Shown here: positions 1 to 64,000 of the stretch, piece after piece | Layout of the letters: the number at the start of each line of letters is the position of its first letter | Position numbering within the stretch: position 1 is the first letter of the stretch | Assembly (NCBI GenBank): GCA_963921825.1 | Contig: OY997594.1 | Span: 5,151,001-5,215,000 of the forward strand | Length of the DNA stretch: 64,000 nucleotides | Direction of reading: 5' to 3' | Source: Erodium maritimum | Taxonomy: Eukaryota; Streptophyta; Magnoliopsida; Geraniales; Geraniaceae | Program-made: the position numbers and the translations under genes | The notes under the pieces: model-generated | Databases searched by the model: none | The model's input: the letters and a program-made list of their open reading frames with translations, nothing else | What the model was told of the DNA's origin: nothing

Positions 1-2073
1 ATGGTGGTACAGCACCAGGAACCAAGGGAATGGTATGGTCCAGGTCCCTTATAGGAGGCAAGGCAGTAGGGACCTCAAAGACATCAGGAAACTTACCCAA
101 AACTACCTGGAGATCCTCAGGAGTCTCAGGTTCAGGTTGTTTGGTATTCAAGGAAACCAGTTGACCCATATACAAGGACTGACCAGCCTTAAGTTCTTTC
201 AACACACCAGAGACAGATAATTGATCACAAGGCAATGTAGGAATGGATTCATACAATATAAGAGACATACCTTCCCTTCTAATGGTAACTGTCATCAGCT
301 CATAGTCAAATGTAATGGGGGAAACAGTCTTGAGCCAGTCCACACCCAGGACAACATCATATGAACCCAAGGGCATCACTAAGAATTGCCAAACAAACTT
401 GTCCTTAGAGATGGACCAAGTGATAGTGCAGTCAGAAGAGCAAATAACCCTTTGATCATTTCCCATGTTGACTATAGTAGCAGGAACCTTGATGAGCTGA
501 ACACTCAAAGTCTTAGTTGTCAATTCATCCAAAAATGATTTGGAAGCCCCAGTATCTACCAATATAGAGAGGTCAAGACCCTGAGTTGTTCCAGCCACCC
601 TGATAGATGAGTTAGGCTTGTCATCTCCAGAGAGGAGACAAGTCTCAACACTGAGAGTGCACAGATTGTCCTCCTCAGTGTCCTCTGCTTTGAAAGGCTC
701 CTTCTCCACCACTTCAGAGGCCTCTGATTCAGTATCACCAAACAACTCATCAGCTTCTTCCTTGGTGATGATATACAACTTCTGCCTGTTAGGACACACA
801 TGGTCCCTTGAATACTTGGCTGGACAGGTGTAGCATAGTCCCTTCCTAGCCCTCTCCTCCCTTGTGTCTCCCAAGGGTCTAGGACCAGTGGAACCTTCTT
901 GTGGAGGTCTAGGACCAGTGAATCTCTAGACCACAGGTGCCTGATACCTTGGTCTGAATGTCTGAGGTGCTAAGGCTCTGGATGGACGAGCTACAGCAGC
1001 CCTATGGTTCCCAACCAGCCTCAAGGAAGCCACTCTACTCTCCTCATGCCTGGCCAAGTACATAACATGAACAAGTGTGCTAGGGCTCAGCATTTGCACA
1101 CCTGGTCTGAGATTAGGCCTCAGGCCCCCAATGAAATTGGAAATGAAATAATCCTCGGTCAAAAAAGGATTTCTGGCCAGCATTAGCACCTTCAATTCAC
1201 TGAACACATACTCGAAATCCTGTACAGTGCCAGTTTGCTTCAGATTCTGGAACTCAATCTGAACATCATCATGGCCTTGGGCCTCAAATTTCCAACTGAT
1301 GTCTTGGCAAAATTGAGTCCACTAGATCACTCCTCCATGCATAGAGTACTCAGCAAACCAAATCTCAGCTGGTCCGACCATATGGATTGAGGCCAAACGC
1401 ACTCTGTGATCCTCAGGAACATTGTAATAAGAAAAATACAAGGAGGCCTTGCGGAGCCAACCTCGCACATCAGATCCGTCAAAAACAGGGAATGATATGT
1501 TAGGCGCTCTGAAATATTGATAAGGTGTGGGTTGATGAGGGAGATTTGGTGGTGTTGGAGGCTGGTGAAGGTTTTGTGGTGGTGCCGAGGTGATATTCGG
1601 GCGTTGGAAGTGTGGATTGGTTGAGGTAGAGGCCATGTGAGGGTTTGGTTGAGGAAGTGAGGGTTTCAGTACATATTGACGAGCATGAGATGAAAATGGA
1701 GCACTGGCTTGTGGAGTAAAGCCTTGAAAGTAGATCGGAGTGCAAGGGTGATGATTCAGTACCTCAGGTCGAGATTGAACTGGATTGAGCACTTCTGGAC
1801 TTGCTCCGGGGCCAAAAATAGGGTGAACTTGTGACGGCGATGTGGCCACAGACTTACCACTCTCCTGAGGTGCAGGTTCTGGCTGTTGGTGCTGCTGGTG
1901 CTGCGCCGGGGCTTGAGGCACCAGTTCAGGAGGAGCTACTGGTGCCAGAGCTCGCTCGCGAAACAGAAGCTCCAAAGCGCTCCTGAGAGTCGCTATCTCA
2001 GCTCGGAGGTCATCAACGGACGGCGATGGTGGTGCTTCGTCGACTCCAGACATAGTAGATGCGCTGGATCAAA

Positions 2074-2085
2074 GCTCTGATACCA
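2074..2085 (-). other. Primer-binding site, initiator tRNA-Met type
   Basis: On the minus strand this reads TGGTATCAGAGC, which is complementary to the 3' end of plant initiator methionine tRNA. This is the commonest plant retrotransposon primer site. It lies one base inside the LTR boundary, fixing element orientation. Confidence 0.85.
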
Positions 2086-2086
2086 C

Positions 2087-2470
2087 TGTCAAGCTTGGAG
2101 AAGCTTGAAGGTTCAACAATGGCGGAAATGGCTTTTTTATTGATTGAGAGAGAAAGTACAGAGAGAGAGTTACAACTAGGAATTGAAATACAATCGGTTA
2201 CATGAATGATCCAGCTAACCAATCCGTTCCTATCTATACCTCGAGCTTCCTCTTCGTCCAACCGCATTTCCCGCGCTTTGTAACAACCAGCTCGCCAGCG
2301 ACGCGCGAAGGAGAAGCTGACTCAACACACCTCTCCACGTAGCACGCCTCCGTCAAGACAGCTGGCTCCGCTGACCAAGTCAGCTCGTCACTTACTCGAA
2401 ACGCAGCGTTTTGATACGCGCGAACGTTTTATTCAAATTCAAAATGCTTGCTCCTCACGTAGTCGCGACA
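2087..2470 (-). repeat. 5' LTR of the Ty3/gypsy fossil
   Basis: A segment of about 384 bp begins TGTCAAGC directly beside the primer-binding site and ends GTCGCGACA, giving the TG...CA ends expected of an LTR. The outer boundary is inferred from the CA and from the change in composition, because the partner LTR is outside the window. Confidence 0.6.
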
Positions 2471-4495
2471 GTGTCGACGTCCTCCAAGTCGCTCTGGCCT
2501 AAAGACTAGAGCTCCTTATTACTATCTAGGCCGCCACCGCTCTCATTGTAGTAGCAAGCCCTACCCGTCATAAGAAAATTGAGAAAGAGACGCAAAGAGG
2601 CTAGGGCTGCAATTACCCACCATCAGAAGGAAAGACACATATACTTCATCAAATAGATAGTCCTCCATGTTTGTGATTGTCAGCGTTCCGGGGCATGAAC
2701 CGCTAGTCGGTTCAAATATAAAAGAGTCATCATCAGGGAACCCCGGCCCTACACCTCACTCTCTTCTTTGTCCTTCATGATCGTTGAACCAACCTTCGTG
2801 TTCCTGCAACTGATTGAGGGACATCGGTCCACACGTTAAATTATCCAATAAGATAGACAAAGATGAGAAAGGGGTTATAATGAGAACAAGGAACAGGAAT
2901 GTGGTTGAATGGAAGACATCCATGGCCGTTAAGATTGCGATTGAAATAACCCGTTTTTTTTATTAAAGTTACAGTCCAATTATTATAATTAGTTTACATT
3001 TTTTTTTGAAATAAACTTTCAGTTTCTTAAATAGTTTATAAATGAAACTTTAAATTCAAATATTGGAAAATTATATTTGAAAACTTTTCGGATCCTAAGG
3101 TTTCTATTAAATTTCTTTCATTTGTTTAGCTCCGGCGCTCTGTTGCTACCGGCCTCGTCCCTTTTTCCCGACCACTCTCGTCACTCCTCCGCCGCAACTC
3201 GCCATGAAACCCCACCCACAGTGCCATCTGACCCCTATTGCCTCCCGACTACCAACTCGTCGTCCATCTCCGATCCACCCAACAAGGTGGGCATCATGGA
3301 TTATGTCGATAGAAGACCCCAAAGCCATCCTCAAGTACCGCCACAAACTCCCGCATAAAATGGTGTAAAACCACGATAGGAATCGACCAACTATGGTGGA
3401 TTCCCGCCGCCTTCCTCCACACAAGCAGTATGTTGAAGGCAACAAGATCGAACATGCCCTTTAATGGCTCCCGTACGATCTGAAGATTGGGAGATGATAC
3501 CCGGGGACCCATTAAGGCACGACCGCTGGCTTTTATCCCCCTCCCCTACCCCTATCACCAAGGAGTCTACACCACATCTGATTCCAGGGGAGAGTAGGAA
3601 AACAAGCGACCAAATTAGCATAAGGAGGAAAACCCTAACCCACGATCGCATCCCACATCAGATCGCTGATCCTGATTCAATGAACCATACCCATGAACGA
3701 TGATCCACTACCATGAACGGATCCTCTCTGGCCCGTTTCATGCTACCCCACACTAGTAGAACCGCACTCGATTATCGCGAGGCCTTGAAACATTAATGAG
3801 AATCTGTGTGGCGGAAGACATCTGCACAATTAGGGACCTCCCGGGAGAAGTCTGTTTGAACTCGCATGTTAGTACACTGGATGCAGACCACTGTCCCAAT
3901 CCGACATCCCAAAACCCATGATCAGCACAACAAGGAGCCCGCTGGTACCCATCCCCTCCCGGGTCGGGCGCCTCTCCCACCCCTACCCAACAGGTCTCGA
4001 AGCCCAGTTGGTACTTCTCTTCCCCGGGGTTGGATGAAACCGATACCCCCACACAACATCATGAATTCCACGGACAATGCTAAGGATGTCGATCCCGATA
4101 GGGATGTAGCGAGGCACGTTGGCTTGCCTCACGGGTCGCCATGAATCATCCAAGGGCTCGCCGCTCACGGGTTCCAATAAGGAGCCATGTCCCAGCCTTT
4201 GCGAATCAGAACTCTCTTGATTTCCAGCATCCTCTTTTCCTTGACATACTCCTTAACCTACTATTACGATATAACATATCCGTTCAAGTTGAGCCGGGGA
4301 AAGGCTCATGGATATACAGCGCCAAACACAGCTGGAATAAGGAACCACCCCCTTATATCTCCCTGGTTTTTACCGGGTATTTAGTTATAAGATCGGTGTT
4401 TCAGCTGTCACCAAAATTATATCTCATCCTACTAGTTCATTTCCACTCGTATACGGTTTTTGTGACCTCCTTATTTTTATGGGTTAAATGTTGAA
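2471..4495. other. Gene-free spacer, unassigned
   Basis: No conserved coding frame was recognised on either strand. From about 3070 to 4490 the composition is more GC-rich and many short frames occur, as in decayed retroelement sequence, but no diagnostic motif (reverse transcriptase, integrase, zinc knuckle) could be read. The flanks are AT-rich. Confidence 0.4.
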
Positions 4496-4610
4496 ACTTA
4501 CCTTTATGTATTGGTCATGAACACTATGCTACCCTCCTTTTCAAAATGACATTTGCGGTACCTTATCTATTGGTCACGCGATTCTGTTAGGAAAAATGGA
4601 CGGTAAAATG

Positions 4611-4845
4611 CCGTTTTTTTCATTTCGTTAGTCATATGACCTCAAGTGTCATATAATGGATGATAAAATGACGTTTTTCCCCTTAAGTATTTGACCTCTA
4701 TATATTTTATAAGGAACAACAACGAGGGTGCAATGGTAATATTCCTTATAAAATGTATAAAAGTAAAATAATCAAGAAAAAAACGGCATTTTACCATCCA
4801 TTATATGACACTTGAGGTCATATGACTAACGGAATGGAAAAAACG
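4611..4845. repeat. Foldback (MITE-like) element
   Basis: Two arms of about 65 bp are inverted copies. The core CATATGACCTCAAGTGTCAT at 4633-4652 pairs with its reverse complement at 4805-4824, and flanking bases on both sides also pair. A second inner pair (ATTTTATAAGGAA near 4706 and TTCCTTATAAAAT near 4742) makes nearly the whole 235 bp one hairpin. No coding capacity. No clear target-site duplication was identified, so the superfamily is open. Confidence 0.75.
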
Positions 4846-5085
4846 AAAAGTTCGATCGTGTGCTAAAAAAGCCACAAATATTATATTAGTTTGGAAATTT
4901 AAAACAATTCGAAGGGTAAAATGGTCATTTATCTATTATTCGAGGATGGTTATGTGTTGCGGGCCAAATTCAAACGGAAACAAGACGGCTGGCCGATTCT
5001 ACTATAATGTCACTGTCATCCAAAACCTCTACAAAACCTATCTGTATCTAACTCACTCGCGCAGTCCCAGAACCAGCAATCAACT

Positions 5086-8000
5086 ATGGCCCCAAGCTCT
5101 GCAACGCTCGCTCGTAATTCCCCACTCATTTCCCGCTTCACGGCCCTCTCTCGCAAACCCGTCTCTCATTTTGCTCCTCAAGCTCGAATTCCTGCCAACC
5201 CAGTTCGGTTTAGGAGCTCTGCTTCGTTGCTTTCTTCTTCTTATCCTCTCAATTCTGGACTCCCCGCTGCGCTAAAGGATTCGGGTCGCTCTGGAATTGG
5301 ATTCGGCCGATTGGGTTCGTGTTACTTTCGGGTTACGGCTGTTTCCGATGGTGGGTCTGGTGGGTTTGGAGGGTCCGGTGATGGGAATTCCGGTGGGAAA
5401 GGTGGCGGCGGGGATGGAGGAGGGGACGGTGCTGCGCCTGATGGAAACGGAGATGGCTGGTCCATTCTTTCTTGGTAAGTTTATTCAGAATCCTCTTGTT
5501 GAACTTTGAACATCATGTGTTGATTGTGTTTCTTTTAATTACTAGCAAATTAAATAGAATAAGCTCTATTGATTCTCTTCAGTTGACTAGTTTAACACCT
5601 GGGATTTTTTGGAACTGTGTGACCTTGAGTTTTGGGAGGTGGTGCTGGTGCTGGACCTTTATTCACACTCCTGTAGTTCTTATAACATTAGGAACAATCG
5701 ACATTTAGATGAGCACAAATTACAGAACATGTTTCTTTTGTTAATTCCTAGAATGGTGAACTATTGTACTGTAATTGCCATTTTGATATTCCATCACCAG
5801 TGCTTACAAAAGCCTCTTCAAGCACGAGACATGTGGTCGAGCCTCGAAATTGTAAAATTGTTGAGGTGCGGCGCAAAAAGCTTGCCCATCTCTGCTTGAT
5901 TTTAGGTGCTAATGATGTGAGCTTTGCCTTAGTTACTTACCAACAAATTGTTTTTAATTACTCTCTATGTTCTCTTTCAGGTATTTGGCCCTTCTTGAAA
6001 AGTATCCCGTGCTGACAAAAGCTGTGACATCTGCATTTCTGACTTTATTCGGAGACTTGATCTGCCAGGTTGCCTTTCAAATTGGCTAACAGACTTATTG
6101 AATTTCCCTTTCTTTGGTGTTATATGATGTGGGTTTTTGTTCTGGTTATGAACCATACGATCTTCTGTCTATTACACTATTACATGCCGTACGTATTTGT
6201 TAGAGAAATTATGGTACATTTTGCTGGAAAAAGGTTTGTGTATTCATGTGTACTTTTTATCGTCGTCGAGGGTATTTGTAATCTTGCTGCTTAGGTTTGC
6301 TGACAGACAACCTTCTTAAATAACTTTAACCTTGTTCTGATTGCATATCACTAAGGCTTTGTTTGGGAGAAGACATGGGTTTTTTTCACCTTTTTTTGGA
6401 GTTTCTTGTCAAGAATTGGAATGGTTAGAGGGATTTACAAATTACCCGATAACCTGTTTTTAACACACACCCAAATTAGAATTTCAAAAGAGGAAGGTTC
6501 TGATGAACTCTTCTTTCAAGTTGCTCCTGTCTGTCCTCTAACATAGTTTAATACTATAATGGAATGTTTAATGGGACTTATGTTGCTGGCTCAGGACATG
6601 GATAATACTTTCTTGGGTACAACTAATTCATTAAACAACGTGTTCAAGGTTATATTAACTAACTGTTGGGTATCATGTGTCGCAGCTTGTGATTGATAAA
6701 GTGCCGTCTGTGGAGCTGAAAAGGACATTTATGATTACTTCCTTGGGGCTAGTTTTAGTCGGTCCTACATTACACTTCTGGTAAGGCTTTGAATCACATC
6801 TATGCATGAACAGTTGCTTATAGTAGTTGTATTCATTGAATCCTGTTTGTACACTATATCTTAGAGAGATAGTTATGGGAGTAAGCCCAGTATACTTCCG
6901 ATAGGAGAAAAATGATCTCTTCATGAGTGTTAATCTAGGCAATTGATATGTGTGATCCATAGGTTTAAAATGACCAAAAAACAGTAGAATGCTTGTGAAT
7001 AAATCAAGTTTTGAGTACATTGTGACTATACAAAGTACATTTTGGAGCCTATGACAGAATTTTCAGTATGTGCAAAAGTACATTTTATTTCTAGTAAGAA
7101 GGTACATTTTGAGTTTGTGTAAATTAAGTAGACACAAAACGTAGGTAGGGTAGACTGCAAATGCATTTTGCATAGATTAAGTGAACTTATAAAACCTGAG
7201 ATGGTCATATTAAGTGAAGTAGTGAACTTTGAACCAATGCTTTTAGTTTTCTACCTTAAATTTGGTAAAGTAATAGTCCTAAAATTGGTACTCATCAATT
7301 TGACTTCCAATTTTATTGTCATGGGCTGATATATTTGAAGAATCTGCTAAATAGTTTTTATACCTACACATGCTCCCAAGCAGATGTACCCCCAATGGGA
7401 TTCGAACCTCTGACCTAAGGAGGTGAGAGAGCTCTTTGACCACCAGGCCAACCCAAGTGGGCATAATTTATTATACCTCTAATCTGCTTAAATGAAAAGA
7501 TGTGTTAGTTAACAACCTGGCTCCCTGGGGCTTGTTGGAAAGCTTGATTATCATAATACACTTGGTATTCCATATGCATTTTCCTTCTTTTTTAGAATTT
7601 TGTTTACATTTCATCCATCTTCTTATGTGTTAAGGTATTTGTATCTGAGCAAGTTGGTAACGATGTCCGGAACTTCTGGTGCCGCCTTACGCCTTCTGCT
7701 TGATCAGGTGATCAACATTTCAATCATCCCATTCTCCAATTTATAAATTAAAAGCTAGGGTCAATGCTTACTTGGAACAATTGCTCACACATTACAAATT
7801 TTGTGCAGTTTATCTTCTCTCCTATATTCATTGGAGTTTTCTTGTCAGCATTGGTAACACTTGAAGGAAGGCCCAATGAAGTTGTACCCAAACTTCAACA
7901 GGTATTTGTTGATAGCAGTTTTATAACACGAGTTTTCTTGTTGCCTCTGTTTTAACTATTTGTTCTTGCTTTCCAGGAGTGGTTTTCTGCTGTTGTTGCA

Positions 8001-8845
8001 AATTGGCAGCTATGGATACCTTTCCAATTTCTCAATTTCCGCTTCGTGCCACAGCAATTCCAGGTTTGAATGACTTAAGCCAATTGCTCATTTCTTATTA
8101 ATGAGCATGACCTCTTTATGTGGTTTTGAAGTCTAGGGCACATAGGATGGTTCCTGAGAAACATGCTAAACTATTGTATTGATCAGGTGCTTATCTGCTT
8201 ATCCATTTGCTGTCGATTGATTTAACTGGGATTTTTTACAAGTCTAAACAGATACGATTAAAGACTTGTTAGATGGAGGAAGAGAGATCTTGGTGAAGTA
8301 ATAATTCAAGTTTAGAAAGTTCTTAATAACTCCCATAAGTGTTTTTAGTCTCAATTTATCCCAATTCCATCAACTTTTGTGTGAGAATGACAAAATACAT
8401 TTTTTTTTTCATTTTCATGAGGGTATTTTTGTCTTTCCATGACCAAAAGTTGACGAAATTGGGGTAAATTGAGACAATAAAAGCTTAAGGGGTTGTCAAA
8501 AACTTTTTCAAATTAGGAGTAGTTAGTTGAGAATGGTGCGTAGTTGAGTGAGATTTTCCCATATATTAATGGAAATGTATGTTACTTTTATAGTTTTGCT
8601 TCACAGACAGCATAATCTTTCAAACCTACATAAAATCTATATGATTGACTCCTTGTGAGCTCATCCCGACCCTAGCTAGATTTAAAATCCGATCCATTGT
8701 TTGTGGTAGACATTTATTGATTGTGCAATGTGGTTGTTGCTGATGTGTTTTTCAGGTGCTTGCAGCTAATGTTGTGGCTTTGGCATGGAATGTGATTCTT
8801 TCATTCAAAGCTCACAAAGAGATTGTCCCCAAAAAAGTATCTTAG
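5086..8845 (+). CDS. Mpv17/PMP22 family membrane protein, probably plastid-targeted
   Basis: Seven exons: 5086-5474, 5981-6068, 6686-6780, 7635-7707, 7809-7901, 7977-8063, 8756-8845. They join in frame with GT/AG introns to give 304 residues. Residues 1-77 are rich in Ser, Ala and Arg with almost no acidic residues, like a plastid transit peptide. A Gly-rich linker follows (about 88-125). From about residue 130 the Mpv17/PMP22 domain begins (YLALLEKYPVLTKAVTSAFL) and it ends with the family signature around QLWIPFQFLNFRFVPQQF and a final WNVILSF helix. Family members are four-helix membrane proteins; human Mpv17 is linked to mitochondrial DNA maintenance and PMP22 is peroxisomal. From memory the closest Arabidopsis match is At5g19750. 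The exact role in plants is not established. The ATG at 5086 starts the transit-like region. Introns 3 and 6 carry a SINE and a foldback repeat. Confidence 0.93.
7340..7462 (-). mobile_element. tRNA-derived SINE in intron 3 of the Mpv17/PMP22 gene
   Basis: On the minus strand an A box (TGGCCTGGTGGT, 7439-7450) is followed 30 bp later by a B box (GGTTCGAATCC, 7398-7408), the internal RNA polymerase III promoter of tRNA genes. The sequence cannot fold as a full tRNA and is followed by an unrelated tail. This is the arrangement of plant tRNA-related SINEs. The head begins near 7462; the left end is approximate. Confidence 0.75.
8320..8505. repeat. Foldback MITE in intron 6 of the Mpv17/PMP22 gene
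   Basis: Arms at about 8320-8379 and 8443-8505 are inverted copies with a few mismatches. The best block is AGTCTCAATTTATCCCAATT at 8346 against its near reverse complement ending at 8474. The short loop is T-rich. It is non-coding and lies wholly within the intron, so splicing of the host gene should be unaffected. Confidence 0.7.
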
Positions 8846-10080
8846 TTTCATGTCAATGTTAAGACTTGTTGTATTGTTGAATAGTTAGTAGAAGAACCGA
8901 AAATAGTATCTACTTGAGATAGATGCGGTTTTTCTGATCAGCAGTCGTGGATTTATCAATGTGAGGCTCATACCTTCCTTTCAATTCATTTGGATCTCAA
9001 TTATCACAAATCGTTGAACGTTACAGAAATGCCTTGTTAGATGAAATCGTTACGTTACAGAAATGCCTTGTTAGATGAAATCTCAATTACAAAATTGAGT
9101 ACTTCAAGATATTTTCTTAGGATTATCTCTTTAATTTTTAGTTTTTTACCATCAAAGTTGTGTCCAAACTTTAAAACCAATCAAACTAATATAATCAAAT
9201 TGATTGAATAGTCTCACTCAAATTCCGATTATTCCTTCATGCCTCCCATACACGAAAGCAATGATTTTGACCTCACACTAAAATGAGTACTACTTAACGT
9301 GCCTCCCATACACGACAGCAACTACTAGTATTATTGGTAATCAACCAGTGCATTTTAATTAGTCTGATCTAATCAACCCATTTCAATGGCAAGGTTTCTG
9401 TTTTGAATTTCATACCGAAACGTTTTTAGTTCTATTTTGTTATCCAAATTACCAATCTTATTTGGTTCGGGTCGATTCTATACCCTAGACCCGGTTAATT
9501 CACCTTGCACATCTCGGGATAACTATAAAAACTGATTTCCTAATGATATTATGTCTAGAAAACTGTTTCGTCGTCATTTTTGTTCCTACGTACATATCTG
9601 GTAGAAAGTCAAACCACATGTATTTATCTCTTTTATTTATTTTTAAAGACAAAATACACCGCTGAATTGGTGTTTATCTTAGCTATATACCCGTTTATTG
9701 GTATCATATGTTGGAATAAAAGTGTTGACGGATCAGTTTTTGACTTATTAACTTTTTACTCAAAATAATTATGTACTTACCCCGTGCCTTTTATGCAGGA
9801 AAACGTGCCTAGGCTTACATTTGGATGAAGACGGGTCTCAGATGGTGACTGAAACGTGTGATTGCATGTGTTGTGTATTTAATTCATGTTAGTTGATATT
9901 GTTATTAGATCATATTTAGAGTGTGCAGAGACAAGCAATAAGATAGATTGTCAAAATTTGTTAGTTTATTAAATTAAAGAGTCAATCCAAAAAATACTGA
10001 GAATATATGTTTTTTAACCTATAATGGGAGCTTTATTAGATGAATAACTTGATTGTACAAAAGAAAAATAATTAGAAAGG
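8846..10080. other. AT-rich spacer with a short tandem duplication
   Basis: No gene seen. A 29-bp sequence beginning CGTTACAGAAATGCC occurs at 9019-9047 and again at 9053-9081. GCCTCCCATACACGA occurs at 9241 and, with one or two changes after it, at 9301. Otherwise featureless. Confidence 0.5.
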
Positions 10081-11590
10081 AAAAAAGCGAGTCCGTAGAC
10101 AACAAGAGCTAGCTTTATAATAGACTGTTCGGCTATATTACAGATAACGATAGTGAAGCCAGTGCCTCGCTCGGAAGGACAGACAATAGGACGTCGGTGG
10201 TTGTCACTTCTTGTCTCGGCCTAAAAATTCATGCAGTAAAGGATCAGGGGCGCTTGAGGAAATAGCATACGTTCAGAGAGGAACCTAGGAAGTGGGGAAA
10301 ACATGGGATCGGGTGTGCACCGATTATGGTAGGGCGAGGTGTGCTTCCTCACACAATCCCTTTTGTTGGTGGGACTACTCATGGACCCTGACGAGGCCGT
10401 TTGGCGGGCCTCGCCTTAATCATAGTCGGAGCAATTGTGTCCTCCTTCCTTGCACTAGGGTGACTGGTTATTAGGTTGTCGTGGGACTCCTCTTATGCCT
10501 TGCCCCATCCAAAGATGATCCTAGGTTAGGCAGGAGGTGTTGTATCACATCTGCCTCTCATAGTCCTAGGGTCTGTCCTCTAGCGGGGACATGTTGGAAA
10601 GAATGGACACAATGCACCTTCACCACGGTGGTGACAGTGCTCTAGGTAGAAGGTCCCGGATCGATTGTATAGATGAGAGCGTCCCGTGAGCAGGCCCTAA
10701 TTTGATGGAGGAGTTCGGACATGGGGCTATCAAGACGACATCCTTCGTCCCTGCTGGGGATGCTCTTACGACGAATGTTTCATATCTTAGGATGCATGTG
10801 TGTAGGGTGGTGTGGATGGCGGGTGGAGAGGGGCTCAATGACGGCATTCAAGCCCTTCCGTCGGAACCCACTTAGTCGTCTCCTGAACAGCATCATGATG
10901 GTGTCATCTTTCTCCTTCTAAAGAGGTCCCCGCTTGAGATAGATCAAAGATGCGACTTTTATTGTCAGGGTGGTCCGGATCCGCTGACGATCACCGAGAC
11001 GAGATAGCCAAGTACGTCTTGACAAAGAAAGAAAGCAGCCTCAGCCAGAGAATATGGTGGGTACATGAGGCTCCTTCGTCAGACTGGGATCACCAACGGA
11101 GGGTCGGTGTAGGCCACGACCCGATTTCCTAGTAGTCATTGGATTTGGCCTTTCTTTGGGTATCAGAGCTCCCCGTGGTCGTGCACTGGTGGGTTCACAT
11201 CCAGTTTGGGGGAGTAGAAGTCGTGGGGATCGGGCTGGGAGGCATCAGGAAATAGGAGAGATTTGGGGTCATTTTTTCTTCCAAAAACGCTCCATCTTTA
11301 TAACCTTTAAACTAGATGTCGGGGACATGATTTGAGGTAATAGGACATGGCATGGGACAGCCTCGAGCCTAGCGGCGTCAGTCACTTGAAAAATCGACGA
11401 GGGGTCAACTTTCTCAAGAGCGATTGTCATCACGTGGGTCGTCTGGTTACTGGGGGACATTGATGAGGACGGGAGGGTGATGTGGTATATATGGGTAGAG
11501 ACTAGAGATCGCTGGAGGCGGCGGACGGTACACCGACAGTCAAAAAGGAAAGGAGAGAGAACCCTATAAGAACGATTTATCAACAAACAG
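10081..11590. other. GC-richer block of unknown origin, probably decayed mobile DNA
   Basis: The block stands out from AT-rich flanks by base composition and contains only short frames on both strands. It resembles old retroelement coding sequence in texture, and the right part read on the minus strand could be the start of a decayed ORF, but I could not identify a family motif. It contains no recognisable host gene. Confidence 0.3.
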
Positions 11591-11979
11591 ATGATGATAT
11601 ATGTTAATTAGGTACGGACATTAAAATAAACATTTTTTTAATTGGAAATAGCTGAAGAACTGTTTTGTTCAGTGTTTTAGGAATGAGTCTTTGTTAAAGC
11701 GTAATGATGGAATCATGAGAAGTGTTTGAAGGAATTCGATAATTGATTAGAAATGTCTCGTTGCAATGATTTACAAATTACATATATCAATACTAACTAC
11801 ACTAAAAAGATGTGGTTTTCTCGAAATACATAAATTACTAAAATATTGTTGCTATCACGTCCTTATGTCGTTCAATATGTGTTTATAACGATATGGTTAT
11901 TATTCCGTAATTTCATATTCATCATATAGTTCTTAAGCTTTCCAATTACCCGTCTTCATCTCCCTCACAATTGCTAATT

Positions 11980-13400
11980 GTACCATTTTTTGTATCATAA
12001 AGACAATTATTTTGTCTCTACCACATGTTTTTTACTTTCTCTTTCAATGTCTTCTCCATTCGAAGAGGCTCTTGGTTCGATCAAGATAAAGTTGTTGAAA
12101 TGGTGATTGGAATCGAGAAGGTCGATAAACTTTTTATCGTTTGATCCAATTGTGAAGTTTAAAGGCGTCCAATCTTACTTTCGCCTTGAGACTCGTGTGA
12201 CCCCATCCATTTCGACCCATCCTTGACCTGCTTTCACTCATGCTTCCAAATAAAGTATGGGTTTCCCCTCTCTTCATACATCTTCTCGTGCTTTGTTAAG
12301 GTGTGATTGTCTGACATCTTCCCGCACATAAATCTGACAACCCTCTCATTCTCCCGACTTCAAATGTGGACGAGAATATTTGACCTTCCCCCGAGTGGCC
12401 TCACTAGTACTGGGGGATTCACGATAGGAGAGGCCATGGGCGGCTTTGTGGATGTGAAGATTGATAAGCGGGGTTAGGGTCGAGGAGGAACCATCCGAGT
12501 CCGAATTTGGAAGAACCTAGAAAGTCCCTCAGACGTACCATCTACTTAAGCATCCCGAGGATCCCTACCCCGCTCAGGCTCGCCTCCATTATGTGAAGCA
12601 CTCACCTTTCTTCTTTGAGTGTGGATGCATTAGGCACGTAAACGTGAATTGCTCTCGAGGGCCGATGACTCATAACTCCTCCGCACCTCACTTCGACCTA
12701 TCTTTGATGGTTGCGGAAGCTCCTAACTTAGGGAGGGGCGTCCACTAAGACTGGTCTGACCCGATACCGTCTCGATCCATTATGTCATGGATACATCAAT
12801 TGGATTTCCCACTAAGTTTCGAGTTGTTGCGATCAAGCACCCCAACTTTGGCACATGATCCTCTACCTAAGGACTTGGCGTACCCGTGGAGCAGGGTGCA
12901 CGTGTCCCCCTACTATGGAGCCCTAGTGAGTACTGTCAATTGACCATGGGGTGACACGGGATAACCTTCCTAATCTGGAGCAGAAACTGCGGTACCAAGG
13001 CCCTTGCACACCTCCCAATAGGGGTAGTGAAATGGGGAAAATTCAAGCCCCCTTGGCCCATCAGGCATGAAGCCCTCCGTGTAGCACAAGAATAGAGCGT
13101 TGGAAAACATCTTGAGGCCGATCGAGGTAGAAGGCCTAGAGGGGCAAGACACGATAACTGTGAAGCAGTCTCGCTAGTTCCAATGAGTCCTTTTGGGACT
13201 CACATGGCATTGAGGTGGAGACACACCTTGGTCTATTGGGATCTGACACCACTCGATCCCAAGTCTCCTCTTCTCATAGAGACTTTCTCCACTATCTGGC
13301 GATATTCATCCAATAAGGTCTCTATCGCAGAGTTGACGAGTAATTTAGGCATCACATGTCCACATAAATAGAATCAGGAGAAGTGATAGTAGAGTTTACT
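11980..13400 (+). mobile_element. Decayed LINE (L1-type) ORF1
   Basis: The plus strand around 12420-12500 reads IGEAMGGFVDVKIDKRG, then GRGGTIRVRIW after one stop, the hallmark of the plant L1-type ORF1 (DUF4283 region followed by the RVRV block). At 12600-12655 follows FFECGCIRHVNVNC, a zinc knuckle in which the first cysteine is replaced by phenylalanine. Stops and frame changes are frequent, so this is a relic. Outer limits are approximate; no poly(A) or target-site duplication was found. Confidence 0.6.
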
Positions 13401-13587
13401 CATACGAATAAGGATAAACCTCCTAGTTTACCACTTGGTTTAACCAATTTCGTTAATTATAAATTACGTGTTTTGGGTCTAATCGAAACCACGACTTGCT
13501 CTCTCCTTTTATTGTCATAATAATAGTTCCATGATCTTGTGTTGAATAAACTTCATTCAAATATGCTCCAAATGAGATTTACATATG

Positions 13588-13604
13588 ATTCAAAATTTAT
13601 TAAT
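13588..13604. repeat. Target-site duplication, LINE 3' side
   Basis: 17-bp sequence ATTCAAAATTTATTAAT, identical to 16027-16043. Duplications of 7-20 bp are typical of LINE integration. Confidence 0.88.
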
Positions 13605-16026
13605 TCTTTTTTTTTAGAATAACAAGTGCAGTAATATTATAAAATAAGAGCGTTTTGGAGGTACACAAGTGTACCCCACCTACAAAAGTAAATCCAACTA
13701 ACAAACAGAAAGGAAAAACAAAACAATAAATTCGGCTCTGGTAATCGGGGGCGGACGAAGGGGATATCTGCGGTAGCGTCCAAAGACACCGATACAACAT
13801 GCTTCTTCCAAAGGGGACTAGGCGAGCCAACCAAGTTGAATTGAATACTGGTGGACCTACATCTCCCCCGGTGTGTCAGCGTGCGTCGTCCTCCCTGGAC
13901 TGATAATGGTAGGGCTCCTGAACGCGGGTGTGCTGACTCCGGACTGGCAGGGGAGACAATTATCAACTGATGATGGTGCCAACGCCATCCATCCGCCGGG
14001 AAGGGATCAAAGTTGACCCACCCCTCCCCGGCCACCTCGGACTCATTCCTGCAGGCGAGGATGCTTAAAGCCCCCCGTCGCTGATGCCTGTGATTCCCCA
14101 TCTGACGCTGTCGAGTCCTCTGACTCGTGCTGATCCTCCTCCCTGTCTAGGCGTTTCTTCCCAGATAGTGTCAGACTCATCTCCTTCTGCACCCATTCAG
14201 ACGGAATGACATCTGACCCCGTCTCATAGGCCTCATCCTGCTTCCTCCGGGGGCCATATCGCGGGGACGGTGTACGGGGGCCACCCCGACCGTCCTTATT
14301 CCTTGTCTCCACATAGCTCCAATTCGTTCCAGGGACCGCCTTCCCATGCTTAGCCTTCTCTAGGGCCGGCCTCGGGTCCCCCGGAGCTCGCAGCGAGTGA
14401 CCCCTGGTCCCACCCACCACCGGGCACGACGGGAACAGGTGTCCCGCACAACTACATCCATAACAGTGATCCGGTAAATGTTCATAAGATACATGGAGTA
14501 GCGTTCGTACCTGCGACTCCGACAGTCGGAACCAAACTTGGCTCTACAGAGGTAGTCGGATGTCAGCTCGGATTCGGATCCGCATAAAATCACCCCAGGA
14601 TCGCCCCGACCCGTCCACATCCACTGCCTGACAGGTACCCAGGGCACTCCCGATCCAAAATCCCACGTCTCTGTTCCAGGCCCCCACCGGTAACTTGGAG
14701 ACCCTGGCCCATACCGAGAAATGGTGGAAGCTCAGCTCGCTCACCTGCATGTGAGCCCGCATGTCTGTAAAGAGTACCAGGGATTCCCAGAACGCCCATG
14801 GTTCCCCAGCCAAGACACGCGCTCGCTCCCGCGCCATGCGGAAGAAAAATCCAACCAGACCCCCTTCTAGGGGTCGAGCTTCCACATTCATCCCCCACAA
14901 GTCTTCCAACCTGTCCACCAGGGATTGCCATAAGAAACACTTCGATGTCAGAACCTTAGCTGCGAGTACAAACTGAAACTGCCCTCCTGCCTTAGCGATA
15001 TCCCCAGTTGGGATGACTACTTCCTTGATACAGAGCGAGGAAAGTCGCGTACCCAACTCCGGCATCCCCCCATAGTCCCATAAACCTCCCCGGGACAGAC
15101 CTCACGATCACCCGGACCCAATCGGTCGTCCGGTCTACGGGATTGGGCCACCGTTTCCAGCCCCGCCCCTCCAGCTCCAGCCCGTCCCGATCCATATCGG
15201 GCCGCCCACCTTTCCACATCACCCGGCCCAGATGGCCCGTTCCCACCGCCTCGACCCGCTCGAGGGATCCAGTTTTCCTGACCCGAGCCGGCACGACGCA
15301 CATCTCCCATGAACGTCCCCCCTCGGTCCAACCCAACTCGTTGCTCCAGGCCCAGCCCCATCTCGCTAGGGTTGTCCCCTACCTCGATCACCGTTTTTCC
15401 CTTCCGCCGTCGTCGCTCCTGCGCCTCCGGAGACTCCGTCTGCGTACCCTCCGAGCCCGAAGGAGACCGGAACGACACCCGGCTCTCTATCCCATCTGCA
15501 TGCAACATGCCCGCCGGCCGGAAGTGCGAGCCCCGACGAGCCCGAGTGCGCAGGCCCCTCGCCGGGACCCTACGCGACACCAGCTCCGCCCCGGCATGGC
15601 TCTCCCCTTCACAATTCACCTCACCCGAACGCCGGACCGAAGAGAAGATCAGATCCGGCTCCGGTGCCTCCCTCATCCGCAATAACACCGGCATGTTCCC
15701 GGCTTCTCCAGCCCCGGCCTCCTCTCCATCGCCAGACGACACCGGGATCACCGACACCGCTGCCAGACCCAACACCACCGTCCCCTCCGCGCGAACAGGG
15801 CGCCCGTCCTCTGCTCCCCGTCCCGCCTCCACGGCCGCGCCTCCTCCAGCCGCGCCAGTCACTGCCTCGCGTTCAACCGTCATGTTCTCCTCCGGCTCGT
15901 CCCACAGTGCAGTATCAACAGAGAGAGAGGAAAGCTTCGAGTTCTCCATCGCCTCCAACAAATCAAACCTAGGGTTTTCGCAGAGAGCAAAAACAGAAGG
16001 CGGCTACTTTAGGTAATATTTTAGTT
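13605..16026 (-). mobile_element. ORF1-only L1-type LINE insertion with intact ends
   Basis: A GC-rich 2.4-kb block is bounded by a perfect 17-bp direct repeat, ATTCAAAATTTATTAAT, at 13588-13604 and 16027-16043. Its minus-strand 3' end carries nine A residues (13607-13615) after a typical plant LINE 3' region. Minus-strand content in order: short leader, ORF1 from 15961, DUF4283-like region, zinc knuckle, 3' untranslated region. No endonuclease or reverse transcriptase (ORF2) sequence is present. A full plant L1 is usually 6 kb or more, so this copy is a non-autonomous, half-length element. The perfect duplication suggests a fairly recent insertion made in trans by a full-length LINE. Confidence 0.88.
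14043..15961 (-). pseudogene. LINE ORF1 protein (DUF4283 plus CCHC zinc knuckle), lightly damaged
   Basis: ORF1 encodes the RNA-binding protein of L1-type elements. Reading begins at 15961 (MLEAMENSKLSSLS) with about 295 residues of Pro/Arg/Glu-rich sequence. The frame then shifts by one near a run of six G at 15066-15071. The second frame (15065 downward) contains the DUF4283-like core: VLTSKCFLWQSLVDRLEDLW, LAGEPWAFWESLVLF and VWARVSKLPVGAWNRDVGFW. A TAG at 14544-14546 interrupts it, and beyond, in the same frame, a perfect CCHC zinc knuckle CYGCSCAGHLFPSC lies at 14424-14464. Damage is thus one homopolymer frameshift and one stop within about 640 codons. The long plus-strand frames opposite are shadows of the high GC content. 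Confidence 0.8.
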
Positions 16027-16043
16027 ATTCAAAATTTATTAAT
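16027..16043. repeat. Target-site duplication, LINE 5' side
   Basis: Second copy of the 17-bp sequence found at 13588-13604. It lies 211 bp upstream of the sphingosine kinase start codon. Confidence 0.88.
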
Positions 16044-16253
16044 GGATAAGTCATGAGTTAATATTTTAATTTCGAAATTGAAATCAACAATATCCAATAT
16101 GATTTCCATAAATATAAGGTTGTTTGGTAACAAAAGCAAAAACAAAACAAAAAGAAATAGCGTGAAAATCTAGGCAACAAACACGCCTTTATAACAAACC
16201 AACAATAAATGTTCAAATCAATCAGAACAAATACAAAACTACTGAGCTCGGAA

Positions 16254-19200
16254 ATGGACCGAAACGATGAACCATTGGTCATCTCTGACCAGCTCCGGGT
16301 CAACGGCACGCTCACTGTGTTGACTCTCTCCGCCGACGGCCTCCTCCGGTGGGGCCATCGCTCTCTCAGCATCGCGAGGGAGGTACTCGGGTTTACCGTC
16401 GATGGCCCCCGAATCAGGATCAGGGCCGCTGTCGAGAGCGGCGGCGGAATCTGCTGTTTCTCCGGGAAAGGAGTTCCGGTCAGAAAAGAGTTCGTATTCG
16501 AGCCGACGACGGAGGATTCGAAGACCCTTTGGTGCTCGAAGCTCCGCGACTTCATTGATTCTCTGGGTAATTTCTCGTAGCTTCTGGGTTGGTGAAATTT
16601 TATTTGGATTGGAGAGTTTTGGTGATTTTTTTTAATACTTTTTGCTGTTTGGCTGGAGTGACAATGCAGGAAAACTATTGATTCTTCTTTTTTTATCTGT
16701 CTTGTGGGATTATAGTAATATGCACTTTTAGTCTTAGATGAGAATAGAAAAAAATCTGAATTTAATGGTATATTGCTGTGATATCATTCTAGAGTGTGGA
16801 TTGATACCATATTAGACCTGATTGAGTTTTAGCCTCTCTTTTTCTTGAAATTGTCTTGTTTTGAAAAATTTAGAAAAATGCACTCAAATTCTGAATTAGG
16901 TGTTAGAATGTGATATTTCATCTGAGTAAGGTTGTGATCCATCATTGATCAATATTGGTTGGGAAGTAGTTGTATAAGGATCAAAAGTTGGAATTTTGTA
17001 ACAATTTCTCCAAGTTTAAAGTTTTGCTTAGAGAAGTGAGTTGATGCTGCTAGAACATAATATTCTTTCTTCGATCACAGGTCGACCCAAAAAGCTTCTT
17101 GTCTTTTTGAACCCATATGGTGGGAAGAAGTATGCTTCAAAAATATTTCTTAATGATGTGAAGCCCTACCTTGAGGATGCTAATGTGGAGATCACCTTGC
17201 AAGGTATGTTGTCTTGTCCATATTTTCTAGAGTTTTGGTTCACTGTTATTGGAATGTAATGTCACCCATTTGTAGTTTCATTTCAATATCAGAAACTAAA
17301 CATCAGCTTCATGCAAAGGAAGTAGCCCAGTCAATGGATATCTCAAAGTTTGATGGTATTGTTTGCGTTAGTGGAGATGGGATTTTGGTTGAGGTCGGTT
17401 TCTAATTCTTTATGTTGCACAATTTGTATTATATGTTATTAGCTCTATTACATGTATGAAATCTTCTTGACATACTGCATAGCAGACAAGTTTTCTAAGA
17501 ATTAAGATTTATTAGTCATTATAATGACATTGTATTTTATATGATCAACATTTGGTATTTCCTATCTAAAGTAGGGTCATGTTTAGTCGCTTTTGTCCCT
17601 TTTGATATTTCTTATGAGTGTTGCATGTTTTAGTAGGTTGTAAATGGGTTGCTTGAGAGAGAAGATTGGGCTTCCGCCATAAAGATGCCTCTAGGACTTG
17701 TACCTGCAGGTCTCTCAGACTCTCACTCTTATCCTTGGCATTGTAGTTTGATTTGTATATTAGGCACCACTTCTTGAGGTGGGAAGCCCCTAACCTAGAC
17801 AATAATATTTGAAAAGAACTTGAAGTGGAAGCGGCACAGTGTAGCTAATAATTGGATAGATATAAATCAAAGATATTGTGGTTGTGCTCTATATTCTAAC
17901 ACTAGATTTTATGGTGACAGGTACGGGAAATGGCATGGTCAAGTCTCTTCTGGATTCAGTTGGTGAACCATGTACACCTGCCAATGCCATCCTTGCAATC
18001 ATTCAAGGTTTTAAATGTTGTCTATAAGTATTTTCTGTTTATTAATTTGAATTACTTTTTTTAACTGAAGGATTTGCAACTACATCTTTCTTCATGCTTG
18101 CAGGGCATAAGCGTTCACTGGATGTAGCTACTATCGTGCAAGGGCAGACCAAATTTTTTAGTGTATTAATGCTAGCATGGGGTATGGAAAATATATCAAC
18201 ATTTGGTCCTTGATTCTATTATTTGAATGGTTTTTACTTTTTATCTGTTCTTTCTAATATACGCATCTGAAGTTTGTGGCTTGTTCTTTCTTTCTTTCAC
18301 TTTCACTATCATGGTTTACAGATTCTGTGTTATTACAGGTCTGGTGGCTGATATTGACATTGAATCTGAAAAGTACAGGTGGATGGGAAGTGCTCGTATG
18401 GATTTCTATGTATGTTACCACATATATATATAATATTGTGCTGCTTTTTCGTATTTGGGCAATCTTGAATTGGTGCGACCTGTTTAGACCCTTTATGTGA
18501 AGTTAATCACTATCCTATTAAGTTATCTATCTACCAATAACACTTATATCTATAAATAATCCTTGCTACACATGCTAACAAAACTTGAGCATGTTTTGCT
18601 TTCATGAAGAATTGCACTGGGCATGTTTTCATATTACAGTGTTTAACTAATTATAATGCTACTACTACATAATCTTTCGTTTGTTGTATTTCTTCGCTGC
18701 CATAGCATTAAATAAAGGCTGTAAGCCATCATAGTTCAGCATTGAGAAAGTGATTTATTTAAAAAAAATTATATTAAATGATATTACCATCTGTTTAGAT
18801 CCTTAATGGGTACTTACAAATTAATAAAATGAATCACTATTTTATTATAACATTTATATCTATAAATAATCCTTGCTTCACTTCTTATAATGCTGATACT
18901 ACATAATTTTGCTGCTGTTGTATTTCTTCACTGCTCTAATTTTAAATAGTCTGTTCGGTATTGAGAAAGTTTTTTTTTTTGGTTTAAAAAGAGGTTTTAT
19001 CAACTGTTATTACCTTGTAGGCACTCCAACGGATATTCCATTTGAGGGAATATACTGGGAGCATTTCGTTTGTGCCTGCACCGGGCTACGAAGCCTACGG
19101 AGAGCCAACCAGTTACAAAGGTGAAGAGCAGTCTGCTAACGTGGGCCAACGTGGCTATCGGGGGCCCAATATGAACTTGGAGAACTTGGAGTGGAGAACA

Positions 19201-20409
19201 ATTAAGGGGCCATTTGTTTCAGTTTGGCTTCATAATGTACCTTGGGCTAGTGAAGATACCATGGCAGCGCCCGATGCTAAGGTAGATTTATCGTCAGTTA
19301 TGTTGTGTTAGTTTCAAAGTCCATCAACACTCTTTTTTCTTGATCCCTCCCCAGGAAGCCATCAAAATTTGTTCTTGCTTGAGGTTGCTTCACTCAATCA
19401 CTGTTTTATTGCTATGTTCAGTGTCTTTTTTTTGGCTGTTGATTTGCATTTCTCAGATGGTTAGATGTAGTTTAATTCGTTATTGTTTTGATGGTCTGCT
19501 GCTTTGGTTGGCTGTTGATTTGCAGTTCTCAGATGGTTGTTTGGATCTTATTGTCATCAAGGATTGCCCGAAGCTATCGTTGCTAGCATTAATGACAAAG
19601 ATGAGTGATGGAGGCCATGTCAAATCACCATATGCCAGTTACCTTAAGGTAATTTGATTTCAATTTTAGCTCATAATCATCCATATGACCTAGATTTGAT
19701 TCTCAGAGCCTACAGAAAAAGACCGATCTAGTTATTGAATTATAAATAGGGATGATGGCAAAAAAGTACCCCGAGGTGTTGATTTTTTTGCAACCTGTAA
19801 CCCTCTTCTTTGGTAAATGGCTAATTGCTAAAAAAATGCTCCAAACTTGTCTTTTTATGCACTTTGTATAAACATGTTTCAAAATGCCGATTTTACCCTT
19901 GGGAATTTAAATTTTAAAATAATAGTTGAAGAACAAAAAATCCAAATTGTACAGTACAAAACTAAGGGATACGAAAATTCAGATTTTTTTTAAAAAATCT
20001 GAATTGTAAGGGTGAAAATCATCATTTTTATATAGATTGCAACAAAAAGACAAGTTCAAGGTACTTTTTTGCTATTATCAAAAAAGAGGGCTATAAATAT
20101 GCTGATCTGGTGGACTTTTTATTACCAAAAAGTCTATCGTGTTTAGCTAGCTGATTGGTTCAATTCGATCTGTATGTTACAGTCTTGACCATTAACATGA
20201 AATTATAACAGGTAAAAGCGTTTTGGTTGGAGCCGGGTCCACGTGTGGATGAGCCGAGCAAGGAAGGGATCATAGACTCGGATGGGGAGGTGTTGGCGAG
20301 GGGGAAGGGAGCGTATGGATGCGAGCAGAAGGCTCCATTCTCTTACGATAAGCTTCAAATTACAGTTGATCAAGGTGTACTTACCCTATTTTCTCCTGTA
20401 CAGGGTTAG
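16254..20409 (+). CDS. SPHK1: Sphingosine kinase
   Basis: Ten exons: 16254-16566, 17081-17203, 17293-17393, 17637-17709, 17921-18007, 18104-18181, 18339-18409, 19021-19281, 19526-19648, 20212-20409, giving 475 residues (Arabidopsis SPHK1 is of similar length). The enzyme phosphorylates sphingosine and phytosphingosine to their 1-phosphates, lipid signals in abscisic acid and guard-cell responses. Residues about 105-250 form the diacylglycerol-kinase-type catalytic domain: LLVFLNPYGGKKYASKIF, the nucleotide-binding SGDG within CVSGDGILVEV (about 170-180), and PLGLVPAGTGNGMVKSL. Later blocks include GLVADIDIESEKYRWMGSAR and DGCLDLIVI. An in-frame ATG at 16209 would add 15 residues, but family similarity begins at MDRNDEP, so 16254 is preferred. 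A LINE sits directly upstream, a MITE lies in intron 9, and intron 7 contains an internal duplication. Confidence 0.95.
18478..18990. repeat. Imperfect tandem duplication inside sphingosine kinase intron 7
   Basis: Two diverged units, about 18478-18788 and 18789-18990, share TATCTATAAATAATCCTTGC, a TATAATGCT-ACTACATAAT block, TTGTATTTCTTC-CTGC and ATTGAGAAAGT in the same order. They are non-coding; the second runs up to the exon 8 acceptor region. Confidence 0.6.
19432..19538. repeat. Partial duplication of the intron 8/exon 9 junction
   Basis: A 31-bp block starting TTGGCTGTTGATTTGCA occurs at 19432-19462 and at 19508-19538. The second copy contains the used acceptor (TTTGCAG, exon 9 at 19526). 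The first copy has TTTGCAT, so the matching AG is lost, although a nearby TTTCTCAG remains. Confidence 0.65.
19750..20079. repeat. Foldback MITE in sphingosine kinase intron 9
   Basis: The ends are inverted: GATGATGGCAAAAAAGTACC at 19750 against the reverse complement of GGTACTTTTTTGCTATTATC ending near 20079, with 17 of 20 matches. A second inner copy of the left arm occurs near 19828. About 330 bp, non-coding, with no clear target duplication. Confidence 0.6.
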
Positions 20410-20632
20410 ACTATTGAATACAAAAGGGATTGGTTTTCAGATTTTTCTCATGTTTTGAACCACAGATTGTACAGACAGCATTTGATTCATTCATTTTGGT
20501 TCTACAGATTATATAGTTTCTTTGATTCTATCATGTGAGAAACTTAGATTACCAATCATCAGAAGGAAAAAAAGAAGTGATTATCCTTGTTGAAGTTAAC
20601 AACTTCAAACATGTTCACAATAGGGAGTTGGC

Positions 20633-20868
20633 TTAATTACCTTTAGTACCCCTTATGTATTGGTAACGCACTGGACAAACTTTTGGTCAAGTTTACGTCA
20701 TTTTTGTGATTTGTGGCTAATTCATAAGGCATTAATTATACTGTTACTAATACATAAGAAGTATTAAATGGTCTATAATCAATTCATAAGGGTATTAAAG
20801 GTGTGTTAACAAAACGTAAGGACTCTTATTGAACGCTATAAAACTTTAGGATACTAAAAGTATATTAC
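20633..20868. repeat. MITE-like repeat, copy 1 of a family seen twice here
   Basis: The sequence TTACCTTTAGTACC, TGTATTGGTAAC, CTGGACAAA, TTTGTG-TTTGTGGCTAATTCATAAG, CTAATACATAAG recurs in order, with divergence, at 43972-44185. The two ends (TAATTACCTTTAGTA and TACTAAAAGTATATTA) are imperfect inverted repeats, and CATAAG/CTTATG motifs recur inside. Non-coding. Confidence 0.5.
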
Positions 20869-20885
20869 CAATTCAAAAGTAAGGT

Positions 20886-21477
20886 AATTAGTTTATCATT
20901 CCAACTCTGTCTTGGTCAGTAGAGCTATAAGGCAATATTCACGGTGGAAATCACCTCAGTCCAGGCAAATTCAGGGCTAATAGCTTTGGCTTCCACAGGG
21001 GAAACCGCCTCAGTTTGGACGTTTTAGAAACAAATAGTCATATGTCGCTTAGAGAGTGGCCAAGAAGAGAAGATATAGAGGATTGGAGGCGTAAGGGCAA
21101 ATGGTCGGACGATAGTTTGTTCGCCCAGAAAGGAAACTACAAATCACAAAACCGACACAAAATCTAACAAATATCTAACAAGCCAAACTAAATGAAAAAA
21201 ATGAAGAACAATTGCATTGCCTAAAACAAGTGAATAATCCGCTCATAATTCGAGACACCGAGAAAGTAAAGAACATAAAATTATGTATTACGTTCTTGTT
21301 GATTTTGTTTTCATATTCACTTCAACATAGTCTTTCTTAGTAACATGATTGTTGTTTTAATAAATTGATGTGAGACATCCAATTCATTCAAATATTAAAA
21401 AGATAGCAATTGCGGTAAAGTAAGTATAAGATGTTTGTCTTATCTGACAAGAGTGACGAACCAACATTTTCGAAGAT
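20886..21477. other. Gene-free spacer
   Basis: Nothing recognised. Only short open frames are present on both strands. Confidence 0.4.
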
Positions 21478-21874
21478 GTTAAGTTGGAGTTCTCGTTACT
21501 GATAATTAGAAGAGCCAAAAAGACAAAATTGTTATGATAATTGATGAGTAAGTTGATATTATTCCTAGGCATAGTTCTGCTAAGAAACAAACAACAAGAA
21601 ATTATGAAAACAACATTGTCAATTTGTCATTGAGTTTAGTGTTTATCATTTTATTTGTTTTGTGCCAAAACGTTTTTTTACATGTTTTATTTACTTGTTC
21701 TAACTAGCTAGTCAACCTTATCCAAATGATCAAATCCTGTATTCTTTTCGGATCGAAACGGATCGTTTTTTCTCCGTAAAAGAGCAGCTTCTCTCCCGAT
21801 GTCATCCCAATATCATTCTTTTCTCTTACTATTCATGGATATTGAGTCAGAGGAATTTACCATCCAGGCACGAA
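21478..21874. repeat. 397-bp direct repeat, left copy
   Basis: From GTTAAGTTGGAG to CCAGGCACGAA this segment is the same length as 26450-26846 and differs from it at only about two positions that I can see (AGAAGAGCC/AGAAGAACC and GAGTCAGAGG/GAGTCAAAGG). It is non-coding. The ends are not TG...CA and no primer-binding site adjoins, so it is not an ordinary LTR. Confidence 0.9.
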
Positions 21875-22019
21875 CAAATCTTCCTTCGTTTCATGCTCGT
21901 CCAAATAGGCGATAATACGATGAAGAACCAAAAACCAAGCGCGAACCTGAACAATTAAAAACAAAACCAAAAACAACTAAATCAGAATTTGAGAACCAGA
22001 TCCTTAAGACTCTAATGCC

Positions 22020-22303
22020 AGGCTTCATGCCAGCGTGGCAGAGTTCTAATCCCCCTATTTCTCCACAGCGCTTCTACGCCCATCCTCTCCACTCACTCTG
22101 TTCGCCTTCTCTGCATTTACACGGGCTCCGGCCGTTTTGCAGTGCATTGAAGGCAAAGATCCGTTACTCTTGGCATAGGGTTTGATGATGGTCGGCATTA
22201 AAGTGGTGCGCCCCCTCCATATATGATTTTCGTGCCCCTCATCTTCCGTCCAACTTCTGCAACTCAGTCGTACAATCCAGTCGATTCGAAGTCCACCGCG
22301 CCG
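22020..22303 (+). other. Orphan first exon (5' leader) of a lost or displaced gene
   Basis: A pyrimidine-rich, GC-richer segment ends in a good splice donor (GCGCCG followed by GTGAGT at 22304). The following sequence has the T-rich texture and GATTAGGGTTCTG start common in leader introns of plant genes. No matching coding exon follows on the plus strand before the LTR-like fossil at 22885. It may be the head of a gene destroyed by insertion, or an untranslated transcript. Confidence 0.4.
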
Positions 22304-22884
22304 GTGAGTTCCTTTCTTTCATTCCGTGTTTATATTTGTTTGATTAGGGTTCTGTGGTTTGCTGTATGCAGTGTCTAGGGTTTGTTGACTCATGTATCGA
22401 ACCATCTTTCGTTAGGGTTAGAACCCTAGATTTTTGAATCGGTAGGTTGCATATGTGTTTATGTGCTGGATCTTGAACTTGATTTAGCCCTGTTTACCAA
22501 TTTTCTCCCTAATTAACATTTTCATTATCAAACGGTTTGGGTTGTAATTTGGGTATACCCTATTTAGAAGTTTTAGTGCAGCTGATATTGGCCAAAAAAA
22601 CCGAGGAAATATATGCCTTTTCCAACATATACACCAACACCAACATTATTAGCATACTTGATCAGGCTTACATTTTTTGTTAATTGATTTGGGTTGTATA
22701 TGGGTATTTAACTTTGTTGATTGTCGTTGTTTTTCTCTTTGATGTTTGTATTCATAATCTGTTTTGTGCATTTTCCTACTGGTGCTTATTTAATGATTTT
22801 GTTGCCTTACTGTGTTAACTGCTTGATGCCATATGTTTAAGTTTGTCGTGGCCATCATCGGTCAGTATCTAGGAACAGACCTAC

Positions 22885-23530
22885 TGTCACGCCCCAAATC
22901 CGGTATTGACCGGACCCGAGACGCGACTTAGTGAATTTCAATTAAAAGTAATTTAAGACAAATAATAACTGATAAAGATAAATAACATAAACCAACGAGT
23001 TAGAGTTTCCGAGTCCTACGCTCAGTAAAATACATAAGTCCGAAATAACCGTTCGTCACTACGAAAATAATAAATGAACGTAAACCCGGACCCTCGCTAG
23101 CCCCATGCTCTGCGATGCCCTCAACTCCAAGTCATGACCACTACCTGTAGAAAACACGGTAAAATAGGGGGGTGAGCTTGACGCTCAGTAGGGAAAACCG
23201 TTTAACCACCTTATCTCGAAGTCACCAAAATGCAGTTCCATAATTTAAAATATAATAACGGTTTTTAACACAATACGACCTTTAAACCTAATAAAAGCCA
23301 AGACCCTCTTTAAACTCGGATACTCAAAGTCCAACTATACCGCAACCGATTCCACACAACGCCTACCCTAAGGCCACACCACGGAACAACCCAACCACAA
23401 TTCCGGGTTCAAAAATACCAAACCCAAAGTGAGCGGTCTGGGTAGCGGATCTGTGACATGGTTTCGTACATAACCCGGACCACCCGGATATGGTACAAGT
23501 CCAAGGCCTAAGGCCACACTCTTATAATTT
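22885..23530. mobile_element. LTR-type retroelement fossil, partial
   Basis: The segment starts TGTCACGCCCCAAATCCGG, a start common to many plant LTRs, and contains GGTGAGCTTGACGCTCAGTA, which I recall from non-autonomous gypsy-like LTR elements. No coding domain is present and no second terminal copy occurs in the window, so it is a broken solo-LTR-like or truncated piece. The right limit is approximate. Confidence 0.45.
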
Positions 23531-24848
23531 TAATTATTTTTGAATATGAAGATGAAGATTGATGGCTTAAGATTTTGAAGATGATGCCAATTTAGTAATA
23601 GAACATGTCGTAGTTTTGTGTTGAACACATCTTTTGTAATCGTAATCTGTTTTGAGTCAACTTGAACTCCCTATTTGACGTTTGTAATCCTTGAACCTTT
23701 GATAAAGTTTAAACAGGGTATGAGGTTTTTCCATCATCAAGAAGTGCCCAAATTGAGTGCTTATAAGCACTCTTTAATGACTTTTTAATGGTTTTTTTGG
23801 ATAATGAAAAAATATTTGAAAGTATATGTACTTCTACTTACGATTAATGTTATCGATTGTTATCAAATTCGGATGAGTTGGTCCAACCCGGTGAACCGGC
23901 CCATAATCCGGACGGACGGGTTCAAAGGTTCTTTTTTGGACTTGGGGCCAGGAGCGGGTTAAATTTTTTGAACCCGGTCACTCTGGGTCGGTTCAAAAAT
24001 TTGACCACAGGGCCGAGCCCCGGCCCATGGACACCCCTGGGTGTTGGGGCTTTGTTGATGATGTTTAAAGGAAGATGGTGTTGGACTGTTGGTGGTGATA
24101 AATGAGCAGGTTAAGTGATGCTAGATGATTAGGCTAGATTAGATATTTAGATTGGTAGAGGTTAGATTAGACTAGATTATATTATTTTTTTATATGTTTA
24201 ATTTATGATTTTTTAAATTTCTTATTACTTTTTAATAATTTAATTTATTATTGTAAGGGTAATTTTGTCATTTACATTTTTTTTGAAAAATTCCGTTAAC
24301 TTTGACGGAACTTTTGGGATATTATACGTTTCATTTATACACTGACAGGTAAGCTTTTTAATCAGGACCCGGGTTACTGTTAAGAACCTTACTATACACT
24401 TGAAATCCAGGATTGAGGAAATGCGCTCATGTAATGTGGAGGATGGGAGTGGGACTGATAATATGATTCATCAGAATGTTGAGGGATTCCATAACATGTT
24501 CACGCCAGAATCTTCAACCATATGTATATATTTGCAATGACAATACGGGATTCATAGCTATAAAGATTGCTTCAAAAAATGGTCGAAGAACAAGATAAAG
24601 TACAAAGACTTGCTTTGGAAAAATGACGGAACAAATAAAAGACCTTCAAGCATAATTCTAGGTGTCTTTAATTTGCTTCCTTTGCTTGAATAATATGAAG
24701 AAAATAAAATTGTATCATAATCATATCATATGCTGCCGCAAATATTAAAAGGCATCTTGAAAACTGGGATAGCAAGATGATTAGTAGTCACAAGGAAGCA
24801 GGATCTCCAGCGTTTAGTACTTGGTTATTTAATAATGTAACTAACATA
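23531..24848. other. Gene-free spacer with a hAT-end-like sequence
   Basis: At about 23876-24039 the sequence is full of CCGG/GGCCC blocks and ends GGCCCATGGACACCCCTG. Its reverse complement starts CAGGGGTGTCCATGGGCC, a start typical of plant hAT elements. No matching opposite end or 8-bp duplication was found, so it is a fragment at best. The rest (24100-24848) is AT-rich and unassigned. Confidence 0.35.
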
Positions 24849-26296
24849 TCATCCACACAATGCTTCAACTTCCAAGCGGATACGCTTTTTCAAATCTTGA
24901 TCAACAAAGGGAAATTGAAGCCTGTCACCTTCCATTTGATCTAAGCAATCTTCCTTGGCAATGAGCTCACCTTGTTCGTTGAAGGCCACCGCAGCTGTCC
25001 CCCTTGGTCTGGGTTTGAAAACCTTCTCGAAACGTCTCCGATCTACGGTTGAAGGATAAGGCTGAACCAACCATGGCATGTCTCTGGTGAACTCAGCAAA
25101 GGACACACCCATCCCCGTTGAGACATAGACCACCTCGAACTTACTTTCTTCTGCTACGTTGTCTTCTAGCTGTGCCTCATACTCAGATTTCAGCATCGAC
25201 AAAAACTTAGCATTCCGTTCGCCAAAAGAATGATCTGCAAACAAAACAAGAACCCTCTTCCCCGAGAGTTGCGAATGAGCATCAACAAGATCAGATCCTT
25301 CCCGGGGGCGCCAGAGACATTCTCCGCGAAGAAAAAAACGTTGCAATGTGACCTCTCTTTTCTGTACCTCATACTCAGCCTCGTAAAGAGATTTTCGAGT
25401 GAACGGGTAGCCTTGTATCCCCCAGCGATCAAGAATTTCTGCACCTGAAAACTCAAATTGGAAATCACTACCAACTTGAGGTGGATGAATTAAAACAAGG
25501 GAATCTCCACCCCAGTCTGCCTCTCGACCACCAAGATTGCTTTGAAAGATGCTAAGTATTTTCGTAAAGCTTTTGTCCATGAAAGGCAGTGACAACCAGA
25601 AGAGATCAGCACGGAACTGTGGTACTAGCGGATTGGTAGTAGGATTTGTGTCACCGAAATTGAAGGATAATTGCACGATCTCGAAATCATAACCACGCCA
25701 TTTAGCCTCCTCGTAAACCTTCTTGATGGCTTTGATGCGAGGAGGATGTGGTGCAACTTCACATAAATACAAGCCAACGAGTTTGCCTTTAAGGGAGGAG
25801 ACGGGTACCTTGGTAATCCACAAATAAGTGGTCAAGAAGCAATAAATCATAACCTAACCCTAACCCTAGCTAGTGTTCATGTTGTATAAAGCTAATCATA
25901 CATATATACAAGACACGAATAAGAGAGATTGCAAGAATATAGATGAACCTTTTGGCCGTGGCTTCCGATAAGGAAGTCCCTTTCCGGGGAGGAGAGAAGG
26001 TCGGCGACATCGGTATACCCAATCTCAGCAAAATTAACGTTGTGGGTATTAACGTTAGTGGAGAAACGATTCTTGTTGCAGTGGAAAGATGGACACTTGT
26101 TGCTTGACAATTGGTTCACCATTGCAGTGGATAGACCCATTCTTCCAGCGCTTTTCCTTGACCACTGTAGACCTTCGGCAGCCGTGGATAGACCCATTCT
26201 TCCAGCTCTTTGTGCCATCTCTCTCCTTGCCCTGAATAAATTGAGAACGATTCTTCTCATCTCTCTCTCTGATATGATATCTGCGCTAGATCTCAA
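24849..26296 (-). CDS. Nucleoredoxin-like protein lacking the CxxC active sites
   Basis: Two exons on the minus strand, 26296-25949 and 25808-24849, join in frame (CAAAAG/GTACCC) to give 435 residues. The join restores the family block RDFLIGSHGQKVPVSSLKGK, which in nucleoredoxins precedes the first thioredoxin fold. At the usual WCxPC position this protein has LYLCEVAPHPP. The second fold reads VLFADHSFGERNAKF and FEVVYVSTGMGVSFAEFTRDMPW, also without CxxC. Other family marks are WGIQGYPFTRKSLYEAE and FNEQGELIAKEDCL. The C-terminal cysteine-rich domain seen in many plant nucleoredoxins is absent. The N-terminus is Arg-rich without early acidic clusters apart from the first residues; if translation starts at Met13 (26260) it resembles a mitochondrial presequence. 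A 57-bp in-frame duplication (AGRMGLSTA twice) lies in exon 1. A redox-inactive paralogue is inferred; sieve-element-occlusion proteins share a related fold and are an alternative. Confidence 0.75.
25850..25876. other. Telobox-like tandem in the nucleoredoxin-like intron
   Basis: AACCTAACCCTAACCCTAGC on the plus strand contains interstitial telomere-type units. In plants such teloboxes often occur near promoters and leader introns. Here it lies in the single intron. Confidence 0.5.
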
Positions 26297-26449
26297 CTAT
26301 GAGGCAATGGAGGCGATGCTCTCTCTCTCTCTGATATGATATCTGCCCTAGATCTGAGGCCCGCATAGATCTTCGGAGGCCCACTTGTATAAGCTCATTT
26401 GTTCCCATAAATGTGTTTGCTGTGCTAGCCTGCTAGGTTGGTGCACCGG

Positions 26450-26846
26450 GTTAAGTTGGAGTTCTCGTTACTGATAATTAGAAGAACCAAAAAGACAAAA
26501 TTGTTATGATAATTGATGAGTAAGTTGATATTATTCCTAGGCATAGTTCTGCTAAGAAACAAACAACAAGAAATTATGAAAACAACATTGTCAATTTGTC
26601 ATTGAGTTTAGTGTTTATCATTTTATTTGTTTTGTGCCAAAACGTTTTTTTACATGTTTTATTTACTTGTTCTAACTAGCTAGTCAACCTTATCCAAATG
26701 ATCAAATCCTGTATTCTTTTCGGATCGAAACGGATCGTTTTTTCTCCGTAAAAGAGCAGCTTCTCTCCCGATGTCATCCCAATATCATTCTTTTCTCTTA
26801 CTATTCATGGATATTGAGTCAAAGGAATTTACCATCCAGGCACGAA
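26450..26846. repeat. 397-bp direct repeat, right copy
   Basis: Near-identical partner of 21478-21874, equal in length. It starts about 150 bp upstream of the nucleoredoxin-like start codon, so it may contain part of that promoter. Confidence 0.9.
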
Positions 26847-27413
26847 GAAGACGTGTATCTTCCTCCGTGCTCCATTTCACGCACGTCTTTTTTGGTTTTA
26901 TCTCGGTCGGTGGGTTTTTGGAGCTAAAGGACCTGGAGTTTGACGGAGTTCTAGAGAATTTGGGGTAGTGTCAAGCTCCACAACTTCATCACCAAACTGA
27001 GTTTCTTAGGTTGACAGAATGACGAAATCTTTTGAACCATAAAAAGGATCGAGTTCCATAACTACAATTTTTTTGGAGAAGAGTAGTGTTTGAAGAAGAG
27101 GGGTGGGAAATAGGAAAAATAGGGGTTTGGGTGTTGCCACATGTCGGAACCGCATTCAATGTAAACGTTCGAGAAAACCAACGGTTAAATTTTTCGACTA
27201 TTCCACGTGACGGTAACGTTAACGCCGCATGGAAACTGTCAGCGCAAAACGTCCGAGAAAACGCCAGCCCCAAAACGTCGCCTTTCCGTCACGTCTGCGG
27301 CGAAAAGCAACGTTTTAGGTATACCCGTTTTTTTAATGGGGGTATACCAGGTTTAAATGTAAGCATGCCTTGTAACTTTTGCTGATAATAAAATTATACA
27401 ATTAAAAATAAAT
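26847..27413. other. Gene-free spacer
   Basis: No gene recognised. Several ACGT-containing motifs and CG-rich words lie at 27160-27310. Short open frames on both strands have no recognisable similarity. Confidence 0.4.
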
Positions 27414-29000
27414 AAGAGCACATGAGAGGTCGACCGCCAATCAACGTGTGCCATGTGGCATTGGCATGACAAAAAATCATATCGTTGGCTCCAAATATCT
27501 GAAAAAATAATTTTTTTAATTAAATAAAATCTGAATTTAACCTTGGAAATATATTTTTCGGCATATATAAATCCCCCCCCCCCCCATCTCATTCATCAAA
27601 CCACCAATATTTTCTCCTCGTTCCTCAACTTTCTCTCTCTAAATCCACCTCCCACAAAGTAGGCTTGTTCGAGCTATGGATGAGTATGAATCCAATGTTC
27701 CTACAATGGGGGAACGAATCTAGCGAAGGACTTAGAGAGCGATACAAAGAGAAATGCCAAGGATCAACACAATGAGGCGAAGAGTCGAAAGTGGGGAACC
27801 TTCCCGAATAGTGATTAACAAAGGTCGTGTCGAAGACCACGAGCGACTAATGTAGGATTATTTTGTGGAGAACCCCACCTATGGGTCCTAGATGTTTAGG
27901 CATCGATTCCGTATGAGTCCACCACTTTTCTTTGGGTGATGGAAAAGGTAGCAGAGCATGACGATTACTTCATTCAGAAGCGGGATACGGCAGGATGCAT
28001 GAGGTTATCAATGCATCAATAATGCTCCGCCACGATACGCATGTTAGAGTATGAGTCCTCAGTTGATTCGTTGGACGAATCCCTACGACTTGGGGGTAAG
28101 TACCATACTCGAATGTGTACGTCGGTTTTGCAAGGCCGTTGTTGAGGTTTTTATGGATGAGTACGAGCATAAACCAATTGTGGAGGACTTGACTCGATTA
28201 CTGGAATGATTCCCCGACATAATTGAGAGTCTTGACTGTATGCATTAGCGATGGAAGAATTGCCCAACCGTGTGGTGAGGAGTCTTTGACCGAGGAGATC
28301 ACCACAGACGTCCAATCGTAATGCTGGAAGCTGTAGCGTCTCGTACTTTATGGATTTGGCATTTGTATTTCAGAATGGTTGGCTCGAACAATGACATCAA
28401 CGTTCTTAATGTCGGGTATTTATTCAAAAACGCTCTTGCCGGTTGTGACTTTACCGTGGCGTACGAGATCAACGGGCATCAATACGACTGACCTTAGTAT
28501 TTGGTTGACGACATTTACCCATCATGAGTCGGGTTGTGAAGTTGATTCTCCATCCAACTACACGCAAACACAAATTATTTGATAAAGTACAAGAAGGTTG
28601 TCGGAAAGATATTGAATGAGCTTTTGAAGTTCTTCAAGCACGGTGGCACATAATTTCCCAATCCGCTCGTCTTTAGAGCAGGAGAGCTTAGACTGATATC
28701 ATGCATACTTGTATCATTCTACAGAACGTGATTGTAGAGGATGAACGCGATCAATACGAACAAGAAGATAAAGATTTGTGTTACGACACCCCTCCGGAAA
28801 TACCTGATTGGACATCACTTGAACGATGACACCAACGAGGGCCATTTTCCTACCAACAACACGTGGCGGCTCGAAACGAGGCGCAAAATAATTACACTCA
28901 CTAGCAACTCCAAGATGACCTCGTTGAACACATATGAGATCACTTTGAAGCGAATTACGAATCAGATGGGTGAAAAAGCTACACGTCTTGTCAATCAATG
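27414..29000 (+). pseudogene. Decayed PIF/Harbinger transposase (DDE, plant transposon protein family)
   Basis: A TATA-type start (TATATAAAT near 27565, followed by a run of 13 C) precedes coding sequence from about 27675. Readable blocks in order: RRRVESGEPSRIVINKGRVE, DYFVENPTY, RHRFRMSPPLFF, CVRRFCKAVVEVFMDEYE, SLDCMH-RWKNCPTVW, then RPIVMLEAVASRTLWIWHLY and the diagnostic GSNNDINVLN (near 28381-28410), YEINGHQYD, and finally NVIVEDERDQYE. This is the ALP1/Harbinger DDE nuclease family. Many stops and frame changes interrupt it, so it is inactive. The first catalytic Asp of LDCMH is still visible. A left end of TAA followed by GAGCAC occurs at 27414, but no matching right terminal repeat was found. 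Confidence 0.82.
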
Positions 29001-30679
29001 AAATAATTTTTGGATTGTACTATTTGAAGATTAATAAAATTAGAAGTTTCATTTTATTTTATTATTAATTTTTTTTTGTTAGTATTTATTATTTTAAATC
29101 GGAATTAAATGAAACATTAATTTATCATCCAGTCAACATCCACTCATATCCATACACCGTATTAAGAGTTCAGATTCATTATCATGTACAATCAATATTA
29201 TTAACTTTTAACCTTTTTTTAAAAACGTGTAAACTGGGGAAGTGCATTAATGGAAAATGTAAACCATAAAAAGTAGGGCGTAAAAGCCTTGTGTTTCAGA
29301 TATATGTCTTGGTTGCCCGTAGCCAACCCGACGTTCATGGACTTGTAGAAAAATACTGCTTTGGATCGCAGATACTAACTCAAGACGTCCCCTTACCAGC
29401 ATTCCAAAAGTACAAAACAGAATGAAACACAAACAACCTAAGATCTAAATCCTAAAACAATACATCAAGCAAAACCAAACTAATAACCAAAATAACGAAC
29501 CATAACGGTCCTTATTGAAACAGAAGACGTCAACCCAAAGGATCCTGCAGTAGTTCCCTCCTTTCTTCCTCCATGTGTTAGGATGTCGTGGAGAAAAGCA
29601 CCCCCTTACAGTCCCGCCCCCGGATCCCTAACCTACCTACCGACTATCTCCCGATTGTTCTTCAATCGTTGTCTTTTAATGGCCGCCGCCTGGGGGACGT
29701 AGGCTACGAGAATAGACGATATTCATACCTGATATTCTCTTGAGAAGGGGAAGGGACATAGTGGAAGCCTCTTCGGTTGAGAGGGTGATGCCCCGAGGGA
29801 GGTGGAGCAATGGAGGCGACGACGAAAACAACCATAACAACTAACGGTGATCGACGACAACGTAAGAAGAAAAAGGCGGCTAGGTTTTTCCCTTCGATAA
29901 CTAGGGTTTTTCCCTTCCTAGCATGGTTTATATAAAATATAGATATAATTAAGGATCACCAACATGAGAATCTCAATTAGGTTTGATTGAGAATCTATTC
30001 GATGACACATGTTAAGATGCATATGAATGAATCTTATAACTACAAAACAAGGTGCTTATTTGTTATATTTATCATCAACATGAAGTTCTAACCTGAGTAT
30101 ACCAAGTTTTTTGTTGACTTTAAGATCATAAAAAAGGGTTTATTATGACAAATACGACGTATATAAAAAGTCAATCACCAATAGATTAAGGTTTATTTGG
30201 ATTAAATATTAACTGTGAACCTTAGGATGACCACGATGTGCAAGGATTCAAGCATATTCCATTTCCATGCCTCTGGGTGATAATATTTGTGGGTTTTGAT
30301 GTAAACGTAATGTTCACCAAGTCTTAACGTTTTGAGGATGACACTTATACTATGTTGATGTTTTGTTTGAACAACAGATTTTAATATTCTTTTTCACAAA
30401 TTATTAAATCATTCATAACATAAATTTATTTCACTGTTCTACAGGTGGCATCTATGAATATTTTAAAAAGAAATTACAACCAATAATATATTTTCATATG
30501 ATAAATTCATTATTCCATGAAAATAATATTATTTCTCATGATTTTTTTCTGAAAATAAATGTCAAATTTTATTTATCAACCGAAAGATAAACATACATCT
30601 GATAAAAACGCACATGACAAACAAAACAAATACAGACTTTAACCGTGCAACAAAGTGTACACTAAAAATGCAACATAAA

Positions 30680-30760
30680 GCATGCCTAATACCAGAATTG
30701 AACTCAAGATCTCTCAAATAAATCCCGCGATGTAAAGACAATTTCTCGAGACTTTAATAT
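30680..30760 (-). mobile_element. Possible SINE remnant
   Basis: The minus strand contains GAGTTCAATTCTGG (30692-30705), close to a polymerase III B box, within a tRNA-like stretch. No convincing A box is visible. Confidence 0.3.
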
Positions 30761-32094
30761 GTACTCACTTAAATATTTAACATTACAAAAACTAACATGT
30801 TTTTAAATTTAATCAATCATGTATTGTATTTAGTTTTTTTGATCATACAGTAGCTTATGTTAATTAAAAAAATAATGAAAAGTCGTGATTTCCATACCGT
30901 TTTCATTTTATATGTAGGATATATTTTAATTTGCATCTGTTTTATTGAACATATATGAACCTACCTATTTGTTAGACGTATATCATTTTAACCCATATAT
31001 AAAAGCCATTTTTTCCGATAATTTATTTTAACACTCTCACCAGCAATCGTGGGACGACATTTTTTCAAAATTATTTGTTGAGGGATCTGCGGATCTCCTC
31101 CCTAAACATGAATTTATCTTTACCATTTTTGTTTCTCGGGTCTGTCGAAGGAAAAAAAATTAATTTAATTATCTTAAGATGTCTGGTAAAAATTATATTA
31201 CTAAGGAAAAATAAATTGAGTATTAGTATATGAGAACGCGTGGAAAAACATTCTGATACCGACGTGGCATGAGATATTTATTTATGATCTGCCACGTCCC
31301 ACCAATATACAAATTTACCGCGGTGAAAATGCCTTTTACCAGTGGTTTTTACCTCAACCAATCCCATCATTTCATGAAAAGTAACGACAAAACAGAACTC
31401 ACTTCCCTAGGTGGCGCGCGTGACTATCGAAAACTCCGAAATAAGCGTTACGTGATTGCAAATGCCATGCATCACCATGCCATCCATGCATCACGCATCA
31501 CCTCCTATTATTATTAGCCACGTAACTAACCCATTAACGTGTCTTATCATGTTTCGGAATAAATATTTTATTTTCTAAATATGTTCTATAAGTAACGCTG
31601 TAACGTGTAATTGTAAACTAACTAAATAATTATGTTAAAAATATGAGTTATACTAATCCTTACTTTGTTTGTAAATACCTCGTGAATAAAAAGAATATAA
31701 TATGTAAGTCTAACTCCACGTGTCGAAAGTTCTCTCATTGGCTCTCTCATTCCCTTCTTATCCATAACGTGGCCCATATCTCCATACGTCGGATCCATGT
31801 TTTTTCTTCTGTTTTAACACGTGACCAACTTATGCGCGTGATAAAATTTACAAGCCAAGCAACATAATTATTACATCATATTTGTAGACTTGTAGTATGC
31901 ATTTTTTTAAATAATTCTTTTTTTATCATATATTACAAACCAACATGAAGATATACATATAAAATTATTGGACACACAAGACAATGATAATATTATAAAC
32001 TTTGAGTCTCAATACTATAAACTCTAGATCGTGTCGGAGAAGAGACGACACAACTGATATGCGTAAATACAATACAATACATCAAGTGTATACC

Positions 32095-32180
32095 TGTCAA
32101 CTAATGTAGTTATTGTCTGCACAAGGATTTGATCCATGATGGCCAAGAGGGAAATCCCACCATTGACCACTGGGTAATCA
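32095..32180 (-). mobile_element. tRNA-derived SINE, family B copy 1
   Basis: On the minus strand an A-box-like CCCAGTGGTCAA (32164-32175) is followed by GATTTCCCTCTTGGCC and a B box GGATCAAATCC (32125-32135). The same block, in the opposite orientation and diverged, occurs at 53073-53130. Confidence 0.6.
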
Positions 32181-32815
32181 TGTCGTTTTTCTAGTTCCCT
32201 AGCCAAAGATGTGATTTATTTCTTGAATATCAAAAATCGAATCTTAATGATGAAAATAACAATATTATTCATAAATGTGTATTTGTTGTATAGGTTCTTT
32301 GCTTCAAAATATTGCTTACCTTTCTGCCGTTACAAATAAACGGAGTGATATTTTATATTTAATAAAAAAATAATATAATTAGTTAGATGATTCTTATTTT
32401 TTCATGTAACGGATTTGTTTGGCATGAAATTCCGTACTTTAAAATTTCTATTTACGTGTTTGCCTATCTCACATACATATAACTTATAATCGACGATTTG
32501 TCTACATACATATTAAAGACCATGATATAATTAATAAACAACAATAAAATAAAATAATGTCTATTTTAGGATACATTTTTTAAAATTTATTTATTTATTA
32601 GATGGCTGGTTTAAATCAATTTGCAGACGTGGACGAGCGACGAAAAAAGTGCTTAGAAACAAAAACAAGAAAAAGCGGAGAGAAGAAACGACGATGCCGA
32701 AACAAAAAAGCCTCAAATCATAACAAACACGCACATTAACATAACCGTGTCTTTTTCCGTAATTTCCATATTTAAAAAAACCCAAAACTATTTGTTTATT
32801 TATTAATTTTATTTT

Positions 32816-33032
32816 TGTCTCTCTCCTTCACGCTCACTTCACGTTCTCTCTCAAAACCCAAACCCTCTTTCTACTTCAACTCATTCTCTTCACATATATA
32901 TCTACTTCTCCCCTCTCTCTCTCTCGTGGTTACAGTTACAGATCAAGGCGCAACCACCACTGGTTCAGTACCGTCGCCGTTGGGGTTTGTAGAGCTCCGG
33001 TGCTTGTTTGTCGCTCCGGTGGCTGTTTCGTG
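32816..33032 (+). promoter_or_regulatory. CT-rich 5' leader of the VAL-type gene
   Basis: A pyrimidine-rich stretch (repeated CTCTCTC, TTCAC) runs from a AT-rich upstream region to the start codon at 33033. CT-rich leaders are common in plant mRNAs; the transcription start is not determined. Confidence 0.45.
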
Positions 33033-36000
33033 ATGTCGTCTTCGTCGTCGTCGTCGTCCAAGGTCTGCTTCAACTCCGAGTGTACTAACCTGAAGCCGGA
33101 ACGGCCTCGGAAGGGCTGGAGGCTGCACTCCGGTGACTGCGCCGAGCTCTGCGACCGATGCGCGTAAGCAATTTTTGCTTCCGTTGACTCCTTTCGTGTT
33201 CTTCCATTTTGAATTAATTTGTTGTTACGCTTTGTTCTTCAATTTGGAGTGGATTCGAGGGAATTTAGCTTAGTGGAGTTGGTATAATTGAGATTTCCAG
33301 TGCTTGGAGTTTGAATGGCGATTTACCAAGTTTGGGAGGTTTAAGCTATGGCTGTGCTGTGTGTGGCAGTGGAGAAGCTGGAGATTTTCTTTGTGTAGGC
33401 TTAATTTTGGGAAATTAAGCATTTGCTTATGAATTTATTTGTTTTTGTAGTTGTTCTAGGTGTGTTCAAAATTGCATTAGTGAAATCAAATCATCAACTG
33501 TTTTTGTTTGTTGGATTTTAAGACGTCAGAAAAAAATGAATTGACGCTTTAATATGAAGTCTAGAAGAAAAAATATTCATATATGAGAAAACTCTGATTA
33601 TTTTTTAGGTTGTTATTGCTATTCATATTTGTTTAAGTGTACTTCAGCTTAACAGGACAGAGATGTGGTTACTGTGGTTTCATTGAACTCAGAACTCCTA
33701 AATATGTTTTAGTATAAAGTTGTTACCTATGGTCCAGCATGGTAGGCACTTGGGTTGGTGGGCTAGTAGCCATAAATGAAAAACTCTGTTTTTTAATGTT
33801 TGTTTCACTCTGAACCCGCTGCATCGAATGATTCTGAACGTAATGCAGTGATAGTATCCTTGTTTTGCTAATAGTCTTGGTCAAAGTTGTGCTACCCTGT
33901 TGAATTAGAATTGACTCTATTTATGCTGATTTAGTTCTACATATGAGGAGGGAAGATTCTGTGAAACTTTTCATTCAAATATAGCCGGTTGGAGGAATTG
34001 TGAGTCTTGTGGGAAGGTCAGTATGAATTAACTCTGGTTCATTATGTGTTTTTTTCTGCTCTGTAGTCAAATGCAACATATATATCCTACATCTTTCATG
34101 TCTTGATTTGTTTGCCTTTGTACAGCGGGTTCATTGTGGATGTATTATTTCGGCTCATGTATATGTATTGTTGGATCCTGGTGGAGTTCAATGTCTGCCA
34201 TGCGCAAGGAAAAATATCTTTGTGGTAAGGATGACCAAAGTCGTGACAGCCTAACTTTGTTTTGAACATATAAGGGAAGGGCTATAGTGATTAAATAACT
34301 AGAGTTATGTCATCTTATATTTGACATGAAATTATTTGGAGTACTTCCATTTTTTTTGTCTACACAAGATATGATGCTCCTTTGAAGTTACTGCTATTAT
34401 TTGCTACTTGAAGCATATGACATAGATAATTATGTTTCTTTGATCATACAAGTGAATGAAAATGGTTAAACTTCATATCCAGGCACCAAACACAGCATGG
34501 CCACCTTCTCTGATTTTTCAGATACCTCTATCTGAGAGACTTAAAGAGCCTTCTACGAAGAACTGGAGTCAGTTAGCAGGATCAGGACCTGTGCCATGGC
34601 GGCAAGCACCCAGTTTATTCAGTTCTTCTATTCATCAGCCTGAAACACTTCAAAGAGGGCGTTTTGATGCCGACATATCAGCTGGAGTTGACAGATTTAA
34701 TGCCAATGAAAGGTTTCCTCCTTCTTTATTGGAAAAGAAGACAAACGAGGATTTCCCTGAAAGATTTATGAATGGAAGCCTGAAATTTGGCGTGCCCGAA
34801 ATTTATGAGAATGGTAAAACAGGTATTACTACATTTTCCATACAATAAGGTCTGCTGGTTGAAGGAATGTTATGCCTAGCTATGTCCAGCTAATACTGGA
34901 AATTAACTGCATTACCAAAATGACAAATATGCTAGTTGACATATCTGATATGACATTTTGTCATAGGTATCAAGCACGAGGAACAACCTACCTCATGCGT
35001 GAATATGTCGCAAAAATCTTCTTTACTTAAGGATGATCCTTCTACACCACAGTTTGGTGTACCTTATACATCAGCAAACGAAACAAATGGTCAAATTGGG
35101 GTATCTGGACCTCATCTACGCCCAACCCTTCCATCCTCACTGGCAAAGCAATTACATGGTAACCTACATAGCGGAGCTGAGTCATTTGCCGAAACTCAAA
35201 CACGCAATGGAAGGCCTCGAGGAGATACCCGGGGAAGAAACCAATTACTTCCTCGATACTGGCCCAGGATAACAGATCAAGAATTACAGCAAATATCTGG
35301 AGAGTATCCTTCATCGCTATTAGGCTTTCTTGATATCTTCAATTATGAATTGAATAGAGGTTTTAAATATCTCTTAGCACTGCCAAATACATGGGTTGAT
35401 GATTTCTCCTTCTATTTTTTTTTGTCTTATTTGCTCTAGCCCCTGCAGTTATGCTTGTCTTTTGATTCAAGGCTTATCTCTTGCTTCTTTTTCTGTTACG
35501 AGTATAATAAAACCTTGACGATATGTAAGTTCAAATTCTGTGATCACTCCTCTGTTCGAGAAAATGTTAAGTGCTAGTGATGCTGGACGGATTGGGCGTT
35601 TAGTGCTTCCAAAGAAATGTGCTGAGGTGAACTTTTACAGTATTTAGCATTTCTGTTATTTAGATTTTGTACATTAGATGGAGAACATGTTCAGTTATTT
35701 ACCCCAACCCTGATGTCCTGCCATTTTTGTACACAGTGGTCAATGTTCAATATTCAATATATAGATACATATATATGATGCTGATTTCCGCCGCTGTGAG
35801 ATAACCTTTAGCTTCTTGAAGCTGAAAGGAAATTCCCAAAAGATAAGACAAATAAGACAGGCAAATAAATATTGACAGTTATGCTTCCTTTACCAGGATA
35901 GGCACATCTTTCACTTACTGCTGCTTTCTTCATGCAACCCTAAGTGTTTGGATTTATATTATGCTTTGATTATAATTTTGTTTTCTAGAAATGATTTGAT

Positions 36001-39000
36001 GAAATAATTGTATGAGTATGACTAATTACCCTTAAATTTGTTTCTGCTTTGATATTAATTCTCAAAAGAACTTTATATCCTAACAGAATGTTTTATTGCA
36101 AATACATTCATGGAATGGTGTGGAAAAAACTCTTAGAAAGAGTGATCAACATAAGAGAAATTCTAGGAATCCTTATGATAGAATTTTAGAGTGAGTTGCA
36201 CTTCTTTATATAATATAAACATATAATTATCTGGCACATTTGAATATTGGTTCACTATGAGAACAGTGCATGGGGTAATATCATGCTATGCAGGATGAGT
36301 TATCATACTATCAATCTTTCTGCCGTTGAATTAAAAAACTCTGTAACCTAAAGATGTCCTTGTGAATCCTTACATGTCTTTTTTTGTGTATCATGTTATG
36401 TTGCTTTATTTTCCGCAGTATGGCGTTAGATGTTGTATATCTGGTTAGTAGCTCAATTGGTGGGTGTTTTATATAATCAGTATTCAGTAATAGTACTCCA
36501 TTACAAAATGTAAAAAATATAGTTTCATAATGATGTGGAAATTCTTTTATGCTATTATCTGAAATTTAATATCTTAAGCAATTAGAAAAAATATCATTTT
36601 ACATTCATATTATTTAGCAGTTTTTTGGAGATTAAGATTTAAATGCCACCACAGTGACATGAACCCTGGCCAAGCTCAAGCGCTTGACCACTTGGACAAG
36701 CAAGCTTTGGTCATGTTATTTTGTTTTCATTTAGCAGTTTGGTTTGCTATCATTGAAGCTTTTTGTTTTTTGTCCTAATGACCAGTGTAATTGGTACAAT
36801 GACCTTGTGAACATTTTGCTTCAAATTAGTCATAAACTCATATATGCTCATTTTATGTTCAGATTTGTATAGTTCCCTATACATATTTTCTGGAGTGTTG
36901 TTGAACATGCTCTCTGAGTTTTATGTGCTTGTTATTATTTCTCATTTTCCCTTCCTATGGTAATCACTAATTTAATATGCAGGCATACTTTCCACCAATT
37001 TCTCAGCCTGAAGGATTACCCCTTAAGGTACAGGACGCGAAGGGAAAGGAATGGATATTTCAATTCCGGTTCTGGCCCAACAATAATAGTAGGATGTATG
37101 TTTTGGAGGGCGTTACTCCTTGCATTCAGGCCATGCAACTGCAAGCAGGTGATATAGGTAAGGAATTTATATCACGGGATGAAAGATATAACTTATCCCT
37201 TCTTTTGTTCATGTATGAAAATCGTGCTACTACTAGATGTGTTGTTCATATGTGTACATTTTTTATATTGAATTTGTGGTCAACTTTCCGTGAATGACCT
37301 CATTTTGGTGCAAGTGATTTGATAGCTTGTAATGATCTGCGAGGTTATGTTTCGGAATTGAGAGTTAGTTTTGTTCCCTCAGTGACATTTAGTAGGTTAG
37401 AGCCGGAAGGAAAATTGGTGATGGGATTCAGGAAGGCTTCATCTACACCATCTGATCAGGTTTGCCTTTGTACTATTGGTAATGGGAATGTAAATCAGTT
37501 CTTTTGTTGTTAGGAAGCACGTACAACATGCCACAGAAGAGTCTGTCTGATAAGGTTAAATGATAATTGAGTCAGCTTTGTGTTCTACGATGAATATGTA
37601 ATTTGAAAAACATTCTGGTTCTATTCAGATTGTAACAAATCCTAAAATTTGGCTTTTGGTTTGGGTTGACTTGTCTAGTTTATCCTAAAGTTGATCATGG
37701 TTACATGCTATTTTCTATTTTGACAGGACAACGAAACAGCCAGAAGTGGAAATGGGGTTACTACAAATGGAGATGTTAGTACTTTTAAACTAGAATTGAT
37801 GAAATTTTAATCATTTTTTATTTAAGGTGCGTGAAGATTACCTGGCGTTTCATCTGTCAACCAGGTCGAATTTGCAGATCCTGGTTCATGGTCCAAAGTA
37901 GACAAATCTGGATATATAGCAAAGGAAGCACTGGGAGCTAAATCTTCAGGCCCTAGGAAGAGAAAGAACAATGCATTGTCTCTAAAGAGCAAGCGCCTAA
38001 GAATTGACAATGAAGACCTGATAGAGCTGAAGCTAACATGGGAAGAAGCCCAAGGATTGCTGCGTCCCCCTCCCAACCACATTCCTACTGTTGTAGTGAT
38101 TGAAGGCTTTGAGTTTGAGGAATATGAGGTACAGTTATGAAAATTTTATTATGTGAAAAAAAAGGTATTATCAGTTATTTTTTTTCCTATGTTCTGTTAC
38201 ATTTATTTCCTTTCTCATAGACCGAAGTAGTCATACTTCTATAAATGGTTATTACTTAGTAGCTTGCCCAAATTGATCCTTTGTGCTCTTATCCAGAAAT
38301 CTGACATCTTAAAACTTGCACTGTTTCATCATTGTTCGCAATAACTGTAATTCTGTATTGCCTTTTAATTCTTAGTGGTGTTTTGGTTTATTTAAGCTCT
38401 TTAATCCTCTATTAGATTGACTCTACTAGATGGTTAATGAGTTGAGCTGGTACTTAAATCTTTTACTTGATCCACTGCCCCTGTTACTTGAACCAAGACT
38501 TCTTGTTTGTATTCTATAGGCAATTGTAAGCACAGGTCTGAGGATTAGAGGTAGTGCTCTAGGACTTACTATACCAACTCCCTGCCATTTTCCCCTCTAC
38601 CTTGGTTACCTTTTGATTTATGGTTGTAATGATATAATTTTTGAAACCTTGTTGAATCTGAAAAAAATACACGTCTTGCTAGCTGGACCTTACTGAACAT
38701 TTAATTTGTATAATCACAGACCACATAAATTTCTCAGTGGCAATTTCTGTAATCTTTGTTGCCATTCTATCTTGTTATTGGGTAACCGGCATATTCAAAT
38801 GTCACCTGTACTTGCTCAGACTCTGGACTCTTATATTCATTCCCCTGATAAGCTATATAATGCCACCTATATTTTTGACTTCGTACTTTTATGCTTTTCA
38901 CACGCCCAATTAAGGCACAGATTCTAGAACTAGCCTTTATATGGCTTTTAAAAGTCTTGCAAGGCTACTATCAGCATTGTTGAATACATGGTTCACATCA

Positions 39001-40691
39001 GCTGGACCTTATGTTTTTGTTATAACTTAAACACATCATAGCTAAGGGCTTTTACTTTTTGTATACCTGACATGGTTGTCATGGCAGGATGCACCAGTAC
39101 TTGGGAAGCCAACAATTATTGGAGCTGACAGTACAGGGTAAATAATTTGTTTTTGATGCTCTAGAATCCTGTTAAGATTATGACCTTTGTTTTTATTTGG
39201 TGTATGATTTTAAAGAAGAGAAGGCGATAATTGACTGCAAATTTGCTAGTTCTTTTGGTTCTGAAGTTACTTCAAATTCCTTTTGCATGCACGATATAAT
39301 GTATTTATCCTATGTGTTTATCACTAGCATGCTTTTAGTTTTATGTATCATTTTAGAATTCCAGTCTTGTGATATTGGTTTGTGAACGTCACATTTATGG
39401 TTTTGTCCCATGACTTTCGAGTCCACAAAAACTGATGCAGTGTTTGATTTCTGTCAGTGAAAAGGTTCAGTGGGCACAATGTGAGGACTGTTTTAAGTGG
39501 CGCAAATTGCCTACAAATGCTCTCCTTCCCCCAAGATGGACCTGTTCTGATAACTCTTGGGATCCTGAAAGGTACAACTATGGGTTTTTGCAGCATGATA
39601 TTTTCCTACACGCATTTTCTTTGCTTCTAGGTCTCTTTGAAGTCTCATGTAACTCGCTTTCTATCAAAATAAAAAAGAATTATTCTTGCACCATGACATT
39701 CTGTTTAGAAAATGTCACGTGTTCTTTGCTACCAGATCCTTGTGTTCAGCACCTCAAGAATTGACCTCAGAACAGCTTGAAGATCTATTACCATCCTGTA
39801 GTTCAGGTATGAATTACTCGAGAGCATTCTTAGGTTTCATATCTTTTTTACGTCCCAAGATAATCCAACCATGACATTGTAGCCATTTCTTATAATGACT
39901 TATACTTGTATTTGGTTCCCAAAGTCAAATTTTCCATCAGTTTGTGTTTTATTTGGACAGCTGCTTCTAAGAAAATGAAGGCATCCAAAGAGGACCTCGA
40001 CAATGTTGAAGTTCTGGAGGGATTGGATACTCTTGCAAACCTAGCAATATTAGGAGAGGGTGAGGCAACACCAGCCAGCCAGGCCACAACAAAGCACCCC
40101 CGTCACAGACCCGGATGTTCATGCATCGTGTGCATTCAACCTCCAAGTGGCAAGGGCCCGAAACACAAACAGACGTGCACATGCAACGTGTGCCTAACGG
40201 TCAAGCGTCGTTTCCGAACCCTAATGATGCGACGCGAGAAGAAACAATCAGAGAAAGACGCTGAGACAACACGCAAGAAGCAGCAGCAGTCACTGGAAGA
40301 AGACCCCATGGTAGGTAGCAGCAGCAGTGGCCCGAACCCTGAAAAGAGGGTCAGCGAGGGTCCTAACGATGACCTTAATAATAATGTAAAATCATCACCG
40401 ACTCCTTTTAAAGCCCAAATTGACCTGAATATCCAGCCAGAGCGGGAGGAAGAGCTGTCACCTCGTTCTGATCCTGGCAGTGCAATGAAGTTGCTTAACG
40501 ATGGCACTGAGAAAGACCTAAAACAGCAGAACTTATCAACTTCTATTGACAATGGAAGCTCGTCACAGGCACAGCAAGGTGAATTTAGCAGTAGCGTTGT
40601 TGCTCCAGTGACCAACATGGATGAAGATCAGACTACAGTGACGGCTCCACCTGTGGAAGTGCCGGGATCTCCATCAGCTGCAGCTGGATAG
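33033..40691 (+). CDS. VAL3: B3/CW-domain transcriptional repressor of the VAL (HSI2) family
   Basis: Fourteen exons: 33033-33163, 33935-34016, 34126-34224, 34483-34822, 34967-35303, 35530-35626, 36983-37157, 37383-37459, 37727-37774, 37865-38128, 39088-39137, 39458-39571, 39736-39806, 39961-40691. All junctions are in phase and give 871 residues. Domains: PHD-like Cys-rich region (residues about 8-104); B3 DNA-binding domain (about 340-445, [20 protein letters not shown] to [10 protein letters not shown]); CW zinc finger (about 567-612, [25 protein letters not shown]); conserved CxC cluster (about 675-700, GCSCIVC, CTCNVC); and EAR repression motif IDLNIQ (about 781). VAL proteins bind RY elements and recruit Polycomb and histone deacetylase activity to silence seed-maturation genes and FLC in the nucleus. 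The VAL3 assignment rests on gene order (sphingosine kinase and VPS28 as neighbours), not on sequence alone; VAL1 or VAL2 is possible. Confidence 0.93.
36640..36715 (-). mobile_element. tRNA-derived SINE remnant in VAL intron 6
   Basis: On the minus strand CCAAGTGGTCAAGCGCTTGA (A-box-like, ending near 36676) is followed by GGTTCATGTC (B-box-like, 36656-36665). Spacing is short for a tRNA promoter, so the copy is degenerate. It lies inside the 1.36-kb intron between the two B3-encoding exons. Confidence 0.5.
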
Positions 40692-41910
40692 ACTGGATGG
40701 CTTTACTGTAAATTGATCGGAAACAGGTTTTGCATATGCTCGGGCACTGTACATAAAAACAGGAAGAGGGTAGGAAATGGAACAGAGTTGAGAAATCATT
40801 AATTTTGGTATCCATAGCTAGTTCTCTGTATAAATACTGTATTATAGGATGGAGTGAGTGAGGTTGAAGATGCATAGCTTTGTATACGTCCTTGGCCCTG
40901 CACTATAGAAATATTATTGTGTTGGTTTGAATCACTCCTCTCTTGAGGGTGGTGGAATGACAGCTAGCCTCTCTGCTCTGTTGTTCTTTTTCATAACACT
41001 TCACTGAATCACTAATTACTTGGGATAACCTCATTCAACTATCTTGGACGATACATTTCTCGATGAACTACCCTTGAGTTTAAATAGTTTTTGATAACCC
41101 TTCTAAGTTTCTTCTGCTATCATTTTACCCCAAGTCTAATTTTAATTTTGGGATATGTAACGATGAAAAGTTGATTGAGATGTTTTTGGCCGGGAAGAAA
41201 ACATGGAAATTCTACTCTAATCTTACCCTCCATCGTACCTGTTCTCAAGCAGTCGTACTCACTGTGAGCTCTTTGAGCAACAGACTAACCTGGGTGGTCG
41301 AGTGTGTAAATCTTGGTTTCATCTTAGCCTTTTGGGATTATGGTTCTTTTAGTTAACTCGAAACGCCAGAGTTTTTCAAAAAACTCCGATCCCTGATCCG
41401 TCTATTATTCTTCGGAGAATTCAGTTTGGAGCACTTATATTACTTCAAGCGGAACGACGAGCCCCGTCTCCTAACTCCTGGATGTTGTCGCCGTTTCTTG
41501 CTCTCTCTCTCAGCCCGCTTGAACTCTTCCTTTCCCTTTCTTCTCTTTCGGCCTTTTTGGGTCATATAGACTTTGTCTGAATTCTTTTGTTGGATTGATA
41601 GTTTGTAGTTTCCTTCCCGAAACCCACATAATTTATTAATGCATTATTTTTGCACTTAAGTTGACTTAAGATGGGGCTATCACACCTCTTGAACCAAGAA
41701 TCTACCATGCATCGGCTCAAGAGAAAGATTAAGCTACTTGACTTACGAAAATTGAATCAGTCAAATCTTATTATTTTTTCCCTCTCCTCAAATGGCCCAC
41801 TAAACGTCCTGTGTCACTGTTTAATGTAATTTTCTCCAATTTGAACCGATAAATACTTGAACCAAGTACCTTAACCTTCTCTAGATCTAATGCATGGTAT
41901 ATGCTCTCAG
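40692..41910. other. Downstream region of the VAL-type gene and convergent spacer
   Basis: The first 200 bp are the probable 3' untranslated region (no perfect AATAAA; ATAAATACTG near 40832). The remainder holds no recognised gene. Confidence 0.45.
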
Positions 41911-42064
41911 TCACAATCAGAGCTCATAAATAAACACAGTTGGATTGACACTTCCAAAACAATTTGTAAGTAGTTAAACTTATGTACTCACAGTCAGAGC
42001 TCATAAATAAATACAGTTGGATTCACCCTTCCAAAACAATCTGTAAGTAGTTAAGCTTATATGT
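41911..42064. repeat. Tandem duplication, 2 x 77 bp
   Basis: Units start TCACAATCAGAGCTCATAAA at 41911 and TCACAGTCAGAGCTCATAAA at 41988, with about 90 percent identity. They lie just past the 3' end of VPS28, possibly in its trailer. Confidence 0.8.
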
Positions 42065-42335
42065 GGCAATTATGAGTATCCAGATATACCTACAACACCA
42101 ACCAAAGAGATGGTAGGAGAATGAAGAAGGAAATTTACAAGGCCATTTTCATCATATAGGATAAACCAAATTCGGTACAAAAATATCAGCTTCTACAGCT
42201 GAACGACACAAACAATAACAATAATATCACCAACACTTGCAACTAAACACTGAAATCCAGTGTTAAAGCAATCACATGATCGATCAAGCAAACACAAAGA
42301 GCACTTCCAAGTAATTTACAGGGTTGCCTGATCAA

Positions 42336-42965
42336 TCAAGTACCCAAACTGGGCAGAGCTACCATAAACGAGTTATAAGAAGACTCCAGATCAAAATGGA
42401 GCTGCCGTGCCTGCTGCTCTGTCAACTCATCCGCTGCCCCCATCTTTGACAATCTCGCAATCCACTCCTTCATCTTCATCTTCCCCTCGAAGTCCGAGGG
42501 CAAAATTGTCAACTTGCCAAGCGAAGATGACAGGTCCGAAAGCAAAGGGTGAACTTGATCAACAGCTAACATGTTCAGTTTCAACGAGTCCATTGCTGTG
42601 ATGAAGTTCTGAACACACTCTGCAACAGTGGCAGCTGAAGTGGATACCGAGGCAGCAGAAGCAGCCCGATGCTCAACAGTGGCGGGCACGCCTGAAGTGA
42701 CAAGGCGGTTCAAGGCAGCTGGACAGTCCATTTTATATATATCAGCAAACCTCTCTATGCTCGGGATTGTGTCCTTGAGAGTGGAGGATAAGGTCTTGAA
42801 ATGAGCAATCAACTTTTGGCACTCGGATTCATACTCAGATGATGGGATTATGTCTCGAATATATGCCTTCTCAAGCTTCTCGGTGGCTTTGATTATGGCA
42901 TAAAGCTCAGCAAAGTTCTCATACATTTCTCTCTCACGCTTGTCATTCCAGAGCTTGACCTCCAT
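42336..42965 (-). CDS. VPS28: VPS28, ESCRT-I subunit
   Basis: A single uninterrupted frame of 209 residues, the usual VPS28 length. VPS28 joins VPS23 and VPS37 in ESCRT-I, which sorts ubiquitinated membrane proteins into multivesicular bodies. The N-terminal half (VKLWNDKREREMYENFAELY, AYIRDIIPSSEYESECQKL, YKMDCPAALNRLV) is the core that packs in the ESCRT-I stalk headpiece. The C-terminal half (VAECVQNFITAMDSLKLNM, LPSDFEGKMKMKEWIARLSK, LHFDLESSYNSFMVALPS) is the four-helix bundle that contacts ESCRT-II. The start at 42965 matches the conserved MEVKLWND opening. A leader intron probably lies upstream: a GTAAGT donor on the minus strand at 43854-43849 and an acceptor close to the ATG. It is convergent with the VAL-type gene and divergent from SYF1. 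Confidence 0.96.
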   Translation of the reverse strand: MEVKLWNDKREREMYENFAELYAIIKATEKLEKAYIRDIIPSSEYESECQKLIAHFKTLSSTLKDTIPSIERFADIYKMDCPAALNRLVTSGVPATVEHRAASAASVSTSAATVAECVQNFITAMDSLKLNMLAVDQVHPLLSDLSSSLGKLTILPSDFEGKMKMKEWIARLSKMGAADELTEQQARQLHFDLESSYNSFMVALPSLGT

Positions 42966-43123
42966 TTCAGTATAAGCTTTGTGTGTAGATATGGTTTGGA
43001 GAAAAAAATCGTGGTTCTGGGTATTGGAGAAGGGAACGGGTCACGCGCAAAGAGAAACAAACCTAGTAAAAGAACAAAAAGTATGATCAACTTATACAAG
43101 ATTCAAATTCTGAAGCTAACACT

Positions 43124-43467
43124 ACAAACAATCAAATTGGGGCCAAGGGTTCTGTTAGGTTTCTGAGAAACTGAAGGAAATAGGGTGAAAAATTGAAACT
43201 TGCAGCAAACCCTACAAACCAAATCAAAAGGATTCAGTACAAACAAGCAAATTGGGGCCAAGGGTTCTGTTTGGTTTCTGAGAAACTGAAGGAAATAGGG
43301 TGAAAAATCGAAACTTGCAGAAAATCCTACAAACCAAATCAAAAGGATTCAACACAAACAAGCAAATTGGGCCCAAGTGTTCTGTTTGGTATCTGAGAAA
43401 CTGAAGGAAATAGGGTGAAAATTGAGACTTAAGCATACCCTACAAACCAAATCAAAAGATTCAATGA
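43124..43467. repeat. Tandem repeat, 3 x 115 bp, in the probable VPS28 leader intron
   Basis: Units start at 43124, 43239 and 43354 (ACAAACAAGCAAATTGGGGC type) and are about 90 percent identical. Each contains TTTCTGAGAAACTGAAGGAA and ends near AACCAAATCAAAAG. They lie between the inferred leader exon (boundary near 43855) and the VPS28 start codon. Confidence 0.88.
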
Positions 43468-43854
43468 GAAGGGACGTTTCGGCCAATTAAGGTTAATATA
43501 TCCACTAAATTCAGTTGGGTCGAGCTCGTTATGAAGAAAAGAAACCGATCAGAACCAAGAAACTTCGATTCAAGTTATTTCCCTCTTCTTTCTCATCGAT
43601 CAAACAGGAAACGGCCGCATGATTACAAACAAACCAAGAACATTGCAATTAATATACTGAAACAGCTATCAATCTATCAATCCAGTAATTGAATCATAAA
43701 AGCACAAATCAAAAACCCGGACAGAGAATAGAATTGATAACCTGAAACCATACAAACCCAACTCAAATCAAAATCGAAACCGAAGAATCATCATCAAACA
43801 AGCCTAGAGATTACAGAGGTGAATCGCGGAAAGAGAAAGAGAAGCAGAACTTAC

Positions 43855-43960
43855 GGGGAAGAGAGAGCGAGGCTTCGGATGGAGTGAAGAATGAAGTCGT
43901 GTTTGAGGAATGGGTCGAGAGAGAGATACAGAGACGAAGATCGAGAGGAAAGCGTGTAGA
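43855..43960 (-). promoter_or_regulatory. Probable VPS28 5' leader exon
   Basis: The minus strand is CT-rich here and ends in a consensus donor (CTTCCCC followed by GTAAGTTCTG), followed by a T-rich intron-like sequence. This fits an untranslated first exon for VPS28; the outer limit is a guess. Confidence 0.5.
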
Positions 43961-43971
43961 TTTATATTTGG

Positions 43972-44185
43972 GGTAATTACTTTTAGAATTTTTTTTGTTG
44001 GTATTGGTAATATTTTGGACAAAAATTTAGTTAAATTTATATTATTTTAATAATTTGTGATTAATTCATAAGAAATATTAAATGCTACGTTGTTAATACA
44101 TAAAATTTATAAAAAAAATATTAAATACAGTTATCAAAATAAAAAGACTGGTATTAAACGTTATAATATACAAGAATATAGAAAG
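43972..44185. repeat. MITE-like repeat, copy 2, in the VPS28/SYF1 divergent spacer
   Basis: It shares the ordered words TTACTTTTAG, GGTATTGGTAAT, TTTGGACAAA, TTTGTGATTAATTCATAAG and AATACATAAA with the repeat at 20633-20868, so both belong to one family. Non-coding. Confidence 0.5.
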
Positions 44186-44890
44186 TATGTTGGGTTTCTT
44201 GCTGGACGGAGTGGGGGTTGCAGGACATCTGTATCTGTCTCGAGTTTCTCCTCCGTCTCTACAAATGCTGGTGAAGCCGCCATCATTGTTTCTGCATCCT
44301 TGGCCTCCTCCTCAATCTTTGATCGATTGGTTCTGGTTTACTTTATTGTTTATGTCATGTTTTGCAGGGTTACTGTTCAAAGAGCGACGATTCGGTATTA
44401 CATCAGCAGAAGTGCGTCGCCTTTAGGGGACCTAACGGTATACAAGCCTTATTTTGAGCGGTGTTCGTCAGTCTTTCCCAATTAGCAATGTTATTCAGTT
44501 TCCTGTAATTTCATTATTTTTGCTTTAATTAGCCTTAAAAGTGCTCCGTTCAAAAACGTCCTAAACCTTTACATAGTTACAGGATTATTATGTTTGTCTC
44601 GTCAGAGACTTTAAACATATACTAACTCCTTTTTGAAGGTATAAATGTTGCACTTGCTCAAAAAAAAAAATACAAAAAAATAATCAAGCTTTTATATTTG
44701 CTTACGCCACCGACGTGTCAAAACAAAACGGCGAGCTTCTCCAATAAAACGACACAATAATACTTACAATCAAAACGGTGTCGTTACTCTCGATCGCCTG
44801 CATCGCCACGTGTCCCACTTCTCCTTCTTCACTGTTCGGACCAATTTCCTCAGTCGAAACCCTAATCTCTGCACTTTCGGAGCTCTTCCA
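44186..44890. other. Spacer and SYF1 promoter region
   Basis: No gene recognised at 44186-44500 despite a 131-codon frame. The AT-rich part from 44500 to 44760 precedes the SYF1 leader. CCACGTGTC (a G-box-like word) occurs near 44805. Confidence 0.4.
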
Positions 44891-47800
44891 ATGGCGATTC
44901 CGCAGGAACTCTATCCCTCCGGAGACGACCTTCTCTACGAAGAGGAGATTCTGCGCAACCCCTTCAGCCTCAAGCTATGGTGGCGCTACCTAATCGCCAG
45001 ATCAGACGCTCCCTTGAAGAAGCGCTCCATCATCTACGAGAGATCTCTGAAGGCCCTCCCCGGAAGCTACAAGCTCTGGTACGCTTATCTCCGCGAGCGC
45101 CTCGCAAATGTACGGAACCTCCCCATCACTAACCCTCAGTACGACGCCCTCAACAACACATTCGAGAGAGCCCTCGTGACGATGCACAAGATGCCCAGGA
45201 TCTGGATTATGTATCTCCAGACCTTGACGGAGCAGAAACTCGTCACCAGGACTCGCCGGACCTTCGACCGCGCCCTCTGTGCTCTTCCGGTGACGCAGCA
45301 CGATCGGATTTGGGAGCCGTACTTGGTGTTCGTGAGCCAGAGAGGGGTTCCGATTGAGACCTCGCTCAGGGTTTACAGAAGGTACTTGAAGTATGACCCA
45401 ACTCACATAGAAGATTTCATTGAGTTTTTGGTGAATTCTGGTCTTTGGCAGGAGGCAGCTGAGAGGTTAGCCTCTGTTTTGAATGATGATCAGTTTTATT
45501 CTATTAAGGGGAAAACAAAACATAGGTTATGGTTAGAGTTATGTGATTTGCTTACTACACATGCCACTGAAGTGTCAGGGTTAAATGTGGATGCCATTAT
45601 CAGAGGCGGGATTAGGAAGTTCACGGATGAGGTTGGGAGGTTGTGGACTTCGCTCGCAGATTATTACATCAGGAGGAACTTGCATGAGAAGGCGAGGGAT
45701 GTTTTTGAGGAGGGTATGACCACAGTGGTCACTGTGAGGGATTTCAGTGTGATTTTTGATGCATATTCACAGTACGAGGAGAGTATGCTTGCAATCAAAA
45801 TGGATACTATGGATTTGAGTGATGAGGAGGGCGAGGATGGTACGGAAGAAAATGGCGTTGAGGAGGAAGAGGAAGATTTCCGATTGAATGTGGGTACTTC
45901 ACTTCCTAAATTTGAGAAGAAACTACTACACGGGTTTTGGTTGGATGATGATAATGATGTTGATTTGAGGCTTGCTAGGCTAGAATATCTCATGGATAGA
46001 AGGCCAGAATTGGCTAATAGTGTCCTTCTACGGCAGAATCCACACAATGTGGAACAGTGGCACCGAAGGGTCAAGTTATTTGAGGGAAATCCAACAAGGC
46101 AGATTCTGACTTATACGGAAGCTGTGAGGACTATTGATCCCATGAAAGCTGTGGGGAAGCCTCATACATTGTGGGTTGCTTTTGCGAAGTTATATGAGAA
46201 CCACAAGGATGTGGGCAATGCTAGAGTGATATTTGACAAGGCTGTTCAAGTGAACTACAAAGCAGTTGATCATTTGGCTAGTGTTTGGTGTGAGTGGGCA
46301 GAGATGGAGCTGAGGCATAAAAACTTTAAGGGTGCTCTGGAGTTGATGAGGCGTGCCACAGCAGAGCCTTCCGCTGAAGTCAAACGAAGAGGTAATTTTT
46401 CTTCTTCCATCACTTATAAGTGTTTTTTTTTATTGCGTGTCATACATCTTATTTGACGGCTCAGCACTTCTGTGTGGGTTAATGTGATATTTAGAATGTA
46501 CATCACTGGTCAGTTTAGAATTTGGTCATAAACTTTAGAAGACTAATATTCAATTATTCTAATTTGATAATCCTTAATGTATAAAATACCATTTGTGATC
46601 ATTTAGTGATTGTGTATCTATTTGGATTGGTTTCTCGGGTCGCTTTAGGACTCAGTAAGCTGAAGCCATTTGAACTAAATTAATATCTATCAGCGTGATT
46701 GAATGGACGACCTTTTAATCTAATTCATGAAAGTAGCTTGATTCTTCTTAATAATTTATGTTCTGTTTATGCACTCGATCAACTCTTTTTATAAAGCAAA
46801 TTGTAGCAACTATTATGTCTACTCTATAATGTGAATATGTTTTGGGTAGAATTTAGAAAGTGAAAGCAGTGGTACAGTCTTCAGGTGAATTTGGTGAATG
46901 AGTTGAGGTGCTTCCTTCACGTGTAAAAAATACTTGCAATAGAGCACCACCTATTACCCCAGTTTCTCTTATATCAACTCAGTCAATATCAAACTGCTTG
47001 AGTTGGGTACTCCTTTCCTGTGTGCTAAACTGAAAACTGTTTGTGCACACGGGATGTTTTCTCCATTGATGAAAGCTTTTCAATGACAATTGTGGTAGTT
47101 GCAACTTCACAAAGAACAGTAAAGAACCATTAATGCATATAAAGTTCGGTCTATATGTGTTTACAACTGTTATATGCTGACACTGGAGAGGGTTGTTTTA
47201 TAGATAAACCTAAATTTATAGGTTATCTGCGTGTATTTCTATTAAGATTAGCTTACACTATGACGTGAATGACCCATACCTTAGCTTAAAGGCACCTATT
47301 TTTGGTGTTCCAGTGAGTAGTTCATGGGACAGGGTTGGTAGATATCAGTTGACATGTGGAACCTCTATGAGTGGTAGTCAAATTCTGCTATAGCAGATTA
47401 ATATGACTGGGGGAAACAAGCCTGCCAGAACCTACATTGGGCAAAACCTACATAAAGAGGATCTAATGTATATATAGTAGTTGCGTTTTGCTTTCTTTCT
47501 AGATTTTATTACCGTGTTAAGTGTATATTGCATTTTTGAGTTCTCTGCTGTGGGATGCATATAGTACCATGACTGATCTCTGACTATTTTTTCAATGCAG
47601 TGGCTGCTGATGGTAATCAACCAGTACAGATGAAGGTGCATAAGTCCTTGAGATTATGGACTTTTTATGTTGACTTGGAGGAGAGTTTGGGTACCTTGGA
47701 GTCTACTAGAGAAGTGTATGAACGTATCTTGAATTTAAGAATAGCCACTCCACAAATTATCATCAACTATGCATTGCTTCTTGAAGTACGGGACTTCCTC

Positions 47801-49562
47801 CAAAATTTATATTTCCCCCCTCCATTTCTTCTTATATTGTTTTCTCTGGACTGAACATCATGTTGTTTGAACTTGTGCAGGAGCATAAATACTTTGAAGA
47901 TGCATTCAAGGTATATGAGCGAGGTGTCAAGATATTTAAGTACCCACATGTGAAAGATATATGGGTCACATATCTTTCTAAATTTGTTAGGAGATATGGA
48001 AAGACAAAACTTGAGCGAGCAAGGGAGTTGTTTGAGCATGCAGTTGAAATGGTAAGCATGTTGTTCAATGATTATAAAAGGTTGTACCGTTATTAGGATA
48101 ATTGAGTGCTAAAGTTTCTTTTTCCTTCCTCAATTGTGCATATCAGACTCCTGCCGATCAAGTGAAGCCATTGTATCTCCAATTTGCAAAGCTAGAAGAA
48201 GATTATGGTTTGGCAAAGGGAGCTATGAGAATCTATGATCGAGCAACTAAAGCAGTACCAAATAGCGAGAAGTTGAGCATGTATGAACTTTATATTGCCC
48301 GTGCTGCTGAAATATTTGGTGTTCCCAAAACAAGGGACATCTATGAGCAAGCAATAGAATCTGGTCTTCCTGATAAAGATGTGAAGACCATGTGTTTGAG
48401 GTATGCAGAGTTGGAGAAGAGCTTAGGAGAGATAGATCGTGCTCGAGCAATATATGTGTTCGCTTCTCAATTTGCAGACCCAAGATCTGATGCTGATTTT
48501 TGGAATAAGTGGCATGAATTTGAGGTGCAACATGGAAATGAGGATACTTTCAGAGAAATGCTTCGTATTAAACGGAGTGTCTCTGCAAGCTACAGTCAGG
48601 TACACTGCTACATGCTCTCTTTTTTCAGTTTGAAGTTTGTACCATGACTATAATTTTATTGTTGCGATAAAATTGTCTCAATATATGAAAAATTGTCCAA
48701 GTTGATTGAGAATACATGAAATAAGTGGGCCGTAAGTCATTACCACGGTCAGCTTGAATTATATGTATATATATGTTCAGTGAGTCCAACCTGAGTATCA
48801 AGTTGCAAAAGCATTTTCATCGAGGCTTACAGTTTCAAAATCTTACTTCATATAAATCTTATAGAAATAAATTTATTTGGTATGATTAATGTATTGAATC
48901 GAGTGGATTGATTTTGTCATAAACCTTAGTGGTTTCTTATACACATGAAGTTCTTTTTCTTTGCATATGGTTGTGGAAAACCATTTAGTTTTCTGGATGC
49001 CATGTACAACTCATTGTTCTTACCATGTTCAGCGACTGCTTTCTGAAAGTTAGATTTACATTTTTATATGATATGTTGTACTGTTCTCATTCAATTGATT
49101 TTGCAGACACACTTCATACTACCTGAGTATCTGATGCAAAAGGATCAGAAGCTTAACCTGGATGATGCCAAGGATAGACTGAAACAGGCCGGGCTACCTG
49201 AAGATGAAATGGCTGCCCTGGAGAGACAATTAGCACCTGCAGCAAACGACACAACTGGTAAAGACACCAGCCGGAAAGTTGGTTTTGTAAGCGCTGGTGT
49301 TGAATCACAGAGCAATGGAGAGATCAAAGTTTCTGCTACCAACACTGAAGATATAGAGCTTCCCGAGGAAAGTGACTCTGATGATGATGACAGAATGGAG
49401 ATAGCCCAGAAAGAAGTACCCGATGCTGTGTTTGGAGGGCTGGCCCGAAAGAGAGAGGAGTCTGAAAATAATGGGGGCACAGATGATGCTGCCAATGCAG
49501 ATAAAGACGATGAGAGCCGTCTTGGTGCTCTCGAAAGAATCAAGAGGTTAAGGAAAGGTTAA
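44891..49562 (+). CDS. SYF1: Pre-mRNA splicing factor SYF1 (XAB2 homologue)
   Basis: Five exons: 44891-46391, 47601-47785, 47881-48051, 48147-48599, 49107-49562, giving 921 residues, close to the Arabidopsis protein. SYF1 is a scaffold of the Prp19-associated (NineTeen) complex in the active spliceosome; its animal counterpart XAB2 also acts in transcription-coupled repair. The protein is a superhelix of HAT (half-a-TPR) repeats, e.g. LKLWWRYLIARSDAPLKKRS, WEPYLVFVSQRG, LRLWTFYVDLEESLGTLEST, WNKWHEFEVQHGNEDTFREM. An acidic insert (DEEGEDGTEENGVEEEEED, about residues 307-326) interrupts the array, and a second acidic tract precedes the basic C-terminus (ERIKRLRKG). An in-frame upstream ATG at 44810 would add 27 residues, but family similarity starts at MAIPQELYPSGDDLLYEEE, so 44891 is chosen. 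Confidence 0.96.
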
Positions 49563-52500
49563 GGAGATTTTTGACTTTATGTATGATGTACTAGTTCCTT
49601 TAGCTTTCTGGTGTACTTTAAATCTCTTGTCAAAGTTCATATTTTCTTTATTCAATGAGGAAGGATATCCAATTAGCAAAAGTATCAAGTCTGAACTGTA
49701 CATTGATGCATTATGTTAAACTTAATTTAACCCCAAAACTTAAACTTTAAGTAGAGTGTCCAACTAGAATATAAGAGTTACTCCATCAACATTCTTTCAA
49801 GGTCCACATCCTCCAAATAGGATTAATTCTTGCCCTCTACGTTAGTATATCTTTTTTCCCCCTCTTTTATCTATTGTAGCACACTCATGTATTGATTATT
49901 CTTGAAATGATGGGTAAGTAACGGGTTTGGGGATGTACTTAGATACTTTTCTCTTTGTTGTTGTAATGCATATGAATCAATAGAATAATGTGTTTTGTGT
50001 TTAGTTTATCAGTAGGTTTTGATAAAGAAAACCAGTTCTTCAATTTGCCCACAATTATTCTGGTCCATCATTATAGGGCACATTTCAGTTATACTGTTAT
50101 GCATCAAACGAGAGAACTTTGCAGCTGATCTCTGCCATGACAGCCTTCAACTCTGAATACCCATGGTTCAAGGTTCAGGTAAGCTCAATAACCCAAACAT
50201 TTAGTTAACCACTTATATCCAGCTTGTTTTCATCATTTTCGTTGTATGATGCTTATCGCTAGAATTGGATACTATACACTAAGTCAAACCCAAGTACTAT
50301 TTTCCCTTGTTGGTATTGTGAAAATGCATTGTTACTTATTCCTTGCTAAGTGAGTTATGAAATAAGTTTGTGTTCTGAAAGCATGAATGGGAAAATCCTA
50401 TAAAAAATAAGGTTTGTCTTGTGAAAGAAAGAACATGTTAAGGGAAATTCCATTAAGTTTCATACGGAACATGAGGGATGTGAAGTGCTTATTTCTTATA
50501 GATAGCAACTCACTGTTGGGTAAGGGATAAAGAGTAAACCCCTCTACTGATTGAATAGATGCACATATAATTCAAAACTGTAGTTATACATGTTAAATAT
50601 GATGTATAATAGCTGAAACAAAGTCGTTGTTGACATCTGAAGTGTGTGAAAACTAAGGACATGTTTGCTAATCTGTTAGTAATCATTTCTTAACCTGTTG
50701 CTGCAACATAGTTCTGCATTTTAGGCAGTTGCAGTTGATAGCCTGGTGGGTGTTCTAAGATTGGCTGTTGTGTTTGTATGGACTGGAATGTGAATCGTTC
50801 AATCTGTTCAGCAACTTTATACGATATAGATCATGTGCTATTTTGTTCCTAATTGATATAACGACCTTCGGTGTCTTTTTTGGAGTCATACATACGTTTT
50901 GAAGATATCATAAGCTGATATATAGGTTCTCTGTGTTCACATATGCATTGAATCTAAAGTTGGAAATTGCAAGTTTCTTAGTTTCTGAAGCGAAACTTAA
51001 CATTGGTTATTCAAACTTATGATTTATTCTTGTGTTAATATATGTACTTAGTTCTTACACCAATCTAATCAAGCATATGTTTATTTTGGTAAATGTAGCC
51101 TTTGGCATTTGTGTGAAGAGTTCTGTCCTTTCCAGTTGCCATGTAAAATATATTGCTTCTTAATTATTTAGGTCCTCCTATAGCATTTGATCATATAAAC
51201 CCTATCTTTAAGTTAGGTTTACTTGTGCTTGTGCATGTAAACTTTAATTCCCTTCAATGGTGTTGCACTTATGTCTCTAAGCTACAAAAAGTTCTGAAAT
51301 AGTATCTATCCTTTGACTAAAAATATTTATTTAATGTTTGAGTAGAAATATAAACAAGAAAAAAATTGATACTTATAACATGAAACTGAAAATATACTAA
51401 AAACCACCCGACTTTGTGTCTAGTTTTTTTTTCACCTTACTATGGTGTCCTCTCCTCTTAGTCACACTCCTGCCTCGAGTGCCTGCTTCTTAGTACCGTG
51501 TGCTCCTTCCGAGATGTCTTGAAGATCGTCTCAGGAAGTGATCAACTCGAGGCGCCATGCTCGGCTCCTAAAAGATCTAAATTGAGCGCAATCATCTCCC
51601 CCACAATTCGTGCAACCACTCCCTTCTCCTGACTCCTTTGCTCCTATCTTCTCCCTTCCTTCTACTGCTCTTTTCCTTTCTATCTTTAAAACGCCACCGT
51701 TTGTGTCTTTTAAGCCACGTAACGATTTGGTGGAGGAAGATTTATTGGTTCTCCAAGGGCATGTGGGATGGCCTCACTGAATGAGGACGATAAGGATGAG
51801 GCATCGTCGTGCCAACAAGAGCAGTCCCGACAATGGATGACATATCGTTTCGTTTTGTTGCTCTCTCTGAAGCACTACAAAGCGGGGTCTGCAAAACAGA
51901 CTCGTTAAAGAGATATGAGCCTCAAGACGGAGTACAGGACAGTGGGTTGAAGGACTATTCTACAATATCATCGGCCAGGTCCCTTTGGTCTCCCTCTAAA
52001 AGACATGACATCCCTTATTGTCCCAGAGGAAAGAGACTACCACCCATCATTCGATGCAATCCCCACTACCCCGGTTACGATTTCTTTTTTAAGACCAAAA
52101 TATTATCTAGGCAAAATCGAGTTATTGAACATCTTTTATCTTTGTTTAATGTTTCTGGTTATTATGTCCATCATCTATGATAAAAATATATATTTTATAC
52201 GAGTTCAAAACATTAATACACCCGCTTTATTATGGGGGTTATATAGACTTTAATCTAAAACTCAATCGAAATTTATGTAAGAAACGTGTAGATCCTTTCT
52301 ATGTCACGAAAAATATTACATAACAATTATAATTTGTGAAATGCTTATTCATTGATCTGTGCTTCCAAAAATGGGCCAAACAGTATCATGTATTGTCGCA
52401 ATCTACAATGAAGAATGTGACTGCATGCCCCCACTTCTTCCTACATTTCCTATCTTATTTCATTTCATGTCACACTCCTTCAGATTTTCATTTTGCAACA

Positions 52501-53584
52501 TAAATGTTTATACCGATTTTTCATTTTTATGAAATAAGTAAATGGTGTTTTAGATAAATTTGAAAATCACAGTAACAAATATACCCAAAAAATCATGTAC
52601 GTGATTGAAAGAAAATTGGAGACATTTTAAAATTTCTTTATTATCTTTTATTTGATCGTTAAACTATTTATAAATACATATTTAGAATAGTATGATCAAA
52701 AATAATATATTTCTTGACATCATACATACACTGGCTAACCTACTAGTCAATGAAACGGCCACACATTAGGGCACTATCATCGTTCAACTTGTGGTATTTA
52801 AATTCTCTTCCTCTTATAATATCCTCCAAATATGTAATCCGAAAAGTTAAAATTCAACTCTTTATGCTCTAATTATTTTTTATTTATCAAAAATAATATA
52901 TTTGTTAATGTATGATACACAAATGGATTTGATGATAATATTAGACAACGCTCCTACCTGTTTTTTCATATACTTTTTTTTTTAATGAAGTTATGCTTTT
53001 GATCAATACATACTATGTACTTTGTTATATTATTAGTCGAAACTAAATAAAAAACCAACCAATCCATTAGGCGTGATCAATGGTATGGTTTCCCTCTTGA
53101 CCACCAGGATCAAATCGTGATAGGACAACAATTGCGTTTGCTATATTATATCTACGTATATTAATTCATCGTGTTTATTCTGACTCGGTCTGGAGTTTGT
53201 TATATTATGGCCTAACAAATTTGGAGAGTAATATTACCGTTGTCCCATGTGTTTAACAGCTTGTTATATAATGAAATAAAATAAAAATATCCACTGAAAG
53301 ATGAATAATAAAGAGTTAAAAAAGGGAGGGTAAAAAAGAAACAAAAATATAAACCTAGTTTAATTCATTAATCTACAGACATACAAATGCCACCAATATT
53401 CAGGCAATCACAATATATTGAAACCCCATTTTTACACGTAAACCAAAACCCAAAATATCATTTTGTAATTTTCAATAACCCCAATCCTTATCTACGCACA
53501 ATAAAATAACTTTTTTTTTACTTTCTCGTTAATTTTCAAACCCTTGTATCGTATATTAATTAACGGAGTAGATTAGTCAATTAA
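49563..53584. other. Four-kilobase gene-free spacer
   Basis: No conserved coding sequence was recognised. A small segment at 50080-50190 ends in a donor-like GGTAAGC and could be an alternative trailer exon of SYF1. A GC-richer block at 51420-52070 looks like decayed mobile DNA without diagnostic motifs. A SINE remnant lies at 53073-53130. The rest is AT-rich. Confidence 0.45.
53073..53130 (+). mobile_element. tRNA-derived SINE fragment, family B copy 2
   Basis: The plus strand reads GATCAATGGTATGG, TTTCCCTCTTGACCACCA and GGATCAAATCGTG, matching in order the minus-strand SINE at 32095-32180. It is a fragment with a damaged A-box region. Confidence 0.5.
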
Positions 53585-54697
53585 TTAAAACTTATGACTA
53601 ATCATCCCCTTGTATCGATTGATTGACTCTTCTCTCTGCAACCTCATCTCCTCGTTAAATTTGTTTATAAACTCCTCCGCTCGTTGGTTCAGCTCGTCCT
53701 CACTTAACGGTGCTTCCTTTTCCATTAACGTCTGTGACGGGTCGTTGATATAACTCGTTAACGGCGTTTCTCTCCCCTCCGTTATCATCCTCCAAGTCTC
53801 CTCCAGACTCCGCTCACCTTCAGGCGATGTTACTGTATTTGTAGAGTAACTACAGTCAGAATTGGTAATTACAATTTTGTCCTTCTATAACCGAACTAAT
53901 TGTTCGAATGTTGGAGGATATTTTAGACATTTCCCATCATTCAGATAAACGATGTCGTTTTTACGTTCTAATTGAATAGTACCTTCTGGACTGGCTCTGA
54001 CCGGTTTCCGGTGACCGGACCTGTCCGCCGAAGAGAGCTGCTCGAGTAACTTAATCTCCGACGAGTCCATTCTCACCGGCGGGATCCACGTGGACTTCGC
54101 GGCCTTTACGTCCTGGTCGTCCGATTTACAGAGCTGCTCCAGTAACTTAATCTCCGACGAGTCCATTCTCACCGGCGGGATCCACGTGGACTTCGCGGCC
54201 TTTACGTTCCGGTCGTCCGATGAAGAGATCTGCTCAAGTAACTTAATCTCCGACGAGTCCATTCTCACCGGCGGAATCCACGTGGACCTCGCGACCTCCG
54301 AGAATCGCGGAAAACTCGTATTCATAACCACCACACGATTTTTAATCTTCTCCTCGGGAACCGCGATCTCCTCTCTGATCACCTCGCGATAAACCACCGG
54401 AGCGTCGAATTCCGGCGCCGTGGCGCCGGAATCGTAGTGAAACACGTGGTGCGGATCCATCGGGAGCTTCGATTCCGGCGGCGAGTGGTTGTGGAAGCGG
54501 GAGGAGGCGACGATGGTGACGATGATGGCGTTGAGGATGACGTAGAGGAAGGGAGGCTTGAGAGCGGCCAAAACGAGGGGGAGGTGAGTGGCGGAGAAGT
54601 CCAGGATCGCCGGAACGGAGGAGCGGAGAACGGCGGAGACGGCGGCGGAGATGAGCAGAGCTTTGAGGGCTAAGATCCAAGCGGGAGTGGAACCCAT
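53585..54697 (-). pseudogene. DUF4408/DUF761 membrane protein split by one in-frame stop
   Basis: A single reading frame from 54697 to 53585 (370 codons before the final stop) is interrupted only by a TAG at 53885-53887. Upstream of it are 270 residues: two hydrophobic helices (about 6-33 and 40-65), with the DUF4408-typical LKPPFLYVILNAIIVTIVAS, and three tandem 32-residue repeats from residue 138 (STWIPPVRMDSSEIKLLEQ). Downstream, still in frame, comes [20 protein letters not shown] and then the DUF761 signature [20 protein letters not shown] near the C-terminus. Proteins of this pair are plant-specific; their molecular role is unknown to me. Either the gene was recently inactivated, a shorter protein without DUF761 is made, or the stop is read through or a sequencing error. 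The start at 54697 opens the first hydrophobic helix. Confidence 0.8.
54022..54286 (-). repeat. In-frame tandem repeat, 96-bp unit, nearly three copies
   Basis: Units start at 54286, 54190 and 54094 on the minus strand and encode STWIPPVRMDSSEIKLLEQ with variable tails (SSSDDRNVKAAK, CKSDDQDVKAAK, SSADRSGHRKPV). Nucleotide identity is very high, so the expansion is recent or homogenised. The third unit ends imperfectly. Confidence 0.9.
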
Positions 54698-55152
54698 TTT
54701 TTATTTTGGCTGTGAGAGTGTGTTTGGGATTGTGGTGTCGAGTGGATGGGGTTTTATAGAGTGGAGTAGGGACACCGTGAAACGCGGTTCCGTGATGCGA
54801 TGCGGACCGTTGGATGTGAGGAAAAAGACAAATGGTTGTTGACTTGTTGGGTGTGAGGGGAAAGAGAGGTGTGAGTGGATCGGAGTCGGAGCGGTTATGA
54901 TCTGGTGGGGCCCAGAACTGGATTAAATTAATAAAAAGTGCTTTTTAAATTTTATTTTAATATTTTTGTGATAAGTAAACCTAGTATTGTGTTGTTTAAT
55001 GGAAAGGATAGTCCGTTAAGCAAACTCTACTTTGACTATTATCAATGTCGGACAATTATTTTCTCCTTTTTTAGTGTGAATAATTTACGTAATGAATCTC
55101 CATGAAACTTCTCTTTTAAGGATAATTTGGTAACTTTAATAGTGATGCGTAA
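54698..55152. other. Upstream region of the DUF4408/DUF761 gene
   Basis: The first 200 bp should hold its promoter and leader. A TATA-like word on the minus strand (TATAAAACCCC, about 54745-54756) lies about 50 bp before the ATG. No other gene seen. Confidence 0.4.
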
Positions 55153-55437
55153 GGGGCATCCACAATGGTGGGTTGCGAGCTGACGGAGAGTAATCGTCGG
55201 CGAGGAGCGGACTGAGAACTGACGGGGAGTTACACGCCTCTTCTCACCGCAGGATGAGAGCAAAAATGTAAACAAAAAAACTATCATAAACACTTTATCC
55301 ACTTAAGCATTGTAGGGTACTGCATGGGAGAGGTGACTATAAGCCAACATAAAATATTTTTTATTCTCCACGCCAGTCCTTTCCCGCCAGCAACCGGCTA
55401 TAGCATCGTGGATGCCCTAAATAGCGGCGGCACTTAT
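55153..55437. mobile_element. Tourist-like (PIF/Harbinger) MITE with TAA duplication
   Basis: The left end GGGGCATCCACAATGG and the reverse-complemented right end GGGCATCCACGATGC are terminal inverted repeats. TAA flanks both sides (55150-55152 and 55438-55440). The 285-bp size, TAA duplication and lack of coding capacity are typical of Tourist-like MITEs. Confidence 0.82.
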
Positions 55438-55440
55438 TTT

Positions 55441-56002
55441 TAAGTGAAAGGGGAGATAATCTTGATTTTCTAACAAAAGATGATAAAAAAATATATAATT
55501 CAGTACAAATGTGAAGCTAAGATTTTATATTTTAAAAACATTCTAATATATCTTCATTGCCAATATGATAAATAATGTTTCCCAACTTGATATGATCAAT
55601 TTATTAAGTGGGTTTTCATTTATTTCTTCACCGAGTTTTAACGGTACTCGTTGTGAAAAACATTTTCTCCATTTACAAACGACATTGATGATAACTGAAA
55701 TACATAAACATAAAACAATAGTCACAATAATACTACAAAAAATATTTATAAAAAATAAAAAATAGTAATAAAAATGATTTAAAGGTTTGATTATCAGAGG
55801 TAAAATCGGCTACAAACCACTCTTAACCTAAAAACTAGAGAACCAATCCTAACCACACACACCTTGTATCCAACATTCACCATGATGCCACATCATCAAC
55901 CCAATTTCACCAAACTCACGCCACTTTCAATCTTTCTCACACAAGCAAGGACATAACCGTAAAAGCATGGTGCCATGTGGACAAGTGTCCATTCTTTTCT
56001 TC
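55441..56002. other. AT-rich spacer
   Basis: No gene or repeat recognised apart from the flanking elements. Confidence 0.4.
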
Positions 56003-56965
56003 ATCAATTCACTAATTTAATATTTTCCGATTCGTTTGAACTCCGATTAGCTTCAAACTTGCGCCAATATTTTTATTTTTTCAAGGGCTTTAAATCAAGA
56101 TCAATCATGCATATATTTTGAAGCACGAAAATAAAAAGGTATATCGGAGTGATAAAAATAATGTTGAGTGTTGATAAATCTTCACTAATAAATGTTTTAT
56201 ATCGGAGGTATCAAACTAGTGCTAAATGTTGATAAAAACATGTACTGAGGTGATAAAAACCATGTTCAATTTTGATAATAAGTGTGATAAACTAGAGTTT
56301 AGCGTTGATAAAAAAACATGTCATTGGGTGATAAAAACACATGTAATTTAACAATAAACATAGTGTTTAGTGTTAATAAAACTGGTGTTCATAAAAAGCA
56401 CGTGATGAGATGATAAAAATCAAGATCAGTTTTGGAGAATGGGGTGATAAAACCAGTGTAGAGTGTTGATAAAACTAGTGTAAAGTGTTGATAAAACCAG
56501 AGCAAAGTGTAGATAAAAATTAGCCAGATATAATTTCTTTGAAAACCAGCCCCGAAATAATAAAAAATCGTACTTCAAATAAAACATGTGATGGGGGTGA
56601 CAAAACACACGTAATTGAATGATAAACCTAGTGTTTAATGTTGATAAAACTAGTGTTCATAAAAAGCACGCGATGAGGTGATAAAATCATGATCAATTTT
56701 GGAAACTGAGGTGATAAAACCAGTGCAAAGTGTTGATAAAACCAGTGTAAAAGTGTTGATAAATCCAGAGCAAAGTGTTGATAAAAATTACCCAGATTTA
56801 AAAAAGAAAAGAAAATCAACACCGAAATAATTTATTTTTTTCGTGCTTCAAAATATATTCATGACTGATCTTGATTTAAAGCCCTTAAAAAATAAAACTA
56901 ATGGCGCATGTTTGAAGCCAATCGGAGTTCAAACGAAGCGGGAAAAATTAAATTAGTGAATTGAT
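56003..56965. mobile_element. Long-TIR foldback element with GTTGATAAAA repeats
   Basis: Terminal arms of about 135 bp, 56003-56137 and 56830-56965, are inverted copies (ATCAATTCACTAATTTAAT at the tips; TCAAACTTGCGCC and GGGCTTTAAATCAAGATCA inside). Between them the words GTGTTGATAAAACCAGTGTA and GGTGATAAAA recur about 20 times. A larger direct duplication of about 250 bp (about 56320-56560 and 56583-56830) is also present. Long inverted repeats without coding sequence suggest a non-autonomous Mutator-like or foldback transposon. No clear target-site duplication was found. Confidence 0.78.
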
Positions 56966-57226
56966 TAAAAAAAATATGATAGTTTTACTAAAAAGCCCTT
57001 ACCACTTACTAAGAGCAGCTCCAACGGTCGTGTCTACGCGTCGTTGTTGGCGTAGACACGACCGGGTAGACACGACTTGTCGTGTCTACGAGCCGTGTCA
57101 GGAGGGTCGTGGCTGCGCGTCGTTGCTGGTTCTGGCAACGACGCTGCTGGTCGTGTCTGGCGCCAACGGCTAGTCGGCTAGCCAGTCACGACCCGCCACG
57201 TGGCGACGTCGACTCCCAAATTTCTT

Positions 57227-57234
57227 TATAAATA
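57227..57234 (+). promoter_or_regulatory. TATA box of the first Myb-like ORF
   Basis: TATAAATA lies 104 bp before the start codon at 57338, in a context (TTTATAAATACAATTCACCC) similar to the leader of the Harbinger transposase relic near 27565. A CCACGTGGCGACGTC word lies just upstream at about 57196. Confidence 0.6.
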
Positions 57235-57337
57235 CAATTCACCCCCAACTCGAATTTTACCTTCTCTTCACCTTTTTTTAGCTTCCCTTCCTCTATTCTT
57301 CATCGAAATCTCTCCAAAAAAATTTCCTACACTCGTT

Positions 57338-58442
57338 ATGGATCCGAATGAAGCCCTCCAATCCCTTGTCGACTCCTTGGATGATGAAGACGTGAGTTCT
57401 CACCACACCGAAGAGGACTACTTAGGGCACTACTCCTCCTTTTCCCAACTCCTCCAATCGGGGCAGTCAACGCCGCTTCCTCCATACACCCCGCCGACCC
57501 AATGGCCAGAGTCCCAAGTGCAACCTTCCCAATTCGTTCCGGCCACCCAACCTTGCCAGTCAGCTCCGACGCAAGAGAGGAGGAGGAAGGGGAAGGCGGC
57601 GGCATCTTCAGCGAGGTCGAGACCACTTCCGCGACCGAAGTGGACCGCCGAGGAGGAGACCAGATTGGCCCGAGCGTGGCTGAACAACTCGCTCGACCCC
57701 ATCAACGGGAAGAACCAGAAGAACGACAAGTACTGGCAAAAGGTGCATGCCGAGTACGAGGCGGTTAGACCGGCAGAGGACCCACCTCGGGCGTGGATGG
57801 CGTGCAAGGACCATTGGCATAAGGTTAAAGGCTTCATCACCAAGTTCCAGGAGAAGTACACCCAATTCGAGAACACGGTGACAAGCGGGAGGAACGAGGT
57901 TGACGTCCTGGCAGGCGCTGAAGCGGCGTACTTGAGGGAGGAAAAGCATGTGTTCAAATTCAAGCATATGTGGCTCATCGTGAGGGGGCAACCGAAGTTT
58001 TTCACAAAAAAACGTTCCAGAATGTGACATCCCCGACCTTGACCTCAACCTCGACGCCGACAGTGATGGAAGCAAGCGGACGAGGATGGACGAGTCTCGC
58101 ACTTTTGGAGACGACTTCGACCACGAGTTGAACTCGTTTACCACCGAGGGTCGTCCGATCGGGCAGAAGAGAGCCAAGGCCAGGGCTCGAGGCAAAGCCC
58201 AAGCCTCTCAATCCTCACAGTCGGCGGCGACCGGGCTACCTCCCGAGCACATGCAGTTCCTCGACACTCTTTCCCAAAGGAAAGGGACACAGTTAGAGGG
58301 CAAAATTGCGATGCAGAACCAGATCGTGGAGACCCTGAACGCAGTTCTTCGCCAAGACATCACCAACTTGACCGCGACTGAAAGGGATTCTCGTGCCTCG
58401 CTCATTCAAAGCCTCGGGAAGCGGTTGGAGAACTTGGATTAG
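57338..58442 (+). pseudogene. Myb/SANT-like, NAM-associated C-terminal protein (Harbinger ORF1 type), one frameshift
   Basis: The frame begins MDPNEALQSLVDSLDDEDVS and contains the Myb/SANT-like block PKWTAEEETRLARAWLN, DKYWQKVHAEYEAV, CKDHWHKVKGFITKFQEKY. It changes frame at a run of seven A (58006-58012). With six A the reading would pass smoothly from QPKFFTKN to VPECDIPDLDLNLDADSDG and on to GQKRAKARARGKAQ, then the coiled-coil tail LSQRKGTQLEGKIAMQNQIV ending at 58442. That makes about 368 residues, the normal size of the family often annotated as NAM-associated or 'glutathione S-transferase T3-like'. In Harbinger elements such proteins bind the element's ends and bring in the transposase. 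The single homopolymer change could also be a sequencing error. Confidence 0.78.
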
Positions 58443-58580
58443 CCGAGACTTCAATTTAAATTTAGTTTTTAAATTACTGTAATTTGTGTTTTGTTAATAA
58501 AAGTTTCAGTCTATTTGATTTGTGTGTTATTAAAAAAAAACAATTTTTATCGAATTATCGGAGCCTCGAGGAGCGTGCCA

Positions 58581-58607
58581 GGGTTACTATTTGAAATAGT
58601 AACCCTA
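58581..58607. repeat. Perfect 27-bp palindrome between the two Myb-like ORFs
   Basis: Two 13-bp arms, AGGGTTACTATTT and AAATAGTAACCCT, are separated by one G. It lies about 175 bp upstream of the second ORF, in its promoter region. Confidence 0.8.
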
Positions 58608-58756
58608 GGTCGTGGCAGCCGCGCCGACCCCGACCCCTCCCCTCCTATGAATAGCCTCACACCCCTTCTCATTTTTCACACCTCTCACATTCTCTCTCTA
58701 CAATTTCTCTCGTTTTCTAGCATTTCCTCTTCTTTTTTTCTTTCTATAAAGTCGAT

Positions 58757-59146
58757 ATGTCTACTTGGGCAACCGGGCCTCTTTGGTCACTAGATGAGGA
58801 AATTCATTTGGTGGTCAATTGGCTCACCCACTACGAGCCCGGGGGCCAGTATTGGCATGCTCTGTACCTGGCTTATGTACAGACCGGGAACGATGCTTGG
58901 CCACCATGGACAGAGAAGCAAGTGAAGGACCACTTCCAGAAGATGAGCAAGAAGTGCAAGTGGTTTGAGAAATGCTACCGGGAGAAACTGGCCGACCCTA
59001 GGAGAGGGGCAACGGATGCCGAAATATATGCCGCGGCCGTTTCTGATTATGAAGGCAAACACGGGCTGTGGAATAAACGTCCTGTGTGGGAGATGCTCAA
59101 GGACGATGCGAGGTGGCGTTTACATATTAGTAGAAATAGGAATTAG
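58757..59146 (+). CDS. Second Myb/SANT-like protein of the Harbinger-type element
   Basis: An intact frame of 129 residues starting MSTWATGPLWSLDEEIHLVV. It aligns in layout with the Myb/SANT region of the upstream ORF: tryptophan-rich start, YWHALYLAYVQTGND, KQVKDHFQKMSKKCKWFEKC, then DAEIYAAAVSDYEGKHG and KRPVWEMLKDDARWR. The Leu/Pro tail and the C-terminal coiled coil of the upstream protein are absent. It probably arose by duplication within the element or came from a related one. A TATGAATAG leader lies near 58647 and an AATAAAA signal near 59250. DNA binding to the element's ends is inferred. Confidence 0.75.
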   Translation: MSTWATGPLWSLDEEIHLVVNWLTHYEPGGQYWHALYLAYVQTGNDAWPPWTEKQVKDHFQKMSKKCKWFEKCYREKLADPRRGATDAEIYAAAVSDYEGKHGLWNKRPVWEMLKDDARWRLHISRNRN

Positions 59147-59425
59147 TTTAATCGTATTTTAATAATTATGTTTTAAATTATCTACTTATGTATTAGCGTT
59201 TAAATTATCTAGCGTTTTAAATATTATGTAATGTTTGTGTGGTATGAAATAAAATTAGTATTAAAAATGTGGGGTGCTTTTTTAATTAACTAAAACTGTG
59301 TAGACACTTCTCCAGACACTACCATTGGAGGAGCAGTGTCTGGAAGCAGTGTCTAGAGACCAAAAACAGTGGTTAGACACTGCGCATAGACACTGTGCAG
59401 TGTCTAACCATTGGAGATGCTCTAA

Positions 59426-59755
59426 AAAGTGCTGTTTTTTTTGCAGTCAACAAGTCAACTACTCAATTGCATCTCATCCATCCATTCTTAAAGTGGATGG
59501 CTCAGATTGGTTCTCTGGTTTTTAGGTTAAGACATGGTTTGTATTTGATTTCTCCTCTTGATTATCATATACAATTATATAAACTTGACTTACTATTCCA
59601 AAATTAAAAATCCAAAATACATTAATATCTAAAATGGTTTCCTTAAGAAGATATTTTTTACAAACAACCCCTAGTTTGTGTAGGTAATATAAAAAAGTCA
59701 TTATACAATCTAGTTATACTTAAAAAAAATCAGTCCAAAATACGATTATCACTTT
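59426..59755. other. AT-rich spacer
   Basis: Nothing recognised. Confidence 0.4.
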
Positions 59756-60385
59756 AATCATTTTTTTATCAGCAAATTAAATTTAAATTAAAACTCTTTT
59801 TGAGGGAAAAAAGGAGTACAAACACACAAAAAACCACCAACAAGGAGGGGCTGAACACATCTCAGCCTCAACCAAAACCAAACAAAACAAGCGATTCAAC
59901 ATGGACCCAACCAACCACCGATCCTACACGGATCCAGCCAACAACCAACAACCAAACCTACAAGGAGCACACCTAAACAACCAACAAACCTACACGGAAC
60001 AGAACACAACCAGAAGGGCTACAACCCAAAGACAACCAAAGAAGTCAAGAAACAGACAGAAAAAACAAGAGAGGTCAATACCCTGATTTTACCACCAGGG
60101 CCGGCCCTGAGAATTTGGATCCCCAAACGACTCATTTTTTTGAGCCCCTTAATCTCGATTTTTTTTACCGAAACCATTTAATACTTTATTAAACTAACTA
60201 ATTAATATTTTATTATTTATATAAAATTACATATATACTCTCAAATATTTTTTATTTTTCTTTAGCCCCAAGCCATAGCATCGACTGCTTGGCCTCAAGG
60301 CCGACTCTGTTTACCACCATAAAGCACACGAGAAAAAGATTTTTTTAAACCAAGATTTTCCAACCTTTAAGGGAGACAAAACGAT
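59756..60385 (-). mobile_element. LINE 3'-end fragment
   Basis: On the minus strand the sequence reads TGAGGCTGAGATGTGTTCAG, GTACTCCTTTTTTCCCTCAA, AGAGTTTTAATTTAAATTTA, GCTGATAAAAAAA, a texture I recognise from the 3' untranslated ends of plant L1-type LINEs, with a short A tail near 59761-59767. No ORF2 is left. A hAT MITE is inserted into it. The upstream (right) limit is uncertain. Confidence 0.5.
60096..60309. mobile_element. hAT-type MITE with 8-bp target duplication
   Basis: A 214-bp element with ends CAGGGCCGGCCCTGAG and, reverse complemented, CAGAGTCGGCCTTGAG (13 of 16 matching). It is flanked by the perfect 8-bp direct repeat TTTACCAC (60088-60095 and 60310-60317). CAGGG-type ends and an 8-bp duplication identify the hAT superfamily. 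Non-coding. Confidence 0.88.
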
Positions 60386-61240
60386 CAAACTAAATTGGAC
60401 CGATAGAAGAGGAGGTTGATCCGAAGAACTGATCCGGTGGAAATGGAAGAGAGAAAATGGGCAAGGCAGTCCTAAAACCTGGCCGACCACAATTAATACA
60501 ACTAGAAATGGTATCTTTTAAGGAAGTTTTAATTATTACGTCACCATATACATTAGAACTGTAGAGGTTGGGATCCTCTACACGCAGCCCCACGTTTCTT
60601 TTTATCTGGTGCACACGAATCAAGCACAAGAGGAAGTTTGAGGTTTCTATAGAAGGGCCCCTGTTCCGAATCTCACGTGACAGAGGCGGCAGGTCACGTG
60701 CGCGTCCTCTTACATTTGTTTTATTTTTTATTTTTTTAATTGCCGAGGTTGGTATTATAGTTTTATAGTCGAAGGAGGAGGACATGTCTTATATTATAAC
60801 AACCTCTAACAAACATTCTTTGTCTTTAGTAATATATACATATTCTTTAATTATCAAAATCAGGATACGATTCACCTTTGTCTTGCCGACAAAACGTGTT
60901 TAAGCTCGGAGAAGAAGGCCTTAAGCGATGCTTAACTAAATATTAGCATGAGTATATTAATTTTTGTTGAAATAATTGCCCCCCAAAAAATGTGTGTATT
61001 ATGTTTTGTTTGTACTTTGAATGAATAGTTTTAATTTCGGTATTTTTTTTACTATTTCTTTCATATTGTTATTCCTATTGATGCAAAGAAAAAAATTAAT
61101 TACTAAAACATAAATTATGAAGCCCAAACAGTAATATAAAAGTAAAGGAACATATTGACGTTAACAAGATCTGACAAATTGTTTTATGAAGCCGTGTACA
61201 TAAAAATAAGTGAATGATAACTTGCACCTGTTTCAATTAA
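60386..61240. other. Gene-free spacer with a G-box pair
   Basis: No gene recognised. TCACGTGAC (60673) and GTCACGTGCGCG (60694) form two close CACGTG boxes, but no gene start follows. Confidence 0.4.
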
Positions 61241-61252
61241 CAAATAACAGTT

Positions 61253-62613
61253 TTCTCCTGAGGTAGACACAAGTATTCTCCTAAAATAATGGGGTGTTTT
61301 GTGACTGAGGGGCTTGTTCTTTGGAAGCGTGTTATTTGCGCTTGTTTTAGGTGGAAGGAGACTGAGTGGTATCTAGGAGCGCTCTCGGTGCCTTCAAGTA
61401 CCTCCTCGTTGTTCTTTCGGCATGTGATGAGGTTAGCTCGGGATCTCGGTTTGAGAGAGTTTTTGGTCCAGACACTCTGAGATGGGTGGTCGGTGCTGGG
61501 ACCACGATTCGTTTTTGGGAGGACCCGTGGCTCTTTGATACCGCTCTAGCGATTCGTTATCCTCGTCTTTACAGGGTGGCAGAGGGTCATCATGGGTCGG
61601 TTGCGTAGTTCTTTATGGATGAGGAGTGGTCGTTCCAATTTTCGAGGGGTCTTCGGGTTTGGGATGAGGTGACTTTGGAGGAGACTAGGGTCCGCCTAGT
61701 GGGGTTTCGTCTGGTGCGCGATCGCCACGATACGCTGGTCTGGTCTTGGGATCCGTAAGGGTTCTCTACAACTAGAGTTTTTCAGGTTTTGGCTGGTTGG
61801 GTGTATTTTGGTGTCGTGCCTTGGGCTTCTGTTATCTGGTCTACCCCTGCTCCGCCCAAGATTCATTTGTTTTCTTGGTTGTTTGCTCATGGAGGGGTCC
61901 CTACTATTTCCTTCTTGGTGGATAGAGGTGTGCCGATTCAGTTAGCCCGGTGGAGATGTGTTCTGTGTGGTTCAGGTGGTGAGGATGTCGGACACCTGTT
62001 TGTTGCTTGCCCGAGGACTTGGAGATTCTGGTCCCTGATTTTAGGGTGGTGGAGTGTTGTGGGAGTGTTGCCGCTGTCTTCTACTATTTTCCTTGAGTCT
62101 TGGATGTCCTTGGTGGGATCTAGGAGGCTGAGGTCGGAGTGGGTTGGCATTAGGTTTCTTTGTCTTTGGCATATCTGGTTGGAGCGCAGTCGTCGTGTTT
62201 TCTCTGGATCTGCTTGCATTGACCCGAGCATTCTTCTAGTTAGGGTTTAACAGGGGTCCTTCACCAGCGTGAGAGCATCCGGTCGGCATTTAAGTTTTCT
62301 CGAATGGATCGAGTCTCCAGATGCTACTCTGACTAGGAGCACCTAAGGTTTGCCTTTCCATGTTTGAGGAGCTCTGCACCTTGTTCTCTGATCCTCGTTG
62401 ACTCTTCTCTCTCCTGTCATGGCTATCCTGACGAGTTGTTGGTTGTTGAGGTCGACCGAGGTGACCTTTCTATTTATTTTCTGTTTTCTGTTTTTTGTCG
62501 CTTTTCTTTTTTGGTTTTTTGTTGAACTTTGGTTTGGCGGTGTGTGACTCTTATCCCGGGATCCACACTCCCTTTTATTTTAATGCATTCCCTTCTCTCC
62601 GATAAAAAAAAAG
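61253..62613 (+). mobile_element. 5'-truncated LINE, C-terminal part of ORF2
   Basis: Plus-strand frames encode the end of an L1-type reverse transcriptase protein. WVVGAGTTIRFWEDPWLFD lies near 61482-61540. The zinc-binding zf-RVT domain follows (PPKIHLFSWLFAHGGVPT, CVLCGSGGEDVGHLFVACP, near 61850-62020). The frame is broken by stops near 61605 and 61757 and by a frame change. After the coding part comes a T-rich 3' region and nine A residues (62604-62612). A likely imperfect target duplication is CAAATAACAGTT (61241-61252) against CAAATAAGAGTT (62614-62625). 5' truncation is normal for LINEs. Confidence 0.8.
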
Positions 62614-62625
62614 CAAATAAGAGTT

Positions 62626-63564
62626 ATGATTGATTTTACATGTAACTATTTTTTATTTAAAAACTGATGTAATAATATTTTCTTTATCAACCAAATTCAT
62701 TATATTTGGATCGTACATGGTGACATGGGTTAACAAAAGTCAAAAATGGAGAAAAAGATAAAACGGTTAGGAGTTAATGTAGTTTTGAAGGTCAAAATTG
62801 AGTAACCTAACCGTATCTGTAACTAAATGCACCGTCCTTTTTTCAACTTAGTGCCAAATGGCACTACTCGTAATTTTATCCAAAAACTCTCAAATAGCTT
62901 GACACACAAGTTTCTGGCATGCATACCTGTGGCGGTGCTCTGAAAACTATATATCACAAATGACTTATTTTTTTTCTAATTTATAAATTTGAATGGATGA
63001 CGATTTTTTGTAATACATATTAAAATTTTCGTACTGATTAATGCTTCTGTATAATTGCATGTGAAAGCTTTTTATTTTTAATTTCTAATCAAATCATTGT
63101 AATTTGTTTTGGAACCACGATTCAATGACATTCGATTTTATTTAATCTTTTCACCCAAACAAGCCTTATCTCACACAGTAGCTCTTCATTGGTGCTCAGA
63201 CTTAAAGAAAGTCAACTACTTTGGGCTCTGAAATTGAGAAAAAACCGACTTGATTTTTATACTATCAATCCGGGTCAACTTCATGAGAATTCCTTAACTG
63301 ATGAGTTTCATGTGACTTTCGAAAGTCACGTGCTTCAGTTACCTTTTCATCCAAGCAATCTGACTATTGAACTCTGAAAAATATTTCTTATCTGACTTTT
63401 ATTACTGTAGAAGACACAAACAAGCTAGCTTTCTCAAGTGACTGTCCAAAATGCAATATTACATATCAATGAAGAAAAGATTCATGCAGATACCAAACAA
63501 CTCTACATTAAGACATGAGAACCAGAGGGTATAGTATAGAGAGTATCTCTGGGATTTTCGCTTG
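62626..63564. other. AT-rich spacer and 3' region of the DUF300 gene
   Basis: No gene recognised. GTGACTTTCGAAAGTCAC, a perfect 18-bp palindrome, lies at about 63312-63329 inside a 62-codon frame of no known similarity. Confidence 0.4.
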
Positions 63565-63774
63565 TCACTCGGTCTTCTTGGTTAACTTCAACTTTGCTTC
63601 TACTTCTCCACTGTATGGATGGACATGGTAAGCGTACTGTTGGAGCACAGAAAAGACGACCATCTCCAGACACACCAGCACGTTCTGAAGAGCTTCCTCA
63701 ATGTGCTCCACGTCTAGCCAGAAATGATGAGATCTTATGATTCCCACAGCAGCCAGTATCTCAAGCACTATTCC
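63565..63774 (-). CDS. DUF300 (LAZ1/TMEM184-type) membrane protein, last exon
   Basis: The final exon of a minus-strand gene begins after a TTGCAG acceptor (63775 upward) and ends at a TGA (63565-63567); it encodes 69 residues. The sequence EILAAVGIIRSHHFWLDVEH, ALQNVLVCLEMVVFSVLQQY, AYHVHPYSGEVEAKLKL matches the last transmembrane helix and tail of the DUF300/organic-solute-transporter-alpha-like family, which includes plant LAZ1, a tonoplast protein linked to cell death and brassinosteroid signalling. The lower-case candidate start at 63786 is intronic, not a real start. The remainder lies beyond the right edge. From memory Arabidopsis At4g21570, the neighbour of VPS28-1, is of this family. 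Confidence 0.85.
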   Translation of the reverse strand, partial: GIVLEILAAVGIIRSHHFWLDVEHIEEALQNVLVCLEMVVFSVLQQYAYHVHPYSGEVEAKLKLTKKTE

Positions 63775-64000
63775 CTGCAAGTACAAGTTACGTCTATGTT
63801 AAGAAGTGATAACATAATCAACATTACCAAATTAGTGTCTTACTTTCCTATATCGAGTATTCTAAAGTAAGTGCTATTTTCCTTTTTCTTTTTTGGAATC
63901 GAATTATATATGGATTGCCAAATATCCTTTTTATATGAGTTAGTAACATTGACACTTGTATATCCTTAGGTAAACTAGTTAATAACATCAGAATCATCAG

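Follow-up and report, generated by a model that had tools for sequence, protein, structure and literature searches.

An ORF1-only LINE copy with an exact 17-bp target site duplication in plant DNA, possibly from an old HAL1-like lineage

A 2,422-bp LINE copy, here called A, lies on the minus strand of the 64-kb stretch of plant DNA that we analysed (the window). It is G+C-rich (58.8% versus 40.2% in the window), with sub-windows of 57–66% G+C over most of its length. The plant origin of the window is read from DUF4283 and from LINE and gene content of plant type. A is located upstream of a plus-strand gene (16209–20001) whose exons resemble those of a diacylglycerol kinase (DAGK_cat, E 5.7e-8; YegS_C, E 1.5e-5, below cut-off) and which, by resemblance, probably encodes a sphingoid or lipid kinase. 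The edge of A at position 16026 is 183 or 228 bp away from the first ATGs of this gene (16209 and 16254, respectively), and an effect of A on the putative promoter is possible. The features of A are as follows.

13605–16026, minus strand: element A, ORF1-only LINE copy, 2,422 bp, bounded by the duplication, with DUF4283 and zinc knuckle and 0 ORF2 domains in three sense frames
13588–13604, no strand: target site duplication, left copy, exact 17-bp match to 16027–16043
16027–16043, no strand: target site duplication, right copy, exact 17-bp match to 13588–13604
15066–16026, minus strand: G+C-rich leader of 961 nt, with an open frame from ATG 15949 to 15017 (312-codon stop-free run)
14043–15065, minus strand: ORF1, 340 codons, from ATG 15065 to TGA 14045, with one in-frame TAG at 14546–14544
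14571–14906, minus strand: DUF4283 domain (Pfam PF14111, E 9.4e-16; residues 54–165 of 14544–15065)
14424–14465, minus strand: CX2CX4HX4C zinc knuckle, recognised in the sequence; zf-CCHC_4 below the curated cut-off
13605–14042, minus strand: 438-nt tail after the ORF1 stop, with pyrimidine-rich tract, hairpin and A9GA (from length and fold)
13660–13675, minus strand: hairpin GGTACAC-TT-GTGTACC near the 3' end (from sequence and fold)
13607–13615, minus strand: A9 tail, T9 on the plus strand (from sequence)

The repeat flanking A reads ATTCAAAATTTATTAAT and is exact at both ends. None of 500 flank shuffles produced a repeat of this quality, which argues against a chance product of the A+T-rich flanks, and we found no further site with fewer than three mismatches to it on either strand of the whole window. 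At its 3' end, A carries a run of nine adenines followed by GA and then by the duplication. A preliminary description of this locus had reported a perfect 17-bp duplication and a canonical 3' end with A9, and we could confirm both. A poly(A) 3' end and a duplication of variable length are traits of plant L1-clade LINEs, and A has the two of them (A9GA and 17 bp). Both ends of A appear to be present, the 5' end being judged only from the duplication that abuts it. The insertion of A took place in one piece and left the 17-bp duplication and the A-tail, which are the mark of target-primed reverse transcription; we find no ORF2 in it.

ORF1 of A combines a DUF4283 domain with a zinc knuckle, as is characteristic of the plant L1 clade. 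The knuckle (CYGCSCAGHLFPSC, 14465–14424) is evident in the sequence, and its zf-CCHC_4 match (E 1.9e-4) falls below Pfam's cut-off. When the three sense frames were read through stop codons and scanned at E values up to 1, DUF4283 and zf-CCHC_4 were the only Pfam families to match A, and none of the ORF2 domains (endonuclease, reverse transcriptase, zf-RVT) was detected; the same scan detects zf-RVT in a comparison element, D. The 438-nt tail likewise contains no Pfam match in its three sense frames. Our results are in agreement with the earlier proposal that A contains ORF1 and lacks ORF2, and the duplication, the ORF1 domains and the absence of ORF2 matches together support its statement that this is not a case of 5' truncation. 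The proposal that ORF1 is nearly intact holds in part: there is a frame of 340 codons, but it is interrupted by the in-frame TAG, and an additional 312-codon frame is found in the leader. Recent mobility, which had been deduced from the state of ORF1, is a fair reading for A itself; the copies B, C and E, described below, are strongly decayed.

The stop-free run in the leader was reached in 0 of 1,000 dinucleotide shuffles. Its frame (15017–15949, minus strand) is rich in Gly, Ala, Arg and Glu, and its G+C content by codon position (0.73/0.59/0.67) follows the pattern seen in ORF1 of A; no Pfam domain was found in it at E values up to 1. It may extend ORF1 at the N-terminus by way of a frameshift, or be an independent ORF. 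In sequence collections outside the window, the DUF4283 piece of A yielded 6 pattern stretches among viral contigs and 26 stretches among genome contigs, none of which could be confirmed, and no match among plasmids. For a plant sequence, absence from these sets is expected.

Comparison of the 64-kb window with itself revealed two relatives of the LINE type and a probable third one.

12047–13588, plus strand: relative C, decayed ORF1 with ATG 12047 and TGA 13184 in one frame, tail of ~400 nt, ends approximate
10012–11591, minus strand: relative B, 1,580 bp, nhmmer match to C (E 0.0011), no Pfam domain above cut-off
~3120–4450, plus strand: probable relative E, heavily decayed and without a Pfam match, aligned stop TGA 4142, nhmmer match with C, ends approximate

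In C, stops and frameshifts interrupt the frame between the ATG and the TGA. Its DUF4283 domain (12310–12528) is below cut-off with Pfam alone (E 0.0014) and matches that of A in tblastx (6.7e-10) and tblastn (2e-7) comparisons. The knuckle of C (12611–12652) has its first Cys replaced by Phe, and the knuckle follows the DUF4283 alignment after 84 nt in A and after 82 nt in C. At the DNA level, nhmmer connects C with E (4088–4422, E 4.4e-5; 9e-5 in the reciprocal search) and B with C (0.0011 from B, 0.014 from C). The best values for B, C and E were each reached by 0 of 120 local shuffles, in which composition is kept every 24 bases; among dinucleotide shuffles, E values below 0.01 arose in 0/60 cases for A, B and E and once in 60 for C (0.0058), a value better than the 0.014 of the weaker search from C to B. 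The matches run through the aligned ORF1 stops (10381 in B, 13184 in C, 4142 in E), and an ORF1-to-tail junction thus appears to be common to these copies. This single junction is seen in B and C and is probable in E; the tail of A does not demonstrably match it. The tails of B and C align through to the end (0/500 local shuffles as good). The tails of these copies are about 300–440 nt in length.

Pfam scans of B, C and E in sense orientation gave no ORF2 domain, which for B and E is weak evidence, as no credible domain of any kind was detected there. The duplications differ between copies. A has 17 of 17 matching positions, and B is flanked, beside a short A-run, by a candidate 14-bp duplication with 12/14 matches and an exact 9-bp core (9998–10011 and 11592–11605). 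We could recognise no duplication around C or E. Eight of 500 shuffles equalled the 9-bp core of B, in windows picked after the repeat had been seen. B and C are arranged head to head ~450 bp apart, and A lies just past the 3' end of C, so that the LINE-like copies are clustered on the upstream side of a single gene. From the alignment, A appears to have inserted ~10–15 bp past the old 3' end of C. The head-to-head arrangement and the short distance would also be compatible with B and C having arisen from a single insertion by inverted duplication. About 150 bp past the approximate 3' end of E there is a foldback element (4595–4845), MITE-like by resemblance, whose arms (4612–4678 and 4779–4845) are 94% complementary and 100 nt apart.

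We assessed whether A belongs with B, C and E by several comparisons. When the sequence context of the A ORF1 stop was slid along C without an anchor, the best fit among 1,569 positions was the stop of C, at 4/4 widths; the same procedure found the stop of B at 1/4 widths and that of E at 0/4. Together with the colinear spacing of DUF4283 and knuckle, this fit indicates that A and C are homologous over ORF1 as far as its end. A stop-context rank test placed the A stop first among 2,591 TGAs at 3/4 widths and second at the remaining one, a result that is biased, since the B, C and E stops had been chosen in an alignment of which A was part. The tails and bodies give a different picture. Comparing the tail of A with those of C, B and E, we find 28, 20 and 75 of 150 shuffles to be as good, and for whole-body DNA alignments the corresponding values are 53, 95 and 140 of 150. 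A four-way alignment treating the tails of A, B, C and E as one family was rejected, as a profile of the B, C and E tails does not find A. A and the other three would therefore be distant subfamilies at best, or else A became ORF1-only independently.

Among the older copies, the body sequences before the stop are similarly uninformative for B and C (18/150 shuffles as good) and for B and E (32/150). The E–C body alignment was reached by only 2/150 shuffles, to which we give little weight because the unrelated control X1 reached 9/150 and X4 lay below all its shuffles. The B–E tails (46/150) do not stand out either, and for the E–C tail 3/150 plain shuffles, but 113/500 local shuffles, were as good. 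As these tail-only alignments fail, the placement of E relies on the nhmmer result (0/120 local shuffles).

For comparison, we looked at pieces of the window that bear ORF2; those considered are the ones noticed in the ORF list (D) or by tblastn with the 163-residue frame of D.

61253–62611, plus strand: D, an ordinary LINE, truncated at its 5' side and retaining the 3' end of ORF2 (Pfam zf-RVT, E 5.6e-15)

D has an A9 run and a candidate duplication with 12/14 matches (61239–61252 and 62612–62625), which was reached by 3/500 shuffles, again in windows picked after the repeat had been seen. Shuffle counts of 8/500 for B and 3/500 for D flatter these duplications, because short windows were chosen once the repeats were known. 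A second piece (41275–41421, plus strand) shows a weak tblastn match to the ORF2 3' end of D (61759–62247; 37% identity over 51 residues, E 9e-4) with no zf-RVT found there by Pfam, and is possibly an old ORF2 fragment. The tail of D is laid out like that of A, with a pyrimidine tract, a hairpin and an A-run. Homology of the two tails was considered and rejected: 0/150 plain shuffles, and 10/500 when the A-run was left out, were as good, but the count rises to 358/500 once local composition is kept. As the similarity disappears under this control, the likeness is one of layout only.

ORF1-only LINEs are known in mammals, as HAL1, and flies have a different form of them, HeT-A. HeT-A of Drosophila, a member of the jockey clade, is a non-LTR element that has a Gag-like ORF but lacks reverse transcriptase; it is telomere-specific, whereas A is found ~180–230 bp ahead of the predicted start of a gene. 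Mammalian HAL1 (half-L1) elements are described as L1-derived, non-autonomous, encoding ORF1p only and having several origins (PMC5753468). Like HAL1, A is of L1 type and has ORF1 only, but its ORF1 is of the plant type, with DUF4283 and zinc knuckle. The account of the poplar LINE Celine (PMC11288735) describes DUF4283 as conserved in plant LINE ORF1 and gives an A-tail and a 10–30-bp duplication as features. A shares all three with Celine and other plant L1 LINEs and differs from Celine, for which that account gives a 3.8-kb ORF2 that overlaps ORF1. With no endonuclease N-terminus in it, the tail of A is not a simple continuation of a LINE with the Celine layout; it points either to an ORF1-only lineage or to an ORF2 that was spliced out or deleted. 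L1 parts are also missing from human SpIREs, reported to lose 5'UTR or 5'UTR/ORF1 sequence through RNA processing (PMC5860796), and from 3'-truncated human L1 insertions, whose 3' parts are reported missing through RNA processing (PMC4859970); SpIREs differ from A in the part that is lost, since A is without ORF2.

The reading we favour, with confidence just short of even, is that A is an ORF1-only, non-autonomous copy of a plant L1-type element that was mobilised in trans and most likely stems from an old HAL1-like lineage. A polyadenylated RNA of A would have been copied at the target site by ORF2 protein supplied in trans from an autonomous L1, and the ORF1 protein of A itself may bind this RNA and aid its copying. 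We place A in an old lineage because B, C and probably E share its plan, a junction from ORF1 to a tail, with no ORF2 found. For B and C, and probably E, the common junction in the sequence favours a lineage; for A, the comparison is suggestive only.

A one-off loss of ORF2 in A seems unlikely to us. It would have affected a full-length L1 parent, either in RNA (by splicing or template switching) or in DNA, with the true 3' end kept. Spliced L1 RNAs are indeed reported to retropose in humans (PMC5860796), and by plain shuffles the tail layout of A resembles that of D, which carries ORF2. The similarity is gone with local composition kept, however, and A is not the only copy lacking ORF2, as none was found with the stop-to-tail junction that B and C, probably also E, have in common. 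Some probability stays with this origin because the tail of A is not demonstrably the same as theirs. Slightly less probable still, A, B, C and E could be separate retrocopies of autonomous L1 transcripts polyadenylated soon after ORF1, with no lineage connecting them. For this speak the proposal that many plant L1s recognise their templates in a relaxed manner, through poly(A) (PMC3747384), the reported retroposition of human ORF1 transcripts by ORF2p in trans (PMC2666806) and known cases of 3' truncation through premature polyadenylation (PMC4859970). A parent with a Celine-like layout would, however, place the ORF2 N-terminus in the tail, and the 438 nt of A show none (the spacing in the parent may differ); in addition, one monocot L1 lineage seems to require a specific 3' end, according to section 4.3 of PMC3747384.

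We consider it improbable that A, instead of being a LINE product itself, is a processed pseudogene whose source was a host gene that had evolved from a LINE ORF1 (with DUF4283 and knuckle). The long leader frame, the elevated G+C content of most of A against the 40% of the window and the lack of a demonstrated LINE 3' end would fit such an origin. Conservation of DUF4283 in plant LINE ORF1, as given in PMC11288735, argues for a LINE product instead, and the presence of B, C and E within the same window is more repeat-like than would be expected for a single gene.

Extending the favoured lineage reading beyond A, we tentatively suggest, with confidence below even, a long-lived plant lineage of ORF1-only LINEs, with subfamilies represented by A, by B and C, and by E, that would have been kept in trans by autonomous L1s as an independent counterpart of HAL1. 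On this tentative account, ORF1-only copies would be at least as common in the window as the ORF2-bearing pieces noticed (D and the weak 41275–41421 match). Four diverged copies within 64 kb do not amount to a family spread over the genome. The HAL1-like family envisaged in the preliminary description gains from the older relatives B, C and probably E, which share a junction without ORF2, but not from the tail of A, which is not measurably homologous to theirs. If the lineage is real, an independent plant case would suggest that LINEs repeatedly divide into one half that packages RNA and another that donates the enzyme, and it would provide a natural setting in which to ask if an RNA is more readily trans-mobilised in plants when ORF1 protein is made in cis. 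In the passages considered of a plant transposable element review (PMC9033089), non-autonomous classes are given and an ORF1-only LINE is not among them. A search of the open-licence literature returned no plant ORF1-only LINE among the matches listed, judged by title and the start of the abstract, which is weak evidence of novelty.

Further features of the window include Ty3/gypsy-like protease and gag remnants at 2–1321 on the minus strand (RVP_2, E 4.9e-8; Retrotrans_gag, E 2e-5). A 281-residue open frame in a G+C-rich island at 57182–58024 (plus strand) is weakly Myb/SANT-like (E 5.9e-4, below cut-off) and possibly transposon-related. Finally, a clear exon of a SYF1-type pre-mRNA splicing factor (E 4e-86) is located at 44684–46453 on the plus strand.
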